Source of the DNA: an uncultured Bacteroidia bacterium
GTDB lineage: Bacteria > Bacteroidota > Bacteroidia > Bacteroidales > F082
Reading direction: 5' to 3'
NCBI GenBank assembly: GCA_902801625.1
Contig: CADCJI010000002.1
Span: 1-64,000, forward strand
DNA: 64,000 nt
Positions 1-64,000 of this stretch are shown piece after piece. The position numbers and the translations under genes were made by a program. Position 1 is the first letter of the stretch. Every line of letters begins with the position of its first letter. Under the pieces are notes generated by a model. It saw nothing but the letters and a program-made list of their open reading frames with translations, was not told the DNA's origin and ran no database searches.

Positions 1-14
1 AATGAAAAAAGCTG

Positions 15-22
15 TACTTTTG
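15..22 (+). promoter_or_regulatory. Bacteroidales -7 promoter element for the tRNA unit
   Basis: TACTTTTG matches the Bacteroidales -7 consensus TAnnTTTG. It lies 18 bases before the first tRNA, so a start near base 29 is expected. The partner -33 TTG would fall before base 1 and cannot be checked. Confidence 0.6.
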
Positions 23-39
23 CAGTGTCAAAAACGACT

Positions 40-113
40 GGACTAGTAGCTCAATTGGATAGAGTCCCTGACTACGGATCAGGCGGTTGTGGGTTCGACT
101 CCCGCCTAGTTCA
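40..113 (+). tRNA. tRNA-Arg (anticodon ACG)
   Basis: A full cloverleaf can be drawn. The acceptor GGACTAG pairs with CTAGTTC (one G-U). The anticodon stem CCTGA/TCAGG encloses the loop CTACGGA, giving anticodon ACG. The T arm contains GGTTCGACTCC. CCA is not encoded, since the discriminator A is followed by CACAAAG. It reads CGT/CGC codons, which the GC-richer phage genes use. Confidence 0.93.
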
Positions 114-116
114 CAC

Positions 117-144
117 AAAGGTTCCGCAAAAAGAACCTTTTTTT
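117..144 (+). terminator. Intrinsic terminator after tRNA-Arg
   Basis: AAAGGTTC and GAACCTTT form a perfect 8-bp stem around an 8-base loop and run straight into four more T residues. It sits between the two tRNAs, so tRNA-Glu depends on readthrough or on its own start. Confidence 0.75.
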
Positions 145-216
145 GGCCCATTCGACTAGCGGTTAGGTCGTAAGTTTCTCACACTTAAAACAGCGGTTCG
201 ATTCCGCTATGGGCTA
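145..216 (+). tRNA. tRNA-Glu (anticodon CTC)
   Basis: The acceptor GGCCCAT pairs with ATGGGCT. The anticodon stem TAAGT/ACTTA encloses TTCTCAC, giving anticodon CTC (Glu, codon GAG). The T stem AGCGG/CCGCT encloses TTCGATT. The D arm is intact and CCA is not encoded. It is second of two phage tRNAs in one plus-strand unit. Confidence 0.9.
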
Positions 217-223
217 CACTTTT

Positions 224-264
224 AAGCCGTAACTTGCTGAAAATCAGGTTACGGCTTTTATTTT
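224..264 (+). terminator. Intrinsic terminator after tRNA-Glu
   Basis: AAGCCGTAAC pairs perfectly over 10 bp with GTTACGGCTT and is followed by TTATTTTT. It ends the tRNA transcript. The long stem also faces the minus-strand genes arriving from the right, but that side has no U tract. Confidence 0.8.
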
Positions 265-286
265 TGCACAACATTTGCACAACCAA

Positions 287-1303
287 CTATATCTGCCACG
301 GGTTGTTGTTCGGGTCGTAGTCCCTCGCAAACGTGGCAATCGCATAGTCGGTCTCAGGCTGCTGCTTCTCGTCGACCTTGCGCGGTATCATCGGGTTGAT
401 GCGGAGCCTCGATGCGTCTTCAAGCCACTTGATGGAGTTCTCGTAATCGGTAATCCTGGCCGTGCTGACATTGTTCGGGGATATCATCTTCGTCAGCTCA
501 TAGACCGCAAGCCGAAGCATGTGCTTCTTCACATTCTTGTTACGCGGGTCGCGGTCGCACATGTTGTACCCCTGCTCAATCTTGTCTGAATTGACATTCA
601 TCACCGGAGCGAAGACCTTGCCGCCATAGACCACATATTCGGTAGGCGAAAACTCGTATTCGTTATAGTCCGGGTCATACTCCCCTATCTGGCCCCAATT
701 GTCGGAATCAAGAGGATTGACGGTCAAGTCTATTCCGTCAAGGTTGATAAGGGCATAGAATTTACCTTCGTGCTGAACGACATTCCACAACCCATACTCG
801 ATGTTGGCATCCCAGATGGAACTGCTGACCTCCTCCCATCCGTTGGTGCCTGGAACACGGATGTCGCCGAAATCATATCCGTTGGGTTCGAGGCATTTGA
901 AACAGGCGTTCGCGAACTTCACGACATTGCCGGGATAATAGGTGCCTACTTGCAAATACAATGGGACACTCTCCTCGTCGTCGACAACGACCTCTTCCCA
1001 ATAGGCCGATGCAGCAGGCACTTTGCAGCCATTGATGGTGCGCAAAGCCTGTCGCACATAGCCGTCGTACAGGAAATAACTGCCGACCGGATAGGTAATC
1101 TGTCTGTTGTACGGCAGAATCTTCTTTCCTTCTTCGAGAACTTTTTCAATCTCATAGTTCTCTGTCAGGTACTCGATGATTGAGAACTCGGCAGCTTCCT
1201 CTGCATTGATGAAGTTCTCTTCGTCGTCTCTCGTCATTTGCGAAAGCGCCGTTTCCGTAATCAGTCCTTTGTAATCGTTTTTGTTGAGAAATCTTCTGTA
1301 CAT
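287..1303 (-). CDS. Putative neck/head-completion protein
   Basis: A 338-residue protein. Its first 60 residues (MYRRFLNKND onward) look like head-completion adaptors of the DUF1320 type, a helical N terminus with acidic patches. Two later segments of the form W-x-G/YxxGxxYxP resemble carbohydrate-binding modules (around residues 70-150 and 205-220). Its ATG overlaps the terminase stop in a TAATG junction, so the two are probably translationally coupled. It is the last gene of the left block. A virion neck role is inferred from this position; no catalytic motif is seen. Confidence 0.5.
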   Translation of the reverse strand: MYRRFLNKNDYKGLITETALSQMTRDDEENFINAEEAAEFSIIEYLTENYEIEKVLEEGKKILPYNRQITYPVGSYFLYDGYVRQALRTINGCKVPAASAYWEEVVVDDEESVPLYLQVGTYYPGNVVKFANACFKCLEPNGYDFGDIRVPGTNGWEEVSSSIWDANIEYGLWNVVQHEGKFYALINLDGIDLTVNPLDSDNWGQIGEYDPDYNEYEFSPTEYVVYGGKVFAPVMNVNSDKIEQGYNMCDRDPRNKNVKKHMLRLAVYELTKMISPNNVSTARITDYENSIKWLEDASRLRINPMIPRKVDEKQQPETDYAIATFARDYDPNNNPWQI

Positions 1304-2895
1304 TAGAAATCGAATTGGTTATAGACTGGGGCGTCGACCGTCTCGATGCCGGTGCTTCCTCCTCCCAACTGGAACTTGCTCCAACTGGTTCCGAGAAAAT
1401 AGCACAGCACATAATCAAGACAATCGGACAAGTGCCCGTATTTTTCGTATTTGGTGTTTGTCTTCGGATCCGTCACCTTGGTCTTGTTCTTCGTGCCGTC
1501 AGGGTTCTTCTTTTGGTTGATCATGTCCTCTGCCAGTCTTCGGCACCTCATGTCAATCAAGATGCTCCAACCGTCAAACCCTGTCAGCAGTGCATTGACA
1601 AACTCAAGTCTTGTCACAACAGGCGGCTGCTTGCTCAGGAGTTTGAGCTGCGGCCTCAAGGTGGTGTTCCTCATGTTGTTCATGATGATGGTGAAGTTGT
1701 TTGTCCCAGCCTCGGTCTGCGTCGAGCGGGCCAATCCTGCCGGGTCGCCAGTAATGACAACGCCTCCCAAGTGGTTCTCCCTGACAAACTTGTCCCTGAC
1801 TTTCATCGAAAGTCTCGGAGTGTTATTCTCCTTCTCTTCCTGCTTGCCAAGTATTTCCTCAAGGACATACACCTTCTTCTTCTCAAAGTCTATCTGGACG
1901 GAAAGCGAACCCATGTATGGAATAACATTGAAGTCGAAACAGATGATGGCGGGCTTCAACGGGTCATAGACGCGCTCCTTCAGGTTCGACACCAGATGCT
2001 TCTCTCCGTCGAAGTTCCAATAGGCTGCCGAAACATTCGTGTCGGTGAAATCCCAGTTCCCGTATTTCAAACGCTCTCTTGTCGCCTTGTCCTTAATCTT
2101 GTTCAGATTTGCCTCGTAAATCTGCCTGAATTGGATGTCTGGATTGTCGTATAGCGAGAACCTAACGAACACATCTGTCTCGCTGCATTCCACCGGATTT
2201 CCGTCGTCGTCTTGCACAAACCTCGACCTCACCCAAGTCATACATGGGTTTGTTGACATGAAAAGGCGCGGCGTCTTAAAGGTCTCGTGTACCCTCCATC
2301 TGATACGCGACGACAGCACCTCTACAGCCTTCTCGCAGATTTCGCTCACCTCGTCTATGAAAGCTATGGTGTATTCCGAAGAGCCCAGCCTCTCGAAGTT
2401 CGGGTCCGACGGCAAGTCTTCCAATTCTTTCAGTATGATGACGGAATCATTCCAGAACGTCACAATGCCCTCAAGCATGTTAATCTTGTAGTTCTCCCCC
2501 TCTTTCAACCCCCAACTCTTCATCACCGTCTTGATGGTGTTGAACGTGGATTCCTTCAGCGACTTGATGGTCTTACGGGCGACAACGGCACGGATGTTCT
2601 CGAACCGCATACAACTGCTCACCAACCAGCAACTTCCAATGAATGACTTACCGCCACCGGCTGCACCACCTCCCAGGATGGTCTGAGGAAGATTGGTTGT
2701 CCCGCAAACCCTGCAATGTGGCTTGTATTGAGGATGGCCCTCCCTGTCATACCCGACAAAGACATTCTCGATGCTGCCATCGCTTCCGCAGTGAGGACAA
2801 TGGTCTGGTTGCAAATAGTTCCACAACTCGTACTGCCTTTCCGACGGTGCGAAGTCTATCTGCAAGTTTCCAGGATGTCTGAGACTGTTGGCCAT
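1303..2895 (-). CDS. terL: Terminase large subunit
   Basis: This is the ATPase and nuclease that packages DNA into the prohead, 530 residues and a normal size. Walker A is GGGAAGGGKS at residues 75-84 and Walker B is IAFIDE ending at D181/E182. The nuclease half carries FDFN, TGDPAG and HLSDCLDY, the expected acidic cluster. Ahead of Walker A there is an extra zinc-ribbon-like insert with Cys pairs at 33/36 and 61/64. The gene follows the lysis cassette and is coupled by TAATG to the gene after it. The small subunit lies upstream at 5065-5625. Confidence 0.95.
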   Translation of the reverse strand: MANSLRHPGNLQIDFAPSERQYELWNYLQPDHCPHCGSDGSIENVFVGYDREGHPQYKPHCRVCGTTNLPQTILGGGAAGGGKSFIGSCWLVSSCMRFENIRAVVARKTIKSLKESTFNTIKTVMKSWGLKEGENYKINMLEGIVTFWNDSVIILKELEDLPSDPNFERLGSSEYTIAFIDEVSEICEKAVEVLSSRIRWRVHETFKTPRLFMSTNPCMTWVRSRFVQDDDGNPVECSETDVFVRFSLYDNPDIQFRQIYEANLNKIKDKATRERLKYGNWDFTDTNVSAAYWNFDGEKHLVSNLKERVYDPLKPAIICFDFNVIPYMGSLSVQIDFEKKKVYVLEEILGKQEEKENNTPRLSMKVRDKFVRENHLGGVVITGDPAGLARSTQTEAGTNNFTIIMNNMRNTTLRPQLKLLSKQPPVVTRLEFVNALLTGFDGWSILIDMRCRRLAEDMINQKKNPDGTKNKTKVTDPKTNTKYEKYGHLSDCLDYVLCYFLGTSWSKFQLGGGSTGIETVDAPVYNQFDF

Positions 2896-2908
2896 TGTCC
2901 TACAAATT

Positions 2909-2936
2909 GAAAGCGTACCTAACAGGGCACGCTTTC
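2909..2936 (-). promoter_or_regulatory. Hairpin in front of terL
   Basis: GAAAGCGT and ACGCTTTC form an 8-bp stem 14 bases upstream of the terL ATG. No U tract follows on either strand, so it is not an intrinsic terminator. It may affect translation or stability of the terL message. Confidence 0.4.
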
Positions 2937-2959
2937 GTTAAAGATATTGATGAAAAAAG

Positions 2960-3280
2960 TTACAAAGAGTTGTAAATCTTCTCAACCACCGTCCAGAAGT
3001 CGTCCGTGTTCTCCTGTTCTGTCAGTTTCTCACAAGACTTCTTCAGGAAATCAAGTTCATCGGCGGTGAAGCTCACTTCGAGCGGTTCCGCCATGTCTTT
3101 CTCGTTGTCCCAGGTGATGATCCCTCTCTCTTGGTCCGTCTTGATGTTGAAGCGTTCCTTGTCTTCCTCGGTGATGGCGACCTTTTGGGTAATGGATTTC
3201 TTCAAGTTGAACTCCAGAAACGTGCCGGTCCTGGGCATGATGTTCGGGAAATAGATTCTGTCTTTAATGTGTAACTGCAT
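2960..3280 (-). CDS. Hypothetical protein, 106 residues
   Basis: A short, charged, soluble protein beginning MQLHIKDRIYF. No family is recognised. It stands between the spanin-like gene and terL in the same direction. The coding frame is clean, and the ATG is placed 70 bases after the upstream stop. The function is unknown. Confidence 0.6.
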   Translation of the reverse strand: MQLHIKDRIYFPNIMPRTGTFLEFNLKKSITQKVAITEEDKERFNIKTDQERGIITWDNEKDMAEPLEVSFTADELDFLKKSCEKLTEQENTDDFWTVVEKIYNSL

Positions 3281-3349
3281 AATATTTAAGTGTTGGTTTA
3301 TTATTTGAATAGGCCAGACTTCGTTTTGAGGTTTGCCGAAATCGTGTTT

Positions 3350-3937
3350 TTATTTCACTAAAACGATACTTCTCGACACGCTCACGCCGAACATCGGCTG
3401 CTGTGAGTAGGTGTAACCTGCATAAGGCTCTATTTTCCATTTGTCAACAGTCACGGTTGCCCGTGCAAAGACATAGGGGTCGAGTTGATTCCATTGGTGG
3501 TTTCCGACCCCAAAATCAACGGTCAGCCGTGGGGTTTTGAAGACCTCGTAGGGCTGCTTGATGATCTGTGTAGTATGGTGCTTGTATGCAATGACAGAAT
3601 CAATCTTGGAGTCGTAACCGCTGTGATAGATGTCGCAAACGCTGTCAATGTGGGTAAAGTGCTGCTCGTATGTCAGGACCGCCCAAGTCGAGTCAACGCT
3701 GGGCTTTTCTTCTCCTGGAACACAGAGCGGCACTTTCACCACTTTGGTAAACACCTCCGTCACCGTGTCGGGCGGCGAAGGAATATAGGTCGTGTCCCAA
3801 TGGACAATCGTCACCGTATCGGCCACAGGCGGCGTAATCTGCTTCTCTCTCGCCATCCAACCGACGGATAAACCTACCGCCATAAGCAAGCAGGCAACAG
3901 TCAATGCCGCCAACACAATCTTTAGTTTATTCGTCAT
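3350..3937 (-). CDS. Membrane-anchored periplasmic protein, spanin-like
   Basis: A 195-residue protein with one N-terminal membrane segment (about residues 6-28, LKIVLAALTVACLLMAVGLS) and a long exported domain. That domain has paired Cys and a beta-rich C terminus ending in an outer-membrane-like strand pattern. The start chosen is MTNKLK at 3937, because its ATG overlaps the endolysin stop as ATGA; a start 12 bases earlier is possible. The position after endolysin and the topology fit a spanin or other late lysis protein. That role is inferred, as spanins are poorly conserved. Confidence 0.55.
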   Translation of the reverse strand: MTNKLKIVLAALTVACLLMAVGLSVGWMAREKQITPPVADTVTIVHWDTTYIPSPPDTVTEVFTKVVKVPLCVPGEEKPSVDSTWAVLTYEQHFTHIDSVCDIYHSGYDSKIDSVIAYKHHTTQIIKQPYEVFKTPRLTVDFGVGNHQWNQLDPYVFARATVTVDKWKIEPYAGYTYSQQPMFGVSVSRSIVLVK

Positions 3938-4497
3938 TTTATGTTGCAACTTACATTGGTGATTACTCCAGGTTTGTCCTCATTGACATCAGGTTTCTCC
4001 TTGATGTACTCCAACTCGTCGATGTAAGCCCATCGTTTCCAAGGACGGTCTTTGAGTCTGGTCTTGACAACGCCGAACTTGTGGCCACGGGCCTCAATCA
4101 CCCAACCGCCGCCAATATACACGCCGACATGCCCGTCCATGAAGACCAACACGCCTGGCTCCTCTGGAAGCGACGAAATGGTGCTGCCCTTCCGTGTCGA
4201 GCGTCTGTATTGCGCATCGGCAGACACGTCTGGAAACACTTTGCAATACTCGTATTCGGTCGAGTCGGCATCCTTGGTCCAGAAATAGCCCTTGACAAGC
4301 CCTATGCAGTCATGGACTTTTTTGCCGTACTGCCTCGGAAAGTCGTTTGCAGTGTAATACTTCGGATAAGCCTTCTTTCGGTCTTCGTGCAGGGCCTTAG
4401 TAGCAAGCTGTCCGAATGTGCCGTACCAATAAGGTCTGCCCAGTTGTCTTGTCGCGTATTCGACAAGACCGATATTAGTTTTGCCCATCTGGTTCAT
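3934..4497 (-). CDS. Endolysin, NlpC/P60-like cysteine peptidase
   Basis: A peptidoglycan hydrolase for host lysis, 187 residues from MNQMGKTN. The NlpC/P60 pattern is visible. The nucleophile is in VHDCIGLVKGYFW (Cys64), the histidine in DGHVGVYIGG (His123), and the N-terminal QLGRPYWYG motif is typical of phage endolysins of Bacteroidales. The start is set by a good Shine-Dalgarno sequence (GAAGGAG) 7 bases before this ATG; an in-frame ATG at 4524 lacks one. The first 23 bases overlap the holin-like gene, a common lysis-gene arrangement. Confidence 0.85.
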   Translation of the reverse strand: MNQMGKTNIGLVEYATRQLGRPYWYGTFGQLATKALHEDRKKAYPKYYTANDFPRQYGKKVHDCIGLVKGYFWTKDADSTEYEYCKVFPDVSADAQYRRSTRKGSTISSLPEEPGVLVFMDGHVGVYIGGGWVIEARGHKFGVVKTRLKDRPWKRWAYIDELEYIKEKPDVNEDKPGVITNVSCNIK

Positions 4498-4852
4498 TAA
4501 ATACTCCTTCAATTTGGTTATCATCCATTAAATCAAGTTTCCACTCGTCTATCATCGGTGGAAGCCTGTGCGTACACATGATTCTGTCGCACCTTTTCAG
4601 TTTTCCGATGGCAGCCTGTGTGTTCGCAGCATCAAGTTTGTTGTGCAACTCGTCAATTTCAGAGTAGAGTTTCCCAACCTTGTCGGTCTCGCGGTCATAT
4701 CGCACTTGCAAATCGTCATGCTGCTTCTTCAACGTGTCGAAAATCATCTGCATGTTCTTGAGTGAGGCCGCTGTCTTGCGTTCCGTGATAAGAAAGAGGC
4801 TGACAAAACCTCCTGTGACAATGAAGTCTGTAATAATTTGAGTCAGGTCCAT
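4475..4852 (-). CDS. Holin-like membrane protein with coiled coil
   Basis: 125 residues. One hydrophobic N-terminal segment (about residues 5-22, ITDFIVTGGFVSLFLI) is followed by a long heptad-like helix (about 28-85) and a charged tail. The gene directly precedes and overlaps the endolysin. Position and topology suggest a holin or holin-associated protein. It could also be a spanin-type linker, and sequence alone cannot settle it. Confidence 0.55.
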   Translation of the reverse strand: MDLTQIITDFIVTGGFVSLFLITERKTAASLKNMQMIFDTLKKQHDDLQVRYDRETDKVGKLYSEIDELHNKLDAANTQAAIGKLKRCDRIMCTHRLPPMIDEWKLDLMDDNQIEGVFNEPDGQN

Positions 4853-4855
4853 TAT

Positions 4856-5068
4856 TTAATTCATTATGAAGATTGATTCGTAAGGTATAAACCATTCTTT
4901 CTCCCCAAGGAAAGTCTCGTCAATCAACGAGGCCCAGCACCCAAGCAACCCACCTTCCTTCGAATAGACCGGCTCTGTCACTTCCATCTTATGGTTCAGC
5001 AGAGGCTCCATGCGCATTTCTGACAATCTCTTCGACGGTATCACGACGATGATGTCATTCTCCATCAT
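4856..5068 (-). CDS. Hypothetical protein, 70 residues
   Basis: A small soluble protein (starts MMENDIIVVIPSKRL). Its start overlaps the small terminase stop by 4 bases (ATGA) and it ends 4 bases before the holin-like gene, so it is part of the same unit. No family is recognised. Confidence 0.6.
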   Translation of the reverse strand: MMENDIIVVIPSKRLSEMRMEPLLNHKMEVTEPVYSKEGGLLGCWASLIDETFLGEKEWFIPYESIFIMN

Positions 5069-5625
5069 TGGCCAATCTCCTCTTTCTGTTTCGTGCCTGC
5101 GGGGACTATGACGTTGAACGTGATGTTGCCGCCGCTTTCGTTCTTTATCTTCAACTCGGCATCATGACCGCCTTCCTTGAGTCCGTTAAGATCCATCAGC
5201 AGCTTGATTGCACTGACCGCAACTCCACGACATGACGAAGGTGGTATCAGGTTGCCGTTCCTGTCTTTGGCGCCATTACAAGTGGCCATTTCATCCGCTA
5301 TATTCATCAGCGTTGTGTTCAGGAACTCCTTCATGTACTTCGTCTTGTCAAAAGCAAGATTGCTGATTTCGGAAAGGTATCGCTGCACCTCATGCCTCGA
5401 CAAAAGAATGTGTGCCTTCATGCCAGACAATGGATCGTCGCAGCCGAAAGCCTCTTCATAGCATTTCACTGCATTACCGGCGTATGGTGCCTTGCCGACG
5501 GCATACAACTCGCAGAACTTCTGTTCACGGTCGTTAAGTCCGACAGGATTGGGCAACATGGCACCTGCTTCAACGGTAGCAACCACCTCAGCCTCGCTCA
5601 CCGGTATGATTTCATTGTCTGGCAT
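5065..5625 (-). CDS. terS: Terminase small subunit
   Basis: The DNA-recognition subunit of the packaging enzyme, 186 residues. The segment LNDREQKFCELYAVGKAPYA (residues 30-49) followed by a helix-turn-helix is the usual terminase_2-type N-terminal domain. The middle is helical and suits oligomerisation. It is separated from terL by the lysis cassette, an uncommon order. It follows the sigma factor and an 84-residue gene in the same direction. Confidence 0.8.
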   Translation of the reverse strand: MPDNEIIPVSEAEVVATVEAGAMLPNPVGLNDREQKFCELYAVGKAPYAGNAVKCYEEAFGCDDPLSGMKAHILLSRHEVQRYLSEISNLAFDKTKYMKEFLNTTLMNIADEMATCNGAKDRNGNLIPPSSCRGVAVSAIKLLMDLNGLKEGGHDAELKIKNESGGNITFNVIVPAGTKQKEEIGQ

Positions 5626-5663
5626 ACGCTTTCCTTTCTACTCACAAATAGTGACGGACGGTG

Positions 5664-5918
5664 TTATTCGGTTTTTCGCTTGCCCAACAATTCCTCAAGC
5701 ATCATCTGCTTGAACAAGTCGCCGATGGCCGCCGAAGCAATCTCCACATCTTCCAACGATTTCAAATATTTGAAGTTGAAGCTGACACGAAGGTCATAGC
5801 CTGAGATTTCCGCAAGCGGTTCTTCGATTTCCGGATTCTTAACCTGCAATGCGACCACATCGCTAATTGACTTGAACTGCACGACGGGTTCGTCCTTCAA
5901 TTTGTTTTCTTCTTCCAT
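5664..5918 (-). CDS. Hypothetical protein, 84 residues
   Basis: A small acidic soluble protein (MEEENKLKDEPVVQF). It sits 6 bases after the sigma factor stop and 38 bases before terS, so it is probably cotranscribed with them. Family not recognised. Confidence 0.6.
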   Translation of the reverse strand: MEEENKLKDEPVVQFKSISDVVALQVKNPEIEEPLAEISGYDLRVSFNFKYLKSLEDVEIASAAIGDLFKQMMLEELLGKRKTE

Positions 5919-5924
5919 AGTTTG

Positions 5925-6521
5925 TCATTTTTTGTTGCTGTCGATAATAAGATTACCTTCCCTGTCGATATGCTTCCGAAGGAACTTTCTCGCATTGAAC
6001 ACCCTGGTCTTAACAGTGTTGATATTGTTCGATTCCAGTTCGCCCGATTCGTTCAGTATCTTCGCAATCTCCTTGAGGGAATACCCGGACATTTGCATTT
6101 CAAACGCCTTGCGGTGTATCTGAGGCATGAGGTCGAGGGCCACTGACAGGCCGTCGTGGTAGCCGCCGTCACAATATTCCATTTCGCAAGGCTTGTCTTC
6201 ACAGTCCGTGCCGTAAACAGTTTCGATGTCCTGTAATGAATTGCCGTATTGCATCCGCCTCTTGTTTACGCCGAACACATAGCGCTTCGTGACGACATGT
6301 AGCCACGTCTTCAGGTCGCGGCTCTCGTCGTATGTCTCGATATAGATGAAAAGGTTGAGCAGGACATCGTTGAAGTTTTCGTCGACATCCTGCCTCGATG
6401 CCGTGTAACGCTCACACAATTTCCTCACGAAATCGTAGTTGGGCATCACATACTTGTCGAAAAGTTCTTTCTTTTTGTCGGAATTTGGCCTGACGGGGTT
6501 CTCACGGCCACATTTGTCCAT
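5925..6521 (-). CDS. RNA polymerase sigma factor, sigma-70/ECF-like
   Basis: 198 residues. An N-terminal region-2-like segment (about residues 30-90: YDFVRKLCERYTASRQDVDE, then LKTWLHVVTKRYV) is joined to a region-4-like helix-turn-helix (about 130-180, YSLKEIAKILNESG then NTVKTRVFNARKFLRKHI). This is the size and order of ECF-type sigma factors. It would redirect host RNA polymerase to phage promoters, perhaps for the late genes that follow in the same direction. A -7-like element lies just upstream. Confidence 0.8.
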   Translation of the reverse strand: MDKCGRENPVRPNSDKKKELFDKYVMPNYDFVRKLCERYTASRQDVDENFNDVLLNLFIYIETYDESRDLKTWLHVVTKRYVFGVNKRRMQYGNSLQDIETVYGTDCEDKPCEMEYCDGGYHDGLSVALDLMPQIHRKAFEMQMSGYSLKEIAKILNESGELESNNINTVKTRVFNARKFLRKHIDREGNLIIDSNKK

Positions 6522-6573
6522 TAAGTTTACATTGCCGGATTCAACAAAGAAACTATACGAATCAAATTTCCGG

Positions 6574-6581
6574 CAAAAGTA
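6574..6581 (-). promoter_or_regulatory. -7-like element upstream of the sigma factor
   Basis: On the minus strand this reads TACTTTTG, within the longer string GGAAAAAGTGTTACTTTTGC. It lies 53 bases before the sigma factor ATG. A TTG at the usual 19-bp spacing is missing, so it may be a variant or activator-dependent promoter. Nearly the same string recurs at 59652-59670. Confidence 0.45.
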
Positions 6582-6626
6582 ACACTTTTTCCAGATAATT
6601 GTATGGGCAACGAAAACTTTTCAAAA

Positions 6627-6839
6627 TCAGCGTTTTGGCTTGTGGGTAACACTCCAAGCCTTCTTGCTTCTCAGGCCGTTTTTCCGATAGTCTATCAACG
6701 CTCTCCTGAACTGTACCGTCCTGAAGAACTTGTTTTCGGATATGTAGGCCAGCTTTTCAATGATGTCGGCTGACGGGGCGTCCTTTGTCCCGCAAGCATC
6801 AACTATCAGCGCGAACTCAATCGGCGCACGATAGCGCAT
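6627..6839 (-). CDS. Hypothetical protein, 70 residues
   Basis: I start this gene at MRYRAPIEFAL (6839). An upstream in-frame ATG at 6971 would add 44 very basic residues, but that stretch is only another reading of the acidic gene 6862-7038. The remaining protein is helical, has a Cys at residue 15 and ends in a basic tail. It overlaps nothing else and ends 46 bases before the sigma factor promoter element. Function unknown. Confidence 0.5.
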   Translation of the reverse strand: MRYRAPIEFALIVDACGTKDAPSADIIEKLAYISENKFFRTVQFRRALIDYRKNGLRSKKAWSVTHKPKR

Positions 6840-6861
6840 GAGATAGCCGAGCCGGATGTCC

Positions 6862-7038
6862 TCAAACCTCTTCCTTCTTGGCTTTCTTCCTTTTCTTGAC
6901 CGGCTCTTCGGTTTCACTTGTTGCGACAGGTTCTTCTGTTGCGACGGCTTCGCTTTCACTCTTGACTTCATGAGTCTCGTTTTTCACTTCCATGCCTTTC
7001 GGTTGGGCATCGTAGAGGTTTCTGTGTACTTTGAACAT
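6862..7038 (-). CDS. Small charged protein, 58 residues
   Basis: It starts MFKVHRNLYDAQPKG and continues as an acidic stretch rich in Glu, Val and Thr, closing with KKRKKAKKEEV. The ATG overlaps the stop of the preceding fibre gene as TAATG, the same coupling seen at several other junctions here, which supports it as real. No family recognised. Confidence 0.55.
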   Translation of the reverse strand: MFKVHRNLYDAQPKGMEVKNETHEVKSESEAVATEEPVATSETEEPVKKRKKAKKEEV

Positions 7039-8348
7039 TATACCATGTAATTGAAAGATACTATTAAATTGTTTGTCACCACGTTTTCCGAAACAAACCT
7101 GTTCAGCACTTGTGCCACTTTTGTCCCGGCAGTGATTTTAATGACAACCACATTCTGCCTGGATGCGTTGCTCCCTGTGTAACACAATGTAACAATTACA
7201 TCATACACTGGCGCTTCAACTTCAATCGGGAGTTGGAACACCTGTGATCCATCGGTTCCTGGCGATACGGTTCCATATACACTGACAATCCTTCCCCATT
7301 GACGGGCGTGCATCGTTCCTCCGTTGAAGTCTATCCATCCGGTGTCAACTAATGAAAAAGAATGAGTGTGATCAACTGCTGCGGCTCCGATGTTTTCCCT
7401 TACCTTCCGCTTGTAATCATCAGTTGTCGCCATGTCAGCAAGGAATTGCGACAGACGAGCATAGCGGTTATCGGCTGTCGTCTGGTGCATCGCTCCAATC
7501 TGGCCACACAACACCTGTGCGGTATTGCCTCCTGTGATGAATTGTGACAAGCCGTTCGACAAGCGGGCATATCTGGCATCGCATTGCGATTGGGTCATAC
7601 CGCCTGTGGGCGCGTCGCCATATACCCAATCGGGCAACGAAGATTTCAAGACATACTTTTCCGACAGCAAAACGCCACCCTCTTTGATTGCAGGCCCAAT
7701 ATCAACGAAGCTCTGCCCGGTGATATTAATATTGCCGTTGCTGTTCGCCAGCGACAATGTGTTAGCTGAGCTGATTCCGAATGTCACGACAACACTGTTG
7801 CTTGCGTTCTTGAAATTCAATGTCTTGAGCGCTACGGCATTGGCATTGACCGTACCGGTTGAAGAAAAATCCCCCGTAAGGCTCAAATTGCCAAGAATGG
7901 ATTGGTTTGACTTCGAGAGCAACACACAGTTGGCACCGAAGAAAGCATCCTTGAGACGAGTGCCGCCAGAACTGGTCAGCCTGATGGACTGTCTGGCCGC
8001 GTTGGTCAATGGATCGTTTCCGGAAGGAACGGAAGTACCCAAAGCACATCCGTATATGTTCCTGCCGACTTTGTTGCCGCCGGTGACGTACTCAATCGAC
8101 TCGGAGTAGTTATTCTCATAGATATAACAAGGGAAACTGACACCAGTCGCACCGTTGAAACGGCGTATCTTTTTGTTGATATAGACATATCCTTCCGAAA
8201 CCGTCGAGCCAGAGACTTCGCAACCTGATATGATGAAGTTCTCGCAGCCGTCATAGATACTCACAAACGAAAGCGCGAGGTCCTGAAGGTTGATGAGGTC
8301 GTCGGCGTATGTGTAACGCCCGCCGTTCTGTGCGCTAAATTCTTTCAT
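7038..8348 (-). CDS. Tail fibre or baseplate appendage protein
   Basis: 436 residues with a fibre-like build. There are Gly/Ser/Thr/Asn-rich beta stretches, a middle segment with repeated TTADNRYARLSQF / QSQCDARYARLSN units (about residues 255-320, a motif found along trimeric tail fibres), and a C-terminal beta domain (about 330-436). It overlaps the upstream baseplate gene by 4 bases. The adsorption or fibre role is inferred from composition and context. Confidence 0.65.
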   Translation of the reverse strand: MKEFSAQNGGRYTYADDLINLQDLALSFVSIYDGCENFIISGCEVSGSTVSEGYVYINKKIRRFNGATGVSFPCYIYENNYSESIEYVTGGNKVGRNIYGCALGTSVPSGNDPLTNAARQSIRLTSSGGTRLKDAFFGANCVLLSKSNQSILGNLSLTGDFSSTGTVNANAVALKTLNFKNASNSVVVTFGISSANTLSLANSNGNINITGQSFVDIGPAIKEGGVLLSEKYVLKSSLPDWVYGDAPTGGMTQSQCDARYARLSNGLSQFITGGNTAQVLCGQIGAMHQTTADNRYARLSQFLADMATTDDYKRKVRENIGAAAVDHTHSFSLVDTGWIDFNGGTMHARQWGRIVSVYGTVSPGTDGSQVFQLPIEVEAPVYDVIVTLCYTGSNASRQNVVVIKITAGTKVAQVLNRFVSENVVTNNLIVSFNYMV

Positions 8349-8881
8349 TGTCCTTGATAGATTATGTTGTATGTCTTGCTTGCAAGCCTGTATCTTTCAA
8401 TCCAGTACCGAAGCTGCCTGTCGTACTCCGAATGTGATATCAACGATTCGTCCGTCGAAGGGGCGTGAACGACGAAACTGTAAGCCACCGGGACGATGGT
8501 CTCGTTGCTGAAATAGAAAGCAGGGTTGTCGTTGATGCTGCCTTGGGTGTCGTTGTTTTGGTTGTACAAAGACGTGTCATTGACATTATCCGACTGCAAA
8601 TACAGAGGAACGCCCGTTGTCGTTTCGTGGCTTATGACAATCCTGTCGTTGGGGTCGACAAAATACCTGCTGAATTTCCTGTTGAGAAACCATTCGAACT
8701 TGAATATCTGTGAGGTCATAGAGGCTTCTATGCGCGTTTCCTTGGCCCATTCGACAAAGGCATCGTTCAATGCCTGCAAAGGGCTTACAAGGGCTTGCAG
8801 ATAGAGAATCAGCCTTCTTCCGCCGATGTAGTGCGGCACAAGCTGGTTCACGAGCCTGTCGAATCCTATGCTATACCTCAT
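8345..8881 (-). CDS. Baseplate/tail protein, gpI-like position
   Basis: 178 residues (MRYSIGFDRLVNQLVPHYIG). It lies directly after the baseplate J-like gene, overlapping by 4 bases, where P2 gpI or Mu gp48-type proteins are usually found, and before a fibre gene. No clear motif; the assignment is mainly by position. It probably links baseplate and fibres. Confidence 0.55.
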   Translation of the reverse strand: MRYSIGFDRLVNQLVPHYIGGRRLILYLQALVSPLQALNDAFVEWAKETRIEASMTSQIFKFEWFLNRKFSRYFVDPNDRIVISHETTTGVPLYLQSDNVNDTSLYNQNNDTQGSINDNPAFYFSNETIVPVAYSFVVHAPSTDESLISHSEYDRQLRYWIERYRLASKTYNIIYQGQ

Positions 8882-9792
8882 ATCTCTTCCTCTTCAAGTG
8901 TTATCGAATCGGCCCATAGCGGGAACTGTTCCTCCAACCCCTGACCGTTGCTTTGCTTCACATACCCCGCTTGTGGGATGAAATACCTTTCAACTTTCTT
9001 CATGTAGACAGGTTCCTCGCGTTCGTCAAGGTCCTGCACGACAAGCTGGTTCTCGTTGTCGTATTGCGCTATGTAGATGCCTTCACCTTCGGCCTCGTCA
9101 ATCCTGACATCCTTCACATGTTCTGCCTTCTGTATGGCATCGACGATTTTCTGCACATACACAACGCCGTCGAATGGCAGGTTGGTAACAAATTCGTTGA
9201 TTGACGCGACAATGCCTTCGCGTACCGCATCGGCGCTTTCAAGGCCGTCATAGTAGACCGTCAGCCGTGGAATCAGTATGTCGCCCTCTCTGCTCTCCAC
9301 GATGGCATGTGTCCCGGCAAACGAGATCTGCCTGATGTACGACTTGATGGCCATCAGCTCCGCATTGTCGACCGGTCTGTATGCGCCAGGCTCTCCTGTC
9401 GCAATCTTCAGATGCAGTTTCTTGTCGAGGAAGTTCTCTTCCTCCACCTCGGAATAGCTCGCCCTTGTGACCACACGCTTCGACTCGTCGATGTTAGCGT
9501 ATGAGAACTGCGTCCCTTCCTCATTCATCTGCAACGTGTCGCCACTCTGGTATTTCAGCAGCGCGTTCACATAATAGGCTCCGGTCCCGTTGATGCGGTA
9601 CTGCATGTCCTTGGCCAAGTCGACCTTGAACACGTCAATCAGGCATTCGAAAGTCCAGATGCAAGCCGCAACCACCCAGGTAAATGCGTCCATAACCGAC
9701 ATTTTCGAGCTGTTGTGGAACTCGGTCAGCTCAAGATACTCGTCGCGCTTCTCTTTTGCCTCGTTGTATATTGCTGTCAGTGTCCTTGCCAT
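8878..9792 (-). CDS. Baseplate wedge protein, gpJ-like
   Basis: 304 residues. The middle (about residues 140-260) shows the baseplate_J pattern: GAYRPVDNAELMAIKSYIRQ, then ILIPRLTVYYDG and a predicted alpha/beta stretch GVVYVQKIVDAIQ. Gene order (LysM protein, J-like, I-like, fibre) matches myovirus baseplates. It would form the wedge that triggers sheath contraction. Confidence 0.7.
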   Translation of the reverse strand: MARTLTAIYNEAKEKRDEYLELTEFHNSSKMSVMDAFTWVVAACIWTFECLIDVFKVDLAKDMQYRINGTGAYYVNALLKYQSGDTLQMNEEGTQFSYANIDESKRVVTRASYSEVEEENFLDKKLHLKIATGEPGAYRPVDNAELMAIKSYIRQISFAGTHAIVESREGDILIPRLTVYYDGLESADAVREGIVASINEFVTNLPFDGVVYVQKIVDAIQKAEHVKDVRIDEAEGEGIYIAQYDNENQLVVQDLDEREEPVYMKKVERYFIPQAGYVKQSNGQGLEEQFPLWADSITLEEEEI

Positions 9793-9793
9793 A

Positions 9794-10402
9794 TCAGTCT
9801 TCGATGTATGTAATTGTCGTCAAGTTTTCAAATAACAATAGTCCGTCAAGCGGGTATTTGTTTTTGTGGCAGCGAAACTCATTGACCTCGACAGGGCGCA
9901 TAGTATAGATGGTGCCTGGTATGCCTTCCGCGTCAAACATGCCGAGTTGGAAGTCGCCATGCACCTTCACACGCCGCTTCTCAACCTTGTTGTCAAACCA
10001 ATGTTCAAGACGCACATCGGAGGTGAGTGCCACCTCTTCCAACGGCGAATTGTCGCCCCAGTCCACAATCATCGTCCCCGTGCCGGAAACGGCAAACGAA
10101 ATGCTGTCGGCCTCGTTGTCGGCAATGGCAAAGACAAACACAACAGGCTGGTCGGTGCTCTTGTGATAGACGTGACGCTCACCGTTGGCCGCAAGATAGC
10201 CGCGCCTTTCAATCACCGACACAATGCCTTCGTTGGTCTTATAGAAATCATGGTATTCAAGTTCCATGCCCAGCTTCAGTTCGGTTCTCATGGTGAGCCA
10301 GTCGTTGCTGATAAGCAGGTCAAACAGACCTTCGATGCTGCCGTACAGCATGATTGCCACATCGAAGATGTTCTGGTTCGTCTTAACTTTATATTTCGCC
10401 AT
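9794..10402 (-). CDS. LysM-domain tail/baseplate protein
   Basis: 202 residues. The N terminus (residues 1-52: YKVKTNQNIFDVAIMLYGS) is a LysM-like domain of the kind in small baseplate proteins next to gpJ. The rest is beta-rich with a DWGDNS segment as in PKD-like folds (about residue 113). It ends 2 bases before the J-like start. It probably attaches the hub or wedge. Confidence 0.65.
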   Translation of the reverse strand: MAKYKVKTNQNIFDVAIMLYGSIEGLFDLLISNDWLTMRTELKLGMELEYHDFYKTNEGIVSVIERRGYLAANGERHVYHKSTDQPVVFVFAIADNEADSISFAVSGTGTMIVDWGDNSPLEEVALTSDVRLEHWFDNKVEKRRVKVHGDFQLGMFDAEGIPGTIYTMRPVEVNEFRCHKNKYPLDGLLLFENLTTITYIED

Positions 10403-10404
10403 GA

Positions 10405-11082
10405 TTATTCGGAATCTACAAAGGTTGTGTCAAGGTCAAGGTAAAGGTCTTTCGTGTTGTAGTCGTATGAGGCGTTCATCACCGTCACGCCGTCGGCCAC
10501 AAACTCGCGCTGTAGTATCTCCGTGAGATTCGTGTATTCGATGTTCGAGTTGGTCCACCTGACCAATCCGACACCTGTCACCGGATAACGGTAGTTGTTG
10601 GTTGGCACACACGCCAGCAGCATCTTTCCGTTCTGCGTGTTGGCCTTTGCGATATGGAAATCCAAGTCGTCCGCATCATACAACATCGCGTAGCCATCCG
10701 TCAGCCTGACAAACACGGCTCCTTCCGACACAAGCATGAGTTGCGATGCGTAAGCATCAGCAGCTTCCCCGCCATACAATCCGACCTTTGCAGTGAACCA
10801 ATAACTTCCGTCTGTTTGGTTGTCGAGATAGGATTCCGATTCTCCAGTCCTGATGCGGACTTTGAACTTCTTGTATTCAGGCGTGTAGGGAATGGCAACG
10901 CACAGTCCTTCCCTCCTCAGCGTTTCACCTGGGATGTATGAAGGAACCAAGATCTCGCCATAGATGCAATCTTGCTCCCCGTCCTGGTTCTCAACCCATT
11001 GGAACGGATAAACTGCATACTTCCGTGTGCTTCCAAGCACCACGTCGCATGTCGACTGCCTTACTTCAATATCCTCTCTCAT
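10405..11082 (-). CDS. Hypothetical virion structural protein
   Basis: 225 residues, beta-rich, beginning MREDIEVRQSTCDVV. It lies between the repeat-rich fibre and the LysM baseplate protein in the same direction, so a baseplate or fibre-connector role is likely. No family recognised. Confidence 0.5.
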   Translation of the reverse strand: MREDIEVRQSTCDVVLGSTRKYAVYPFQWVENQDGEQDCIYGEILVPSYIPGETLRREGLCVAIPYTPEYKKFKVRIRTGESESYLDNQTDGSYWFTAKVGLYGGEAADAYASQLMLVSEGAVFVRLTDGYAMLYDADDLDFHIAKANTQNGKMLLACVPTNNYRYPVTGVGLVRWTNSNIEYTNLTEILQREFVADGVTVMNASYDYNTKDLYLDLDTTFVDSE

Positions 11083-11133
11083 TTATTGGAAATAGATGTT
11101 ATGTCGTTCAAAGGTTTTGAAAGTGACTTACAG

Positions 11134-14100
11134 TTAAACTTGTCGCCAGACAGTGTACTTATATGATGAAGCGTGGTAATACTTGTTATAACCAGCGTCT
11201 TCTACGCAATTATGGAATCTGACAGTGCCTCCGTTTATCTCCGCTGCCCTTATTTTAATGTAATGCTCTTCTTCGACATTTTGCGATGTTACTGAATGAG
11301 CAAAATCAAGTGTTGCCGACATGTAATGGTCATTTCGTGTAAGACTTATCATCGTCGACGCTAATTGAGTTATCTCCACTTCTTCCACTTGGTCTTCTTT
11401 CTTAACCAATTTACACAGGCATACACAGAAAAGCACTTGCTTGATAGCGTTCTCATGGTTACTCACCGTAAGTCTTACAGACATATCCAACTTGTCACCA
11501 GCAGCGTAATCTCCCAAATCCACAAACCCATTACCATTACCGCTAAGAATACATTGGCTTGTATCAATATAACCAGGTGTGTCATTTTGATTGTATGGCA
11601 CCCAATCTGTTGTATCAACTGAAGTCAAAACCTTGTAGATTACTGATCCAGCCAGAAGATTGGATATTGCGCCTGCGGCCGTGTTTGCGCCCGTTCCTCC
11701 GTGTGATATTGGCAATGTGCCTTCAACACCAATCTTTTTTGTGTCTTTTCCACTGTCGAAAAGCGCCTCGCTATTGCTTTCGAGTTCGACTATCAACCCA
11801 GGCAGGTCCACCATTTCGCGAAGGCTGATTTCTTTGACAAGATTAGATTGTGTCAAGCTGTCGTCATACGGGTCGAAACCTGTGGTTCCACCATCATACC
11901 CGGCATCTGCCGGTTCATTGCCCAAACCGATTATGGAAAAATTGATATAGGCTGGAGATGAGTCGGTCTCATCGTGGAAAAAGCCAACCATCCAGTCGTA
12001 ACGGTCGCTGCCGTTTTCTGAAAGCCGACGCAACCTGACCTTGGGAACATCCCAAACCTTGTTTCCCCACATCTGTTTTATGGTTGCGTGTGCAAAGTCG
12101 ATGTCGATGGCTATAGCAGCATGGGTTGCGGCATTACTACCGGAAACACCACCTTCCATAAACATCAAATAAATGCCACGACTTTGAAGTTTGCACACCG
12201 GCCTCCATCCTGCCAGCACCGCTCCTGACGGGTCGTAACTCACCGTTTTTGAAACAAACGGCCTTTCGTTCAGGTCGGTGAATTTACCCGTCTTGCTGAT
12301 GCAGTGCAAATGGATATCATTGCCGAAAGATTCAAACTGAGGAACCACGAGCGAACTGGTTTCGTTCGTGTATAGATTGCCCGTCGGCTTTGTCCATGTG
12401 CCGTCGCCTCTCAGGTAGTTGGCGATCTGTCCAAATGTAGGCCAGGGAACAAGGCCGTTTTTGCCTGGTACTGAAGGTGTGGTATCGCTGCCTGCCGTGA
12501 AAACTCCAAACCAAGTCCCGTCCCCTCTCAAAAACTTCTCCTCGTCACCGGCATTCGGTTGGGGAACAAGGCCGTGGGCTCCGTCGGTTGATGCAGTGGC
12601 GCCCGTGAAATCCTGATAGGTTGTGACATTGGCCGACAGCACTCCTTCGGCAGTAATCGTCAGATTGCTTCCTACTTTGATGCAACCCAAATGATTTGCA
12701 CTTGCGATGGGCAGTGAGCTGATGAACCCACTGTCATTAGTCAACTCACTTGTCTTGATAGGTACGGTGATGTTGATTGTCTTGTCCGTCGAAGCATTCG
12801 CGGTGAACGTGTCGATAGTGACCGAGTTCTTTTGGATTGTTAGCGTAGCATCGTTTACCGTTGGGATTGTAGGCTTGTTCAAGAGATCAGTGTAACTTCC
12901 CGTCTTCGACACCTTATGGAGGTTAATCGACCCTCCAAACGACTCAGAAGGATTTGCAGACTGTGACGTTGCATTGTCCGTGTTCAATGTGCCAACGGTA
13001 GGTAAGTTAGCAGACGTTATATACCCGGCATCATTCGTGAACGCGCTTACGTTGGTTGGCACAACGGGGATGGTTGGTGTGTTCGTAAGGTCGGTGTATG
13101 AACCTGAGAAAGCGACCGAAGCCAAGTCCGCTGTATTGGCTTTCAACCCAAGTGCCGTATTCAAGTCGCTTTGGTCAGCAAGGGTTCCAGTAATGTTACC
13201 CCAAGCCACTGAATCTGCTACACCACCACCTGTAGCAGACAACACACCTCCACTTGATATTGTCAGCCCTGCGCCAACGATGATACCGCCGAGGGTACTG
13301 GTCGTGGCCGTTGGCAACGTGTATGGTGCAGGCAAGTCATCCGAAGTCAGATATCCCGCGTTGTTTGTAAAGTCGCCAAGGTCGGTCGGCTTGTTGAGGA
13401 TTACGCCCATGCCCGATGTGGCGTTCCAGTCGCTCTGAACCTGCGCTGCGGGAATGGTTGGCGTGTCGGTGAGGTCATTATAACTTCCAGAAAACGCAAC
13501 GTCAGCAAGGTCGGCTGTGTTGGCTTTAAGGTCCAATGCTGTGCTTAGGTCGCTTTGGTCAGCGAGCGTACCTGTGATATTGCCCCACGCCACGGAGTCG
13601 GCCACGCCACCACCTGTGGCAGAAAGAACACCGCCGCTGGAAATTGTAAGACCCGCCCCGACTATGATACCGCCAAGCGTGCTTGTTGTTGCTGCGGGGA
13701 GAGTGTACGGTGCGGGAAGGTCAGCAGTTGTAATGTAGCCTGCATCGTTTGTGAAGGCGCTGATGTTTGTCGGGACAGTAGGTATCGTCGGCGTATCAGT
13801 CAGGTCATTATACGAACCGCTGAACGCAACTTCAGCAAGGTCGGCTATATTGGCTTTCAAATCCAATGCAGTAACGAGCAGATTCAATGCGGTAGCGAGG
13901 TCTGTCTGGTCTGCGAGCGTCCCTGTTATGTTACCCCAAGCCACCGAATCGGCGACACCGCCGCCAGTGGCGGAAAGCACGCCACCGCTTGAAATCGTCA
14001 ACCCTGCGCCAACTTTGATTCCTCCAAGCGTGGTGGACGATGCTATAGGAAGCGTGTATGGCGAAGGAAGGTCAGCGGCGGTGATGTAGCCAGCGTCATT

Positions 14101-15249
14101 TGTGAACGCACTGACATTTGTCGGGACGACTGGGATTGTAGGCTTGTTCTTGATGTAGTCGTCAGCCGTTGTTTCTGTTTGGTTCCAGTCAGATTGCACA
14201 TTAGCCTCTGCTCCAGCAGAAATCCCATCGAGTTTTTCCTTGTCCGTGGCAAGCATTGCACCGTTCGTGCCTCCAACGCCGTTTACCGATGGCGTAACTA
14301 CATTCAAGGAAATTCCGTCACCGCCGACACCAAGGCCATTGGCGCCATTGACGTTAATCTTGACGCTGATGTAGTTGTTTTCGCTTATGTCGATTCCATT
14401 CCCTTCTGTGTAAGGAGTCGGCAAATCTGCACTCGTTATATACCCTGCGTCGTTGGTAAACGCACTAACATTGGTCGGTACGGTAGGTATCGTTGGCTTG
14501 TTTTTGATGTAGTCTACAGCAGAGGTGTTCGTCTGTGCCCAGTCGCTCTGCACCTGACGGAAGATAATATCCTGCCATGTTCCGTCGGCGCGAAGGAACT
14601 TCTTGTGATCGTCTTCTCTTGCCGGAGGCACAAGACCGTGTTCCGCACCGGCAAAGTCATGGTAGGTTGTGTCAACAGCCGACAGTACGCCTTGCGCGTT
14701 TATCGAAAGGTTCGTTCCGACCCTGATGCAGCCGAGTGTCAACGCTGAGGCAATGGGCAGGTCGGCTATTTTTATGTACCCGGCATTGTTGGAGAAATCA
14801 CCGAGGTCAGTGGGCTTGTTTTTGATAAAGTCAGGTTCTGACGAGTCGTCCTGCTTCCAGTCGCTCTGTACCTGATTGCCGCTGGAGGCAGCCGGTATTG
14901 TGGTAAACTGGAAATGCACCGCAGCGGAATAGCCGTCTTGCGTGACAAGGTTGAATGACAGCAAGCCAGAAGTAACATCGTTAGGCAATGCGGTGATGGC
15001 TATCCGTTTATGGTAGTTGTCTGTGTCGGTTATAGAATACCCGATTCCCTGGCTGCTCGCAGAGGCAAACGTCAATGTAAATTCGACGAGCGTATTGCCC
15101 CGTGCGACAGTCACATCTGCATACGCATTGGTAAAGTCTGGATTGCTGCCGTCGGCATCGGTGCTGATGATGCAACTCGACGGCGATATGAGCACCGTAA
15201 GCGAATCGGTGAGGTTGCTGAGTGTTATCGTTCCTTTGGCTATTGCCAT
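11134..15249 (-). CDS. Repeat-containing tail fibre
   Basis: 1371 residues. The N terminus (about 1-100) is a compact beta domain. The body is built of repeated modules holding ISAFTNDAGYIT, STLGGIIVGAGLTISSGG and VADSVAWGNITGTLADQ, each preceded by an NKPT or TPTIP turn. The best three copies start near bases 13226, 13606 and 13968, about 370 bp apart. The C-terminal 350 residues are non-repetitive and probably bind the receptor. Copies differ at many synonymous positions. A hairpin (15250-15277) abuts the ATG. Confidence 0.8.
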   Translation of the reverse strand: MAIAKGTITLSNLTDSLTVLISPSSCIISTDADGSNPDFTNAYADVTVARGNTLVEFTLTFASASSQGIGYSITDTDNYHKRIAITALPNDVTSGLLSFNLVTQDGYSAAVHFQFTTIPAASSGNQVQSDWKQDDSSEPDFIKNKPTDLGDFSNNAGYIKIADLPIASALTLGCIRVGTNLSINAQGVLSAVDTTYHDFAGAEHGLVPPAREDDHKKFLRADGTWQDIIFRQVQSDWAQTNTSAVDYIKNKPTIPTVPTNVSAFTNDAGYITSADLPTPYTEGNGIDISENNYISVKINVNGANGLGVGGDGISLNVVTPSVNGVGGTNGAMLATDKEKLDGISAGAEANVQSDWNQTETTADDYIKNKPTIPVVPTNVSAFTNDAGYITAADLPSPYTLPIASSTTLGGIKVGAGLTISSGGVLSATGGGVADSVAWGNITGTLADQTDLATALNLLVTALDLKANIADLAEVAFSGSYNDLTDTPTIPTVPTNISAFTNDAGYITTADLPAPYTLPAATTSTLGGIIVGAGLTISSGGVLSATGGGVADSVAWGNITGTLADQSDLSTALDLKANTADLADVAFSGSYNDLTDTPTIPAAQVQSDWNATSGMGVILNKPTDLGDFTNNAGYLTSDDLPAPYTLPTATTSTLGGIIVGAGLTISSGGVLSATGGGVADSVAWGNITGTLADQSDLNTALGLKANTADLASVAFSGSYTDLTNTPTIPVVPTNVSAFTNDAGYITSANLPTVGTLNTDNATSQSANPSESFGGSINLHKVSKTGSYTDLLNKPTIPTVNDATLTIQKNSVTIDTFTANASTDKTINITVPIKTSELTNDSGFISSLPIASANHLGCIKVGSNLTITAEGVLSANVTTYQDFTGATASTDGAHGLVPQPNAGDEEKFLRGDGTWFGVFTAGSDTTPSVPGKNGLVPWPTFGQIANYLRGDGTWTKPTGNLYTNETSSLVVPQFESFGNDIHLHCISKTGKFTDLNERPFVSKTVSYDPSGAVLAGWRPVCKLQSRGIYLMFMEGGVSGSNAATHAAIAIDIDFAHATIKQMWGNKVWDVPKVRLRRLSENGSDRYDWMVGFFHDETDSSPAYINFSIIGLGNEPADAGYDGGTTGFDPYDDSLTQSNLVKEISLREMVDLPGLIVELESNSEALFDSGKDTKKIGVEGTLPISHGGTGANTAAGAISNLLAGSVIYKVLTSVDTTDWVPYNQNDTPGYIDTSQCILSGNGNGFVDLGDYAAGDKLDMSVRLTVSNHENAIKQVLFCVCLCKLVKKEDQVEEVEITQLASTMISLTRNDHYMSATLDFAHSVTSQNVEEEHYIKIRAAEINGGTVRFHNCVEDAGYNKYYHASSYKYTVWRQV

Positions 15250-15277
15250 GACTATCGGCCTTTTTTTACCAATAGTC
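15250..15277 (-). promoter_or_regulatory. Hairpin directly before the fibre start codon
   Basis: On the minus strand, GACTATTGG pairs with CCGATAGTC (9 bp with one G-U) around an A-rich loop ending in AGG. The ATG follows immediately. The ribosome binding site must lie in the loop or stem, so translation of the long fibre gene may be structure-controlled. Confidence 0.45.
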
Positions 15278-15313
15278 CTGAAGCAGGCTCAAATGTTTTT
15301 AGGCAAAGCCTAA

Positions 15314-15823
15314 TTATTCGCCATCAAACATCGCTTCGTAATCCACTCCGTCCTTTTCCGACCAGCCTTCGTTGATGCAACTGTAAATCCATGAAACGCA
15401 ACTGGTATAGAAGTCGGTGAAAGTGTCCAGGTCCTCAAAGGTATGGTAAATTGGAGTTCCGTTTTCGTCCTGCCCAAGTTTGTACCTCGCTGGCAAACTC
15501 GCGCCATTGGTCTGCACTGCAATGTCGTATGCGCACTTGAAATTGAATTGGTTTTCAGCAGAAAGCCACACAGGATTCCCTCTCCATCGCAAACCTGAAA
15601 GAATCTTCTCGTCGGTAAGGCTGTTGATGAGAGTCTCGATGTCAGCTTTGGCCTCTGCTTTGGTTGGCATGTGGTCATAGTCCTTGCGCCAAACGAACAC
15701 TGCATTGTCATTCTCCTCGTCCACGCCATGTCCGAACAGAATGATGTAATGGTTTTTCGCAATGCGCGACACCTTGTTGGTTTTTGCTTCCGAGTCTCTG
15801 AACTTATAGAAATCGTCTCTCAT
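15314..15823 (-). CDS. DUF4376-like phage protein
   Basis: 169 residues. The central pattern RWRGNPVWLSAENQFNFKCA (about residues 78-97), then LPARYKLG and a helical end with DFYTSCVSWI, resembles the DUF4376 family often found beside tail fibre genes. The gene starts where the reverse transcriptase ends (1-base overlap) and precedes the big fibre. A fibre-associated or assembly role is likely. It is not the four-helix Avd protein usual in DGRs. Confidence 0.6.
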   Translation of the reverse strand: MRDDFYKFRDSEAKTNKVSRIAKNHYIILFGHGVDEENDNAVFVWRKDYDHMPTKAEAKADIETLINSLTDEKILSGLRWRGNPVWLSAENQFNFKCAYDIAVQTNGASLPARYKLGQDENGTPIYHTFEDLDTFTDFYTSCVSWIYSCINEGWSEKDGVDYEAMFDGE

Positions 15824-17166
15824 TATGTGAACTTGTATTTTGTTTTTCCAGCGCCATAGATTTCGCTCCTAATCACGGTTTCGAAAGGAAACGAATCTTT
15901 TCTTTCTGACAGGCTTTCGAGAATGGATTTCATTTCGTCCGAATTAGTGAAAAACTTGCCAAATTCTCCAGTCGCCTTGTCTCGGAATGATATAAGGTAA
16001 CGCTCGTCACCGTGCGATGTCTTGACATTCCTCTCGAAATCGTGGACTTCGATCTCTTTGTTTACGATGGCACCAAGGCGGACTACCTCACCCGTGAACC
16101 GCTTCTTGCCATCCAGTGGGGTGTATGAAACACCAAGTTCTGAAAACTTTTTCATTTCGTTTGCTGTTAATAGTGTCTTCATTAAATTACGACAGTTGGC
16201 GTGTTTCGCCATACCGTAGAACGATGCGACAAGTTCCGCTCTCCGCCTACGGCTTTTCACATCGTGCAGCTTGCGTGCGAAGTTCTTCTTCACGCGCTTG
16301 CGCAACAGTGTATGAGTCGGATAGATTACATATCCAAGGAAATCCAATCCTTCAGTTATTGGAAATACCCTGTCGTTCGGCTTTACTTTTTGTCCTATTG
16401 CTTCTATACGTTCATGTACTATATCATGATGCTTCCATAACACACGCTTCATTCCATTGAGTGTCAGGCCATCATCACAATAGCGGTAATCATGCTTCAC
16501 CCTGTATCTATCCTTCAAATAATGGTCCAAGAATACAGACAAAAGTGTATTCAAAAAACCTTGTGAAGAACGCAATCCCATCGAAAGTCCAACCCCCTCC
16601 GCATACATAGCCTCGAATGTACTATGTTCAAATGCTGCAAGGAATTGGTCAAAGATAGCCAATAGTTTCTTGTCCTTGAATATTCTTCCAAGGGCATACC
16701 GTACAAAGTCATGGATTACTGTGTCATAACATTTACTAATGTCATACTTATAACCATACATTGTACCATAAGGGTCTTGCCTAATGTCGCGTTCAATATA
16801 GGATTTTAGGTCATGAAGACCACGGCCTTTTATGCTGCTTGCAGTGGTTCTGATATACCGCCTGCGAAGGTGTCGGTCAACAGGAATCATCACTGCTGCA
16901 ACCTTGATCCGAACCTTCATTTTGAAGATTTGCAAACGGCGTCGTTTACCCGCTTCAACAATTTCAGTTTCATGGCTCTTTCCAAGGTCAATGTGGCCGC
17001 TTCTAATTTCAGCAGCGGCTTCACGCAGAAACCCTTCTCGGTGTTTGATAAGCCATTGGCCTTCGGACGATTCTTTACGCTTTGTTCCATGAACAACCGT
17101 ATCAAACGCCTCGTTCATATTATCCATCTGTACGATTTCTTCTATGACATAGCCAATCCTTTTCAT
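15823..17166 (-). CDS. DGR reverse transcriptase
   Basis: 447 residues. It copies the adjacent TR RNA into error-prone cDNA that replaces the VR of the 17624-24016 gene. Motif A is YDISKCYD (D142), the catalytic motif is YRYCDD (D231/D232), and GLRSSQ at residues 197-202 carries the SQ signature that separates DGR enzymes from other RTs. About 100 N-terminal residues precede the polymerase core and a basic region follows it. Base composition around 16180-17000 is more AT-rich than the flanking tail genes, which suggests separate acquisition. Confidence 0.93.
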   Translation of the reverse strand: MKRIGYVIEEIVQMDNMNEAFDTVVHGTKRKESSEGQWLIKHREGFLREAAAEIRSGHIDLGKSHETEIVEAGKRRRLQIFKMKVRIKVAAVMIPVDRHLRRRYIRTTASSIKGRGLHDLKSYIERDIRQDPYGTMYGYKYDISKCYDTVIHDFVRYALGRIFKDKKLLAIFDQFLAAFEHSTFEAMYAEGVGLSMGLRSSQGFLNTLLSVFLDHYLKDRYRVKHDYRYCDDGLTLNGMKRVLWKHHDIVHERIEAIGQKVKPNDRVFPITEGLDFLGYVIYPTHTLLRKRVKKNFARKLHDVKSRRRRAELVASFYGMAKHANCRNLMKTLLTANEMKKFSELGVSYTPLDGKKRFTGEVVRLGAIVNKEIEVHDFERNVKTSHGDERYLISFRDKATGEFGKFFTNSDEMKSILESLSERKDSFPFETVIRSEIYGAGKTKYKFT

Positions 17167-17394
17167 TCTTTTCTGTCCTTCAATTTCCCAAGCCCAAGGT
17201 GTTCGAGAATCAACCTACCAACCTCTGCTTGAATCCGTGGCTTCAGGACTGCCACGCGAGATTTTCCAGCTTTCCGGCATAGTGCCGCTGTTGCTGAGGC
17301 TCAAGTCTCTCGCTCTCCGCTGTTCCCCATCCCGTGGGGATATGCCGTAGAAGCGATTGTTTCATGGGCTGATGCCCATCCCTTTCTATTGTTT
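17167..17394 (-). ncRNA. Structured spacer between TR and RT
   Basis: These bases lie downstream of the TR on the minus strand. They contain perfect small hairpins, for example ATGGGC/GCCCAT with a 4-base loop (17373-17388) and CCCCA/TGGGG (17327-17341). In characterised DGRs the RNA 3' of the TR is needed for cDNA priming; here that role is inferred from position. No gene is seen. Confidence 0.5.
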
Positions 17395-17508
17395 GCAAGC
17401 CGCGACCCGTAGTTCGTGTTCGAATTCGAAGATGCGTTGTTCGCATTCGCATAGGCGACACCCGCATTGGCGTTACCGTTGTTGTTCGACCGGGCGAGCA
17501 CACGACCG
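17395..17508 (-). other. DGR template repeat (TR)
   Basis: 114 bp that align without gaps to the VR at 17658-17771 (offset 263). There are 14 mismatches, and at all 14 the TR has A on the minus (coding) strand. In the VR frame the TR encodes runs of Asn codons (AAC), the usual DGR design that yields many residues but no stop codons. Both ends match exactly: GTGTGCTCGCCCGGTCG at the 5' side and the GC-rich GTCGCGGCTTGC at the 3' side, the likely initiation of mutagenic homology. Confidence 0.95.
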
Positions 17509-17623
17509 TGAAGACCTTCCGCCTTTTCGCTGCAAAAATAAGTATTTATTCCACAGCAATTGGTTTTTATCTCAATTTTTACCAGTACGCTTTGCGCTTT
17601 GACGCTTTTCCGCTCTAAACGCC

Positions 17624-20600
17624 TTACGGCTCCTGCAACACAATATCCCCCCTGAAGGCAAGCCGCGACCCGAAGAGCGTGTTCGAATACGAAGATGCGT
17701 AGGACGCATGCGCACAGGCGACACCCGCATAGGCGCGACCGTCGTTGTACGACCGGGCGAGCACACGACCGCCAGTTGAATAATAGTAGTAGTCGCAATA
17801 TCTCTTCGTTGAGGTTCCAGCAAGCACCGAAGGCACCAGGTCACAGAAGCGTCCATGTCTTACTCGCTTGATGTAACCGCCTGAATCAACCGTACTTCCA
17901 GTAGACGGACAAGTGTTGTACCTTTGCTTTATTTGGTCGCCGTTTCCGTCAAAGTCCATACTGTCAGGGTTGTAGATGGACCACCTGCCGTTCACAGCCG
18001 ATCCGCCTGAAGTCATGGCACCCTTATAGAACGCATCATAACTACTCCTGTTCACACAGCAGTTGTCCATCCATTCCAGATAGCAGCCGAAGAACGATTC
18101 CAAGCCAAGGCACTTGTTGCCGCTTGACAGCCTCAAACCGCTCGGACCATTTGTGTTGCTACTGCCTGTCGAGCTGTTGTTTCCGATTGAGTCGGAATAG
18201 CCTGATGTAAGACCAGAAGTACCATTACCGCACACGGATTGAGAATCAAGCGTGCCATGCACACAGTAGAACAGCAAGGCGACAAACTTCGACATTTCGT
18301 AGTCAACGAGCTGATATCCATCCCCCCTCAATCTCGACACATTCTGGAAGTCCTTCATGGTGAAATTGAGCTTTGACGGAGCGTTTGTCGGATTCCCGTC
18401 GCTGTCATAGGTCCAGGCTGCCGTTGTTGAGGTTCCGTTACCTCTCTTACAGGTCTTTCCTGTAAGCGAACGCAGACGGTAATCAACGACATTGTTGCTC
18501 GAATCAGTGTTGATCCATGCCTGGTACACTCCTATCAAGCACTGCTTATGCTCAACCCAATCAGGCTCAATGGCTTCGATTTCGTCGCTGTCGGTCACAA
18601 CGACAACGCACCTCGCCTCGTTCGCATAAGTCTTGGGAACGGTGAAGAAGAACTCTTTGGCCTCCGGAGGAACGCTCAAGAACAGATAATCGAACTCTGC
18701 TTGCAGGAAATCGAAGTCGTTGTCGGCCACTTCAAGTTTCCATTTGTTGATGATAACGCCGTCAGCATCCGTGAAGCACACACCGTAGTTCGCATTGATA
18801 ATGCCGGGCCAACGCACCTGCTTCATGCCATCGACATTGACCTTGTAAACATTGAGCGCACTGGCATCCATATTGACACTTGTGATAACGCCCTCGTCTT
18901 CAATGTTGCTTTCGTCGACTGTGATGTTGGCAAGGCGAACACCCACACTGGACCCGACAAGCATTGCCGCCGCTGTATCAGCATCGTCAAGGTGATATTT
19001 CACCGTTTGCGAAGCACTGGATTGCGGAGTCTCGTCGAGTGCGCTCCAACAGATGTACTTCTTCTGGTTCTTGAAGTCATTCACACCCTTATAAAAGCAG
19101 TGAGGCAACACCATCATAAGGTCGTTGCTGTTATCAAGCGAATCCGAGTAGTTGTAATCGTCGCCGTTGGCATCCTTCTTATAGTTGCTGTCGCTAATCC
19201 TGACGCCTGTCCATTTGTTCGTTTGAGCGTCCAGATGACCGAAGTACGGCTTCATCTTGTTTCTCACCTTCACTGCATGGCCACTGGCAATATATCCGTC
19301 GCCAAAGGCATCGTTGGCCATACAACCTTCTTCGTTACCGAGTTCCATGTTCCTCACACATGCGGGGCTATCCAGCGTATCATCTATTTCATAGAGGCTA
19401 TATTGGCACTCGATGATGTCAAGATAGCGGAATGTCGCCCTCAATTCGGCCATCTGTTCATCGGTGATGGTTTCCATCAAAGTCACGCTACCAGTAAGGG
19501 CAGGGAATGTGATTTGGTTGCCATACTCGTCAATGCCTCGTTTCCCAAGATATTGCTGGAGGAACGAGTAATGAACCTTGCCGGTGATTCCCTCAACACG
19601 GATATACTGCACATTGGGGCACAACGCAAGTAATTCCTGCCAATCGAGATTAGGACAGGCAGCAAAGATGAATGTGGTCACATTCTGTGTCCCTTGCAGT
19701 GTAAGCCCGTTTCGCTTCAGGTCTGGAAGATGTTTAAGCGCAAGCTGGGTGATTGTCGAAGGCAGAACAAGAGTGCTCAAAGGCGAACCTTCCGGAAGTG
19801 TTACTATCTGGTGGCTTGTTCCTCCGTCAAGAAGCGTCTGCAAGCGACCATGTGCGCTCATGTCAAGCGCAGTGTGAGCATCGTTCGTGCCAGTCGAAGT
19901 TTGACCCGTGAAATCGGCATACTCAATCTTCGATATGCTTCCGAACTGCAACGTGACGCCACCATTGGCGCCGTTGCTTGCATTCATCACAAGTTTTGAA
20001 AGCATGACGCATTTGCTCAGGTCGAGGTTGCCGCGAAGGTGTCCTTGAAGCATCCCTGTGAAATCCAATTCCTTGACACGGCTTGCGCCGCACAATGCAA
20101 TCGGGTCGTTCACAGCCAGAGTGCCATTCACTGGAATGTTGACAATCTCGTTGTTCTCCGCCTCAACTGGTCCGTAACGCCATCCGCCGTTTGCAAGTTT
20201 CCAACCGAAATAGTACAAGTCGCCGCTTTTCAGTGTAATAATGTCATTTGCATCGCTACTGTCACGCACGGTGTAAAGTCCAATATTGTCATCGGTATAT
20301 CCGCCTGCCGCATATCTTGCGTCAAGCAACTGGCCACGGTCTGTGTAGAACGATGTACGGTGTGCCTCACGGTTTCCGGTCATAGTGTAGATGTAGTTCT
20401 GCACATCCATCGTGTCGACATACTTCAACTGCTGGCTCTCGTTGTATTGCCTCTCGCTCCAGTTGCCCATGATGGTCTCGTTGAACATGCGAAGCATATT
20501 TGGAGTCGTCATCACGGCTCTCAGATTGCTTGCGCATTGTTTCAATTCATCTTCAAAGTTGGCCAAAACGAGGCACCACAGCCATGAGTTATGTCCTTCA

Positions 20601-23600
20601 AAGGCATACTTGGCACGTTCGTCATCCCATGTGTCACGGGTGACATTGTAAAGATAGGCTATGAAAGCATCGTTACGGATACCTTCTGCCGTGTCGCCAT
20701 CGTAGAATGTGCTGTACCATTTCAATCCATCCCATGTGCGCCAAAGGATATTCTTTGCCCGTTGGTCAACGCCTGCGAGATAGTCAATGATAAGGTAATA
20801 GGTCAGCAAATGGTTCAGGTCGAAGTATTGCGAAATCTCGTTCCTGAAACGGGCTGACACCCACTTCGCCTTGCTTGCTGCCGTCCATCCGTAGCGGTCG
20901 CCGTATTCAGGATTGGTCCTCATTGCAGACGGAGTTACATCGTAAATCCATCCGAACAGGCGCTTCAACGCAGTCTTCTGTGCAGCAGAAGCCTCACTTT
21001 CCTTTGTCGGGTCGCTAATGTTGGCTGGGTTATAGAAAGTGTCTTCCGGGTAATTGAACTCGAATCCGTCATCGAAATACTGCATCATCTGCGCCTCAAG
21101 TTCATCGCTTCCGGCACTGCCAGCAGACTGGAACAAAGTCATAGGCGAGCCGTTGTTCAATGCTTCAAGGGCTATCGGACAATCCCAGACAACGTTGTCG
21201 CCGTTGCTGTCCTTCACCTTCTCCATCCCGAAAATCTCACCCGACTTCGACTTCTCGTTGTTCAAGTTGTACTGTCCGTAGTATTGCAGGTTGCCGTTCA
21301 CCTCGCTTGCCGCAAACATGTCGCACGGTATGCCGTCGACGGCTTGACGCACCCTTGCGTCATATTGCTGCGGTGGTGTGAGCAGGTTGAGGCTACGCAT
21401 CGTATCGTCAAAGAGTCTCGCTCCACCGGTGTTCAATGTCATTGACGAGTCAACGAAGTCCGTCTTGGCACACAACACAGACTGTGCTATTGAATTTGCG
21501 CTACCTCGAAGTGGGTATTTATAGCTTGACACTTCCGCTCCACCAATGAACAGGCGCAATGGCTCCTCTGTCGTCTTCGGCCCTTTGTTGAGATATATGC
21601 GGATATTCTTCCAAGGGTATTTCGTCGAAGATGTACCTTGGATTCGGATATATACATTGTATGCGATGAAGTCATGCTGCCTGCCCAGTGGCGAGTACCA
21701 ATACACGGCATCAGCCTTCGCGTCAAGTTTCTTGTTGTTCTTACGATACAGGTAGTCGAGAACCGTCTTGTTCGGGTCGTTTGGATTCTCCGGGTCTTTG
21801 CCATAGATGATGAGAACGCCACCGCCACGGGTGATAAGGGTTTGTGGTGCAACAACAAGATTACTTCCTTCAGCACTCGTTGAGTTGCGTTCGTGCATGG
21901 CCAACATTTCAGCAAGCGTCGGCTGGTCAACAATTTGGTTGCTCAACAACTCATTTCTGTTCAAAGCACGCTTGTATATGCGTACTGACCTCACATATAC
22001 ATCCGCTTTCTCAGAATCAAAGGTGATGCCCTTTGGTGAATCTTGCACAAGATTCAGGCCCTGGTCGTAACGGTTTCCTTTCGACATTACGCCGTTGATG
22101 AAAAGGAACACCTTCCTGCCCTCGCTGTTTGGCTGCATGACAAATGCCACTTTCATCCATTTGTCATGCGCGATATCCATCGTAACGCCAAGTTCTCTCT
22201 GAATCACTATCGGGTTCCCTTGTTCGTCCTCCTCAGCCGTCTGAATGTTCTGCATCTGACCAAGATGCAATCCGGCAGCCACTGTTGTAATGTCATATCC
22301 GAGATAAGCCCCATTAGGTTGCTGTTCCATACAGCTCACCAAAGTAGCACCACGTTCAAGCACTTGACTTACCAGAACCTCCATTTCAACCGTAAGTCCG
22401 TTTTGGGCAATACTGTAGTTGTTCGACAACTCGTATGCCTTGAAATCAATCATCGCCTTCGCCTTGTTGGTTAGGTAAAGAGTGTCTATGCCACCGCGTT
22501 TCACCCATCCAGAAGTCTTCCAATCCACATTCTCGAAGGTGGTGATGCCTCCCCAGTCTGCTGGATTGGCTTCGCTGTTCGATCGCCCGGACGCAGACAG
22601 TTTGATAAAATAGTCGTCTGTCTCTTGCTCGTCAATACCAACAGCCTGAGACACATTCACCGCTATTGTTCTCGTTTCCGTGCCATTGGTAAGCGTTAGT
22701 GTATGCGAACCGTATTCATCAAACCGTTGTGTCAAGGTTTCCTGCGACCTACCGACTTCCAAAGTCTGCACCGGCTCACCGTCAACAGCAACCACTACGG
22801 TTGATGTTACACTTGACTGGTTCCACGCGCCAAAGGAAATGTTCAAGTCCGTGAACTGGCCAACGGTTATCGGTATGTCATCCTCCGCTCCATTATCGTA
22901 ACCCAATGGCATGTCCTCTATGTCACTGGCCGCAAGCGTAAGTTTCATGCCGACATACGGGTTTGTGCCACCTGCTTTCAGTATGTCAACCCAAATCACA
23001 TTGCTCAACAAGCCGTCACTTTCCGCCACCATTTGAACATTGTGCCTACCTGCCTCCAATTCGGAAGCGGCAATATAGAAGTGACCAAGCGTAGTTGAAC
23101 TCGTATTGATCGTCCTCGTGTCAAACTGCTCTCCGTCAAGGAACATGGTCACTACCGACCCTCTCGGACCTGTAAGAGTGAAAGGGATGTCAATCTGACC
23201 ATCGGTATATCCGTCTGAAACAGCGAGCATACCTGCCGGGTCCGCTGATGATGTAAGGTCTATCGTTACCACATTCACAGCCTTATAGCCTTGCGCCCTC
23301 TGCTCCGTACCATCGTCAAGCATCACGGAAGCCGTCACATAGACACCTACGGTTCCTGCCGTAAGGACATCGCTCCCAAGTACAATCTGCCTTTGTGTGT
23401 TGTCTTCCACATTGCTAAGTTCCTCCCTGTAGGTTTCCGTAGTTCCATTCACGGCGCGTATGGTGACGGTCTGCGCTTGTCTTCCCGTCGGAGTGCCGTC
23501 GCCATTGTAATGGTTGTATTTCCAAGTCAGCACAACAGAATCGCCTCTTTTGATACGCTGCGACGAAAGATTTACCGTTACACGAGCATAGGTTTGGTCG

Positions 23601-24016
23601 CCGCCTTCGCTGGCTTTTGGGATTGCGCATGAGGCAACTTCATCACCGTTTGGGTTTTCTATGATAAGCATGAGGCTATCTGGGTCGCTCGGATGAGGTT
23701 CTGTCCTCATGCTTTGTACGGCCTTTGCATTCAATGCGTTGATATTAGATGCAACAGCGGCATTTTGTACCGGGTTGGTACTCTCCGTATTAAGCGATGG
23801 ATCTACAGTCGGCACATTGATATCTGCAATACCATTGCCGTCTTTTTGCACCACAGAGCCGTTCACTCTAATGCCTGACATCTTTTGCCCGATGGAGTTT
23901 TCATGTTCTTGCAGTTTCCCCTGCAACGACACTTCTATGTCGTAGCCATCGTGATCGTCGAAATTCCCGTTTATGATGTCAAATGGGACTGCATCCGCTT
24001 TTGTTTTCTTTGCCAT
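17624..24016 (-). CDS. DGR target: giant tail adhesin with C-type-lectin-like end
   Basis: 2130 residues from MAKKTKADAVPF; an ATG 57 bases earlier lies inside the preceding gene region and was not used. Order: N-terminal virion-anchoring part, Ig-like beta modules (about 170-480), a LamG/concanavalin-like domain (about 520-720), a CotH-like segment with RIQGTSSTKYPWKN (about 795-815), a leucine-rich-like stretch (about 1320-1480), and a C-terminal formylglycine/C-type-lectin-like domain. The VR occupies about residues 2082-2119. This is the protein diversified for receptor binding. Combining CotH-like and lectin-like parts in one fibre is unusual. Confidence 0.9.
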   Translation of the reverse strand: MAKKTKADAVPFDIINGNFDDHDGYDIEVSLQGKLQEHENSIGQKMSGIRVNGSVVQKDGNGIADINVPTVDPSLNTESTNPVQNAAVASNINALNAKAVQSMRTEPHPSDPDSLMLIIENPNGDEVASCAIPKASEGGDQTYARVTVNLSSQRIKRGDSVVLTWKYNHYNGDGTPTGRQAQTVTIRAVNGTTETYREELSNVEDNTQRQIVLGSDVLTAGTVGVYVTASVMLDDGTEQRAQGYKAVNVVTIDLTSSADPAGMLAVSDGYTDGQIDIPFTLTGPRGSVVTMFLDGEQFDTRTINTSSTTLGHFYIAASELEAGRHNVQMVAESDGLLSNVIWVDILKAGGTNPYVGMKLTLAASDIEDMPLGYDNGAEDDIPITVGQFTDLNISFGAWNQSSVTSTVVVAVDGEPVQTLEVGRSQETLTQRFDEYGSHTLTLTNGTETRTIAVNVSQAVGIDEQETDDYFIKLSASGRSNSEANPADWGGITTFENVDWKTSGWVKRGGIDTLYLTNKAKAMIDFKAYELSNNYSIAQNGLTVEMEVLVSQVLERGATLVSCMEQQPNGAYLGYDITTVAAGLHLGQMQNIQTAEEDEQGNPIVIQRELGVTMDIAHDKWMKVAFVMQPNSEGRKVFLFINGVMSKGNRYDQGLNLVQDSPKGITFDSEKADVYVRSVRIYKRALNRNELLSNQIVDQPTLAEMLAMHERNSTSAEGSNLVVAPQTLITRGGGVLIIYGKDPENPNDPNKTVLDYLYRKNNKKLDAKADAVYWYSPLGRQHDFIAYNVYIRIQGTSSTKYPWKNIRIYLNKGPKTTEEPLRLFIGGAEVSSYKYPLRGSANSIAQSVLCAKTDFVDSSMTLNTGGARLFDDTMRSLNLLTPPQQYDARVRQAVDGIPCDMFAASEVNGNLQYYGQYNLNNEKSKSGEIFGMEKVKDSNGDNVVWDCPIALEALNNGSPMTLFQSAGSAGSDELEAQMMQYFDDGFEFNYPEDTFYNPANISDPTKESEASAAQKTALKRLFGWIYDVTPSAMRTNPEYGDRYGWTAASKAKWVSARFRNEISQYFDLNHLLTYYLIIDYLAGVDQRAKNILWRTWDGLKWYSTFYDGDTAEGIRNDAFIAYLYNVTRDTWDDERAKYAFEGHNSWLWCLVLANFEDELKQCASNLRAVMTTPNMLRMFNETIMGNWSERQYNESQQLKYVDTMDVQNYIYTMTGNREAHRTSFYTDRGQLLDARYAAGGYTDDNIGLYTVRDSSDANDIITLKSGDLYYFGWKLANGGWRYGPVEAENNEIVNIPVNGTLAVNDPIALCGASRVKELDFTGMLQGHLRGNLDLSKCVMLSKLVMNASNGANGGVTLQFGSISKIEYADFTGQTSTGTNDAHTALDMSAHGRLQTLLDGGTSHQIVTLPEGSPLSTLVLPSTITQLALKHLPDLKRNGLTLQGTQNVTTFIFAACPNLDWQELLALCPNVQYIRVEGITGKVHYSFLQQYLGKRGIDEYGNQITFPALTGSVTLMETITDEQMAELRATFRYLDIIECQYSLYEIDDTLDSPACVRNMELGNEEGCMANDAFGDGYIASGHAVKVRNKMKPYFGHLDAQTNKWTGVRISDSNYKKDANGDDYNYSDSLDNSNDLMMVLPHCFYKGVNDFKNQKKYICWSALDETPQSSASQTVKYHLDDADTAAAMLVGSSVGVRLANITVDESNIEDEGVITSVNMDASALNVYKVNVDGMKQVRWPGIINANYGVCFTDADGVIINKWKLEVADNDFDFLQAEFDYLFLSVPPEAKEFFFTVPKTYANEARCVVVVTDSDEIEAIEPDWVEHKQCLIGVYQAWINTDSSNNVVDYRLRSLTGKTCKRGNGTSTTAAWTYDSDGNPTNAPSKLNFTMKDFQNVSRLRGDGYQLVDYEMSKFVALLFYCVHGTLDSQSVCGNGTSGLTSGYSDSIGNNSSTGSSNTNGPSGLRLSSGNKCLGLESFFGCYLEWMDNCCVNRSSYDAFYKGAMTSGGSAVNGRWSIYNPDSMDFDGNGDQIKQRYNTCPSTGSTVDSGGYIKRVRHGRFCDLVPSVLAGTSTKRYCDYYYYSTGGRVLARSYNDGRAYAGVACAHASYASSYSNTLFGSRLAFRGDIVLQEP
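17658..17771 (-). other. DGR variable repeat (VR)
   Basis: 114 bp at the 3' end of the adhesin gene that differ from the TR at 14 sites: 17673, 17676, 17677, 17689, 17701, 17703, 17704, 17710, 17715, 17731, 17736, 17737, 17743 and 17749. Every substitution replaces a template A. The resulting residues line one face of the lectin-like fold in known DGR proteins. Confidence 0.95.
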
Positions 24017-24041
24017 ATTATCTTTTGTTTTGTTTGTTATC

Positions 24042-24218
24042 CTATGGTGTACCTTTCCATCGCTCTGCACCAATCCAAGGCTTCGACCCTATCCATCGAC
24101 CACTGCCGAAGCAAGACCGTACAGCCTGCCACACCAGCCTTGAACCTCTGTAAATGGCAGTAAAGGCGACTTGCCAGTCGTGTACCCCTGTGATTTCCTT
24201 TCCGTTCCTGTATAGCAT
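24042..24218 (-). CDS. Small conserved-type phage protein, 58 residues
   Basis: Starts MLYRNGKEITGVHDWQVAF and contains IYRGSRLVWQAVRSCFGSG followed by Trp-rich repeats. The ATG overlaps the stop of the previous gene as TAATG. The IYRGxRLVWQ pattern is, as I recall, common in short genes beside tail genes of Bacteroidales phages. It ends 25 bases before the adhesin start, so it may be its chaperone or attachment partner (inference). Confidence 0.65.
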   Translation of the reverse strand: MLYRNGKEITGVHDWQVAFTAIYRGSRLVWQAVRSCFGSGRWIGSKPWIGAERWKGTP

Positions 24219-24802
24219 TATTCGCCCTCCCCGTTTCCACTTTCTCCACCTTCTCCACCTTCTCCACCTTCTCCACCACTTTCACCACCTTCTTCTTCGC
24301 CCTCGAATGTGAAGTAGAGTTTTTCAGGGTCTTTCTCTTCAAGAGCATCGAATTGTGCCTCTGTCAAGAAGACATTGGTGCCCTCCAATGCCGACAGCCT
24401 TGAATTGATAAGGGTCAGTGCGGCACCAACGATAGGTGTCAGGTTGATGTAAACAGTCTGCTCCGTGGAAAACTCCAGCTTCAGGAACTCACCGGAGTTG
24501 CCTTCACCGTCCTCGGTCTCATAACTGGCGGATGTCAGCGAACCGCCTATGACGAAATCATTCGCATTGACAGTGGCCAATGTGGTGGTCACGCCTGATT
24601 TCGTGTATTGCAACACAATCACCCGCTGAATGTTGTCATATCCAATCGACAGCCCGGAAGTCATCGAGTAGGTCTGCCGTATATTGTCAATATCAGACTC
24701 ATGTTGGTTCACCGCACTAATAAGCGTGTTGAACTCGGCTACCGTAAGTCTGCCTTTGGCATTTGCACCTTCGTTTTCTACCTTGTTTCCAAAATCCAGC
24801 AT
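24218..24802 (-). CDS. Tail-associated protein with Gly/Glu-rich tail
   Basis: 194 residues. The N-terminal part has a helical segment (VAEFNTLISAVNQHESDIDN, about 22-41) followed by beta strands. The C terminus is a low-complexity acidic tail of GGEGGE units (from about 170), encoded by a tandem tccacctt-type DNA repeat near 24240-24285. It lies between tail-tip genes and the DGR adhesin, so a virion role is likely. Family not recognised. Confidence 0.55.
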   Translation of the reverse strand: MLDFGNKVENEGANAKGRLTVAEFNTLISAVNQHESDIDNIRQTYSMTSGLSIGYDNIQRVIVLQYTKSGVTTTLATVNANDFVIGGSLTSASYETEDGEGNSGEFLKLEFSTEQTVYINLTPIVGAALTLINSRLSALEGTNVFLTEAQFDALEEKDPEKLYFTFEGEEEGGESGGEGGEGGEGGESGNGEGE

Positions 24803-24817
24803 TTTCTTTCTTTTTCG

Positions 24818-27217
24818 TTAAAACACAACAGGGAATGTGAATGGGAAGCCCGCGCCAATCTGCAACTCGCATGTGTACATGTCGCTGCCTTGTATCGGGC
24901 AATTCAGGGATATGCTACGCGCAGTCCTGTCGATGAATGGCTGAACGAGATTGTTTTGTTCGTCGTAGATGGCCTGCCACCAACCCTCGGCCTCATTCGT
25001 ATGGTCAGGCAAATCGTACTTTCGCCAATAGTACACGAAGTTCTCGGCCACATACTCAGGGTCGACCAAAAGACCCTGATAGAACACATTGGCCGTCAGC
25101 ACTGTCTGGCATTGGCCGTTCATAAACGTCTCGCCCTGCGACGACACGATCTCTACGGAATACCCGGTCAGATACTCCTTGCGCAAGGTGATGGTGTCGG
25201 CAAGCACATCTTCCTCCATCGTCACCTCGGCTTTGATGGTCAAGGCATTCAAATTACCCCAATAACTCGAATTGGGTGTTATTTCAAGAGTCAGCCCTAC
25301 TTCGCCTTCTATCTGGATCCAGTCCGTTCCGCGCAGGTAATACCACGCCCTTTGGCTTGGTGTAGATGAAAGGTTGAACTCGTTAAGTCTCAGCACAATT
25401 GAAGACGGTGAAAAACTTGTGTTACCCGACAAGTCGCCGATGAGCATGAACGTGTCGGCACCGATGATGTGGATGTACTTGTTACCAAGAATGTTCTGGA
25501 TATTACCGCTGAAGTTCACATTGCCTTCAGAGTCCCAAGAAATGTTCTCCTGCGCAATGTGCCCGCTGCCGTCCGGTCTTATCACCACGGCATTGCCCAT
25601 CGTACCCATGCTCCCTTCGCCGTCGTAATTCAGCTTCAGCAACGGGTTCTGTATTGTCCCGCCAAGGCCGCCTCGATTGAACCACGCGCCGAACTCATTG
25701 GTGTAATTCAATGTGTCATCCGTAGGCTGGTATTGCGTCACCGTACCGCCTGCCTCAAGCTGCGGTGCCGTTATGTAAAGCACGTCTACCCCCCTGTCGC
25801 CGGTCTCTTGCTGCTCTTGCTGAGATTGGTTGAACGACGGCTCTATCTTCATCAGCAGTCCGTCGCCACCTTGGGAAGCAGGCCGCAGATTGAACGTCAC
25901 GCCAACACGCACCCATTTGTCCATGTCGGATTCGCCTATCTGCACCGTTCCCACAAGCGTGCCGTTTTGTTTTATTGCTATCTCGCACGCTTTGTTAGCG
26001 TATGCCCAGAAAGAGAAACTGTATTCAAGACCGACCCTGTTGGCCAGCCACAACGCACTTTGCGCAACCATCGTGGCAGCCCCAGTCAGTTTGTTCACAA
26101 GGCTCGTTCCAGTAGGGTCCGAAACCTCTTCTGAAGTTGGGACATTGCCTACAAAAGTCGGCTCAATCGAGTTGACGAAGGCATTTCTGTGAATCCTGCC
26201 AGCATAGAATGTCGATCCGAATCCGTTTGCGTCACCGGGAGTCAGCGTACCAGAAACATGCGATGCGCCGGTGGCGAACATCCTCCTGAAATGGCCTCCA
26301 TATCCTTTGGATTGACCGAACACTATGTCTCTGGTCCCTTCAAGGCGGCCCAACCTGACAAGGCTTTTGTCGGAGAAGGAAGACAGACTTGAAAGCCGGA
26401 TGATGTTAAGCCCGGCTATCATCACCTCATCGCTTCCAACGAATCCGTCAAACGACAGCCCGAACGTCCTAAGCATACGGCCTGGATTCTCCACACTGAC
26501 AACATGCAGATGGTATGTCCAGTCGTCGGTTACGGTATAACTCTCCGAAAGAGGTTCGCCAACCGAATCAAAGGCACCAAATATCGCATGTGCTTCCAAG
26601 TTCCTTACGGCCTTAACATTGTACGAAACAAGAATCTTTTCTCCCTCAGCCAGGTTTTGGTAGAACTCCTGTGTGATTCCTACCGTGGAACCAATCGGAT
26701 CGGAAGTCCTCGTACCGATAATGTGGCACACCCTTCGGTTGCCTTCAAGCACAGATAGGTATTCCGCGCTCGTGTTGTCGTTTGGCACATATTGCCTCGA
26801 AGGGTCAACGCCTGATTCTACAAGCATTCCGGTCGGCCAGCACATGCTGCATGACTTGCCTATGTCGTCAATGACATCGGCGCTTGTGTGATGCTGTCCC
26901 AATGAGTTGAGATAGAATGCACCTCCCCTATCGGAGTCGTAAAGGTTTGTCACCCTGATGAAATCGAGAATCTGTCCTGATTCAGGCGCGTCGCCTTCAA
27001 GCAATGCCCCGACGAAGTATGGACGATGGCTTACCCTTTCAGTAACGGAATCAACCTCTGCATCAACGCCATAGCCAAGCACACACATCAATGTGTAGAC
27101 GGCGGTGTCGCCGTTGAAATACAAACGCCTAACGATGTCGCCAGTCCTCAGACCTTGCATCTTTGGAGAGTCGACATCGATCCTGACCTTGAATTTCCTA
27201 TAATTGATTACTGCCAT
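24818..27217 (-). CDS. Large tail-tip/appendage structural protein
   Basis: 799 residues, mostly beta. It opens with a domain binding point like MAVINYRKFKVRIDVDSP and includes carbohydrate-binding-module-like jelly-roll stretches (about 200-300 and 390-520, e.g. YSFSFWAYANKACEIAI, WVRVGVTFN). The C-terminal end has Ig-like features with paired Cys. It follows the spike and hub genes and precedes the adhesin. Probably a baseplate appendage or fibre base; the exact role is unknown. Confidence 0.6.
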   Translation of the reverse strand: MAVINYRKFKVRIDVDSPKMQGLRTGDIVRRLYFNGDTAVYTLMCVLGYGVDAEVDSVTERVSHRPYFVGALLEGDAPESGQILDFIRVTNLYDSDRGGAFYLNSLGQHHTSADVIDDIGKSCSMCWPTGMLVESGVDPSRQYVPNDNTSAEYLSVLEGNRRVCHIIGTRTSDPIGSTVGITQEFYQNLAEGEKILVSYNVKAVRNLEAHAIFGAFDSVGEPLSESYTVTDDWTYHLHVVSVENPGRMLRTFGLSFDGFVGSDEVMIAGLNIIRLSSLSSFSDKSLVRLGRLEGTRDIVFGQSKGYGGHFRRMFATGASHVSGTLTPGDANGFGSTFYAGRIHRNAFVNSIEPTFVGNVPTSEEVSDPTGTSLVNKLTGAATMVAQSALWLANRVGLEYSFSFWAYANKACEIAIKQNGTLVGTVQIGESDMDKWVRVGVTFNLRPASQGGDGLLMKIEPSFNQSQQEQQETGDRGVDVLYITAPQLEAGGTVTQYQPTDDTLNYTNEFGAWFNRGGLGGTIQNPLLKLNYDGEGSMGTMGNAVVIRPDGSGHIAQENISWDSEGNVNFSGNIQNILGNKYIHIIGADTFMLIGDLSGNTSFSPSSIVLRLNEFNLSSTPSQRAWYYLRGTDWIQIEGEVGLTLEITPNSSYWGNLNALTIKAEVTMEEDVLADTITLRKEYLTGYSVEIVSSQGETFMNGQCQTVLTANVFYQGLLVDPEYVAENFVYYWRKYDLPDHTNEAEGWWQAIYDEQNNLVQPFIDRTARSISLNCPIQGSDMYTCELQIGAGFPFTFPVVF

Positions 27218-27220
27218 GCG

Positions 27221-27979
27221 TCATACGATTTCCTCAACGGTGTCACCCATGCAGTCGTCGCTCACCCACAGCTCCGTGTTGACGTTTCGTATCTTACGCG
27301 CCTCAAGTTCGTGGATATGGGAACCCCGCCTGACCACAAGCGTGTCAAACGTGGCCTCCCATCCGTTTTCGTTATCGCCCCTGATAGCCCATCCGTAACC
27401 GTCAACGCCTTCCTCGAACAACCTTGAACTGAGGTTCCCGACGAAAAGAATCCCGTCTTCTACCCCTTTGAGGGAAGCACCGTCGTTGAAGAATAGTTCG
27501 TTCTCTTGTAGTTTGGTTTCGTATGTGTCGCTTTTTACCAAAAAAAAGTCAGCCGCCACATAGCCTTCGACATTCACGAAAAGCTCCTCGTCTTCATCCT
27601 CCGCAATTTCAAGGACCATTGTTCCATCAAGTCCTGCCTCGAATCCGTACAATGCCTGGAGCAGTCCCTCCATGCTGTCTCCCGCACGCAAAACGAAGCC
27701 GCCAGTTCCTCCTGTCTCATCCAAAATCGCGGCAGCCATGTTGTAGGCCGAGTTTTTCATCTGTATGTCGCTGTATTCCGCCAGTCCTTCCTGCACCCTG
27801 GTATAAAATGCCTGGGTAAGTTCGCCGCTCGGAAGGGTCTCTTGCTCTGTCGGAGTGAAATCTGGAGAGTCCACTCCGTTGGCGGCCACCATGCCGCCGT
27901 AGAATCTCATGTACAACGCATACAGCCTTGAGTTTTGGTCAAGTTGCGCTATTTCCGGGTTCAATACTGGTGCTGCCAT
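27221..27979 (-). CDS. Tail/baseplate structural protein
   Basis: 252 residues. It starts MAAPVLNPEIAQLDQNSR, has a helical N-terminal third and a beta-rich, acidic C-terminal two thirds (EDEDEELFVNVEGYVAAD). It overlaps the spike gene end by one base and is part of the baseplate gene run. No family recognised. Confidence 0.55.
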   Translation of the reverse strand: MAAPVLNPEIAQLDQNSRLYALYMRFYGGMVAANGVDSPDFTPTEQETLPSGELTQAFYTRVQEGLAEYSDIQMKNSAYNMAAAILDETGGTGGFVLRAGDSMEGLLQALYGFEAGLDGTMVLEIAEDEDEELFVNVEGYVAADFFLVKSDTYETKLQENELFFNDGASLKGVEDGILFVGNLSSRLFEEGVDGYGWAIRGDNENGWEATFDTLVVRRGSHIHELEARKIRNVNTELWVSDDCMGDTVEEIV

Positions 27980-29001
27980 TACTTCTGTATCTCAACTTTA
28001 CGGGTCAGGAAGTTGCTTACGGTGCTTTTCCAGACCGAGATTTTCGTCTTCAAAGTGATGAATTGAACAATAGTTGGAGGAAGCACAGGCTGAGGACCAA
28101 GCATTGTCGTCGTCTTGATCTGCGAGCAATAGCCGAGAATGTCCATCAGGATGTCTGCCAACTCCTCTCCAAGCACGGCATGGCTGGTGCCTGAGTCGTT
28201 GCCGACATACACAACGCTGTTGGTCACTTTCACCTTCTCGTTGCCGTTCTCCATAGTGTTCTCGCTGTCCTTCAGTGTGGTCTTCGACTTGCCGCGCTCC
28301 AACACGATTTCCGACTTGTCCATGTGCATCGTGCTCTCGTCGCCGTCGCTCACCTCAATGTCAAGCGAATCGCTCTTCATGTCCATTGTGGTCGACTTCC
28401 CGCCGTCGTCAACGACCTCGGTCTTCACCTCGTCCTTGGTATGGGTGGTTCTTCCTGAAAGCCCGTTTTCCTCGTCGACGGCCTCCGTCCTAACCTCATC
28501 TTTTGAATATGAGGTCTTGCCGTAGACACCTGTGGCCTCCAACTCGTCCACATCGGGCGAGCCGTCGTCGTTCAGGTTCAGTTCCTCGCGCTCCACCACG
28601 CCGACTGTGACGGTCTCGCTCGCCTCCAACTGTATGATGTCGACGTGCGAATACATGACCACATACTCCGTCAGCGTCACAGGATCCTTGGCTATGACCA
28701 CCTCCGAATAGAGCTTAGGGACAATGAGATAGCCGTTGGGGTTTGACTCCAAGGCGCTCAACCAAACGCCCTCATGGTAGCCTTCCTTAACGCCGTTGGA
28801 ATTTGCCTCCACGTCGAGGTATTCCTGCACGTCAACCGTCTTGTTGTCGTTGACCTTTGCCACATAGCCAGTCACGCGCTTCGCGCCAAAGACCACGTTC
28901 TTGTCGGGATCGGCAATGCCCTGAAGGGCTATCTTCCTAATGGCATCCACAATGCCAGTGGAATTGCCTGGGCCTGTATTGTTCTTCTTATTACTCATCA
29001 C
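27979..29001 (-). CDS. Baseplate spike protein, gpV/gp45-like
   Basis: 340 residues. The N-terminal 110 residues have an OB-fold-like pattern (VTGYVAKVNDNKTVDVQEYL). A central low-complexity region follows (about 150-250) with repeated TxxxKDEVxTE and SDSLDIEV units typical of the triple-stranded beta helix of the membrane-piercing spike. A helical end closes the protein. It overlaps the hub gene by 11 bases. It would form the tip that punctures the outer membrane. Confidence 0.75.
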   Translation of the reverse strand: MMSNKKNNTGPGNSTGIVDAIRKIALQGIADPDKNVVFGAKRVTGYVAKVNDNKTVDVQEYLDVEANSNGVKEGYHEGVWLSALESNPNGYLIVPKLYSEVVIAKDPVTLTEYVVMYSHVDIIQLEASETVTVGVVEREELNLNDDGSPDVDELEATGVYGKTSYSKDEVRTEAVDEENGLSGRTTHTKDEVKTEVVDDGGKSTTMDMKSDSLDIEVSDGDESTMHMDKSEIVLERGKSKTTLKDSENTMENGNEKVKVTNSVVYVGNDSGTSHAVLGEELADILMDILGYCSQIKTTTMLGPQPVLPPTIVQFITLKTKISVWKSTVSNFLTRKVEIQK

Positions 29002-30400
29002 TATCCAATGCTATGCAGTATGGCAGTTTTATGGTTTGCCTGTAACCATTGGTTCCGAATCTCGTCACCACTTCACCTATGAGATACACGCCATTCTTCA
29101 CGCTTTGCCTTTCGTCCTTCAGACGCACCTTTCGTCCTGTGTGCAAAGCAAGGTCGCCGAACAGGGTAAGCGTGCCGTCCATGCCGTTCTTGTTGTAGCC
29201 CTCGAAATACTCTATCGCCTCTTGTTTCAGTTTGTCCTTCGTCACCTTTTCTGTTTCCGACCTGAAATCGACAACAGTGTATTTCTTCAAATCCACTTTC
29301 GCGGTGCCCTTGCCTGCCTTTTTCGCCTTTTTGCTCAGCGTGCTCTCGTTCACCACACGATACTGTGTCGGGTCTTCGGGGTTCTTCATAATCGTAAGAT
29401 GCAGTTCTTTCCCGCTCGAATCAGTTCCCCGCGCCCTCACCGCCAAAAACAGTGGGTCAATCCTTGTAAGCGTAAGGCCGTTGTTGGCCACATGGTAGCC
29501 GAAGTCTATAACGGGTATGTCGGTGCTCGCGTCCAATATCTTCAGCACCGAGTCTTCCTTTGCATTAGAGAAGTAAGACCTTCCGACGGCGATGCAAGGC
29601 GTGCTCCCGTCCATCACGAAGAACGAATGCAGTTTCTTCCTGCTCCATATCGAAAGCAGTTCGTACACCGTCATGTTCTCGTTGGGACTGAACTTGCCTA
29701 TGTTGATTTTCTGCTTGGCCGTCTTGGGATAGAGTTTCAATCCGGTGCTTTCAAGCAGCTTGTATTTTCCACCTGAGTCAAGGAAGTCGTTCACCGTAAG
29801 GCCGGTTGTTGAACCTATCCTCGGACACATCACTTTCTTCAGCATGTGGCCCAAGTCCTCACACTTGATCTCTATCGGTTCCTCAAGGCCGCATTGCGTG
29901 ATATAGCCGTCAAACGAATACCCTGATTTCAAGGCTTCCTTGTATCTGTTCATGGAATCTTTGTCGTCATAGATGCTCTTTCGACCGTCGCCGACCTTGG
30001 TGAGCGCTGCAATGGCAGGGTCTTCGGTGTAGTTCAACTCAATCCTGATGCGTTTACCTACGGAAAAGTCGCCCACCCTCGCCACCTGCGCGTTTGATTT
30101 GAGGACTTCCACGACACCGGTGTCGCTCATCGAAACCTTGTAGCCCTTTATCTTGTCAGCCGATTCCACGGCATTCACCTGGTCGACGGTCTTCCTCAGC
30201 ACCGTTCCCTTGGGGAAACTCAATTTGGCCGTGTCTACAACCTCGGTGAACGATTCCGAAATCTCGATGTTCTTCACCTCGGTAAGGACGGTGCATTCAT
30301 CCGGCACGGTCATCAGGTCGTCGAAGCCCTTCGAGTCCCATATCCTGATAAGGCAGATGAGAATCTTGAAACTGGGTTGCTCTTTGTTGAATGTTGCCAT
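28991..30400 (-). CDS. Baseplate hub protein, gpD/gp27-like
   Basis: 469 residues. The pattern and size fit the late control gpD / T4 gp27 class: KNIEISESFTEVVDTAKLSF near residue 45, FDGYITQCGLEEPIEIKCED near 172, then a domain with VYELLSIWSRKKLHSFFV. It sits directly before the spike gene, the normal hub-spike order, and closes the tail tube. Confidence 0.75.
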   Translation of the reverse strand: MATFNKEQPSFKILICLIRIWDSKGFDDLMTVPDECTVLTEVKNIEISESFTEVVDTAKLSFPKGTVLRKTVDQVNAVESADKIKGYKVSMSDTGVVEVLKSNAQVARVGDFSVGKRIRIELNYTEDPAIAALTKVGDGRKSIYDDKDSMNRYKEALKSGYSFDGYITQCGLEEPIEIKCEDLGHMLKKVMCPRIGSTTGLTVNDFLDSGGKYKLLESTGLKLYPKTAKQKINIGKFSPNENMTVYELLSIWSRKKLHSFFVMDGSTPCIAVGRSYFSNAKEDSVLKILDASTDIPVIDFGYHVANNGLTLTRIDPLFLAVRARGTDSSGKELHLTIMKNPEDPTQYRVVNESTLSKKAKKAGKGTAKVDLKKYTVVDFRSETEKVTKDKLKQEAIEYFEGYNKNGMDGTLTLFGDLALHTGRKVRLKDERQSVKNGVYLIGEVVTRFGTNGYRQTIKLPYCIALDSDE

Positions 30401-30414
30401 AGTGTGCGCTTTTG

Positions 30415-31425
30415 TTATATGAGTTCCCCAAGAAGGTCGGCAAGGCTGAGGTCAACGCCGGGCAGACTGTTATAGTGGTCAAGGGCAATGTTGGTGATCA
30501 CGTCAGGGCTTCTGCTCTCAATGTGGTAGTTGATGAGGTCTATGGTGTCCGCCTCAATCATCACATCCGTGTCTGGCTCCACCGCGACGCAAGTGAAAGA
30601 ATAGGGTTGCTCGTTCTTGCATTCAGGCTGTTCAAGCCTGTAATCCTCGATGATGATGCGGTCCACGTTGAACTGGCCGAATATCAGGTTGTTCACCTGC
30701 ACTATGCCGCCATATTCCATGATGTTGATGAACTTCCTCACGTCGTTGGTCGGATATTTGTCGATGATGTTCGACACGATCTTCCCGCTTACGCTGAAAG
30801 TCCTGTCGCCGCCGCTCACAAGTTCCTTCCTCGTGTAGTCGCGGCCCTGCACCTGGGTTTTCACCAGATTCTTCTTCGAGCCGACGGAAATCTTCGGGGC
30901 GAGATCGACGAGGGTGACGTATTTGGTCTTTCTTCGATTGCTAACATCACCAAGTTCACTGTAATAGTTTTCCACAACCTCAATCTCCTGATCACCCTTG
31001 TAATACAGTATCATAGCCTCCTTAACGGGTTCTCCAAGCGGTCCCGTTGCATTAAGTCTATAGATTCCGTCAAGTTTCACAGAACCATAGTTGTTCTCGT
31101 CGTCTGCAATCTTGTCGGTAATCAGATTCTTGATGTTCTCCTGTCTGCTCCGCGCCGCTTTCAGTTCCTCAAGTTCTCGCGCATGGAGTGCCTGGTTGGT
31201 CATATTCCTGATGCTCACAAGCGAAGCAAGGCTCATGCCCACACGTCTCAAAGCCAACGAAGTGTGTCGTCCGACGGCCCTGCCGTATCTGGCATACTCC
31301 ATGACATCGGCCACGCCTGCACGGTTTAGCATGAAGGCGGCTTTCTTTGCATAAACAAGGCTGGCTCGCCCCCAAACGGAGTCCACATTGTTGAAATTAC
31401 CGTAATATCCATCTATCAGTGACAT
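30415..31425 (-). CDS. DUF6046-like tail protein
   Basis: 336 residues. It comes right after the tape measure gene in reading order and before the hub. The region around DRTFSVSGKIVSNIIDKYPT (about 215) and IIEDYRLEQPECKNEQPYSF resembles DUF6046-type proteins of Bacteroidales phages, which take the place of Mu gpN/gp43-type tail-tip proteins. A role linking tube and hub is inferred. Confidence 0.65.
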   Translation of the reverse strand: MSLIDGYYGNFNNVDSVWGRASLVYAKKAAFMLNRAGVADVMEYARYGRAVGRHTSLALRRVGMSLASLVSIRNMTNQALHARELEELKAARSRQENIKNLITDKIADDENNYGSVKLDGIYRLNATGPLGEPVKEAMILYYKGDQEIEVVENYYSELGDVSNRRKTKYVTLVDLAPKISVGSKKNLVKTQVQGRDYTRKELVSGGDRTFSVSGKIVSNIIDKYPTNDVRKFINIMEYGGIVQVNNLIFGQFNVDRIIIEDYRLEQPECKNEQPYSFTCVAVEPDTDVMIEADTIDLINYHIESRSPDVITNIALDHYNSLPGVDLSLADLLGELI

Positions 31426-31456
31426 CGTTCAGCGTTTATTTAATTCGACAAATCAT

Positions 31457-34400
31457 TTATGCAGACACGCCATAGTTGTAGTTACCGCCCGTGCTTTCGG
31501 CCACTTCAGCAAGAATACCCTCAAGAGCGTTTCTCACTTTTTGGGCAATCTCCTCGTCGTCTGTGGCGTTGTCGATGTTGAGCGTGCCGAAGTCCACCAA
31601 CCTTTCCGCGTTGATGTTGATGACCACGGGGCGGGCCACCATAGCAACCTGCTGCCGCTCTGCCGGGCGGAAAGCCTCGTTGCTCGCCGCAGGCTGTGAA
31701 AGCGGAGGCATGAATGGTGTATATGAAGGTGCGAAAGCCGCGTACAACGGTTCTGTCGTCACCCTGTCAACCTCTTCTCTGGTGACAGGCTCCCACGGAG
31801 CCTTGTACGAGATCCTGTCAACCGCTTCCCTCCACGGCATTACGTTCGCGTTGGCAAGCATGGCTGATGTGTTGGTAAATTCCCTCGCCACATTCATCAG
31901 CGTTGAATCCTGTTCCACAGGATTCTCCTGTTTGACAGGAATGCCATTCGGCCACATCGGTACGGTCGGTGCTGCGTAGGCTTGGAGAGAGTCGGATATA
32001 ACTGGCATAGGTGTCACAGGCGCCACAGGTGCCATATTCACAGATGATGCCTGGCCTTGGTATTTGCTCAAATCCAAAATATCTTTCCAATAACTCTCTT
32101 CGATATACGGCGCATAAAATGGCTGTAATTCATGGGGTAGTTTATTGTAAAATTCATTAACCGCCTCGAAAACCTTCTGAATCCTATACTTAAAGTCATC
32201 GCCGTTAAGTCCACCAGCAGAATTAGCTACACGAACCGGATTCCCGTATGCGTCAGTTCCCTCATGTGTGCCATTCGCATATTCTCTTACTTTTTGATAC
32301 CATTGCGGTGTGCCAAATTGCCCAAATTCCTTCCCGAAAAATGGATTACCAAGCAAATCCTCTAAAACAGCCTGGGTTTTTTCCATTGGGAGGGTTATGT
32401 TATCTGCATTAAAGTCAAAGTTTTCCGCCAGCCTCAATAACTCAAGATATGGAGCACCGGCATTGACTATGGATTCCAATTGCTTCATCACAGGAACTCC
32501 GTATTCAGGATATGCCATCAGGCTGTTGTCTGAAAGCATCGCTTTGAAATCACTATCCTTTAAGGTGCCTATATCAAGACTCGAATCAATCCCTGGAAGA
32601 TGCAATTCGGACCAGAACTGTGATACTATGTCATTATATTCATTGACACTTTTTGCCTTTCTTAACCTTGCAAAAAACGAATCTCTTGCTTGGTTTACAA
32701 GTGGATTTTCCGGGTCAAAAGCTGCCTGAAGAGCTGCGATAGCATTAACATAGTCATTCTCCATGATACCACCTCCGGTGCTCCCCAAACGATTTCCGTA
32801 ATACTTAACGGTTTTGCCTCCGGCAGACATTTCATAAAATGTCCTGGCCATATTGCCCTCACCTGCTTGATAAGAACTGACCAAACCTTTTTGTTCCAAT
32901 TCACCAAACAATTCCTTCCTCGCATTCGTGAACGCATCAAATTTTGCAATTTGACCAACATTCCCATAGTATTGGTCTCTGTAATTAAGTATCCGTTGGA
33001 CCACATCCTTGCTTGTCTTTTGGTCGTATTGCTCCTGAGAGTTTTCCCGCTCTTGACGAACCCTTCTCCAAAGTTCAGCCTGCAATTCCAGCTTCTCGTT
33101 TTCCGTATGCAACAGACTCGTCGTGATTCGTAAATTTGCATTAAAGATGTCGTCTGTTGAATTGAGGTCTATTTTCCCGACATTCAATGTACGCAATGAT
33201 GCCATATAGCTCTCAGTAGCAGCCTTCGCCTTGGCTATCTCCCTATTGTATTTCACAAACGCAGAAGCAATTCCAGTTATGACAACAGCAGCGCCTCCAA
33301 TCGCCCATCCCCAAGGGCCGCTTCCTGCAAGCAATGGAGCAAGAGCACCAAGTCCGCCACCTATCAGGCTTCCCCACATCATGCCTTTGTCCTCATCAAA
33401 TCCATTTCCGATAGCTCCACCAAGAACAGAACCGCCAAACATTCCAACACCTGACCATCGGTTCATCGCCTGTATGCGCTTGTTTGATGCTGTATATTTA
33501 TTCAAAAGGCGTCTATTATTTGCAACTGCACCAAAACCTGATTTTTGATAATTCTTATCCGCCTTTACTGCTTGCCACGGATCGCCTGTCTCAAGTAATG
33601 TTCTGTACCCATTGCCCATCCTTTTTTGCGGAATACCATAATAAAGCATCCCGCCGAGTGTTCCAGTTCCAACACCAGATGCAATACTTGTCGCAGCATT
33701 CCCTGATGTAAAGGCTGGCATTCTCCTTCCCCCAATAAGGTTCAATAAAGGCAACAAACTATACAAAGCCGCATTGCCAAATTGTCTAAATGAACCAAGT
33801 ATGACTTGTATTCCTTTCAAGTACAATTGGAATTTCAGGAAACTCTTAATTAGAGGACTGAATTTGTCATAAAATGCCACCACCTTCTCCGTAAACCAAA
33901 CCAGCATCTTCCCTAAGTCCGCCACGAGGTCAAACACCGAGCGCAACATCTTCGTGAAATCATCGCTTTTCAGCCAAGAAATCCCCTTTTGTAGATACCC
34001 GCGAATTATACCGTCGTTTTCCTCAAACACCTTCAGTCCGCCCTCTTGGAACGCCGACTTCAACTGCGCCCACATGCCCGCTATGGTGTTCTTTTTCTTC
34101 TCTGCAAGTTTATTGGAAAGTCCCTGCGAAAGGAAATTCTCATCAATAATCTTGTTCCATTTCTCAACACTGTTCATCAGCACACCAGCACCAGATGCCG
34201 CTGTCAAACGGAACAGACGGAACACATCAACACCACCGAATTGCTTTCTGATGGCCTCGCTTTCCTTGTCGTATTCGGATAGAACTTTGTTATATTCAAC
34301 ACTTCCCTCTTGTAGCCCTTCAAACCTCGGCGCAAACTGTTTCTGCAATTCGTCATAGCGTCTTTTTGCCTCGGCAGATCTTGCATCATTGCCATTGAGT

Positions 34401-35584
34401 TTGTTAAGGTCGGCAAATATGTCGTTGATTTCCCTGATATTGCCGTATTCATCATAACGACGAATGCCAAGCATATCCCAATATTTCTGTTGGTTCTTCG
34501 TCGGGTTGCGCAGGTTATTCATGATGGTACGCATCGTCGTACCAGCCATCGTCGCCTTGATACCTGCATCGCCCAGCACACCGAAAGCGGCAGCGGCGGT
34601 CTCAAACGGCACGTTGGCCAAGTGCAGCATCGAACCAGCCATCTTGAACGACTCGGCCAACTCCAACAGCGTCGTGTTCGACATGGTGAAAGTGCGAGTC
34701 ATCACATCGGCAGTCTTGCGCATGTCATCAGGCTTGATGCCGTAGGCCGTCATGATGTTGGTCATCACGTCAGCCGTCTGACCAAGGTCCGTGTCGCCTA
34801 TCAAGGCAATATCAGCGATGGGCCTGATTGACTTGTTGATGGCATTGATGTCGAGACCAGCCATTGCGAGGAATTTCACGGCATCTGCTACTTCAGGCGC
34901 AGTGAACTTGGTTTCAACTCCAACCTCTCTGACGATACGTTCCATGTCGGCGAAACTGGCATTGAAGTTACCGCCCTTGTAGTTGGTCTTCAAAATGTTC
35001 ATCGCCGTCTGCATGATATTCTCATACTCAGTCGATTGGCTAAGGATGTCGCGAACACCGGAACCGATGGCCGAAATGCCATACATCAATCCCATGCCCT
35101 TGAACATGTCGAGCATCGGTACATTTCCAAGACGGGTCGGACCCAGCACTTGGTATTCAAGGTTCCTCGGAACAAGCGGTTGCCTGCCTCTCGGTGCCAC
35201 AATCGGTCTTGGTCCTTGCGGTTGACTCACACGGGTTGGGCGCGGCGCTGGCGCTGCCACCTGCGTTGTGCTGACTCTCCTGTTTGTCGCTCCACCACCT
35301 GCACTTCCGGCCACTCCAACATTGATGCCTGTCGAAAGGTTGTGAATCTTTTCAAGCTGCTTGATGACCCTATTGAGTTTACGGCTCGCCTGGCTTGTGC
35401 TAATCTTCAACTCCAACTGCTTGTTGAAGGTGGCTGTCATTTTGTTGAACCGCTCCTCAAACTGCTTGAAGTTTTTTGTCGCGTTGGCCAGTTTGCTCGC
35501 AGCTTGCGAAAAAGTCCTTATCCCCGCAGAAGCATTGTCCTGCAAGTTGATTATATAATCTACTTGGTACTGTTCGCCCAACAT
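31457..35584 (-). CDS. Tail tape measure protein
   Basis: 1375 residues from MLGEQYQVDYI. An in-frame ATG at 35665 would place codons across the terminator at 35641-35678, so the later start is preferred. Residues about 190-400 form the TP901-type tape measure domain (FTAPEVADAVKFLAMAG; MSNTTLLELAESFKMAG). Coiled coil precedes it, and Gly-rich hydrophobic segments follow near 700-800 (GPWGWAIGGAAVVITGIASA). The protein sets tail length and may enter the host membrane. Bases about 32050-33950 are more AT-rich than the rest, suggesting a mosaic gene. Confidence 0.88.
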   Translation of the reverse strand: MLGEQYQVDYIINLQDNASAGIRTFSQAASKLANATKNFKQFEERFNKMTATFNKQLELKISTSQASRKLNRVIKQLEKIHNLSTGINVGVAGSAGGGATNRRVSTTQVAAPAPRPTRVSQPQGPRPIVAPRGRQPLVPRNLEYQVLGPTRLGNVPMLDMFKGMGLMYGISAIGSGVRDILSQSTEYENIMQTAMNILKTNYKGGNFNASFADMERIVREVGVETKFTAPEVADAVKFLAMAGLDINAINKSIRPIADIALIGDTDLGQTADVMTNIMTAYGIKPDDMRKTADVMTRTFTMSNTTLLELAESFKMAGSMLHLANVPFETAAAAFGVLGDAGIKATMAGTTMRTIMNNLRNPTKNQQKYWDMLGIRRYDEYGNIREINDIFADLNKLNGNDARSAEAKRRYDELQKQFAPRFEGLQEGSVEYNKVLSEYDKESEAIRKQFGGVDVFRLFRLTAASGAGVLMNSVEKWNKIIDENFLSQGLSNKLAEKKKNTIAGMWAQLKSAFQEGGLKVFEENDGIIRGYLQKGISWLKSDDFTKMLRSVFDLVADLGKMLVWFTEKVVAFYDKFSPLIKSFLKFQLYLKGIQVILGSFRQFGNAALYSLLPLLNLIGGRRMPAFTSGNAATSIASGVGTGTLGGMLYYGIPQKRMGNGYRTLLETGDPWQAVKADKNYQKSGFGAVANNRRLLNKYTASNKRIQAMNRWSGVGMFGGSVLGGAIGNGFDEDKGMMWGSLIGGGLGALAPLLAGSGPWGWAIGGAAVVITGIASAFVKYNREIAKAKAATESYMASLRTLNVGKIDLNSTDDIFNANLRITTSLLHTENEKLELQAELWRRVRQERENSQEQYDQKTSKDVVQRILNYRDQYYGNVGQIAKFDAFTNARKELFGELEQKGLVSSYQAGEGNMARTFYEMSAGGKTVKYYGNRLGSTGGGIMENDYVNAIAALQAAFDPENPLVNQARDSFFARLRKAKSVNEYNDIVSQFWSELHLPGIDSSLDIGTLKDSDFKAMLSDNSLMAYPEYGVPVMKQLESIVNAGAPYLELLRLAENFDFNADNITLPMEKTQAVLEDLLGNPFFGKEFGQFGTPQWYQKVREYANGTHEGTDAYGNPVRVANSAGGLNGDDFKYRIQKVFEAVNEFYNKLPHELQPFYAPYIEESYWKDILDLSKYQGQASSVNMAPVAPVTPMPVISDSLQAYAAPTVPMWPNGIPVKQENPVEQDSTLMNVAREFTNTSAMLANANVMPWREAVDRISYKAPWEPVTREEVDRVTTEPLYAAFAPSYTPFMPPLSQPAASNEAFRPAERQQVAMVARPVVININAERLVDFGTLNIDNATDDEEIAQKVRNALEGILAEVAESTGGNYNYGVSA

Positions 35585-35640
35585 TGGTTCCTGTTTTCTC
35601 AATAATAGTGTCAAAAGCCGCTTTCCGTTTGCTGAACAGC

Positions 35641-35678
35641 GCAAAAAGAAACCCCGCCGCATCATCCAACACGGCGGG
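35641..35678 (-). terminator. Intrinsic terminator before the tape measure gene
   Basis: On the minus strand CCCGCCG pairs with CGGCGGG around a 12-base loop and is followed by TTTCTTTTTG. It lies between the tail assembly chaperone and the tape measure ATG at 35584, so tape measure expression needs readthrough or antitermination. A similar design at 36380-36420 brackets the chaperone gene. Confidence 0.8.
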
Positions 35679-35726
35679 ATTCTCTCCTCAATTAAACCAA
35701 ATGAAAAAGATGAGTAAACGTCATTT

Positions 35727-36304
35727 TCAGTTTCCGACCTTTGAGAGCGCGTCTCCGATGGCGTTGGCTTGCATCAGCGTCGCCTGCTGCGAATGCAACC
35801 ATTCGGCTTCGCACGAGAGCTCGGCAAACTGCTCGTCGTCAAGCGTCTCAATGTCGGTTCCGGGAAAGTAATGCTTGATAAGGATAAGCCTCTGGCGGAG
35901 GTAGTCGTCCTTCCTTACTTCCCGGTCTTGGATAAATTTACCAACTTACCCTGGCGCATCTTGATCAGCTCACTCAACTGGCCCATCAGTCCGAACAGGA
36001 ACAACGAGTCGTCGTCAATGAGGCATTTGTCGCCGTCAAGGAAGCAGTCACGCGCCAAGGCTCGCATGGCCACGGCCTGGTCTTTCTGCGACGCGGCGAG
36101 GTACTTGCTGAACTCGATGAACGAAGGCTGCTTGAAGTAGCCGATGTAAACGTCCTTCTCGTCAAAGTCGGGGTCGCCCTCGACGGCAAGCGGGAAGATG
36201 CGCGTTTTCGGATGGGAAGCCTTCAGCGAGGCCACCTTTTCCTCGACTTCCTTGATTCTTTCGGGCGTCAGCCCTTCAATGGTGATGGTTTCTTTCTCTT
36301 CCAT
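35727..36304 (-). CDS. Tail assembly chaperone, -1 frameshift product
   Basis: The second open stretch (ends ...AIGDALSKVGN, stop at 35727) has no start codon of its own and lies in the -1 frame of the upstream gene. The heptamer A AAT TTA (minus strand, 35939-35933) is in the correct phase to slip, 16 bases before the short product's stop. The fused protein would be 192 residues. This is the gpG/gpGT arrangement of tail assembly chaperones placed directly before the tape measure gene. Confidence 0.8.
35915..36304 (-). CDS. Tail assembly chaperone, short product
   Basis: 129 residues (MEEKETITIEGLTPERIKEV). This is the unshifted product; it chaperones the tape measure protein with the longer frameshifted form. 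Helical throughout, with an IYGYF-type beta hairpin near 70. The gene lies between tail tube and tape measure genes and is flanked by two terminators. Confidence 0.75.
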   Translation of the reverse strand: MEEKETITIEGLTPERIKEVEEKVASLKASHPKTRIFPLAVEGDPDFDEKDVYIGYFKQPSFIEFSKYLAASQKDQAVAMRALARDCFLDGDKCLIDDDSLFLFGLMGQLSELIKMRQGKLVNLSKTGK

Positions 36305-36379
36305 AGTCTGTTTCTTTTAATGGTTCGACATGTGTAAACACTATAATAATAGGTATGCTCCCGTTTCGAGGTTTTCAGA

Positions 36380-36420
36380 AAAGACAAAAAAAGATGGTGC
36401 GCCTTGTTCGACGCACCATC
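36380..36420 (-). terminator. Intrinsic terminator after the tail tube gene
   Basis: GATGGTGCG pairs with CGCACCATC (9 bp, loop of 10) and on the minus strand leads into seven T residues. It probably limits transcription past the abundant tube and sheath messages. Confidence 0.85.
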
Positions 36421-36470
36421 CTTCCACATTAAAAGTTGACAGATGCTACAAAGAGCTTGTCCGATTACCC

Positions 36471-36965
36471 TTACGCTATGATGATATCAAGCGGGTTGAG
36501 GTCAAATTCCTTCTTGGCACCGTCATCATCCTGCTCGCTTTCAAAGCCGTCCTCGTTGAACACACATCCCTTGATGGTGATGGTTTCAGTCGTCCAAGAG
36601 CTGTTGTCATCGCCAGGCAGCGTGCCTTGGGCACTGATGCCGGGGTTGGTGACGGGATCGGCGAAGGACACAATCAGGTCGAACTGGCCGATGTCCATCA
36701 GCGAAGGAAGTCCACCGCGAAGCTGCACTTGGGTGTTGTAGTCCATCGTGATTTTGGCTTCGCAAACCTTGTTGCCGAAGCCTCGGCTCGTGATGTTACC
36801 GCCAAGGCCGTAGTTGTTCTTCACCTCGCGCTTCTTGTTCCAACTCAAAGCGCTCACACCTTGGAGGATGGTCGGGTTGGCGTCAGTGCTGCCAGCCAGT
36901 TCAGCGGATGCGACTTGCACCATTGACCAGTTGTAGGCCACGTTGTTGATTACTATTCCTGCCAT
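36471..36965 (-). CDS. Tail tube protein
   Basis: 164 residues, the usual size for a myovirus tube monomer. It begins MAGIVINNVAYNWSMVQVA and has the beta-sandwich pattern ending with VKGCVFNEDGF. It follows the sheath gene by 4 bases and is followed by a strong terminator, fitting a highly expressed structural pair. The tube is the channel inside the contractile sheath. Confidence 0.75.
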   Translation of the reverse strand: MAGIVINNVAYNWSMVQVASAELAGSTDANPTILQGVSALSWNKKREVKNNYGLGGNITSRGFGNKVCEAKITMDYNTQVQLRGGLPSLMDIGQFDLIVSFADPVTNPGISAQGTLPGDDNSSWTTETITIKGCVFNEDGFESEQDDDGAKKEFDLNPLDIIIA

Positions 36966-36969
36966 TGCT

Positions 36970-38307
36970 TTACTGTTGTTTTAAGGCAAAACCTTCTTCC
37001 ACCCTAATCTCCTTGGCGGTGCCGATCGGAACCAAGGTGTACCATAGTTTCAGCCTGTCGTTCTGCAAAATGTTCTGGTCTGCCGGAATCTCGATGCTCC
37101 CGATGCCGCTGACCTCGTTGGCCGTGACCATCATGTTCAGCACATTGGAAACAAGATTGCGGAAGATGGTAATCTGTGTCGTCGAGAGAAGACCCGTCGC
37201 CGGATCGACCTTGATGGGCGAGTTGACATACTTCAGCAAGGCGAGACGCACGCCACGGCGCGACTTGTTGATGACGCGGTTGCGGGCGATGGTGCGGTAG
37301 TCGCCGTCAGAGCAGGTCGTGTCGCCGTTGAAGAACACATGTCCCTCATAGCCGACATAGCGGCAGAGGAAGATGTAGCCCTTGTCGTCAAGCGTGTCAA
37401 TCTGCGTCGAATTGAGCGAAGCATACTTCGTCGCGTTGGTCAACACACCGTCATTCAGCGTGCAGTCGCCAAAGCCCAGCTCAATGTCCGGGAACTGGCT
37501 CACAACGTCGTATTGCTGTACCCAGCCGATGCTCTCCGCCACATTCGCAATCGAAAGGATGCCCAACGCGGCACCGACGTTGCCAACAGGGGTCTTGCTA
37601 TCCAAGGCAGCCTGCATAAGATGCACGTCGTTGTCGAGAGCCTGACCAAGCAGGACGCTGACATAGCGTTTGCTGATGATGCAAGTCGGGATCTTCGTCA
37701 GGTCAACTGATGTAATCTCAGTTGGATTGCCCTCGTTAAGAGGACCGAGAACCTTCGCTGAGTTGGCATTCAACAGGATGCTCACCGGGGCGTTGTAGTC
37801 GTTAGCGAGCGTGGTGGCAATCGCATCAAGGTCGCCAACCAGTCTCACACCATACTGTGGAGCGGTGGTGTCGGCATGTGACCAAAGGTTTTTCTCTGTC
37901 CACACACCAAACTGGTTGATAACGCCGAAGGCAGCCTTCTGCATCGTGATGAGTGCGTTGAAGTCTTGCGAGCAGTCGGCAAACATGACAAACAGTCTGC
38001 CGCTGCCACCTGCCACATCGAAGAAGTGCTTGATGTGGTAGTAGGGAATGCCGTGCAGGAAGTTGCTGGTGGCATCGGTATCAGCGTCAAAAGGCTTGAT
38101 ACCGGCGTCAACGGCATCCTGCAAGGTGTTGAACTCGACCACCGTGTTCTGGAACGTGTTTGCCACCGTCGCCGGATAAGCCTGCGTCCAGAAGTTGGTT
38201 TGGCCGGAAATGTCGAACAAGAGACCACAGATTCTTTCGGTATTGTTGGAAATCTCTTTTCCAATGTTACCGTCGGTGTCTCTCATGAATACTCCACCTA
38301 ATGCCAT
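36970..38307 (-). CDS. Tail sheath protein, DUF2586-like
   Basis: 445 residues. The N terminus MALGGVFMRDTDGNI and the central IPYYHIKHFFDVAGGSGRLF resemble DUF2586/Mu gpL-type sheath proteins used by Bacteroidales myophages. The C-terminal half holds the conserved GYIFLCRYVGYEGHVFFNGD segment. It forms the contractile outer layer of the tail. The gene overlaps the end of the acidic protein gene by 1 base. Confidence 0.82.
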   Translation of the reverse strand: MALGGVFMRDTDGNIGKEISNNTERICGLLFDISGQTNFWTQAYPATVANTFQNTVVEFNTLQDAVDAGIKPFDADTDATSNFLHGIPYYHIKHFFDVAGGSGRLFVMFADCSQDFNALITMQKAAFGVINQFGVWTEKNLWSHADTTAPQYGVRLVGDLDAIATTLANDYNAPVSILLNANSAKVLGPLNEGNPTEITSVDLTKIPTCIISKRYVSVLLGQALDNDVHLMQAALDSKTPVGNVGAALGILSIANVAESIGWVQQYDVVSQFPDIELGFGDCTLNDGVLTNATKYASLNSTQIDTLDDKGYIFLCRYVGYEGHVFFNGDTTCSDGDYRTIARNRVINKSRRGVRLALLKYVNSPIKVDPATGLLSTTQITIFRNLVSNVLNMMVTANEVSGIGSIEIPADQNILQNDRLKLWYTLVPIGTAKEIRVEEGFALKQQ

Positions 38308-38705
38308 TATTTTTCAGTTTTGTTGTTTTTGAAATAAGGATTCTTGTACAGGACAGCCTTGCCTCTGATGCTCTCCGGCGTGCCGTTGCGCCAGATGCCT
38401 CCGCCCTTTCCAACATACAGGAACTCCATTTCAGGGAACACGGCGAGGGTCTTCAGCACATCTTCTGGGATGTCCTGCTCCTTGGCCACAGGCTCAGGCT
38501 TGGTTTCCTCCACCACATTGGTTTCCACGGCTTCCTCCTCTTTCGGGGTTTCTTCCGTGGTCTCTTGGGTGGCAGGGGCTTCTTCGCCAGCCTCTCCCTG
38601 GGATTCTTCGTCGTGGGTTTCCTCGGTGACGGTTTCCTCCACCACCTTGGTTTCCACGGCTTCCTCCTCTTTCGGGGTTTCTGTTTCAGTCTTCTTCTTT
38701 GCCAT
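38307..38705 (-). CDS. Acidic protein with internal duplication
   Basis: 132 residues. The first 80 are very acidic and include the unit ETPKEEEAVETxVVEET twice (about residues 9-25 and 53-69), also duplicated at DNA level. The last 45 form a small ordered domain (FLYVGKGGGIWRNGTPESIR). It lies between capsid and sheath genes, where head-tail joining proteins occur. Function unknown. Confidence 0.6.
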   Translation of the reverse strand: MAKKKTETETPKEEEAVETKVVEETVTEETHDEESQGEAGEEAPATQETTEETPKEEEAVETNVVEETKPEPVAKEQDIPEDVLKTLAVFPEMEFLYVGKGGGIWRNGTPESIRGKAVLYKNPYFKNNKTEK

Positions 38706-38725
38706 ACTGGTTAAGTTTTTATGAC

Positions 38726-38760
38726 ACGGGGGCGTTCGTTTGTTGAGCGCCCGCCCCCGT
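38726..38760 (-). other. GC-rich hairpin after the capsid gene
   Basis: ACGGGGGCG pairs with CGCCCCCGT, a 9-bp stem with a 17-base loop. No U tract follows on the minus strand, so it is more likely a message-stabilising or processing hairpin 3' of the major capsid gene than a terminator. Confidence 0.5.
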
Positions 38761-38785
38761 TGTCAGGTTTGTGTCAACTTGTCGC

Positions 38786-40102
38786 TTAGGCGGTCACGGT
38801 GACGGTGATTTCGGCGGTGTCGCCAGTGGAATCGGTCACAGTCACGGTGTGAGTACCGGTCGGGCAGTCAGCGGCGGCGGCGATGGTGATCGTGCCTTCG
38901 CTGATGGAGGCCGTCAGCTTAGCCTGCGAGGACTCCACGCTGCATTGGCCGTTGGAGGCCGACACAGCGACAGTGGTGCTCGCGCCTTGGGCGACGCTGG
39001 CCGTGGTTGCGGCGAGAGTCAGGATGTTCTTGTGGTAGGTGGTCCAAACCACAACCTCCGAAGGCAGGATGAAGTTGACATCCATCTTCAGACGCATCTG
39101 GAAGAAGTACAGCTCGGAGTTGGCCTGCAAAGGCTCAACCTTCACGGACTCTTCGTCGGTGGCGTAGTCAACACCCATCCACAGGTTGGAGTTCATGTCT
39201 CTCGTGAACTTGCCCATGAAGATGGTGTTCTCCGGGATGCCGCTGATGACCACGATACGGTGGCCTTTGTAGCGCATCTTGTTCACGTCGGCGTTCTCGG
39301 TGTACTTCACGTCCTTGGCCGTGAGGTAGGCATCGTAGAGGTCCCAAGCCTCCCATCCCATGACGTAGCAGAGGTTGGGATTCTTGCGGATGTTCTTCGG
39401 GCACGACTGGTGCATGGCCTTCAAAGCGGCCTCGACTTGGGCGCCGGTCGAAAGGGCGGTGTTGCCTGCAATGACGAACTTGCCAGAGGCGACCTCGTTC
39501 TTTTCGGCATCGGTCGGGTCGGCAGCGATGGCGGCGAGCATGTTGTTGATGACACGCATCACGGCACCGTCGAAATACTTCATCGGGCCAGCGTCGGAAT
39601 CGCCACCGAGAGTCACGTTGTCCGTGCTGTCGGAAACGAAAGCGGCGTTGGTGCCACCCTTGCGGCTGCACCAGATGGCGTCGCCGATGTACTGGTCCTT
39701 GCGGTCGAGCAAGAGGCGCAGCATGGTGGCCTGCACCTTCGGGTCAAGCTCACGGAAGATGAGTTTGCCGTCGGGTTGGAACGGTTTCCAGTAGTCTTCG
39801 AAGTCGCGGGGGTTGAACTCCAGGTAGACCATGAAGTCTGCCGGGTCAAGGTAGCGCTCCGAAACCTGGTACTGGTTGAAGTTGCCACTGCTGTTGCCAC
39901 CGTGGGTGGAAGTGGGCGTCGGCTGGTTGTCTTGGATGATCTTGCCCAAGCTCATGTGAGGAAGGACCTTTCTCTTCTGGATGCCGGGCTCGATGTGGAT
40001 CAGGCCTTCCTTGTAGGTGTCGTTGCCCTGTGCGGCATAGACTAACAAGTCTTCAAGGACTTCGCCTGCGTAGGTGTTACCTGCATAATTGATAGTAGCC
40101 AT
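38786..40102 (-). CDS. Major capsid protein with C-terminal Ig-like domain
   Basis: 438 residues. Residues 1-360 form the shell-forming part (LEDLLVYAAQGNDTYKEGLI; WCSRKGGTNAAFVSDSTDN; SELYFFQMRLKMDVNF). From about 362 to the end a Thr/Ser/Ala-rich beta domain (QGASTTVAVSASNGQCSVES onward) looks like a bacterial Ig-like fold, probably displayed on the capsid surface. It follows the protease/scaffold gene, the standard order. Confidence 0.85.
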   Translation of the reverse strand: MATINYAGNTYAGEVLEDLLVYAAQGNDTYKEGLIHIEPGIQKRKVLPHMSLGKIIQDNQPTPTSTHGGNSSGNFNQYQVSERYLDPADFMVYLEFNPRDFEDYWKPFQPDGKLIFRELDPKVQATMLRLLLDRKDQYIGDAIWCSRKGGTNAAFVSDSTDNVTLGGDSDAGPMKYFDGAVMRVINNMLAAIAADPTDAEKNEVASGKFVIAGNTALSTGAQVEAALKAMHQSCPKNIRKNPNLCYVMGWEAWDLYDAYLTAKDVKYTENADVNKMRYKGHRIVVISGIPENTIFMGKFTRDMNSNLWMGVDYATDEESVKVEPLQANSELYFFQMRLKMDVNFILPSEVVVWTTYHKNILTLAATTASVAQGASTTVAVSASNGQCSVESSQAKLTASISEGTITIAAAADCPTGTHTVTVTDSTGDTAEITVTVTA

Positions 40103-40116
40103 TCGTTCTTGTTTTG

Positions 40117-41373
40117 TTAGAATTTCTTCAGTTCAAAGTTCTCGCCCACAACCTCGGTCACTTTGGCCTGCATCTGCTGCTCGGCCTCGGTCATGCCGTT
40201 TCGGGCTTGCTCTTGGTTCTTCGGGTCTTTGGCGATTACCTCGCTGATGACCTTGCGGCCTTCGATAGAGGCAAGGGTGGCCTTAACCGTATCGAAGTTG
40301 TTCTGGGCCATCTGAATCCACGATTCCTTGGCCTCGGCAGTAATCTTGCCTGCGGCGACGGCAGCGTCAACCACAGACTCAATCTCGGCTTTCAGGGCGG
40401 CGGCTTCGGCATCCTTGTATTTCTGCAATTCAGCCTTAGCGGTAGCAAGTTCGCCCTTCAGGTTGCTGACCTCGGTTTCCTTTCCGGTGAACTTGATGTT
40501 CAGCTCGGAATGTTGTGCCTGCAAAGCGGCCAACTCGTCCTTCGCCTTCAACAGATCACCCACCTTGGCCGAGACAGCAATCATCGTAGCGTCCTCTTTC
40601 AGTCCGAGTTGCGCCACGATTTCTTTGAAATCCTTCTCGTTCATTAAGTGTTGTGTTTGGGGTTGTTTTTTATTGGTAATAGTTTCGAGTCTCGCAATAA
40701 GTTTTTCATTGCTGATTTCTGCGGCAATCGAGGTGAACATTTCGCGCACCTGCACATCCTTGCCACCTTCCTTGGCCTCGGCCATCACGTCGCCGATCTT
40801 GTCGGCCACGGCCATTTCCGTCTCGATGACATGAGAGGCCGGGATGACGCCTGCGTCGACGGCTTCCTGGGCCGTGAAGAATGTGCCGTCAAGGTTCTCC
40901 TTGCCGTCCATGATGTCCTTCACCTGGTCTTCGCTCAGTCCGAAGCGCTTCACATAAATGGTCTCGATCTGCTTGCGGAACACCTCGATGGAACGCTTTG
41001 TGTTCTCGTCGTCTGTGGCATCCTCGATGAACGGGTTGTGGATCATCAGCAGCGAATAGTCGTGCATGTAGAGGCGCTTGCCTGCCGACCAGATAATGGA
41101 ACCCATCGAAGCAGCAATACCCTCAATGACGCACTCGGTCTCAATCGGACAACTGTTAATCACCGAAAAGGTGCTCATTCCGTAGATGACACTGCCGCCC
41201 TCTGAATTGATGGCGACAATAATCTTCGACGGTCTGACGATTTCCTGCAAAAACAGGAACTCATCGTTGAACTCACTCACATTCCAGTATTCGACAGGGC
41301 CGAAAAAGCGGATTACGGCAGGTTTGCCCTGCTCATACGATCCGACTATGTGTTTCAAGTTGTTTACGTCCAT
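40117..41373 (-). CDS. ClpP-type prohead protease fused to scaffold
   Basis: 418 residues. Residues 1-200 are ClpP-like: INSEGGSV, the serine motif GIAASMGS (Ser89) and MIHNP (His112). Residues about 244-418 are a highly charged coiled coil typical of scaffolding proteins (DELAALQAQHSELN). An in-frame ATG at 40644 (MNEKDFKEIVAQLG) falls exactly at the domain border and could give free scaffold, as in lambda C/Nu3. The protease would mature the head. Confidence 0.85.
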   Translation of the reverse strand: MDVNNLKHIVGSYEQGKPAVIRFFGPVEYWNVSEFNDEFLFLQEIVRPSKIIVAINSEGGSVIYGMSTFSVINSCPIETECVIEGIAASMGSIIWSAGKRLYMHDYSLLMIHNPFIEDATDDENTKRSIEVFRKQIETIYVKRFGLSEDQVKDIMDGKENLDGTFFTAQEAVDAGVIPASHVIETEMAVADKIGDVMAEAKEGGKDVQVREMFTSIAAEISNEKLIARLETITNKKQPQTQHLMNEKDFKEIVAQLGLKEDATMIAVSAKVGDLLKAKDELAALQAQHSELNIKFTGKETEVSNLKGELATAKAELQKYKDAEAAALKAEIESVVDAAVAAGKITAEAKESWIQMAQNNFDTVKATLASIEGRKVISEVIAKDPKNQEQARNGMTEAEQQMQAKVTEVVGENFELKKF

Positions 41374-41425
41374 TAAGCATTCGCTTTATTAGGCAATAGA
41401 TGGCACGGGCAAAAAAGGTTTTCCA

Positions 41426-42205
41426 TCACCCGTTTTCGGGCGAATTGCCGCCGTTTTCATCCCCTTCCTCGCCAGTCTGCACGTTGGCGTTCACGTCAGC
41501 CTTTGGGTACACAAAACCGGGAAGGTCTTCGTAAAGCGGCTCGTTGTGGTCCTCGTGGCCGTTGCGCTTGTCCTCATCCTGGTCGCTGTGGTCGGTGAAG
41601 GGCGGAATCACGATGTAGCGCTCCACATAGTTACGCTGCGTGTATGCCGTGTAGTCGTTGAACTCTATGTCGTATTCTATCCAGCAGGGCTGCAATCCGT
41701 CGTCGAAACTCAACGGCTGGTCCCAATAGGCCAACTGGAACTTCTTCGCCAATGCCGGGTACTTCCCCTTCTGGTCCTGTATCGCCGTGTTGATGAGCGA
41801 GAACATTTCCAGCACCTCGGTCTCAACCACATCGTCGCTGTTGTTCAGCCTGTTCAGCACATAGTGGATGCGCATCGAGCCTTTGCCTTCCGAAATGTTC
41901 GACTGCCCCACCCTGTAATTCACATCAATGAAGTGGATAAAGACTGCCGGGAATACGATTGGGTATTCCGTGTTTTGTCTTCTGCCTTTCACACGCGCCA
42001 ACTGCCCGTTGTCGAACTTGATTGTCTTGAAGAACGGCGGAAAGTCAGGTTCGTCCTCCTTGATGGTCCAGTCCTCCTTGATGGTCATAAGTATCTCCTT
42101 GACGGCATTGTAGGCCGCAGTAAGCGGATTGACGGGCTCGGCCACCAACTCTGTAATGACGGTCTCTGTCCCAGTGTTCGACTGTTTGTTTTTGCTTACA
42201 ATCAT
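41426..42205 (-). CDS. Head-tail joining/tail completion protein (putative)
   Basis: 259 residues. The core (about 70-205) has the build of tail terminator proteins: FPAVFIHFIDVNYRVGQSN, then GSMRIHYVLNRLNNSDD and a helix with EMFSLINTAIQ, plus AYWDQPLSFDDGLQPCWIEYD. The C-terminal 55 residues are acidic and disordered. Its place between the gpG-like and protease genes supports a neck or tail completion role. Confidence 0.55.
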   Translation of the reverse strand: MIVSKNKQSNTGTETVITELVAEPVNPLTAAYNAVKEILMTIKEDWTIKEDEPDFPPFFKTIKFDNGQLARVKGRRQNTEYPIVFPAVFIHFIDVNYRVGQSNISEGKGSMRIHYVLNRLNNSDDVVETEVLEMFSLINTAIQDQKGKYPALAKKFQLAYWDQPLSFDDGLQPCWIEYDIEFNDYTAYTQRNYVERYIVIPPFTDHSDQDEDKRNGHEDHNEPLYEDLPGFVYPKADVNANVQTGEEGDENGGNSPENG

Positions 42206-42218
42206 TCTCGCTCCTTGT

Positions 42219-42755
42219 TTATGTTAATGCCGTGTGCGGTATCTTTCTCGTTATCGGGAACCCCCTGAACAGCAGATTGGTCAACTTCAAAATCTTGTCG
42301 TCAAGCACGGTCGAATGTCCGATGAACTGCCTACGGGCGATATTGGCCGCTCTTCCTGTCCTGAATCCGGCTCCGTCAGGGGCATTGTGTACCGCCGCAT
42401 AGCAGAATCCCCTGTGTCTTGCCGCTGTGTTGAACTTCTTCGGGTCGGTATAGACATGCGACGTCAGATGTCGACCACCTGCCATGCTCCATCTTCCAGC
42501 CGTCTTGCTTGTGATGGAGTTTTTCAGCGTGCCAGTCTCTTTCAGGATGGGATGGTAGGGCTTCGGGGTCTTCTTTCTCGGAGGCCATTTCCCGCCTCCC
42601 CTCGTATTGAAGCCTCTCCTGTCGAACGAACCCTTGAATGTCTCTACTGCGGCTTTGCTTGCCTCAACCTCGAAGTTCCAAGCGTTCACGTTGAACACAT
42701 GCTTCAGCAAGGCCCATTGCGCCGCCACTTGTCCGGGTGTAACCTTAATCGCCAT
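42219..42755 (-). CDS. Phage virion morphogenesis protein, gpG/gpS-like
   Basis: 178 residues. The pattern FDRRGFNTRGGGKWPPRK, then HPILKETGTLKNSI and YAAVHNAPDGAGFRTGRAAN with NIARRQFIGHS is characteristic of the Mu gpG/P2 gpS virion morphogenesis (tail completion) family. The start overlaps the F-like gene by 11 bases, as in Mu. Confidence 0.82.
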   Translation of the reverse strand: MAIKVTPGQVAAQWALLKHVFNVNAWNFEVEASKAAVETFKGSFDRRGFNTRGGGKWPPRKKTPKPYHPILKETGTLKNSITSKTAGRWSMAGGRHLTSHVYTDPKKFNTAARHRGFCYAAVHNAPDGAGFRTGRAANIARRQFIGHSTVLDDKILKLTNLLFRGFPITRKIPHTALT

Positions 42756-43632
42756 TCAGAAGCCCTTTCTTTATCTTCTCGGCCATGCCTTGCAGCCGCT
42801 CAATATCTTCTTCCTTCACATCGAAATAAGGATGCTCGTCGGAGAAGATCCTGCCACCCTTGGCCACGCTCTCCTTGAAAGTCCTGTTGAACCACGACGG
42901 CATTTCAGGAACCTCATACACGGCAGCCTTCACATCCAACATGCCCTTGATGGTTTCTTCTTCAAGGAAGCAACGGCAACCATGCTCGATAGGTGGAATG
43001 AGCCATTCGGGGAAAAGCATCTTCGGAACCGTATAGCCTTCCCACACGGCGTGCCACGGGCGCACACGGTCGTCAAGCTGCGTCCTGTAGGTCAGCATCG
43101 TCCCGTCGTCCAGCATATACAGCATGAGCGCGACACTCAAGGCGTGCTCGATGTCGCCGTTCTCCACACCCATGTAGGTCAGATTGTATTTCTTGAACAG
43201 GCTTTCCATCCAGTCAGGCAAACCGCTCTCCGTTTCCATACCCCATTCCAGCTCGCCAGCCACGTCCTCGACATCTTCAATCATCTGGTATTCCTCGGCC
43301 ACGGAAAAGTCAACGATGTTGTCGAAAGCGGCCATCAGCACATCGCGGCGTTTCTTTTCTTCATTCGTCAGTTTGGCGACATCTGAATTGAGCAGTTCAA
43401 ATGCCGTTTCCCAATCTATCTCAAAGCCTTTCAATGCAGCGTCGATGCCGAACTTGGCACGCAAGGCCGCCAACGCTTCAAGCAGCTCGTCAAGCGTAAT
43501 CTGCTCGCCTATGCCTTTGATGAAGTTCTCGAAAATGGCCAGCAATGCGGCATACGCCTTTTCGTCAAGGTCGTCTTCCGTCGGCTCTATGTCTTCCTGC
43601 GCTTTCACCGGGACGCCGTGCGCCGCCTTCAC
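42745..43632 (-). CDS. Minor head protein, Mu gpF-like
   Basis: 295 residues. The C-terminal part has the F-protein signature: TYRTQLDDRVRPWHAVWEGY followed by PPIEHGCRCFL. The N-terminal half is helical. Such proteins sit near the portal and help head assembly or DNA ejection. The start overlaps the portal gene by 4 bases. Confidence 0.85.
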   Translation of the reverse strand: MKAAHGVPVKAQEDIEPTEDDLDEKAYAALLAIFENFIKGIGEQITLDELLEALAALRAKFGIDAALKGFEIDWETAFELLNSDVAKLTNEEKKRRDVLMAAFDNIVDFSVAEEYQMIEDVEDVAGELEWGMETESGLPDWMESLFKKYNLTYMGVENGDIEHALSVALMLYMLDDGTMLTYRTQLDDRVRPWHAVWEGYTVPKMLFPEWLIPPIEHGCRCFLEEETIKGMLDVKAAVYEVPEMPSWFNRTFKESVAKGGRIFSDEHPYFDVKEEDIERLQGMAEKIKKGLLNGD

Positions 43633-44954
43633 CGCCTCCCCGTGAAAAAATTTCCAGGCTCTCCGCGACGGTGGCCATACCGCTTATAATATTCCTCGTC
43701 CGACATGATATTGCGGTCGTCGTCGCCACCTGCGGTTCCGCCGCCACCTCCATTGCCGCCTTCAACCAGGTTGATCTGCTTGCCGACCACAACGCCGAAA
43801 GTCTTCTCAATCTCGTCGGGGCTGACCTCGAATTTGTCGGTGATGAAGTCATACAGTTGGATCTGGTCCTGGTCGCTCATTTCAAGGCGCTTCGCATACT
43901 TGAACACCGTTCCCTTTTCCAGATAACCCATAGCGACAAGACGCGGCAGCACCTCCTCGTTCATCACATTCTCGATGTAGCGACGGTACGACTCCACCCT
44001 GTCCCTGAAGATGTCCTGGTGGGCACGAGTGGCACCCACATACGACATCGTTGCACCGGCCATCGACTCCGAACCGAGGATGAGGTTCGACACGTCGCGG
44101 TCAACCAATTCCATCAGCCCGGTGAAAATCTTCTCCGAGTTCGACATGGTGAAGGTCTTGATGTCCACCTCGTCGTTCAATCCTGTGACGATGACCTTGT
44201 TCTGGGCCGCGCTCGCGATGTCGTTGGCGAGTTTCTTGCGGTCCGACTGCATGGTCGAATCGGTCTTCCCGTGTATGATGGGCTGCCCGTATGTATGACT
44301 AAAATTGACATAGTTGGCCAAGGTGAACTTCTTGGCGAGAATCAACGGAGTGGTGGCAGAGAACAGGCCCAGCGAGCCGCTGTTGACGAGGATGTAGTTG
44401 TTCTCATACTGGCGGTCGTCGAAGTCCCAACCGGGAAGCCAGATGCCCTGCCTGCGAACGATGCGCCTCTGGTCGGGCAGCACATTGCGCCGCTCGATGA
44501 GGTTGATGGTCTTCAGCTTTCCGGTCCATTTGTCGATGTCTGGAAGTATCTCGATGGCGGTGTAGCCATACAGTTTCGCCTCCATGATGCCACGGATCAG
44601 CTTGTCGAACTGCGAGCCTTGCACCTTCTCCGTCTCTTTCACATCCTTGACAAACTTGCCCTTGTCGTTCACGCGGGCCAGCATATATCTCTCGCCTATG
44701 ATTTGCGACTCCAGCGTCTCGATGACGCCCGCAAGGTGCGCGTCCTGCTGCACGCAGGCATCATACAGGTCCATCAGCCTGCCACGGTCGTCCATCACGC
44801 AACCCTGGCCGCCCAGCACGTTCTGCACCGACTTGAAGCGGTTGTAGCGCTCAATCTCGCGCACATACTCCTGTATGGTCTTCTTCGAGGTCCTGAAAAT
44901 GGCCTCCAAAAGGTCTATGTTGAATTTCTCCTTGTCCGTGGTCTCGACTTCCAT
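43629..44954 (-). CDS. Portal protein, DUF935 family
   Basis: 441 residues. Typical DUF935/Mu gp29 features: ETLESQIIGERYMLARVN near 80, the LIERRNVLPDQRRIVRR region, KKFTLANYVNFSHTYGQPII (about 228) and NLILGSESMAGATMSYVGAT (about 293). It forms the dodecameric ring for DNA passage. The C-terminal 40 residues are Gly-rich. It is the first head gene read in this block, preceded by a terminator at 45028-45046. Confidence 0.9.
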   Translation of the reverse strand: MEVETTDKEKFNIDLLEAIFRTSKKTIQEYVREIERYNRFKSVQNVLGGQGCVMDDRGRLMDLYDACVQQDAHLAGVIETLESQIIGERYMLARVNDKGKFVKDVKETEKVQGSQFDKLIRGIMEAKLYGYTAIEILPDIDKWTGKLKTINLIERRNVLPDQRRIVRRQGIWLPGWDFDDRQYENNYILVNSGSLGLFSATTPLILAKKFTLANYVNFSHTYGQPIIHGKTDSTMQSDRKKLANDIASAAQNKVIVTGLNDEVDIKTFTMSNSEKIFTGLMELVDRDVSNLILGSESMAGATMSYVGATRAHQDIFRDRVESYRRYIENVMNEEVLPRLVAMGYLEKGTVFKYAKRLEMSDQDQIQLYDFITDKFEVSPDEIEKTFGVVVGKQINLVEGGNGGGGGTAGGDDDRNIMSDEEYYKRYGHRRGEPGNFFTGRR

Positions 44955-45021
44955 TCAGTTGCGTTTTTCCTTTGAATAGTCCGCCGAGGCTCCAATTGTT
45001 TGCAGAATCATGTCCGCATAC

Positions 45022-45053
45022 AAAAAAAAGCCCTTCAAGGGGGCTTCTTTTTT
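45022..45053 (-). terminator. Bidirectional intrinsic terminator
   Basis: AAGCCCTT pairs with GGGGGCTT around CAA, with T runs on both sides (eight A at 45022-45029 give a minus-strand T run; CTTTTTT follows on plus). It separates the accessory block from the portal gene. Confidence 0.75.
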
Positions 45054-45568
45054 CATTCAATTGAGTAAAGGACGACCGGCGGTCTTGGTGGCGGCGGCGG
45101 TGGCTCCGGCTTGGTCCGTTTGACGAGCCTGACATCCGCCTTGTTGAAGAACCTTGGGCACTGTTCGTCACCTATGCGGTGTTTCTTTGGGATTTTGTTG
45201 TAGGGTTTCCTCTTGCCTTTTTTGTCCTTCTCCGAGTCGGGATTGAACCAGATGCAGTGGTATCGGTCGAGGCAGCCTTTGAAGTCGCAGTCTGTGTTGC
45301 CTTTGCGTCTGGCGTTTATCTTCTTCGCGGTGAGATGGTCCACGAATACGACGTAAGGCATGTCGGGGTGTTCCTCCCTCGCCGCCCATCTTTTATCTTG
45401 GTCCTTTATCATTTCAACATCGTGTACGTTGACGGCGATGCGCTGCGCGGCAATGTAGATGTATTGGTTCGCGCCTGGTTCCGGCCCTACGGTGGCCGTG
45501 AACACCGAACTGTGGCTATACGACCTCCTCAACGAGAAATACACCTTGCTCCCTTCAACCCATTCCAT
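45053..45568 (-). CDS. Hypothetical protein with Pro-rich end
   Basis: 171 residues from MEWVEGSKVYFSLRR, 4 bases after the recombinase stop; an ATG 30 bases earlier would overlap the recombinase. It has Cys residues in NTDCDFKGCLDRYHC (possible metal site), a basic middle and a run of prolines near the C terminus. The stop lies within the terminator. No family recognised. Confidence 0.5.
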   Translation of the reverse strand: MEWVEGSKVYFSLRRSYSHSSVFTATVGPEPGANQYIYIAAQRIAVNVHDVEMIKDQDKRWAAREEHPDMPYVVFVDHLTAKKINARRKGNTDCDFKGCLDRYHCIWFNPDSEKDKKGKRKPYNKIPKKHRIGDEQCPRFFNKADVRLVKRTKPEPPPPPPRPPVVLYSIE

Positions 45569-45572
45569 TGCG

Positions 45573-46181
45573 TCAGAACTTGATGGAGTCGAAGACATTG
45601 CGCACCTCGTCGTCGGTGATGCCGATGTAGGTCATGGTGACACGGATCGTCGAGTGCTTGAAGATGCGGTTGAGAAGGACTATGCTTTCCTCCGTGCGAC
45701 CGAGGCTGTCGTAAACATAGCGTCCGAAAGTCTTCCGGAAGGTGTGTGATGAGAAGTTGCCGATGTTGAGGTTGTACCTTGCCTTGAACTCGCGGAACTT
45801 GAGATTGACGTGCTGCTGTGAGAAATGGTGCGGCTTGTGGTAAACGGCGTGTGCCTTGGCGTGGTTGCTCTCGAAGACCAGGTTGTCCCGGTCAGGGCTG
45901 CCTTGCAGGGCGTAAAGCTCGGCAAGGCGTGCATGTACCGACTCGTTGAAGTTGACCTTGCGTGCCTTGCCGGTCTTCTTCTCGATGACCGTGCATTCGG
46001 CGGCGAGCACATCCTTCCATTTCATCGTGAGGATGTCGGAAATGCGGCATCCGGTGCAGAATCCGAGCCGGGCGTAGGTTTCCCAAAGGTATTCCTTGTC
46101 GTTGTGGAGGCAGGTGAGCAGGCGCTGGTATTCGCCGTATTCGAGCCATTCTGCCGTGGTGAGTTGTCCTTTCTTTGCCAT
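45573..46181 (-). CDS. Tyrosine recombinase (integrase family)
   Basis: 202 residues from MAKKGQLTTAEWL. All catalytic residues are visible: Arg46 in GCRISDI, Lys near 70, HTFR (His146, Arg149), His176 in FKHSTIR and the nucleophile Tyr185 in MTYIG. The DNA-binding arm domain is almost absent, so it is nearly a bare catalytic domain, like invertase- or XerC-type enzymes. The start follows from a consensus promoter at 46214-46243, which lies inside a longer in-frame version. It may integrate the phage, resolve multimers or invert a segment. Confidence 0.85.
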   Translation of the reverse strand: MAKKGQLTTAEWLEYGEYQRLLTCLHNDKEYLWETYARLGFCTGCRISDILTMKWKDVLAAECTVIEKKTGKARKVNFNESVHARLAELYALQGSPDRDNLVFESNHAKAHAVYHKPHHFSQQHVNLKFREFKARYNLNIGNFSSHTFRKTFGRYVYDSLGRTEESIVLLNRIFKHSTIRVTMTYIGITDDEVRNVFDSIKF

Positions 46182-46213
46182 AGTGTTTGCTTTTTGATAT
46201 TCACTTTCGGTGG

Positions 46214-46243
46214 CAAAATTACAAAAGTGAACATTCACGGCAA
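46214..46243 (-). promoter_or_regulatory. Consensus Bacteroidales promoter for the recombinase
   Basis: On the minus strand TTG (46243-46241), then exactly 19 bp, then TAATTTTG (46221-46214). Transcription should start near 46207, 26 bases before the recombinase ATG. Confidence 0.8.
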
Positions 46244-46247
46244 TGAG

Positions 46248-46277
46248 TTGAGTTGGACTTGTTGTCTGCTATTTTTG
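46248..46277 (+). promoter_or_regulatory. Consensus Bacteroidales promoter, divergent
   Basis: TTG (46248-46250), exactly 19 bp, TATTTTTG (46270-46277). It fires to the right, away from the recombinase, with its -33 element 4 bases from that of the opposite promoter. It would make the short plus-strand RNA 46285-46480. Confidence 0.8.
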
Positions 46278-46353
46278 CAAGTTGCTGATTCACAGATTGA
46301 TTTTGTTTTTGAAACAAGCAAGCGAACCAACCTCCACATCTGTTGCATATACC

Positions 46354-46443
46354 ATGAAATTCAAGATAACAGACATCAATAGTTTTGAACGATTACCTTA
46401 TACTGCAATGGTACTTTCCGAGTGCGGCTGTGCCTCGGACTGA
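46354..46443 (+). CDS. Possible micro-protein, 29 residues
   Basis: MKFKITDINSFERLPYTAMV and nine more residues, ending with a CGC motif. It lies within the candidate small RNA and is the only reading frame on it. It could be the real product of the plus-strand promoter, or incidental. No family recognised. Confidence 0.3.
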   Translation: MKFKITDINSFERLPYTAMVLSECGCASD

Positions 46444-46475
46444 CGGTGTGCAGCCACCGCTTTTATTTATTTTAC
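46444..46475 (+). terminator. Intrinsic terminator of the plus-strand small RNA
   Basis: CGGTG TGCAGC CACCG forms a short hairpin followed by CTTTTATTTATTTT. It ends the transcript from the promoter at 46248-46277, just before the oppositely read gene. Confidence 0.65.
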
Positions 46476-46484
46476 TATTATCGT

Positions 46485-47618
46485 TCACTTGTCGAGTTCG
46501 AGCTTTATCCCGGCCATCTTGCACTTGTAGCCTATCTTCTCCTTCAGACCGAAGTACGACCAGTTGCGGAGGACGAGGCTGTCGCCTTCGGCGTTCTGTT
46601 CCTTGGCTTCTTCCTCGCGATGGGTCTGGTTCATCAGCACAATGCGACCGCAACGGTGCTTCAAGGCAAGGTCGACGAGCATACGGCTGTAGGTGTGGAG
46701 CTTGGTGGCGACGTAGTTCTTCTCCTTTTCGTGCCAGCGGTCGATGGCCTGGCATTTTTTCTTCCTGCCCTTGCCACCGCTGTTGTAAAGGTTCTCCACC
46801 TGGCACCGGCGCACAGCCTCCTGTATCTGGCGGCGGCGGTAGTTGAACTCCTCCTTGGTGCCTATCTCGAACCACTTGTAGCCGCTGTCGTATTCCTTGG
46901 CGGCCCTCACGTCGCAGGTGCAAATGACGGGGTTCATCACACCGAGGTAGGCATACATCGTCTTCCCCTCGTCAAGTTCCACTTCCTTCTTCGGGATGTC
47001 GACGCACAGCAGCAGGAAAATCTTGTTCCTGTCGAATTGCAGCGACGAGGTACACATCTTGTATTCGCCGCCGACCACCCTCTCTACGATGATGCGGTTG
47101 CCGCTGCGGTCTCTCCCGAACTTCATCTGGAACGGCACGCCCATCAGGGTGAAGAAACAGCCCTGTCGTTTCTCGCCCTCGCCGTTTTCGTATTCGGAAA
47201 AGCGGAGGTTGAGGAAGCGGTCGGCCTTGAACGGCACCGGCATGTTGGCCTTGAAGGAACGCAACGAGCGGTTCCACATACCGTGCTTGCGGTCGTCCTG
47301 GTAGGTTTTCTGCACGTTCTGAAGGACGCACGACACCATTCCCATGTCGGCCTTGCCCTTGAACGCCTCGCTTGCAGCGACGTATGGCGCGTTCTGCTTG
47401 GTGGCCTTGTTGCCCTTGGCGCCAATGAACACAATCCTTTCCCTGTCCTCGTCGCTGAGGTAGGGCATGGTGTTGTCGAGCGCGAAGAGATGGCTCACTC
47501 CCATGTTGGCCACCTTCACGGCGATGTCGCGGTTGGCGTAAAGTTTCTCGTAGTACGCCCTACGGAGTTCCTTGTCCGCCTCGCAGACAAAGACCTCAAT
47601 CTTGCGGGTGATAACCAT
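46485..47618 (-). CDS. Nuclease-dead TnpB/Cas12-like protein
   Basis: 377 residues. The N-terminal half (MVITRKIEVFVCEADKEL; LRSFKANMPVPF) resembles the wedge/REC part of compact TnpB/Cas12 proteins. The C-terminal third follows the RuvC fold: LGVMNPVI (225-232), the basic RRRQIQEAVRR helix, SGGKGRKKKCQAIDRWHEKE, HTYSRMLVDLALKH, GRIVLMNQ (325-331) and YKCKMAGIKL. The RuvC-I Asp is Tyr224, the RuvC-II Glu is Met329, and the chain stops before the zinc ribbon and RuvC-III Asp. It should bind RNA and DNA but not cut. A CRISPR-like array lies upstream. Confidence 0.8.
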   Translation of the reverse strand: MVITRKIEVFVCEADKELRRAYYEKLYANRDIAVKVANMGVSHLFALDNTMPYLSDEDRERIVFIGAKGNKATKQNAPYVAASEAFKGKADMGMVSCVLQNVQKTYQDDRKHGMWNRSLRSFKANMPVPFKADRFLNLRFSEYENGEGEKRQGCFFTLMGVPFQMKFGRDRSGNRIIVERVVGGEYKMCTSSLQFDRNKIFLLLCVDIPKKEVELDEGKTMYAYLGVMNPVICTCDVRAAKEYDSGYKWFEIGTKEEFNYRRRQIQEAVRRCQVENLYNSGGKGRKKKCQAIDRWHEKEKNYVATKLHTYSRMLVDLALKHRCGRIVLMNQTHREEEAKEQNAEGDSLVLRNWSYFGLKEKIGYKCKMAGIKLELDK

Positions 47619-47681
47619 ATCGTTTCATTTATGCTGTTTGTTACTGTTTCTTTTCCGCCTTGCCAAGCTGCAAGACATCGT

Positions 47682-47887
47682 GCTGTAATACCTTTTTTGT
47701 GGTGCGCATCCAGTATGTAAGGAAGAAGCTCCAGTTCCTGCTGTAAGCACCTTGTGTTTTCCATCCGATGACGGCGAAGGGGTGGTGCTGTAAACACCTT
47801 ACATTTCATCGGTGCCAACAGCGATACACACTTTCTCGATCTGCATGACATGCTGTAAACACATTACATTTCATCGGTGCCAACAGC
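47682..47887 (-). CRISPR. CRISPR-like mini-array, four repeats (two degenerate)
   Basis: Two 36-bp repeats at 47787-47822 and 47852-47887 differ at one base and enclose a 29-bp spacer (period 65). Degenerate copies begin at 47740 and 47682 and keep mainly the segment next to the spacer on the minus strand (AAGGTGCTTACAGC and AAGGTATTACAGC against AAGGTGTTTACAGC). Each repeat has inverted ends, GCTGT and ACAGC. Folding favours minus-strand RNA: GGCACC/GGTGTT pairs there with G-U, but gives A-C mismatches on the plus strand. The effector-like gene lies downstream in that direction. Confidence 0.62.
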
Positions 47888-47984
47888 GTGAAGGTTGTAG
47901 GTGCCTGCACCACAGTATGTCAAAGTGCTTCGCGAGTGGCGCTTGCCCTCGTGCTGAGGCCGTACAGCCGGCCCTTGGCGGTTT
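47888..47984 (-). other. Leader-side spacer region of the array
   Basis: About 97 bases between the array and the gene at 47985. No consensus promoter is seen on the minus strand, so array and effector may be read from the early operon. It contains a small GGTG/CACC hairpin (47901-47912). Confidence 0.35.
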
Positions 47985-48221
47985 TCAAGCCTCCGCCTTG
48001 GCTTTTTCCATCGCATCGGCCTCCTGCCTCTTCAGTTCGTATTTTGCCGCGTCTATCAGCAGTCGGCTTCGGTTGTTCATCTGTTTGAGGATGGACACGG
48101 CGAGTTTGCCGCGTTCAATCTCTATTTGCTGGGCCTCGTTGCGCTCTATGAGCGAAGCCATGTATGCAACAGCATCCTTGCCTTGTATCGTGGTGTCGAG
48201 TCCGAATTTGTTGTTTTCCAT
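47985..48221 (-). CDS. Hypothetical helical protein, 78 residues
   Basis: Starts MENNKFGLDTTIQGKDAVAY. Predicted almost wholly helical with a heptad-like stretch (IERNEAQQIEIERGKLAVSI), ending in AEADAMEKAKAEA-type repeats. It is the last early gene before the array. No family recognised. Confidence 0.6.
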   Translation of the reverse strand: MENNKFGLDTTIQGKDAVAYMASLIERNEAQQIEIERGKLAVSILKQMNNRSRLLIDAAKYELKRQEADAMEKAKAEA

Positions 48222-48232
48222 TGTCGTGGTAG

Positions 48233-48529
48233 TTATGTGTTTTTTGATTTCTTATCTGACTGATATTCTTCAATCCAGTACGCCTCGCAGCTCATGAGTT
48301 TTCCCTTGGTGTTGCGGATGTGGTCGCGGAATCCGATTCGATGGCATCCTTCAAGGAACTTCTGCATGTTTGCCTTGTCTCGCGTTATCAAATCCAGTTC
48401 GGCCTTGGTGTAAATGCCGTCGTCACCTTTGGCTTTCGGAGGATATGCCTCGATTATCTTCTTGGCCGCTATCAGTGCTCCGAGGTAGTAGGCGCCGTAG
48501 TATGCTGTTGTCTGCTCGAATTTTCCCAT
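48233..48529 (-). CDS. Hypothetical protein, 98 residues
   Basis: Starts MGKFEQTTAYYGAYYLGALI; an amphipathic N-terminal helix, then a basic region with single Cys residues. It overlaps the previous gene by 58 bases in another frame, a large overlap for this region, so the boundaries of one of the two could be off. Function unknown. Confidence 0.5.
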   Translation of the reverse strand: MGKFEQTTAYYGAYYLGALIAAKKIIEAYPPKAKGDDGIYTKAELDLITRDKANMQKFLEGCHRIGFRDHIRNTKGKLMSCEAYWIEEYQSDKKSKNT

Positions 48530-48741
48530 CTGTGAGATACTATGTATTTTCCGTTGAGTGTGTCGCCCACATTGATCTTGCCTTGGCAGAACAAGTCGTT
48601 GAGGATGTTGCGCATTTCCCTGTCGAGGGCCTTCGACAGTTCGTCGATGGTGACGTGCGTCGGCTCCACCTTGCCCAGCTTTGCGCTGTGGATCTCGTCG
48701 AGTTTCGACATGATGTAGTCTTGGAAGGTCTTGTCAGCCAT
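48472..48741 (-). CDS. Hypothetical protein, 89 residues
   Basis: Starts MADKTFQDYIMSKLDEIHSA; the first 70 residues look ordered (a winged-helix-like pattern with LSKALDREMRNILNDLFCQG and a beta hairpin GKINVGDTLNGKYIV). The last 17 residues are low-complexity where it overlaps the next gene. It may be a small DNA-binding protein. Confidence 0.55.
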   Translation of the reverse strand: MADKTFQDYIMSKLDEIHSAKLGKVEPTHVTIDELSKALDREMRNILNDLFCQGKINVGDTLNGKYIVSHRWENSSRQQHTTAPTTSEH

Positions 48742-48744
48742 TTC

Positions 48745-49047
48745 TTACATCATTATTTTGTCGAGTCCGAATTTCTTGTTGTGCTGTTCCACCATGTCGT
48801 GCCAGCGTTTGGTGTAGAAGTCGGTGAGTTCCTTGATTTTAGGGTCCGTTTGGATTTGGAGTTCAATGGCACCTGTTTTTCCGTTGGCTTCATTTGGCAC
48901 AAACAACACGATTCGTGGGGAGCTGCTGTATATTTTCATGAGGGCTTTTGCAAGTTGGTCGCCTTCGGTCCGGATGGTTTCCATGATTTGCTTGCGTTCT
49001 ATTTCCTCTTCATAGGGGTCAATGATTGTTGGTCTGTTTGGATCCAT
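48745..49047 (-). CDS. Hypothetical protein, 100 residues
   Basis: Starts MDPNRPTIIDPYEEEIERKQ. Mixed helix and strand, charged, no Cys. It sits 3 bases upstream of the winged-helix-like gene, in the same operon. Not recognised. Confidence 0.55.
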   Translation of the reverse strand: MDPNRPTIIDPYEEEIERKQIMETIRTEGDQLAKALMKIYSSSPRIVLFVPNEANGKTGAIELQIQTDPKIKELTDFYTKRWHDMVEQHNKKFGLDKIMM

Positions 49048-49059
49048 CGTTCCAGTGTT

Positions 49060-49332
49060 TTATTTCTTTGTAAATTTGTGTGTTTTCCAAATTTCACACT
49101 TGCGCCAGTCTTTTATTGGCTGATTCCCTACATGGTCTTCTGTTGGCTCAAAGTATTTGAATGATACCAGGCGCTCTCTATTGAACAACAAGTATTTTTG
49201 GTAAAGAGAACATTCATCCCGATGTACACATGTTTCAGTTTTACCCGTTTTCGGGTTGTACCTGTTGCCATAACACTTACCGTGCTCGACCTGCTTCCTT
49301 TCCTGTTCAATTCTGTTTGTCTTTGGTCTCAT
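49060..49332 (-). CDS. Cys-rich hypothetical protein, 90 residues
   Basis: Starts MRPKTNRIEQERKQVEHGKC; Cys at about 20, 35, 41 and 79 with His nearby (CVHRDEC) suggest a metal site. It overlaps the 44-residue gene upstream by 26 bases. Function unknown. Confidence 0.55.
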   Translation of the reverse strand: MRPKTNRIEQERKQVEHGKCYGNRYNPKTGKTETCVHRDECSLYQKYLLFNRERLVSFKYFEPTEDHVGNQPIKDWRKCEIWKTHKFTKK

Positions 49333-49441
49333 GTCTTAACCATTCTTCAAATGTTATGCTTGTTTCAATACCTTGCTGTCGAAGAAGCCATATTTCATGC
49401 TCATATTTTTGTTGCAGATAGTTAGGTTCTACAGGTATCAT
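49307..49441 (-). CDS. Small protein, 44 residues
   Basis: Starts MIPVEPNYLQQKYEHEIWLL. A strong Shine-Dalgarno sequence, AAGGAGGTGAG, lies 3 bases before the ATG and overlaps the stop of the upstream gene, which is good support for translation. Helical and charged; no family. Confidence 0.6.
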   Translation of the reverse strand: MIPVEPNYLQQKYEHEIWLLRQQGIETSITFEEWLRHETKDKQN

Positions 49442-49444
49442 CAC

Positions 49445-49690
49445 TCACCTCCTTACAATTTGGTTTCCGTTCACTGCATAATTGTCAAGTATCTCAACTG
49501 TGTTCCGTTTCCCATCGGCATATTTCCATGCGACAACCTCTGCATCTACTTGGTAGCCGTTAGGTATTTCAAATTGATTTGTTTCCGTGTCAAAGGTTGT
49601 GATGTCCTCTACAATACACCAAGTCTGTATCTTGACAATCACTTTGACGTATCTTTCACCAAACGCTGTACTCTTCGGAAATTCAGTCAT
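49445..49690 (-). CDS. Hypothetical protein, 81 residues
   Basis: Starts MTEFPKSTAFGERYVKVIVK; beta-rich small domain. Coupled upstream by a 4-base overlap. Not recognised. Confidence 0.55.
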   Translation of the reverse strand: MTEFPKSTAFGERYVKVIVKIQTWCIVEDITTFDTETNQFEIPNGYQVDAEVVAWKYADGKRNTVEILDNYAVNGNQIVRR

Positions 49691-49902
49691 TCCACACCTC
49701 CTTTGTTTTCAGGTTCGTCTTCGTCTATCTTTGTGTTGATTATATCCTTCGTCACATTAAGAAGCAAATACTCAGACACCGCATAAAATGAGCATGACCA
49801 ATATTTCCCTTCTTTATAGGTTCTAATGATACCGTGGAATCCTAACCCACACCATAGTACCAAAAAGATAACCGATACCGTTTTCCAAAATTTTGTGCTC
49901 AT
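49687..49902 (-). CDS. Small membrane protein, 71 residues
   Basis: One clear membrane segment (about residues 6-25, WKTVSVIFLVLWCGLGFHGI) and a charged tail. It overlaps both neighbours by 4 bases. An inner-membrane early protein, perhaps acting on superinfection or host defence (speculative). Confidence 0.6.
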   Translation of the reverse strand: MSTKFWKTVSVIFLVLWCGLGFHGIIRTYKEGKYWSCSFYAVSEYLLLNVTKDIINTKIDEDEPENKGGVE

Positions 49903-50690
49903 TTGGTTTCTCCTTTCTCGAAAGATTCGAGTTTGACATTCATTTCATCGACCATTTCTTTGGTTGCCACGGGCAAATCCTTGATTTTTTCATACAATGA
50001 CTTGTCGTATTCGTCATTGGAATTAGCGAGATAGTTGTCGATGTAGTCGCGCACGGCATCTTCGCCTTTTGTTTCTACCGAAATGATGTCGCCACCAGCA
50101 TAGTTGCCTTGTTCTTCGCCAACGGCATAGATATGCCCGTCGTATAATGCCGCATAATGGAACCACCAACCACGTGGACTCATGGCCTTGTGTGAAGTGA
50201 CTTCAGAAATATGTTTGAGGCACCAAGCAAATTTTGCTTTGTTATATAAGCCATTACTACCACCGATTGGAGTATCTTTTTCGTAGAACAATGGAACAAA
50301 CTCGATCTTAGGTTCATCCTTGAGAAGAAAAAACTGGTTTTTAGGACCGGTGTCCAAAACAGTTTGTGCAAGTATAAATCCTTCTTGTATAGTGTCGAAG
50401 TGGATGGGGTTGCCACAATCCTCCATATATTCACGGAAATCTTTTATGATTTCAGGATTGGTTCCTAATAGATAATCGAAGCGGCCATCTTTTATCATCC
50501 ACTTAACGGCTTTCTCGATGAAGTCCTTTTCGCATTGGACGTAGCCTTTGATATAGGCTTTGCGTTCTGAGTCGCATGATGGGAAAGGCTTGCCAGGACG
50601 GACTATGTTTCCAAACATATCTCTTTCGGATGCTGTAGTCCCTTGGCGTATAGGGTATTCTTGATATGCTCTAAATTCTGCTTGTGTCAT
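49899..50690 (-). CDS. Hypothetical protein, 263 residues
   Basis: Starts MTQAEFRAYQEYPIRQGTTA. A soluble protein, helical first half and mixed second half with GWWFHYAALYDGHIYAVGEE. No family recognised. Part of the early operon. Confidence 0.6.
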   Translation of the reverse strand: MTQAEFRAYQEYPIRQGTTASERDMFGNIVRPGKPFPSCDSERKAYIKGYVQCEKDFIEKAVKWMIKDGRFDYLLGTNPEIIKDFREYMEDCGNPIHFDTIQEGFILAQTVLDTGPKNQFFLLKDEPKIEFVPLFYEKDTPIGGSNGLYNKAKFAWCLKHISEVTSHKAMSPRGWWFHYAALYDGHIYAVGEEQGNYAGGDIISVETKGEDAVRDYIDNYLANSNDEYDKSLYEKIKDLPVATKEMVDEMNVKLESFEKGETK

Positions 50691-50693
50691 GGG

Positions 50694-51209
50694 TTATTGC
50701 TTTAATTTGTTGAACGTGTCAATGGCTCTTATCCCGTTGTACCCGATAAGTTTCGAGTATGGATAGCACAATATGCCATCGTAGTTCGGGTTCGGGTCAA
50801 ACACGATGTTGAAGTTCATGTCGCATATCACGGCGTGCAAATGGCTCATTGGATGCTCATTTGGATCAGAATACTTAGGAGAGTACACCGAGGCCAGGAA
50901 CAGACCGTCGATTCCGTCTTCCAGAGTCAGCGCGTCGAGGGTTTTGTCTGCCGCGACAATCCTATCGTTGAAACAGCAGTCCGTCGGGTTTTCGAGGAAA
51001 TGGACATTGGGGTTCCACAGGGTGTCAGCCGAGTATTCGTATCCGAGTTTTTCTATGAACTTGTATGCTTGCACGAACCATTCGCCGCTGCCGTATAGTT
51101 CGGAGAAGTTCGGAACCGCTTCGTAATCAAGACCGAATAGCGAGCATATTGCGCATTTGAAGCAATCGCCACGTTGGGGGTCCATAATTCTTTGATAGAC
51201 TTTCTTCAT
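50694..51209 (-). CDS. Papain-like fold protein (putative peptidase)
   Basis: 171 residues from MKKVYQRIMDPQRGDC, whose ATG overlaps the stop of the 43-residue gene (ATGA); an ATG at 51242 would overlap more. RGDCFKCAICSLFGL places a Cys at the start of a helix. HLHAVICDMNFNIVFDPNPN gives a His on a strand and an Asp after it, the layout of papain/C39-like enzymes. Catalysis is inferred from this pattern only. Related small proteins occur in phage early regions. Confidence 0.5.
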   Translation of the reverse strand: MKKVYQRIMDPQRGDCFKCAICSLFGLDYEAVPNFSELYGSGEWFVQAYKFIEKLGYEYSADTLWNPNVHFLENPTDCCFNDRIVAADKTLDALTLEDGIDGLFLASVYSPKYSDPNEHPMSHLHAVICDMNFNIVFDPNPNYDGILCYPYSKLIGYNGIRAIDTFNKLKQ

Positions 51210-51337
51210 TTTCCTGTGTTTACATTTGGTATTGCTGGACAATCATAGCAAGGCCAATGCCTGTGATATGGGCAAGGTTGTGGGAAGTATGGGCATTCTT
51301 GAATTGGAATTGCTATGAAGGGTTCCTTTTGTGTCAT
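51206..51337 (-). CDS. Small Cys-rich protein, 43 residues
   Basis: Starts MTQKEPFIAIPIQECPYFPQ and has Cys at 15, 22, 30 and 33 with two His, fitting a small zinc site. It is coupled at both ends by ATGA overlaps with 51334-51705 and 50694-51209, which supports it as real. Confidence 0.55.
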   Translation of the reverse strand: MTQKEPFIAIPIQECPYFPQPCPYHRHWPCYDCPAIPNVNTGK

Positions 51338-51705
51338 GGCTCAAAGTATTGATATTTCTGCCTCATTTTTTCTACCCATTCCTTGTACGGCTCGTTTGCT
51401 TTCGTGGCACATTCCAGAGGATGCACTATGTTCTTGTCAGCATCGGTTAGGCAATCAGGGCAAACGAAATCGCCACCGAACCTCTCCGTTCTAACCACTT
51501 TCCATCCTCTGTCATCGAGATATGCAACGATAAGGATGGTCCATGTCGGGCATCCCCATTCTTTGAGGTGGACGTTGCTTGGCATTGGCGCGTAGATTGT
51601 CTTACCGCATCTTTTGCATTTGGCGTGAGAGGAATTGTATTTCGGATTTGCGCCGCCTTCCGAAAACTCCCTTCTCCTTTGTTCTCGTTGTTCTTCAGTT
51701 GTCAT
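51334..51705 (-). CDS. Zinc-ribbon-like hypothetical protein
   Basis: 123 residues. Two CxxC pairs, CKRC (residues 30-33) and CPDC (about 83-86), frame a beta-rich core (GWKVVRTERFGGDFV). Typical of small treble-clef or ribbon proteins. Function unknown. Confidence 0.6.
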   Translation of the reverse strand: MTTEEQREQRRREFSEGGANPKYNSSHAKCKRCGKTIYAPMPSNVHLKEWGCPTWTILIVAYLDDRGWKVVRTERFGGDFVCPDCLTDADKNIVHPLECATKANEPYKEWVEKMRQKYQYFEP

Positions 51706-51708
51706 TGG

Positions 51709-51894
51709 TCATGTGTTTTCTTCGTGATGTCTTACAATGAATCCTTTGCATGGCTTTTCCTTGCGCAGGGCAACGGTCAGGCACGAATGCGAGACTCCGA
51801 TGTGCGCTGCGGCTTCCTTTATCGTGTCGAATGTCTGCCACCCGGATTGGGTAAGCACGTCGACTTTGACTGTATTTGTTGCGAATGGGCTCAT
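51709..51894 (-). CDS. NUMOD1-like DNA-binding protein, 61 residues
   Basis: A single NUMOD1-type helix-turn-helix module: FDTIKEAAAHIGVSHSCLTV then KPCKGFIVRH. Such modules normally sit behind homing endonuclease domains; here it stands alone. Probably a sequence-specific DNA binder or a relic of a homing endonuclease. Confidence 0.7.
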   Translation of the reverse strand: MSPFATNTVKVDVLTQSGWQTFDTIKEAAAHIGVSHSCLTVALRKEKPCKGFIVRHHEENT

Positions 51895-52004
51895 AGTTCA
51901 AGTGTTAGTTGTTGTTCTGTTTCTTTTCCAATGAAGGATGCGCATCCTTCGCATTCCGAAGGATCGCACCAGAAAGGGTCGTACCATGCGCATCGCTCAT
52001 TCAT
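51891..52004 (-). CDS. Small Cys-rich protein, 37 residues
   Basis: I start at MNERCAWYDPFWCDPSECEG (52004), where the ATG overlaps the upstream stop as ATGA; a longer version starting at 52112 only re-reads the neighbour. Four Cys in WCDPSECEGC suggest metal binding. Confidence 0.5.
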   Translation of the reverse strand: MNERCAWYDPFWCDPSECEGCASFIGKETEQQLTLEL

Positions 52005-52483
52005 TTTGCTGCTGGTTTTTCGATATGGCCATGTTCCGAAAGCCAGGCCAAGGCATCCACAGCCACCTCGATAATCACTTCTCCGTGCCACCATTCGATT
52101 GTGCGATGGCATTGTGAGGAATAGTATTCTATCTCAAAGTCAAATTCATCGTAGTATTCCAAGTGTTTCCCGAATTGGAAGCCTTCGCCGTATATGGTTT
52201 CCGGCAGCAAGTCAAACAGTTTGCCGAGCGACCAGCAAGGCTTGAAGAACACCGGGACTGGGCCTTTGTAGCCGGAATAGAATTGCTCCATGTCCTTCTT
52301 TACCGTATTGAAATCAGGGTACAGGTTCAGCAGGATTCCAAAACTGCTGACTCCGTTGTTGGGGTCTAAAACATCTTGCGGTGTCTGATAATACATCATG
52401 TCGGCGGTGTTGCTGTCCAATCCAGCCTTCGCCAATCTCTCGGACTCTTCTAAGGTTGTCCATCCTAATGGTCGTGTGCTCAT
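52001..52483 (-). CDS. Hypothetical protein, 160 residues
   Basis: Starts MSTRPLGWTTLEESERLAKA. Tyr/Phe-rich middle and a helical end with IEWWHGEVIIEVAVDALAWL. No family recognised. In the early operon. Confidence 0.55.
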   Translation of the reverse strand: MSTRPLGWTTLEESERLAKAGLDSNTADMMYYQTPQDVLDPNNGVSSFGILLNLYPDFNTVKKDMEQFYSGYKGPVPVFFKPCWSLGKLFDLLPETIYGEGFQFGKHLEYYDEFDFEIEYYSSQCHRTIEWWHGEVIIEVAVDALAWLSEHGHIEKPAAK

Positions 52484-52485
52484 GG

Positions 52486-52728
52486 TTATTTTGTGTTTAT
52501 TCGTTTGTTGTCGTCACATGGCATTTGTCCGACTCTCATCCTATACATGACGCCGTTCTTCGATGTTTCTTCAATCGGCACATCGTTGAGCGCGTCCGTG
52601 ACCCAGTTCCAGCACGTCATAACCTTACGCGCAAGGCATGATTCGCGTTTGGGCGCATCCATCATGTTTGACACGAGGCGCAATGTGTCCTCGATATCTT
52701 TTACCTGCCATTCTTCAAGTGGTGTCAT
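52486..52728 (-). CDS. Hypothetical protein, 80 residues
   Basis: Starts MTPLEEWQVKDIEDTLRLVS; short helical protein with Cys at about 30, 39 and 70. Overlaps the next upstream gene by 4 bases. Unknown. Confidence 0.5.
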   Translation of the reverse strand: MTPLEEWQVKDIEDTLRLVSNMMDAPKRESCLARKVMTCWNWVTDALNDVPIEETSKNGVMYRMRVGQMPCDDNKRINTK

Positions 52729-52919
52729 ATCGTAATCTCTTTTCTGTATCTCGGTTCATGTGTCATTCCCAACACTTGACCGATTATATCTTTTTCGACT
52801 TCGGCATTTTGTTTGGCTTCAGGTGAATAGCTGCTGCCGGATATAATTCTTTTCCGTGCAGTAATCATCGCGTTAAGAGCGGCGGTGAACGAATCGTAGT
52901 CTATGAATAGTTTTGTCAT
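52725..52919 (-). CDS. Hypothetical protein, 64 residues
   Basis: Starts MTKLFIDYDSFTAALNAMIT; helical and basic in the middle (ARKRIISGSSYSPEAKQNAE). Unknown; early operon. Confidence 0.5.
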   Translation of the reverse strand: MTKLFIDYDSFTAALNAMITARKRIISGSSYSPEAKQNAEVEKDIIGQVLGMTHEPRYRKEITI

Positions 52920-52936
52920 TCTTGTATCTCCTTTTT

Positions 52937-53545
52937 TTATCCTTCACATGAACATTGTTCGTTCATCGCGCATTCTCCAGAACAGAAGTTCCCAATTCTC
53001 GTAAGGGATCTTGCTATACCGAAACTGTCGCGACCACGATACCAAATCTTCTGTTTGACGACCTTATCTAATGGAACCTGTTTTTTGCAGTAATCACAAG
53101 GAATACACCCTTCTCTTGGAGCGTACTTTTCATCGTATATCTTGTTGTGTTTTGCAATGGCATCTGACAGGCTTTCTTCGTCGAATGCGTAGTGATCGTT
53201 GTCAATTTCGGAAAGCCATATACCAGTCGATGTTTTGTACTTGTCATTATGTGACGCATGGAAAATAATCTCTCCTTCGGTGGTTAAGACATTGAAATAT
53301 TCTCTCAACTGTCTAACATGTTCCGCCGTAGCTCTTTTGTTTATGACCGGACGCCGTAGATATTTCCGAGTTGTGAAGCTAACTTTGTCAACATTCCATA
53401 TTACAAAGGAGTAGTGCTTTTCCATTGTCGAAAACTCGCGTTGGTAGATTACCTTCGCCGTTTGCTCTTCCACCTTTGCCTTAATGAAGGCGTCGAGTTC
53501 GGCTTCAATCTCCCTGAATTCGTCTGTGTTTGATTTCTTTTTCAT
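52937..53545 (-). CDS. Hypothetical protein with C-terminal zinc site
   Basis: 202 residues. An N-terminal helix, a beta-rich core (IYQREFSTMEKHYSFVIWNV) and a C-terminal Cys cluster: CDYC, then CSGEC and QCSC (from about 150). Resembles small zinc-binding proteins of phage early regions. Not recognised. Confidence 0.55.
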   Translation of the reverse strand: MKKKSNTDEFREIEAELDAFIKAKVEEQTAKVIYQREFSTMEKHYSFVIWNVDKVSFTTRKYLRRPVINKRATAEHVRQLREYFNVLTTEGEIIFHASHNDKYKTSTGIWLSEIDNDHYAFDEESLSDAIAKHNKIYDEKYAPREGCIPCDYCKKQVPLDKVVKQKIWYRGRDSFGIARSLTRIGNFCSGECAMNEQCSCEG

Positions 53546-53796
53546 TTGTCAATTGTTTTGTTTTCTATTTCAAATGCTTCGTCTTCATACCGCACATCCT
53601 TGTATTTCTCAAATTCTTCTGCAAGTTCCATCAGAAGACAGCGTATCTTTCTTGGTACGGTATGCCCGCTGCCTGGTCCGCCAATGCGGACGCATGAATC
53701 GAAGTTGGTGCTGACATAAATGTCGCCTTGTTCATCGGAGAACACGTTAAGACAGTTGCCGTTTCTTTCAAGTGTGCGTATTACCATTGAGTTCAA
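53542..53796 (-). CDS. Hypothetical protein, 84 residues
   Basis: Starts MNSMVIRTLERNGNCLNVFS; small alpha/beta domain ending in a helix. Coupled at both ends by 4-base overlaps. Unknown. Confidence 0.5.
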   Translation of the reverse strand: MNSMVIRTLERNGNCLNVFSDEQGDIYVSTNFDSCVRIGGPGSGHTVPRKIRCLLMELAEEFEKYKDVRYEDEAFEIENKTIDK

Positions 53797-54278
53797 TTCT
53801 TGTCGTTCTCGCTTTTCTTATACAAGTTGGTTAGTCGCCTTGAGATATACTTCATTTGCTTCGGAAACAGTTTGCGGAACTCGTCCTCGTCGGTGAAAAA
53901 CTGCCATATTTTCCATGCCAGTGCACCCTGGACATCATCGAATTGTTTTACATTGTGCAAATCCTCAACGAGTTCGTTGATGTCATCTTCGGCAAATTCT
54001 CCTGTAATCAATGAAGCATTGAGCAGGCATCCACACTCTGAACAATAGGCCAGATGGTCATTCTCAGGCGATGATTCCTCATGCACTTCGTGATATATGC
54101 CTCCGCCGCACTCCTTGTCAAGTTGTTCGGCTTTCTCCTTTGCGCATCCATAGCAATAGTCGCCATCAATCTCTTCAATCATATAACCTTCGTTGTCGTA
54201 CTTTTCGATGTAGCAGACTTCTTCTGGGTCATGCAGGAAATACCATTCTCTGATTTTGTCTAATACTTCTGTTTTCAT
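53793..54278 (-). CDS. Hypothetical zinc-ribbon protein, 161 residues
   Basis: Two Cys pairs, CYGC (about 42-45) and CSECGC (about 78-83), frame an acidic loop. The rest is helical with W-rich LAWKIWQFF. Possibly a DNA- or protein-binding adaptor; no family recognised. Confidence 0.55.
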   Translation of the reverse strand: MKTEVLDKIREWYFLHDPEEVCYIEKYDNEGYMIEEIDGDYCYGCAKEKAEQLDKECGGGIYHEVHEESSPENDHLAYCSECGCLLNASLITGEFAEDDINELVEDLHNVKQFDDVQGALAWKIWQFFTDEDEFRKLFPKQMKYISRRLTNLYKKSENDKN

Positions 54279-55141
54279 TTCTGTTCGTCGTTTAATAGTT
54301 CTTCCTCGAATTTGACATAGTTGAAGCCGGGGTCGTGCTTCCTGATTTCAGCAGCCATAGCGCGTTCGATGCGCCGATGGTCCATCATTTCCCCATATCT
54401 GAGCTTCCGGAGTTCGCTCAATTCGCGCAGAGTCTCTTGGTAAAGTTCCAAGTTGAACTCGCACTGCCGTTTCATGTCGGAATACGCCCCCTCCTGCCCC
54501 TTGGCCTTGATTTCGGCATCCAGTTTCTCCCTGTACATGTCGCGCTCTTCTTTGGCCGTGTTGCACTTCTGCCGCCACGAGACCATGTTGTAGTAGAACT
54601 TCTCACCCAACCCTAACTGGTCGTCTGAGTATTTCTCCTTGTGAAGGAGCGGGGCCTTCTTGATGATGTCGAAAGCATAGTCCTTCACATAGACCAGACC
54701 GGCATACTGCGGAACCTCGTCAACGGCTATCAGATCGGGCGGGACGGCATAGTAGAAGTAGTTCGGCTTCTTGTGGTTGGCGACGAGACAGGTCCTGCCA
54801 TGCTTCTCGCAATACCCCTCCCAAGCCTCAACCGAGGCGAACCTGTGCTTGTTGGCCTCATAGAAATCCCAAAACTCAGGCAGGTACTTCTCTCCGGTGA
54901 AAGGCGAGTTGAGGACGATGTGCTTGTTCCTCTTGTGCTTGAAGTCGTTCTTGAAGTCGGCGCGGCTGATCTTGATTTCAAACTCATAGATGTAGCCCGA
55001 CCGGGTTTCAAGCAGCTTGTCGCTTTCCCACCCGAACACATACAGGCCGTCGATGTCGTACTTGACGGAACTATAGGCGAAGAAACGCGAAAGCTGCCTT
55101 TGCATGGATTCCTCGGTGTATATCGGCTTGTCTTGGGTCAT
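54275..55141 (-). CDS. PD-(D/E)XK-like nuclease (MmcB/RecB-type)
   Basis: 288 residues from MTQDKPIYTEES; an ATG at 55204 would overlap the neighbour by 58 bases. DGLYVFGWESDKLLETRSGY followed by IYEFEIKISRADF gives the acidic residues and the E-x-K of a restriction-endonuclease fold. A helical C-terminal extension of 100 residues includes a coiled coil. A role in DNA processing, host DNA breakdown or recombination is likely but not proven. Confidence 0.6.
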   Translation of the reverse strand: MTQDKPIYTEESMQRQLSRFFAYSSVKYDIDGLYVFGWESDKLLETRSGYIYEFEIKISRADFKNDFKHKRNKHIVLNSPFTGEKYLPEFWDFYEANKHRFASVEAWEGYCEKHGRTCLVANHKKPNYFYYAVPPDLIAVDEVPQYAGLVYVKDYAFDIIKKAPLLHKEKYSDDQLGLGEKFYYNMVSWRQKCNTAKEERDMYREKLDAEIKAKGQEGAYSDMKRQCEFNLELYQETLRELSELRKLRYGEMMDHRRIERAMAAEIRKHDPGFNYVKFEEELLNDEQK

Positions 55142-55146
55142 GGTTG

Positions 55147-55413
55147 CTAAATACAACTGTAAAACGGAATGCTCTTTGCGATGGCGATTTGGTTCATCAG
55201 CCATTCTTTTTCTTCTTCAGTTGCCAATCTCACCTTACTGGATGTTTGGAAATTACCCATTCCAGATGTGCGGCAGAGCACCCATTCTCCTTTGTGCTCA
55301 GCAAAGCCGATGACAATACCAAAACCACCTGCTGTTACCCATCCGTCGTGTATGAAAGGCTGTTGGGTGTCTTCTTCAAATAGGATTTCTCCTGGTGAAT
55401 AATCTGATTTCAT
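55147..55413 (-). CDS. Hypothetical protein, 88 residues
   Basis: Starts MKSDYSPGEILFEEDTQQPF; a small beta-rich domain (GGFGIVIGFAEHKGEWVLCR). Ends 6 bases before the nuclease start. Unknown. Confidence 0.55.
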   Translation of the reverse strand: MKSDYSPGEILFEEDTQQPFIHDGWVTAGGFGIVIGFAEHKGEWVLCRTSGMGNFQTSSKVRLATEEEKEWLMNQIAIAKSIPFYSCI

Positions 55414-55414
55414 T

Positions 55415-55930
55415 TCAAATCATGCTTATGGTTCTTAAAATAGTGAGCAGTCTCTCCAGTTCGAAGTTGCGGTATGCGGTCATCGCGTATGTTTGAGGGT
55501 TGCTGTGGTTGTAGCCGTATTTTTCGATATACTGCTGGCAGGCGCGTTTGGTGAGGAACGCACCGGTGGTGTCCGACAGGCTCGACTTCCTCTCTACATC
55601 CACAACCCTCACATCGTTCCATCGAAGTTCGTCATTGCAGAATCCGACGAAATCTTCCATGCTGGTCTTGTCAAGCCGTTCCCATTGTTCACGGTTTCCG
55701 TCGGTGATGTACTCTTCCGTGTATTCAATGGCATCGTCGAGGCTGAGCGTGCCTCCGTCGCCCATGTAGACGCGAGGCTCGCCACAGCCGTCTGGCACGC
55801 CCTCTTCTCTGGTTTCCATCACGCCCCAGTAGACGGGTTGGGCGTTGCCGTCGGTTGTCTGTGTGTTCAGCTCGTGCTGAAGCTCTTTCAGGAACTCATA
55901 GTCCTGGTCCGGTAGTTCGATTGTTTTCAT
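55415..55930 (-). CDS. Hypothetical protein, 171 residues
   Basis: Starts MKTIELPDQDYEFLKELQHE; acidic N-terminal half with a VYWGVMETREEGVP strand and a helical C terminus. No family recognised; early operon. Confidence 0.55.
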   Translation of the reverse strand: MKTIELPDQDYEFLKELQHELNTQTTDGNAQPVYWGVMETREEGVPDGCGEPRVYMGDGGTLSLDDAIEYTEEYITDGNREQWERLDKTSMEDFVGFCNDELRWNDVRVVDVERKSSLSDTTGAFLTKRACQQYIEKYGYNHSNPQTYAMTAYRNFELERLLTILRTISMI

Positions 55931-55932
55931 GG

Positions 55933-56658
55933 TTAGTCGTTCTTGTGTTCGTCAATTACTTTTGTACAGATTTCCAATACCTTGACCACTTTGTCAAGGT
56001 CAAACCAATCGTCGGTTCTGACCCCGCTTTCCATGTCAATCCAGAAGTCGCCATCTACATTTTCCATGAGATACGACAACTTCTCGCCGACATTATCAGG
56101 ATTCATGCCTCCAGCATAACCAACCTTGTAATTGCCTTTGAGCACTTCAATAGGGGTGTCAATGCCACGACCGCCTGAAGCATCAAGAAGCACGGAGAAT
56201 GATCCAAGGCATAGCCTGTGTTTGTGTTCCTCCGTCGTGTGGTTGAACAAATCAAGTTCGTGGGCATTTCGCTGCTGAATGATGATTTCCTGCCCAACAA
56301 CAGACGGCATCCAACAATGTTTCGGATTGTCTTTTCGATTGGCAATGTTGAGCTGTATTCTATTGAACATGCAGAGGCAACGGTGTGTGAACCTGTCGAT
56401 TTTATCCCAACAACCGGTGGCTGCATCATGAGCAGCAGAACCGCAGATGTGAAGGGCAAGATTAAGATCTCCTTTAAGACCGCTGCCATAAAGAAGGCTC
56501 ATGTTTTTCGGGTCGAGATAGCGGTTGCCGTTCTCGTACCAGCGATAACTCGTCAGCACGCCGAACTCAGCGATTGGGTATTGCTTTTGAATAGCCTCCA
56601 AAGCCGTAATCTCAGTCTTTGCGTCAATGCCGGTGAATGTAATGTGTTTCAGTCTCAT
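55933..56658 (-). CDS. TrpF-like TIM-barrel protein
   Basis: 241 residues. The second half matches phosphoribosylanthranilate isomerase: VLLDASGGRGIDTPIEVLKG, then VGYAGGMNPDNVGEKL and FWIDMESGVRTDDWFDLDK. In TrpF these loops hold the phosphate. The catalytic Asp position (LLDAS) is kept, while the usual N-terminal K-x-C-G motif is replaced by HITFTGI, so the same isomerase reaction is doubtful. No other Trp gene is nearby. It may bind a phosphoribosyl compound. Confidence 0.7.
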   Translation of the reverse strand: MRLKHITFTGIDAKTEITALEAIQKQYPIAEFGVLTSYRWYENGNRYLDPKNMSLLYGSGLKGDLNLALHICGSAAHDAATGCWDKIDRFTHRCLCMFNRIQLNIANRKDNPKHCWMPSVVGQEIIIQQRNAHELDLFNHTTEEHKHRLCLGSFSVLLDASGGRGIDTPIEVLKGNYKVGYAGGMNPDNVGEKLSYLMENVDGDFWIDMESGVRTDDWFDLDKVVKVLEICTKVIDEHKND

Positions 56659-56663
56659 GGCTG

Positions 56664-56909
56664 TTAGAATTTCAGTCCTTGTGCCGTAGGGTCAATCACG
56701 TCGCCTGAGCCTGGGTCTTTGCTGTGCGGGTAAGGGTCTTCCTCGTTGAGGCGTTTCAGGTCCATGCCGAGCCACATGACGGCTTCCTGCAACTTGGTAA
56801 TGGCCAGGCTACGCTCGCGGCTTGCTGGCAGGCCCTTCACTTGTTGGATTTTCTCGTCCAAGTCTTTTCTGAGTTGCTTGTTGGCAACGATTTCTTCTGT
56901 TCTGTCCAT
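56664..56909 (-). CDS. acb2: Acb2-like anti-CBASS protein
   Basis: 81 residues. The helical hairpin LPASRERSLAITKLQEAVMW (residues 27-46) and the tail NEEDPYPHSKDP then DPTAQG are the signature of the Acb2/Tad1 hairpin family. Acb2 proteins form hexamers that sequester cyclic di- and trinucleotides and so block CBASS. A Thoeris or mixed specificity is possible in this family. Slightly shorter than the characterised member. Located among early genes, as expected for an anti-defence protein. Confidence 0.78.
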   Translation of the reverse strand: MDRTEEIVANKQLRKDLDEKIQQVKGLPASRERSLAITKLQEAVMWLGMDLKRLNEEDPYPHSKDPGSGDVIDPTAQGLKF

Positions 56910-56943
56910 AGTAATTTGTTTTGATTGTTAATGGTTTGTTACT

Positions 56944-57258
56944 TCATATCTCGATGTCGTACATTTCTTTCATCAGTTTCTTTGCCCATTCCGGTGTGGT
57001 GCCGTAGTCTTCAAACTCGTTGCAAAAGCATCTGACGTTTTGGCTCACGAAAGGGTCTGGGGTCATTCCTCCTTGGAATCCGTACACTTCTTGGATGTAT
57101 TCAAGGTCTGCCTTCAGTTTCTCGTTGTGGGTGAAACTTTCCCTTTCACCGCCCAACTCATAGACTATGGCGAGAATCTTTGCGGCGGTGTCGCGGCCAA
57201 TCGAGGCCAGTCCTGCCGCCTTGCACGCTTCGTTCCATTGTCTGCGGAAATCAGTCAT
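56944..57258 (-). CDS. Hypothetical protein, 104 residues
   Basis: Starts MTDFRRQWNEACKAAGLASI; helical, with an MTPDPFVSQNVRCFCNEFED segment. It overlaps the coiled-coil gene by 8 bases. Unknown. Confidence 0.55.
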   Translation of the reverse strand: MTDFRRQWNEACKAAGLASIGRDTAAKILAIVYELGGERESFTHNEKLKADLEYIQEVYGFQGGMTPDPFVSQNVRCFCNEFEDYGTTPEWAKKLMKEMYDIEI

Positions 57259-57529
57259 CGTTTACCACTTTCACTTCCTCGACAGGGTGTTCCTTAGCCC
57301 ACTGCACTTTCAGTCCATGAATCTTGCGCTCGATCTCATACTGCTTTTCAGTGTGCCTGTCTCTTTGTTCGTTGACCAGCTTGTCGTACAGGTCTTGTTC
57401 CTGCCTTTGGCGTTCCTTGTGTTCCTTCGCGAGTTGGTCGAGCGCGACTCTGTTAGCCTTGCACTCCAATCGCATTTCATCGTGATAGGACTGCATTTGC
57501 TCCAAATACTCTTCTCTTTTCATTGTCAT
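57251..57529 (-). CDS. Coiled-coil protein, 92 residues
   Basis: A single long charged helix (MKREEYLEQMQSYHDEMRLE through to KIHGLKVQWAKEHP). Possibly an oligomerisation partner of a neighbour. No family recognised. Confidence 0.55.
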   Translation of the reverse strand: MTMKREEYLEQMQSYHDEMRLECKANRVALDQLAKEHKERQRQEQDLYDKLVNEQRDRHTEKQYEIERKIHGLKVQWAKEHPVEEVKVVNDD

Positions 57530-57554
57530 AGTGTTGATGTTTTTATGGTTGGTG

Positions 57555-58076
57555 TTATAGGTTCTTCCTTCTCGCGTATTCGCAGATCAGCAGGGAATCC
57601 ACTTTGTTATTGTCCCAATTGCGGCAGCGTTCGTTCTTCCGCAGGTCGACGTCCGGGAAAAGCCGTTTGACGGCGTTGAACGAAGTCTGCTTGGTGTTGA
57701 CTTCCTTGCGGGTCCGCTCCACGTCTTTCACGACAACTTTCTTATGCTCCACAACCATGTCCTGGTTGATCCAAATCTCCTTCTGCCATGTCTTTGGCTG
57801 AACGAGTTGGTAGGGTATGCCCGTGGCGATGAGCAAGCCCTTCAGCAAGCCGTTGATTTCACCGAAGGCAAATGTGGCCTTTGCCGACGATCCAAAGATG
57901 GCGTGTACTTCCTCCATGACAGCGAACACGTCTTTTGACAAATGGAGTTGCTGGAATTTCAGTGCCAAATTGTGGATGTCGCAGCCTTCAATTGGGATAA
58001 ACTCAAACAGACCGTTGTCGTGTCTGATGGTGATGAAGCCTTCTTTCCCTGGGTCTATTGCGATGTATGTTTTCAT
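57555..58076 (-). CDS. RuvC-like Holliday junction resolvase
   Basis: 173 residues. The RNase-H fold acidic residues are visible: Asp8 in IAIDPGKEG, Glu in VMEEVHAIF (about 55), and Asp in NKVDSLLICEYAR near the end. FGSSAKATFAFGEINGLLKG and QPKTWQKEIW are typical of phage RuvC. It resolves branched DNA before packaging. The 4-base overlap with the upstream gene places it in the early operon. Confidence 0.85.
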   Translation of the reverse strand: MKTYIAIDPGKEGFITIRHDNGLFEFIPIEGCDIHNLALKFQQLHLSKDVFAVMEEVHAIFGSSAKATFAFGEINGLLKGLLIATGIPYQLVQPKTWQKEIWINQDMVVEHKKVVVKDVERTRKEVNTKQTSFNAVKRLFPDVDLRKNERCRNWDNNKVDSLLICEYARRKNL

Positions 58077-58411
58077 TGTTTCGTTTGTTTGTATTTATTG
58101 TTGATTTCATTACATTTTTCCCATACTTCCTTCGGAATCATGATTTTATTCCCGTCCATCCAAAGGTTTTGTCTTGCCTGCCTTTCGCAATAGTAGGCGA
58201 TACTGGTTCTGTTGGTCGGATTGTCCTTTAGCCCATATACGAATAAGCCAGAAGAGACAAGCTCTCTTGGGGAAACACTTTGGTTACAAGGAAGTCCTTG
58301 CGAATCCGTTGTGCCTTTGAACAAAAGATACTCTTCGAGAATGTCTTCGAGTACCATATCCCTGTAGTCTTTTATTGTCGGCTCTCCGACAAACATGTTG
58401 CTATTAATCAT
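58073..58411 (-). CDS. Hypothetical protein, 112 residues
   Basis: Starts MINSNMFVGEPTIKDYRDMV. A helical protein with VSSGLFVYGLKDNPTNRTSI and an RQARQNLW region; could be a small DNA-binding protein. Coupled to the resolvase gene by a 4-base overlap. Confidence 0.5.
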   Translation of the reverse strand: MINSNMFVGEPTIKDYRDMVLEDILEEYLLFKGTTDSQGLPCNQSVSPRELVSSGLFVYGLKDNPTNRTSIAYYCERQARQNLWMDGNKIMIPKEVWEKCNEINNKYKQTKQ

Positions 58412-58420
58412 TTTTTTTGA

Positions 58421-58564
58421 TTATAAGAATGTAAATTCAGTATCAAGGTATAAATGCTTCTCGTGTAGCATTTCACAAAAGGCTATTGCCGGTCCCCAAT
58501 CAAAGAATACCCGACAACGTATTATTGATTCGTTCTCATCCTGGTATTTAACAAATATCCTCAT
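58421..58564 (-). CDS. Small protein, 47 residues
   Basis: Starts MRIFVKYQDENESIIRCRVF; compact alpha/beta pattern with DWGPAIAFCEMLHEKHLYL. It fills an otherwise empty 180-base gap in the operon in the right strand and ends 10 bases before the next start. Unknown. Confidence 0.5.
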   Translation of the reverse strand: MRIFVKYQDENESIIRCRVFFDWGPAIAFCEMLHEKHLYLDTEFTFL

Positions 58565-58592
58565 GATTATGCTTGTTTCATGTCAAGGCCGT

Positions 58593-58928
58593 TCATGATG
58601 GAACCTTTGCAGTGCGTTTCTTCCTCATCCCACGGTCAGGGTAGGTCAGGCGCTTCTCGCCGTTGAGCTCGTCGAACCGTTCGAGGGTGAGGGTCCCGAA
58701 ATCATCGGGAAGTTCAATGTCAGTCTTGTCGAGCGAGCGCAGGTAGAACCCCTTGCAGGCCACGGTGGTGCCGTTGCAGGCGTATGTCACCGAAGGGGTG
58801 CTCACCTCCATGAACTTCGCCAGCAGCGTCTTCGAACTGAACACGCCCACGAGTTTCTTGCCGGGACTGAACACGGCAACCCTCTCGGCGACCTTACTCG
58901 GCCTCCTTGTCGTCACTTCCCTTTTCAT
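58593..58928 (-). CDS. NUMOD1-like DNA-binding protein, 111 residues
   Basis: The segment KLVGVFSSKTLLAKFMEVST then YACNGTTVACKGFYLRS (about 30-70) is a NUMOD1-type module followed by a short basic end (RGMRKKRTAK). Like the gene at 51709 it lacks a nuclease domain. It overlaps the KilA-N-like gene by 35 bases. Perhaps a regulator of early transcription. Confidence 0.6.
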   Translation of the reverse strand: MKREVTTRRPSKVAERVAVFSPGKKLVGVFSSKTLLAKFMEVSTPSVTYACNGTTVACKGFYLRSLDKTDIELPDDFGTLTLERFDELNGEKRLTYPDRGMRKKRTAKVPS

Positions 58929-59367
58929 CCGGCAGCATCTTCGCTATCACGTCAGCGGTGAACCGGCTCCGCGCCGCCTCGAACAGGTAACTGTCCGACA
59001 CAGCCATGCCGGTCGTGAACAGGTCGTTCATTCGCTCGTTGACATAACCCATGAACTGGTGATCCGTAAAACAGATGAAAAGGTAAACAAAGTCTACTTC
59101 AATTGTGAAATCCCCGTCCCTGTTGAGGCGGCACACCTCGTCATCGCGCAGCGAATAAGTTTCCTGCAAGGCTTGGATGAACGGCCGGTAGGTGTTGAGG
59201 AAGTCGGCCAGTTTAAGGTCTTGGCCGTGGGACTTAAGATATGCCGATGCGTTGAAGTACATCAGGCCGTTGTCATTTGATACCCCGAAGAGCATATCGG
59301 GGAACTCCGGCAGGCTGTGCTCTGTACATTTTATATCGTAGGGCTTGCCGGGAATGGCATTAGGCAT
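58894..59367 (-). CDS. KilA-N-like domain protein
   Basis: 157 residues. GLMYFNASAYLKSHGQDLKL (about 34-53), then FLNTYRPFIQALQ and a later DFVYLFICFTDHQFMGYVNE match the order of conserved patches in KilA-N, a phage DNA-binding domain. The acidic C terminus follows. It is the first gene of the minus-strand early operon, where a regulator is plausible. Confidence 0.6.
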   Translation of the reverse strand: MPNAIPGKPYDIKCTEHSLPEFPDMLFGVSNDNGLMYFNASAYLKSHGQDLKLADFLNTYRPFIQALQETYSLRDDEVCRLNRDGDFTIEVDFVYLFICFTDHQFMGYVNERMNDLFTTGMAVSDSYLFEAARSRFTADVIAKMLPDEKGSDDKEAE

Positions 59368-59405
59368 TAAAAGTAGTTGTATGTCATTGTATTGTGATTA
59401 CGATT

Positions 59406-59413
59406 GCAAAACT
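59406..59413 (-). promoter_or_regulatory. -7-like element before the early operon
   Basis: Minus-strand TAGTTTTG, 39 bases upstream of the KilA-N-like ATG. A TTTTG lies upstream at 26 bp instead of 19, so the match is partial. Confidence 0.4.
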
Positions 59414-59651
59414 ACGCAAAATCCGTGGTATGTTAAGAACAAAAGTCTATGAAATTGGCTGCTATTTTTGCAAAAACATGATATTCAGCATATTTCCACA
59501 AAAACACTTCCCGAAAATCTGGACCGGCCCCGGAAACAAAAATCGCCTTTTTCGGTTTTTTATACAGCCAAAAACAAAAAAAACGCGGGGCACCAACCGG
59601 AATCCCCGCCCAGCCGCGCCCCGAAGCCCCTTCCCTCTGGGATGGGCACCG

Positions 59652-59659
59652 CAAAAGTA
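59652..59659 (-). promoter_or_regulatory. -7-like element, second candidate
   Basis: Minus-strand TACTTTTG inside GGAAAAAAGTGTTACTTTTG, almost the same 20-base string as in front of the sigma factor (6574-6595). It would give a 285-base leader before the early operon. Confidence 0.4.
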
Positions 59660-60252
59660 ACACTTTTTTCCATCAACCATGTCCGTTTTCAGTATTTTCG
59701 TCTTCACTCTTTATGGAAAACAGCCCAACGGAGCCAAAAACAAGCCCGCACAGCCCTCCTCCAACAAAAAAACAATAAATCTATCGTCTTTCGACACAAA
59801 AAGCCGTCAGCAAGCCCAAAACAAGCCACAGGAAAAAACGATTCCCGAAAATGAGGCCGGACTATATATTTGGAATCCGTACCCGAAGGCACACCCTCCC
59901 TTCCATTTTTCAAAAATTGATGCAGAATAAACTGAAAATCAATCATTTATAAAATATGCAAAAATATTCACTTTTGTAGTAAGTGAATAAAACGGATAAA
60001 TATTTGATTTTCAATGATATAATTTTTTGAAAAAATTTGCACCCCGTTTTTTGCCCTTTTCACCACTTCAAAACATTATCCGTTGAAATTGTTTTAATCG
60101 GATAATTTCACCCCGTCACCATCGGCAAAAATTGTGCTGCATTTATATATAAAGTTTCGCGCCTTTTTCGTTCCATCTGCAAACAAAAAACCGCTTGAAA
60201 TTTCAATGCAACAAAATTTCAATTTCACACAACAAACAACCATATATAATAA

Positions 60253-60348
60253 TGTATTACTTTATTATAATATTGTATTACTTTATAATATTGTAATACT
60301 TCATTATAATGATGCACCACTTTATAAAGATGCACCACTTTATAACAA
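60253..60348 (+). repeat. AT-rich tandem repeat, five units
   Basis: Units of the form TGxAxxACTTxATAA begin at 60253, 60274, 60292, 60313 and 60331 (steps of 21, 18, 21 and 18 bp). The last two share TGCACCACTTTATAA exactly. The steps are multiples of three and read as a repeated peptide on the plus strand, but the composition argues against a real gene. Confidence 0.6.
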
Positions 60349-60479
60349 AAGAAGCATTGAAATAATAAGATAGAAACACAATAATAAAGAAGCATTGAAA
60401 CACAAAAGAAGGAATAAAACGAAAAAAGATGCTTTACTTTGTAACTGGTTATAATACCAGATAATAATATTATAAAATA

Positions 60480-60690
60480 TTGATTTACAAACACTTAATT
60501 ATTAAATAATTGATTTACAATATTTTATAAAATATAAATAAGCATAAATATAATAAATTGGTTTACAATAAATTAGGTGTAAACACTTGATTTATAGATA
60601 ATTGTCTATAATATTGTTTTACAATGTGTTACACCAAATTAAATTTGAATAAAGAAAAACATTTAATCTTTGTATAATATTGGTTTTCAA
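60480..60690 (+). repeat. Iteron-like 11-bp repeats, candidate origin
   Basis: Copies of TTGRTTTWCAA: 60480, 60510 (identical), 60558, 60587 (weaker), 60614 and 60680, with another at 60004 and an inverted one at 59932. Spacing is often 27-30 bp, nearly three helical turns. The motif is itself an imperfect palindrome. Such arrays typically bind a replication initiator or regulator; no initiator gene is identified in the window. Confidence 0.5.
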
Positions 60691-60882
60691 TGTTATAATG
60701 TTATGAAATAGACAAAATTTCGTTACTTTGTCCGTTTGTCGATGCTTCAAAAACCATCAAAACGGCAAAAACCAACCGAAAAACACTGCATTTTTGCACC
60801 AAAATTCAAAAAATGTGTATTTTTTTTCTTGTTGATTATCAATTTATTAAAGCACTTTTTGAAAAATTTTGAAAAAAAATGC

Positions 60883-60912
60883 TTGACAGAATAAAACAAA
60901 GTTGTACTTTTG
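60883..60912 (+). promoter_or_regulatory. Consensus Bacteroidales promoter for the right operon
   Basis: TTG (60883-60885), 19 bp, TACTTTTG (60905-60912). The start would be near 60920, leaving a leader of about 400 bases before the gene at 61328. Confidence 0.8.
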
Positions 60913-60919
60913 CATCTGC

Positions 60920-61327
60920 AATCGGTTGGGAATCGGTTGTAAGTGGTAACGGCGACACCCTCCACCGTAAAAGGTTTTCCACCTTATAAAAGGAAAAAGC
61001 GGTAAAGCAGTAAAGCGGCAAACGGAAAAAGTAAGTAACACGTTCTTTGAAAAGTCCGCCTTTGTTGTAATTGTGGAAATTGATTGCACCCTGTTTCAGG
61101 GTGAAGCGTTTGAAGTTCAAAAGCCCTTTTCCATGAATAAAGCAACCCGAAACGGCAAAGGATAATAACAAACGGCATCGACACGTAATGCAGCCACGAC
61201 AAAAGCGGTTTTTCCGTTTGCCGTGAAGGTTGCAAGCCCTTGAAAATGCAGAGCAAAAACGACAATTCACAAATTCACAATTTCAAACCGATGAGCCCTA
61301 ATGGGATATAACCAGGGCAAAAAAGAA
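60920..61327 (+). promoter_or_regulatory. Long structured 5' leader
   Basis: About 400 untranslated bases with a perfect hairpin CACCCTG/CAGGGTG (61087-61103) and a second GCCCT/AGGGC stem (61295-61317) just before the gene start. Could hold attenuation or protein-binding control. No riboswitch family is recognised. Confidence 0.4.
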
Positions 61328-61954
61328 ATGATTACAAACGTAATGAGAAACACCCAATCAAAGGACGTGAAATTTAGCGCAAACGTCGCTGTAGTGGTCA
61401 AGGAAACAACCAACAAAAACAATGAAGTTTCCACCACTTTTGTAGAATTTCCCTATCTGAAGGACCGTACACCGCAAGCGGTTTTCAAGTGTGTTATTAT
61501 CGGCATTTTGTCCGATGAGACGATCAATTCAGAACTGAAAGAACGTTTTGCAAGCCTCGAAAACGAGGACGGCAAAAAGTGTGAACTCAAGAAGGGCGAA
61601 ACGTACACCCCGCCAACCTTCACCCGCTTAATTGCCAACTTTGCGGAAAACTATCGTATCGGGTACACCGACAATGAAGGCGTTTTCCATGCAGTCCACA
61701 CCGTTACGGAACGCGCCAACCTTCGCGCCCTCCTTTTGGTGAACGGCAAAAAAATCAATGAGTTTGCCACCGCCTCCAGCGACACCCGTCGCGCCATCGT
61801 CCACACCCTCGCAAAGGCTGCAATTGCCAACGTTGCAAAGGAATGCAAGTATGTACAAAGGTACACCGACACCGCAAAGGCGCCCGAAACGGCAAAGGCA
61901 AAGGCACCCGCAAAAGGCAAGAAGGAAGGCAAGCCCGAAACGGCAAAGGCCTAA
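61328..61954 (+). CDS. Hypothetical protein with Lys/Ala/Pro tail
   Basis: 208 residues from MITNVMRNTQSKDV; an ATG at 61301 is possible but lies in the leader stem. The ordered part (1-175) has FVEFPYLKDRTPQAVFKCVI and ends with ANVAKECKYVQRYTDTAKA. The last 30 residues repeat PETAKA/APAKGKK, a basic nucleic-acid-binding style tail. It is the only gene between a strong promoter and a strong terminator, so it is probably abundant. Not recognised; perhaps an ssDNA-associated protein. Confidence 0.6.
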   Translation: MITNVMRNTQSKDVKFSANVAVVVKETTNKNNEVSTTFVEFPYLKDRTPQAVFKCVIIGILSDETINSELKERFASLENEDGKKCELKKGETYTPPTFTRLIANFAENYRIGYTDNEGVFHAVHTVTERANLRALLLVNGKKINEFATASSDTRRAIVHTLAKAAIANVAKECKYVQRYTDTAKAPETAKAKAPAKGKKEGKPETAKA

Positions 61955-61975
61955 ACCGGACACCACCGGCACACC

Positions 61976-62008
61976 AAAAGCACCCGCAATTTTGTGGGTG
62001 CTTTTGCT
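61976..62008 (+). terminator. Intrinsic terminator
   Basis: AAAAGCACCC pairs perfectly over 10 bp with GGGTGCTTTT around a 10-base loop and leads into TTTTGCTTT. It ends the transcript of the 61328 gene. Confidence 0.88.
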
Positions 62009-62310
62009 TTATGCGTGCGTGCGTGCGCGTTTGCGTGTGCATGTGCGCAAATGAAGTTGTAAACGCCCGAAGAGGGAAAATTTTCGGGGGTCTGGGGATG
62101 ACTGTGCCCAGGCCGATCCGAGCGACGCGCCGCTTTCCCGCGTGCGCGTGAAGGGTGTACTATGCCCCGACCGAAACGCATGAAGACATCCGGATTTCGG
62201 GGGTCGGGGGACGAATTTCCGGGAGGTCCGGGCGCGTCCGGCATCGTGGGCGCGGCTTGGCGGTTCGAGTCCGCCGGGGAGAACTATGTCAAATCAAAAA
62301 GCACAGCGAT
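62009..62310 (+). other. GC-rich non-coding stretch with tRNA-like arm
   Basis: About 300 bases with a GTGCGTGCGCG-type simple repeat (62012-62048), then stable hairpins. One is GCGTCC/GGGCGC near 62233-62255. Another is a T-arm-like GGCGG TTCGAGT CCGCC (62260-62276). No acceptor stem completes a tRNA. It could be a tRNA remnant, an attachment site or a structured leader. Confidence 0.4.
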
Positions 62311-62745
62311 ATGAAAACTTTCAAGTTCTATTTCCTGAAGGCGCTGGGATACGACGAAATCCCAGGCGTCATGGTGGAGGCCAACCTGCGCCTCCGCAAG
62401 CCGTTCTTCATCTGCAAGAACTTCTTCGGCGATGCCGAGGTCATGCCCGTCCCGGAGGAACGGTGCAAGCAGTTCGCCCGCGTCATGGGCGAGCGTATGC
62501 GCCATTCCGGGGGCACGATGGTATGGTACGACGGCATGGACTTCTTGCTCGTCAACTGGGAGAACTGGAGCATGGTGTACAGTGCGCTTGCGCCCAGGGC
62601 CGAGGAGAAGGTGACTTGGGGAGTGGTCGAGCACAGGCCGAGACGCACCGAGGCTGAGCGCATGTTCGAGGACGGCAAGAAGAGACGCGCCGACCTGCCG
62701 AAGCTGATGCGAGCTGACCAGATCATGGTATTGCTGCAAGCCTGA
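62311..62745 (+). CDS. Hypothetical protein, 144 residues
   Basis: Starts MKTFKFYFLKALGYDEIPGV; a longer version from 62155 would include the GC-rich structured stretch. An alpha/beta protein with PFFICKNFFGDAEVMPVPEE and a Trp-rich middle. High GC unlike the left side of the window. Unknown. Confidence 0.6.
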   Translation: MKTFKFYFLKALGYDEIPGVMVEANLRLRKPFFICKNFFGDAEVMPVPEERCKQFARVMGERMRHSGGTMVWYDGMDFLLVNWENWSMVYSALAPRAEEKVTWGVVEHRPRRTEAERMFEDGKKRRADLPKLMRADQIMVLLQA

Positions 62746-62858
62746 GCACGAGCGCGAATAGGCGCGAAGCCAAACCGAATTTTAGGGGCATGGTGGATTG
62801 GTCCGCCGTGCCCTTTTTGATACGAGCAAATGATTACAAACACAAAAAGCGAACGACT

Positions 62859-63068
62859 ATGAGAAAACTAATCTTCGGCCTGTTGGCCATCGTCGGCATT
62901 TTCGTCGCCGTGGAGACGAAAGACGAAAGCGAGTACGAGCTGCTGATCCGAGGGACCGGCGTGTTCGTGTTCGGACTGAGCACCTACCTGGGCGGATGGT
63001 GGGACCTCGCGAGCGAGGACACCCAGAAAGCCAAGACACAAGACAACACTAAAAACACAAGACAATGA
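62859..63068 (+). CDS. Small membrane protein, 69 residues
   Basis: Starts MRKLIFGLLAIVGIFVAVET; two hydrophobic segments (about 4-18 and 33-50), then a charged tail. The short ATG was chosen because upstream codons are in non-coding sequence. It overlaps the next gene by 4 bases. Confidence 0.6.
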   Translation: MRKLIFGLLAIVGIFVAVETKDESEYELLIRGTGVFVFGLSTYLGGWWDLASEDTQKAKTQDNTKNTRQ

Positions 63069-63295
63069 AAGACTTTATCAAGAGAACATGTACAGGCGTG
63101 GACTCATACGCCTTCAACGCGACCGCGATCATTATCTGCGCGATAGGCGCATTCTTCGGAATGGCCATAGGCTTTGCTGGATTCTGGTACGGATGGCTCA
63201 TCCTGGCCTACTGCCTCGCCGCCGCCATCTTCTTCATACGCGACCTGAACCGCGTGCATAGTATTGTCCAATCCAAAAAAGCGACTGCAAAATGA
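63065..63295 (+). CDS. Small membrane protein, 76 residues
   Basis: Two membrane segments (about 17-38 and 40-60, TAIIICAIGAFFGMAIGFAG and YGWLILAYCLAAAIFF) with short ends. Coupled to both neighbours by 4-base overlaps. Function unknown. Confidence 0.65.
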   Translation: MKDFIKRTCTGVDSYAFNATAIIICAIGAFFGMAIGFAGFWYGWLILAYCLAAAIFFIRDLNRVHSIVQSKKATAK

Positions 63296-63579
63296 AAACA
63301 CTGAGAATCGTATTGACACTCATTGCGTGTGCATGTATGTGTGTAATCAGCTACACCTACGGATATGAACACTGCCAGAGCGAGAACCAAGAACGCAGCG
63401 ACATCGTTCCAGAGCAAAGATGCTGGGGCGACATCCTCATGGAGGACTATGTGCTGGACGTGGTAGACGAGACCGACTTCTGGGAGGTCTGCGACTCCGC
63501 GGCATTCAGCATCTACGAAGAGAACACGAGCGAGTGGTATCTGGCCGTGTGCCTCGAATTTGCGAGGATCTACAAGTAA
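63292..63579 (+). CDS. Membrane-anchored or secreted protein, 95 residues
   Basis: The N-terminal hydrophobic stretch (LRIVLTLIACACMCVISYTY) is a signal or anchor; the rest is an acidic exported domain with two Cys. Part of the small-membrane-protein run. Confidence 0.6.
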   Translation: MKTLRIVLTLIACACMCVISYTYGYEHCQSENQERSDIVPEQRCWGDILMEDYVLDVVDETDFWEVCDSAAFSIYEENTSEWYLAVCLEFARIYK

Positions 63580-63612
63580 CACGAACAAACTAACCCCTAA
63601 AATAACAACAAA

Positions 63613-63900
63613 ATGAAAAAGACATTCATCATCGCGGTCATCATCATGGCCGCAGTGCGCCTGAGCGCACAGGAACCGACCAAGGACACGGTACGCATCA
63701 ACAGCGACCGCCTCGAACTGACACACACCGAGAAGGGCAAGCCGCAGTTCGTCCTCCATTCGGACGACAACGCGAAGACCCGCAAGGTGAACACCGACAA
63801 GGGCAGCGCCGAGCGATTCCAGGGTGGCGGCACGCCATACGTCATCTACAACCTGAACGAGTTCGGGGAGCGCAAGATATCGAAAATCTATGTGAAGTGA
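63613..63900 (+). CDS. Secreted protein with signal peptide, 95 residues
   Basis: MKKTFIIAVIIMAAVRLSAQ is a clear signal peptide with a probable cleavage after SAQ. The mature part of about 75 residues is polar with a GGGTPYVIYNLNEFG end. It would act in the periplasm or outside the cell. Confidence 0.65.
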   Translation: MKKTFIIAVIIMAAVRLSAQEPTKDTVRINSDRLELTHTEKGKPQFVLHSDDNAKTRKVNTDKGSAERFQGGGTPYVIYNLNEFGERKISKIYVK

Positions 63901-63913
63901 GGAGGACTGGACT

Positions 63914-64000
63914 ATGGCAGCACAGATTGAAGCGATATTAGGGATTGAGGAAGCGAGCAATCTCCGCTCCGACTTCAACGAATTGATCACGAGCGACGAC
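63914..64000 (+). CDS. Partial gene at the window edge
   Basis: Begins MAAQIEAILGIEEASNLRSD after a good Shine-Dalgarno GGAGGA 8 bases upstream; 29 codons are visible before the window ends. Too short to identify. Confidence 0.55.
   Translation, partial: MAAQIEAILGIEEASNLRSDFNELITSDD

What the first reader, a model, noticed from the sequence alone, without database searches (positions are those of the whole stretch)
46485..47618. Phage-encoded, nuclease-dead miniature TnpB/Cas12-like protein
The C-terminal third follows the TnpB/Cas12 RuvC layout closely, yet the RuvC-I Asp is Tyr224, the RuvC-II Glu is Met329, and the chain ends before the zinc ribbon and RuvC-III Asp. At 377 residues it is smaller than most Cas12 proteins. 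Known precedents for nuclease-inactive relatives are TldR (TnpB-derived RNA-guided repressors), Cas12k and Cas12m. A phage carrying one beside its own array would be a natural CRISPR-interference device against host or rival genes.
Basis: partly seen in the sequence, partly recalled or inferred. Interest (0 to 1): 0.93.

Follow-up and report, generated by a model that had tools for sequence, protein, structure and literature searches.

The report
Phage nuclease-dead CRISPR gene silencer
A large phage carries a small CRISPR protein of the Cas12f family that has lost its DNA-cutting residues, next to its own guide-RNA array, and guides from this phage family match genes of likely mobile islands and of one defence-linked locus in related bacteria, so the phage likely uses it to block such genes instead of cutting them.

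The parts
46485..47618 (-). dcas12f: 377-aa Cas12f without its catalytic residues (stop codon 46485-46487)
47918..47977 (-). tracrRNA-like unit 1: stem GGCC/GGCC around loop GGCTGTAC (anti-repeat), second hairpin CGAGG..CCACTCG
   Evidence: covariance model R1 55.3 bits, E 8.4e-16 (the unit is in the model's own training set); covariation
47852..47887 (-). CRISPR repeat 1 (36 nt, ends TTTACAGC)
47823..47851 (-). guide/spacer 1 (29 nt): matches a DUF6261 gene in a same-genus genome
47787..47822 (-). CRISPR repeat 2 (36 nt)
47767..47786 (-). guide 2 (about 20 nt; 3' end uncertain), no target found
47740..47766 (-). degenerate repeat 3 (3' half kept)
47712..47739 (-). guide 3 (about 28 nt; end uncertain), no convincing target
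47682..47711 (-). degenerate repeat 4
47655..47681 (-). guide 4 (about 27 nt; end uncertain); 19-nt matches of its start in one conserved gene judged chance
46404..46463 (-). tracrRNA-like unit 2, downstream of dcas12f
   Evidence: R1 53.2 bits, E 4.3e-15 (in the training set)
46313..46347 (-). tentative repeat end TGCAAC and guide of unit 2 (one degenerate copy only)
   Evidence: read from the sequence; one copy of TGCAAC after the unit, one mismatch to its loop; no target, not searched in the own genus
47985..48221 (-). 78-aa coiled-coil-like small ORF directly upstream of unit 1; conserved beside tracr units
   Evidence: 14 of 19 dcas12f loci tested; 15 viral loci; no Pfam or PHROG family, NCBIfam only a 0.061 match far below cut-off

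Best explanation
It is a phage-encoded Cas12f that lacks its catalytic residues, with its own tracrRNA-like units and guide arrays, and it would bind matching DNA next to a predicted 5'-T-Y-R motif and likely block transcription of genes in likely mobile chromosomal islands and of defence-linked host genes. Shown by sequence and calls: loss of the RuvC Asp and Glu and of the zinc ribbon; covarying tracr hairpins; matching of anti-repeat to repeat within each unit; guide matches in chromosomes with a shared flank and a position bias to gene starts. Predicted: the Cas12f fold (model). Inferred: that the units are transcribed and processed to guide RNAs, that the complex binds DNA without cutting, and that binding represses the target. 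The proposed use is RNA-guided repression: the phage carries a few guides and holds down replication or control genes of resident islands (perhaps phage satellites or other integrative elements) and, in the window's own case, a DUF6261 gene just upstream of a type I restriction gene. Because nothing would be cut, a guide may match the chromosome that carries the prophage, which is seen once (L024 guide, 29 of 30 nt, same assembly).
Against: No expression, binding or repression data exist here. Only 1 of 5 window guides has a convincing target; the four upstream guides have none in the window's own assembly (next best E 0.25; the tentative fifth was not searched there). 63 of 74 guides of the family have no target in the genomes searched, and none matched 50,697 phage records at E<=0.05. 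Protospacers lie on both strands relative to the genes, so no strand rule supports a roadblock. Sites of L008a (1-nt gap) and L007i (1-nt gap or 4 mismatches) are imperfect. The T-Y-R motif comes from these same 11 guides and was not tested on a second set; single sites differ (L008a GCC and TCC, L020a CCA in 2 of 7, L020g CAG in 1 of 2). The 100-nt criterion was set after I had looked at the sites. That DUF6261 and hsdR share a transcript is inferred (187-nt gap). The islands are called mobile from integrase, helicase-loader and lytic-type genes in some of them; that they are phage satellites is a guess. The self-match of L024 depends on correct binning of a metagenome assembly.
Confidence: 0.7

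Rival explanations
1. RNA-guided transcription activation: like its sister dCas12f clade, the phage protein recruits a sigma factor (phage-borne or of the host) and starts transcription at guide-chosen sites.
For: Sister dCas12f loci have an ECF-type sigma gene upstream on the same strand in 5 of 5 loci fetched. The window's phage encodes an ECF sigma factor at 5925-6521. 5 of 11 guides lie 21-78 nt upstream of a start codon. That dCas12f drives sigma-guided transcription is recalled from memory; no paper held here says so.
Against: That sigma gene is 40 kb from dcas12f near a terminase gene; a homologue is found in 0 of 13 virus records with dcas12f (weak hits in 3 of the 4 host genomes of the same call), none passes the ECF cut-off in 13 (one record has three sub-threshold hits), and it barely resembles the one linked sigma it was compared with (22% over 67 aa). 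Targets also lie inside genes on either strand. Turning on rivals' genes has no evident benefit.
Confidence: 0.15
2. Decoy against host CRISPR: dCas12f soaks up guide RNAs of active host or island Cas12f systems, as proposed for a phage Cas9 with a dead RuvC domain (review PMC11656645, section 5 read).
For: A targeted island carries an intact-looking Cas12f with a homologous tracr unit (E 3.2e-9) and a three-repeat array.
Against: The phage has its own varied guides with a shared flank at targets, which a decoy does not need; the loops follow their own repeats.
Confidence: 0.07
3. RNA-guided transposition or integration helper (Cas12k-like, or the V-F CAST in Mu-type transposons that the review PMC11656645 mentions; passage seen).
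For: A tyrosine recombinase lies next to the gene in the window (45573-46238) and the portal is Mu-like.
Against: That recombinase is not a conserved neighbour (not met in 2 or more of 19 loci); no transposase is among the 25 of 57 neighbour families shown (32 not shown); guides fall at gene starts inside islands.
Confidence: 0.04
4. A dying remnant without function.
For: Two of the four window repeats are degenerate and unit 2 has hardly an array.
Against: Low dN/dS, covarying RNA, diverse guides with non-random targets.
Confidence: 0.04

Closest known systems
dCas12f linked to ECF-type sigma genes (PDB 9n9c/9n9m/9n9o/9n9q; Flagellimonas and other Bacteroidota)
   Same: Same fold and similar length, same truncation before the zinc ribbon, RuvC residues lost (Asp to Ser there, Tyr/Phe here; Glu to Met in 9n9c and here; alignment), and in 2 of 5 loci a weakly similar tracr-like unit beside the gene (E 1.4e-5 and 4.4e-5)
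   Different: 34% identical in structure alignment; separate clades with 100/100 and 100/99 support; in bacterial genome contigs and sigma-linked 5 of 5 there, phage-borne without linked sigma and with multi-guide arrays here
Active Cas12f (type V-F), e.g. 9nzo, 8hr5 and the Cas12f of targeted island L091
   Same: Homologous over the whole length of the phage protein; in L091 also a tracr-like unit and an array with 66-nt period
   Different: No RuvC triad, no zinc ribbon; no cleavage expected
Phage 'dCas14' of Al-Shayeb et al. 2020 (PMC7162821, section 9 read)
   Same: Phage-borne Cas14/Cas12f lacking a catalytic residue, spacer against a host gene, repression suggested
   Different: One sentence in that section, one residue missing, target a glycyl-tRNA synthetase; whether it is the same clade could not be tested (supplement not read)
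TldR of prophages (PMC13418256, passages seen; Wiegand 2024 cited there)
   Same: Nuclease-dead, phage-borne RNA-guided repressor of host genes
   Different: TldR derives from TnpB; single guides without an array are recalled. This one is nearest Cas12f and has tracr units plus arrays
Cas12m (type V-M) and type IV systems of plasmids (PMC11656645, passages seen)
   Same: Block transcription of rival mobile elements without cleavage
ICP1 phage CRISPR against PLE islands (PMC11656645, section 5 read)
   Same: Phage CRISPR aimed at a host-borne antiphage island
   Different: Type I-F with adaptation module and full function; here a single dead effector, no adaptation genes seen

Membership tests
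Type V-F Cas12f nuclease | Full-length homology and Cas12f fold | tested here: met
   (fold from a predicted model)
Type V-F Cas12f nuclease | tracrRNA and CRISPR array | tested here: met
   (sequence and covariation; transcription not tested)
Type V-F Cas12f nuclease | RuvC Asp-Glu-Asp and zinc ribbon | tested here: not met
   so it is not filed as an active V-F nuclease
dCas12f-sigma systems (9n9c) | Nuclease-dead, truncated Cas12f closest to 9n9c | tested here: met
   sister clade, not inside it
dCas12f-sigma systems (9n9c) | Linked ECF sigma factor | tested here: not met
   none above cut-off in 13 virus records; in the window one sigma gene 40 kb away. Many records are fragments
dCas12f-sigma systems (9n9c) | Physical recruitment of sigma and RNA polymerase | not testable with these tools
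   needs pull-down
TldR | Closest to TnpB, omega-RNA with one guide, no CRISPR array (recalled) | tested here: not met
   TnpB model NF040570 below its cut-off (74.7 of 100 bits); Cas12f chains above TnpB; arrays present
Cas12m (V-M) | Belongs to the Cas12m lineage | tested here: not met
Cas12k / CAST | Linked Tn7- or Mu-type transposition genes | tested here: inconclusive
   not among the 25 of 57 neighbour families shown
Autonomous CRISPR-Cas | Cas1/Cas2 adaptation genes beside the array | tested here: inconclusive
   not among the 25 of 57 neighbour families shown; 134 plus-strand ORFs of 184 ORFs of at least 120 aa were scanned

The most novel reading that the evidence does not exclude
Bacteroidales phages run a dedicated cleavage-free CRISPR programme: a small protein, several tracr-array units with co-evolved anti-repeats, and a dead Cas12f, which together silence the replication and control genes of satellite-like chromosomal islands (one island family hit independently by guides of four phages, one island armed with its own live Cas12f) and defence-linked host genes; a natural multi-guide CRISPRi used by phages against their parasites, safe for the lysogen because it cannot cut.
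Probability: 0.5. Interest if true: 0.9.

Novelty: new variant of a known kind. Interest (0 to 1): 0.78.

Why it matters
It shows a phage clade of nuclease-dead Cas12f beside the sigma-linked one, with tracrRNA-like units and arrays kept. If the mechanism holds, CRISPR interference by binding alone is a standing phage weapon against islands and defence-linked genes in Bacteroidota, with ready-made guides, target sites and a predicted flank that make it directly testable. At 377 aa it would also be a very small natural CRISPRi protein.

Tried and rejected
First structure job with 29 close homologues gave a poor model (mean pLDDT 54.2), not used; the second with 49 diverse rows was used. TldR, Cas12k and Cas12m as nearest families: rejected on sequence and structure. 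Sigma partnership: the window's ECF sigma was followed and rejected as a linked partner. Guide 4 of the window: its first 18 nt with the base before them match exactly in four same-genus genomes; the three sites I looked at lie in one conserved gene that I take, by its sequence, for a penicillin-binding protein, with C before the guide; judged one chance hit of a conserved stretch. Guide 3: a 17-nt match listed in 8 genomes or more, starting 22 nt into the guide; one looked at; judged chance. Targets in phages or plasmids: the window stretch gave nothing better than E 0.1; 74 guides against phages gave none at E<=0.05. Guide matches among the fetched loci were nearly all shared spacers, repeats or homologous coding; one match in a related phage (L012 guide in L013) was not counted as a target. 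Of the 143 candidate guides parsed by script I used 72, chosen by hand as well-formed, and added two (one single-guide of L011, one of unit 2), 74 in all; 71 were left out as short, array-tail, duplicate-like or doubtful. Reversed guides as control: 0 of 398 genomes; the tool warns that an empty answer alone shows nothing, but the forward query rang in a draw of the same size from the same genus. Genome contigs with one sequence found nothing; an alignment found 4 loci. Rfam: one match at E 0.89 in 44900-49000, chance. Papers: nine searches showed no title or abstract on sigma-linked dCas12f or on this phage clade in the held open-access library, which misses most subscription journals; this is no proof of absence from print.

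Full report
What is there. The finding's coordinates hold a 377-aa reading frame on the minus strand. The window is the first 64 kb of a 134,872-bp contig of its assembly with phage genes: terminase large subunit, minor tail and Mu-type portal by Pfam and head protease by PHROGs. The stretch 64001-104000 also reads as dense phage-like genes, by eye; the last 31 kb were not fetched. In the direction of the gene the locus reads: 78-aa small ORF, tracr-like unit, four repeat-guide steps, dcas12f, a second tracr-like unit, then a small tyrosine recombinase.

Relatives. A protein search counts 1011 homologues and lists the best 120, at 77-100% identity. Viral contigs gave 17 loci and GTDB genomes 4; of 60 related genomes only the window's own has it. 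In a maximum-likelihood tree of 38 rows the 24 phage-type rows form one group (100/100) and 13 rows of the 9n9c type another (100/99); the one active outgroup has a long branch, so I do not claim whether nuclease loss happened once or twice. A search of 395 genomes of the class with the 9n9c-type protein gave the window and five other genomes; in these five an ECF-type sigma gene lies upstream of dcas12f on the same strand in 5 of 5, in L107 with an 82-aa frame between (over the TIGR02937 cut-off in three, sub-cut-off in L109, only TIGR02985 and another sub-cut-off match in L108). In 13 virus records with the phage form none passes that cut-off, though one has three sub-threshold hits and many records are fragments. 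Neighbours in 17 phage-type loci include replication and recombination genes (DnaB, SSB, RusA, RecT/ERF, methylases; 25 of 57 families shown); in the window itself the near side is the portal gene.

The guide RNA. 42 tracr-like units were found by rule in the dcas12f loci; 16 of the 17 viral loci have at least one (L021 is truncated in the gene). Aligned (36 units, A3), two hairpins form with 98.1% of cells paired; sliding the partners by 1-3 columns gives 42-49%; double-change cells 129 against 36.7 in shuffles. The structure was drawn from these sequences and the units were picked partly by a paired stem 1, so cell pairing alone is favoured, but helix 2 was not part of the rule and the double changes stand out. 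The loop of hairpin 1 carries an anti-repeat that equals the reverse complement of the repeat's last six bases in 28 of 32 distinct units with an array (the other four differ by one G-U), against 13.0 expected by permutation. Arrays commonly have 66-nt steps, 36-nt repeats and about 30-nt guides. A covariance model finds two units in the window and a third, without an array, at 83,217 of the contig. It also finds a unit beside the intact-looking Cas12f of L091 (E 3.2e-9) and weakly beside 9n9c-type dCas12f (1.4e-5 and 4.4e-5 in two of five loci), which ties the lineages together. The 78-aa ORF was met in 15 viral loci: 14 already known with dcas12f and tracr units, and one new locus with a tracr unit but no dcas12f in the 6 kb held.

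The targets. Window guide 1 matches 30 of 32 nt (the 29-nt guide with one mismatch) in a DUF6261 gene (PF19775, 1.3e-9) of one of 99 same-genus genomes, E 7.8e-7. 187 nt after that gene starts, on the same strand, a type I restriction subunit (HSDR domains); further on lie genes that I take by sequence for the other hsd subunits, an AAA_13 protein and an AbiH-domain protein. The same search at its lax limit gave matches in 99 of 99 genomes, nearly all near E 0.01-5, which I read as noise. The host's own assembly has no match to the four guides better than E 0.25.

For the family I put 74 guides (72 of 143 parsed and two added) against 398 genomes of the genus of Prevotella sp. P2-180: 25 matches in 20 genomes at E<=1e-3; one genome is P2-180 itself, whose three matches are its own arrays. 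Reversed guides gave 0 of 398. In 399 genomes of the family, 8 had matches at E<=2e-3; 7 of 399 hold matches that are not arrays, one of them a genome and site of the first draw. In all 11 guides have chromosomal protospacers (29 sites). Counting each guide once by its commonest triplet, the three bases before the protospacer are T in 10 of 11, C/T in 11 of 11 and A/G in 10 of 11. Single sites differ: L008a has GCC and TCC and a 1-nt gap in the match, L020a has CCA in 2 of 7 sites, L020g CAG in 1 of 2 (a tie that was counted as TCA). L007i sites have four mismatches or a 1-nt gap. 9 of 11 guides lie within 100 nt upstream of, or in the first 100 nt of, an ATG frame of at least 90 codons; random sites in the same loci do so at 30.6%, P 7e-4, with a criterion set after looking. 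Both strands are used.

What is targeted. Seven guides (L007d, L007e, L007i, L008a, L019a, L020a, L020g) fall in islands with related genes: a 94-aa SSB-like protein (weak DUF3127 match in one), a 166-aa protein and a 670-820-aa protein in various combinations, with DUF5675 or M15 peptidase lytic-type genes in some. The links differ in strength: L019a rests only on 25-26% matches of the long protein, L020g only on the SSB-like gene, L007d on three genes shared at 58, 34 and 25% with the L008a islands. One such island carries an intact-looking Cas12f with tracr unit and a three-repeat array. L020d hits a gene next to an HTH_17 gene in an element with integrase and primase-type domains. L024a hits the start of a gene (recalled as DUF6291-like) between a tyrosine-recombinase-like gene and a DnaC-like loader, in the same assembly as the dcas12f locus. 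L012e hits a 102-aa gene of unknown kind.

Reading. A dead effector, matched guide RNAs, a motif-flanked set of chromosomal sites near gene starts and no linked sigma factor fit RNA-guided repression best. The alternative of sigma-dependent activation is kept at 0.15 because the sister clade is sigma-linked and some sites lie 21-78 nt upstream of genes. Phage CRISPRs aimed at host-borne islands are known for ICP1 (review PMC11656645, section 5 read), and repression by a phage 'dCas14' was suggested in one sentence in 2020 (PMC7162821, section 9 read). In nine searches of the held library I saw no title or abstract on this clade, its tracr-array units, its flank or its island targets; the library lacks most subscription papers.

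Noticed in passing
window 15823-17166 (-), 17395-17508, 17658-17771: A textbook diversity-generating retroelement: reverse transcriptase (PF00078) next to a 114-nt template repeat and an 88%-identical variable repeat 34 nt before the end of a 2149-aa reading frame; 14 of 14 differences are at template adenines.
   Followed up: partly
window 5925-6521 (-): Phage-encoded ECF-type sigma factor near the terminase gene, no homologue in 13 virus records with dcas12f.
   Followed up: partly
L091:3119-4794: A targeted island carries a Cas12f with intact-looking catalytic motifs, a homologous tracr unit and a three-repeat array, so RNA-guided systems may stand on both sides of this conflict.
   Followed up: partly
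window 47985-48221 (-) and 15 viral loci: Uncharacterised 75-80-aa coiled-coil-like protein met beside tracr-array units in 15 of 15 viral loci found.
   Followed up: partly
window contig C2:83217-83274 (+) (L055:19217-19274): A third tracr-like unit sits in the leader of an early phage gene without an array; TACAGC follows within the first codons, perhaps a single-guide form or autoregulation.
   Followed up: partly
L011:7890-8000 and L014:7890-8000: Compact form of the unit with one guide and no array just before dcas12f, nearly identical in two phages, reminiscent of a natural single-guide RNA.
   Followed up: no
L022:3358-5891: Six tracr units around one dcas12f, with three different anti-repeat loops on one contig.
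   Followed up: no
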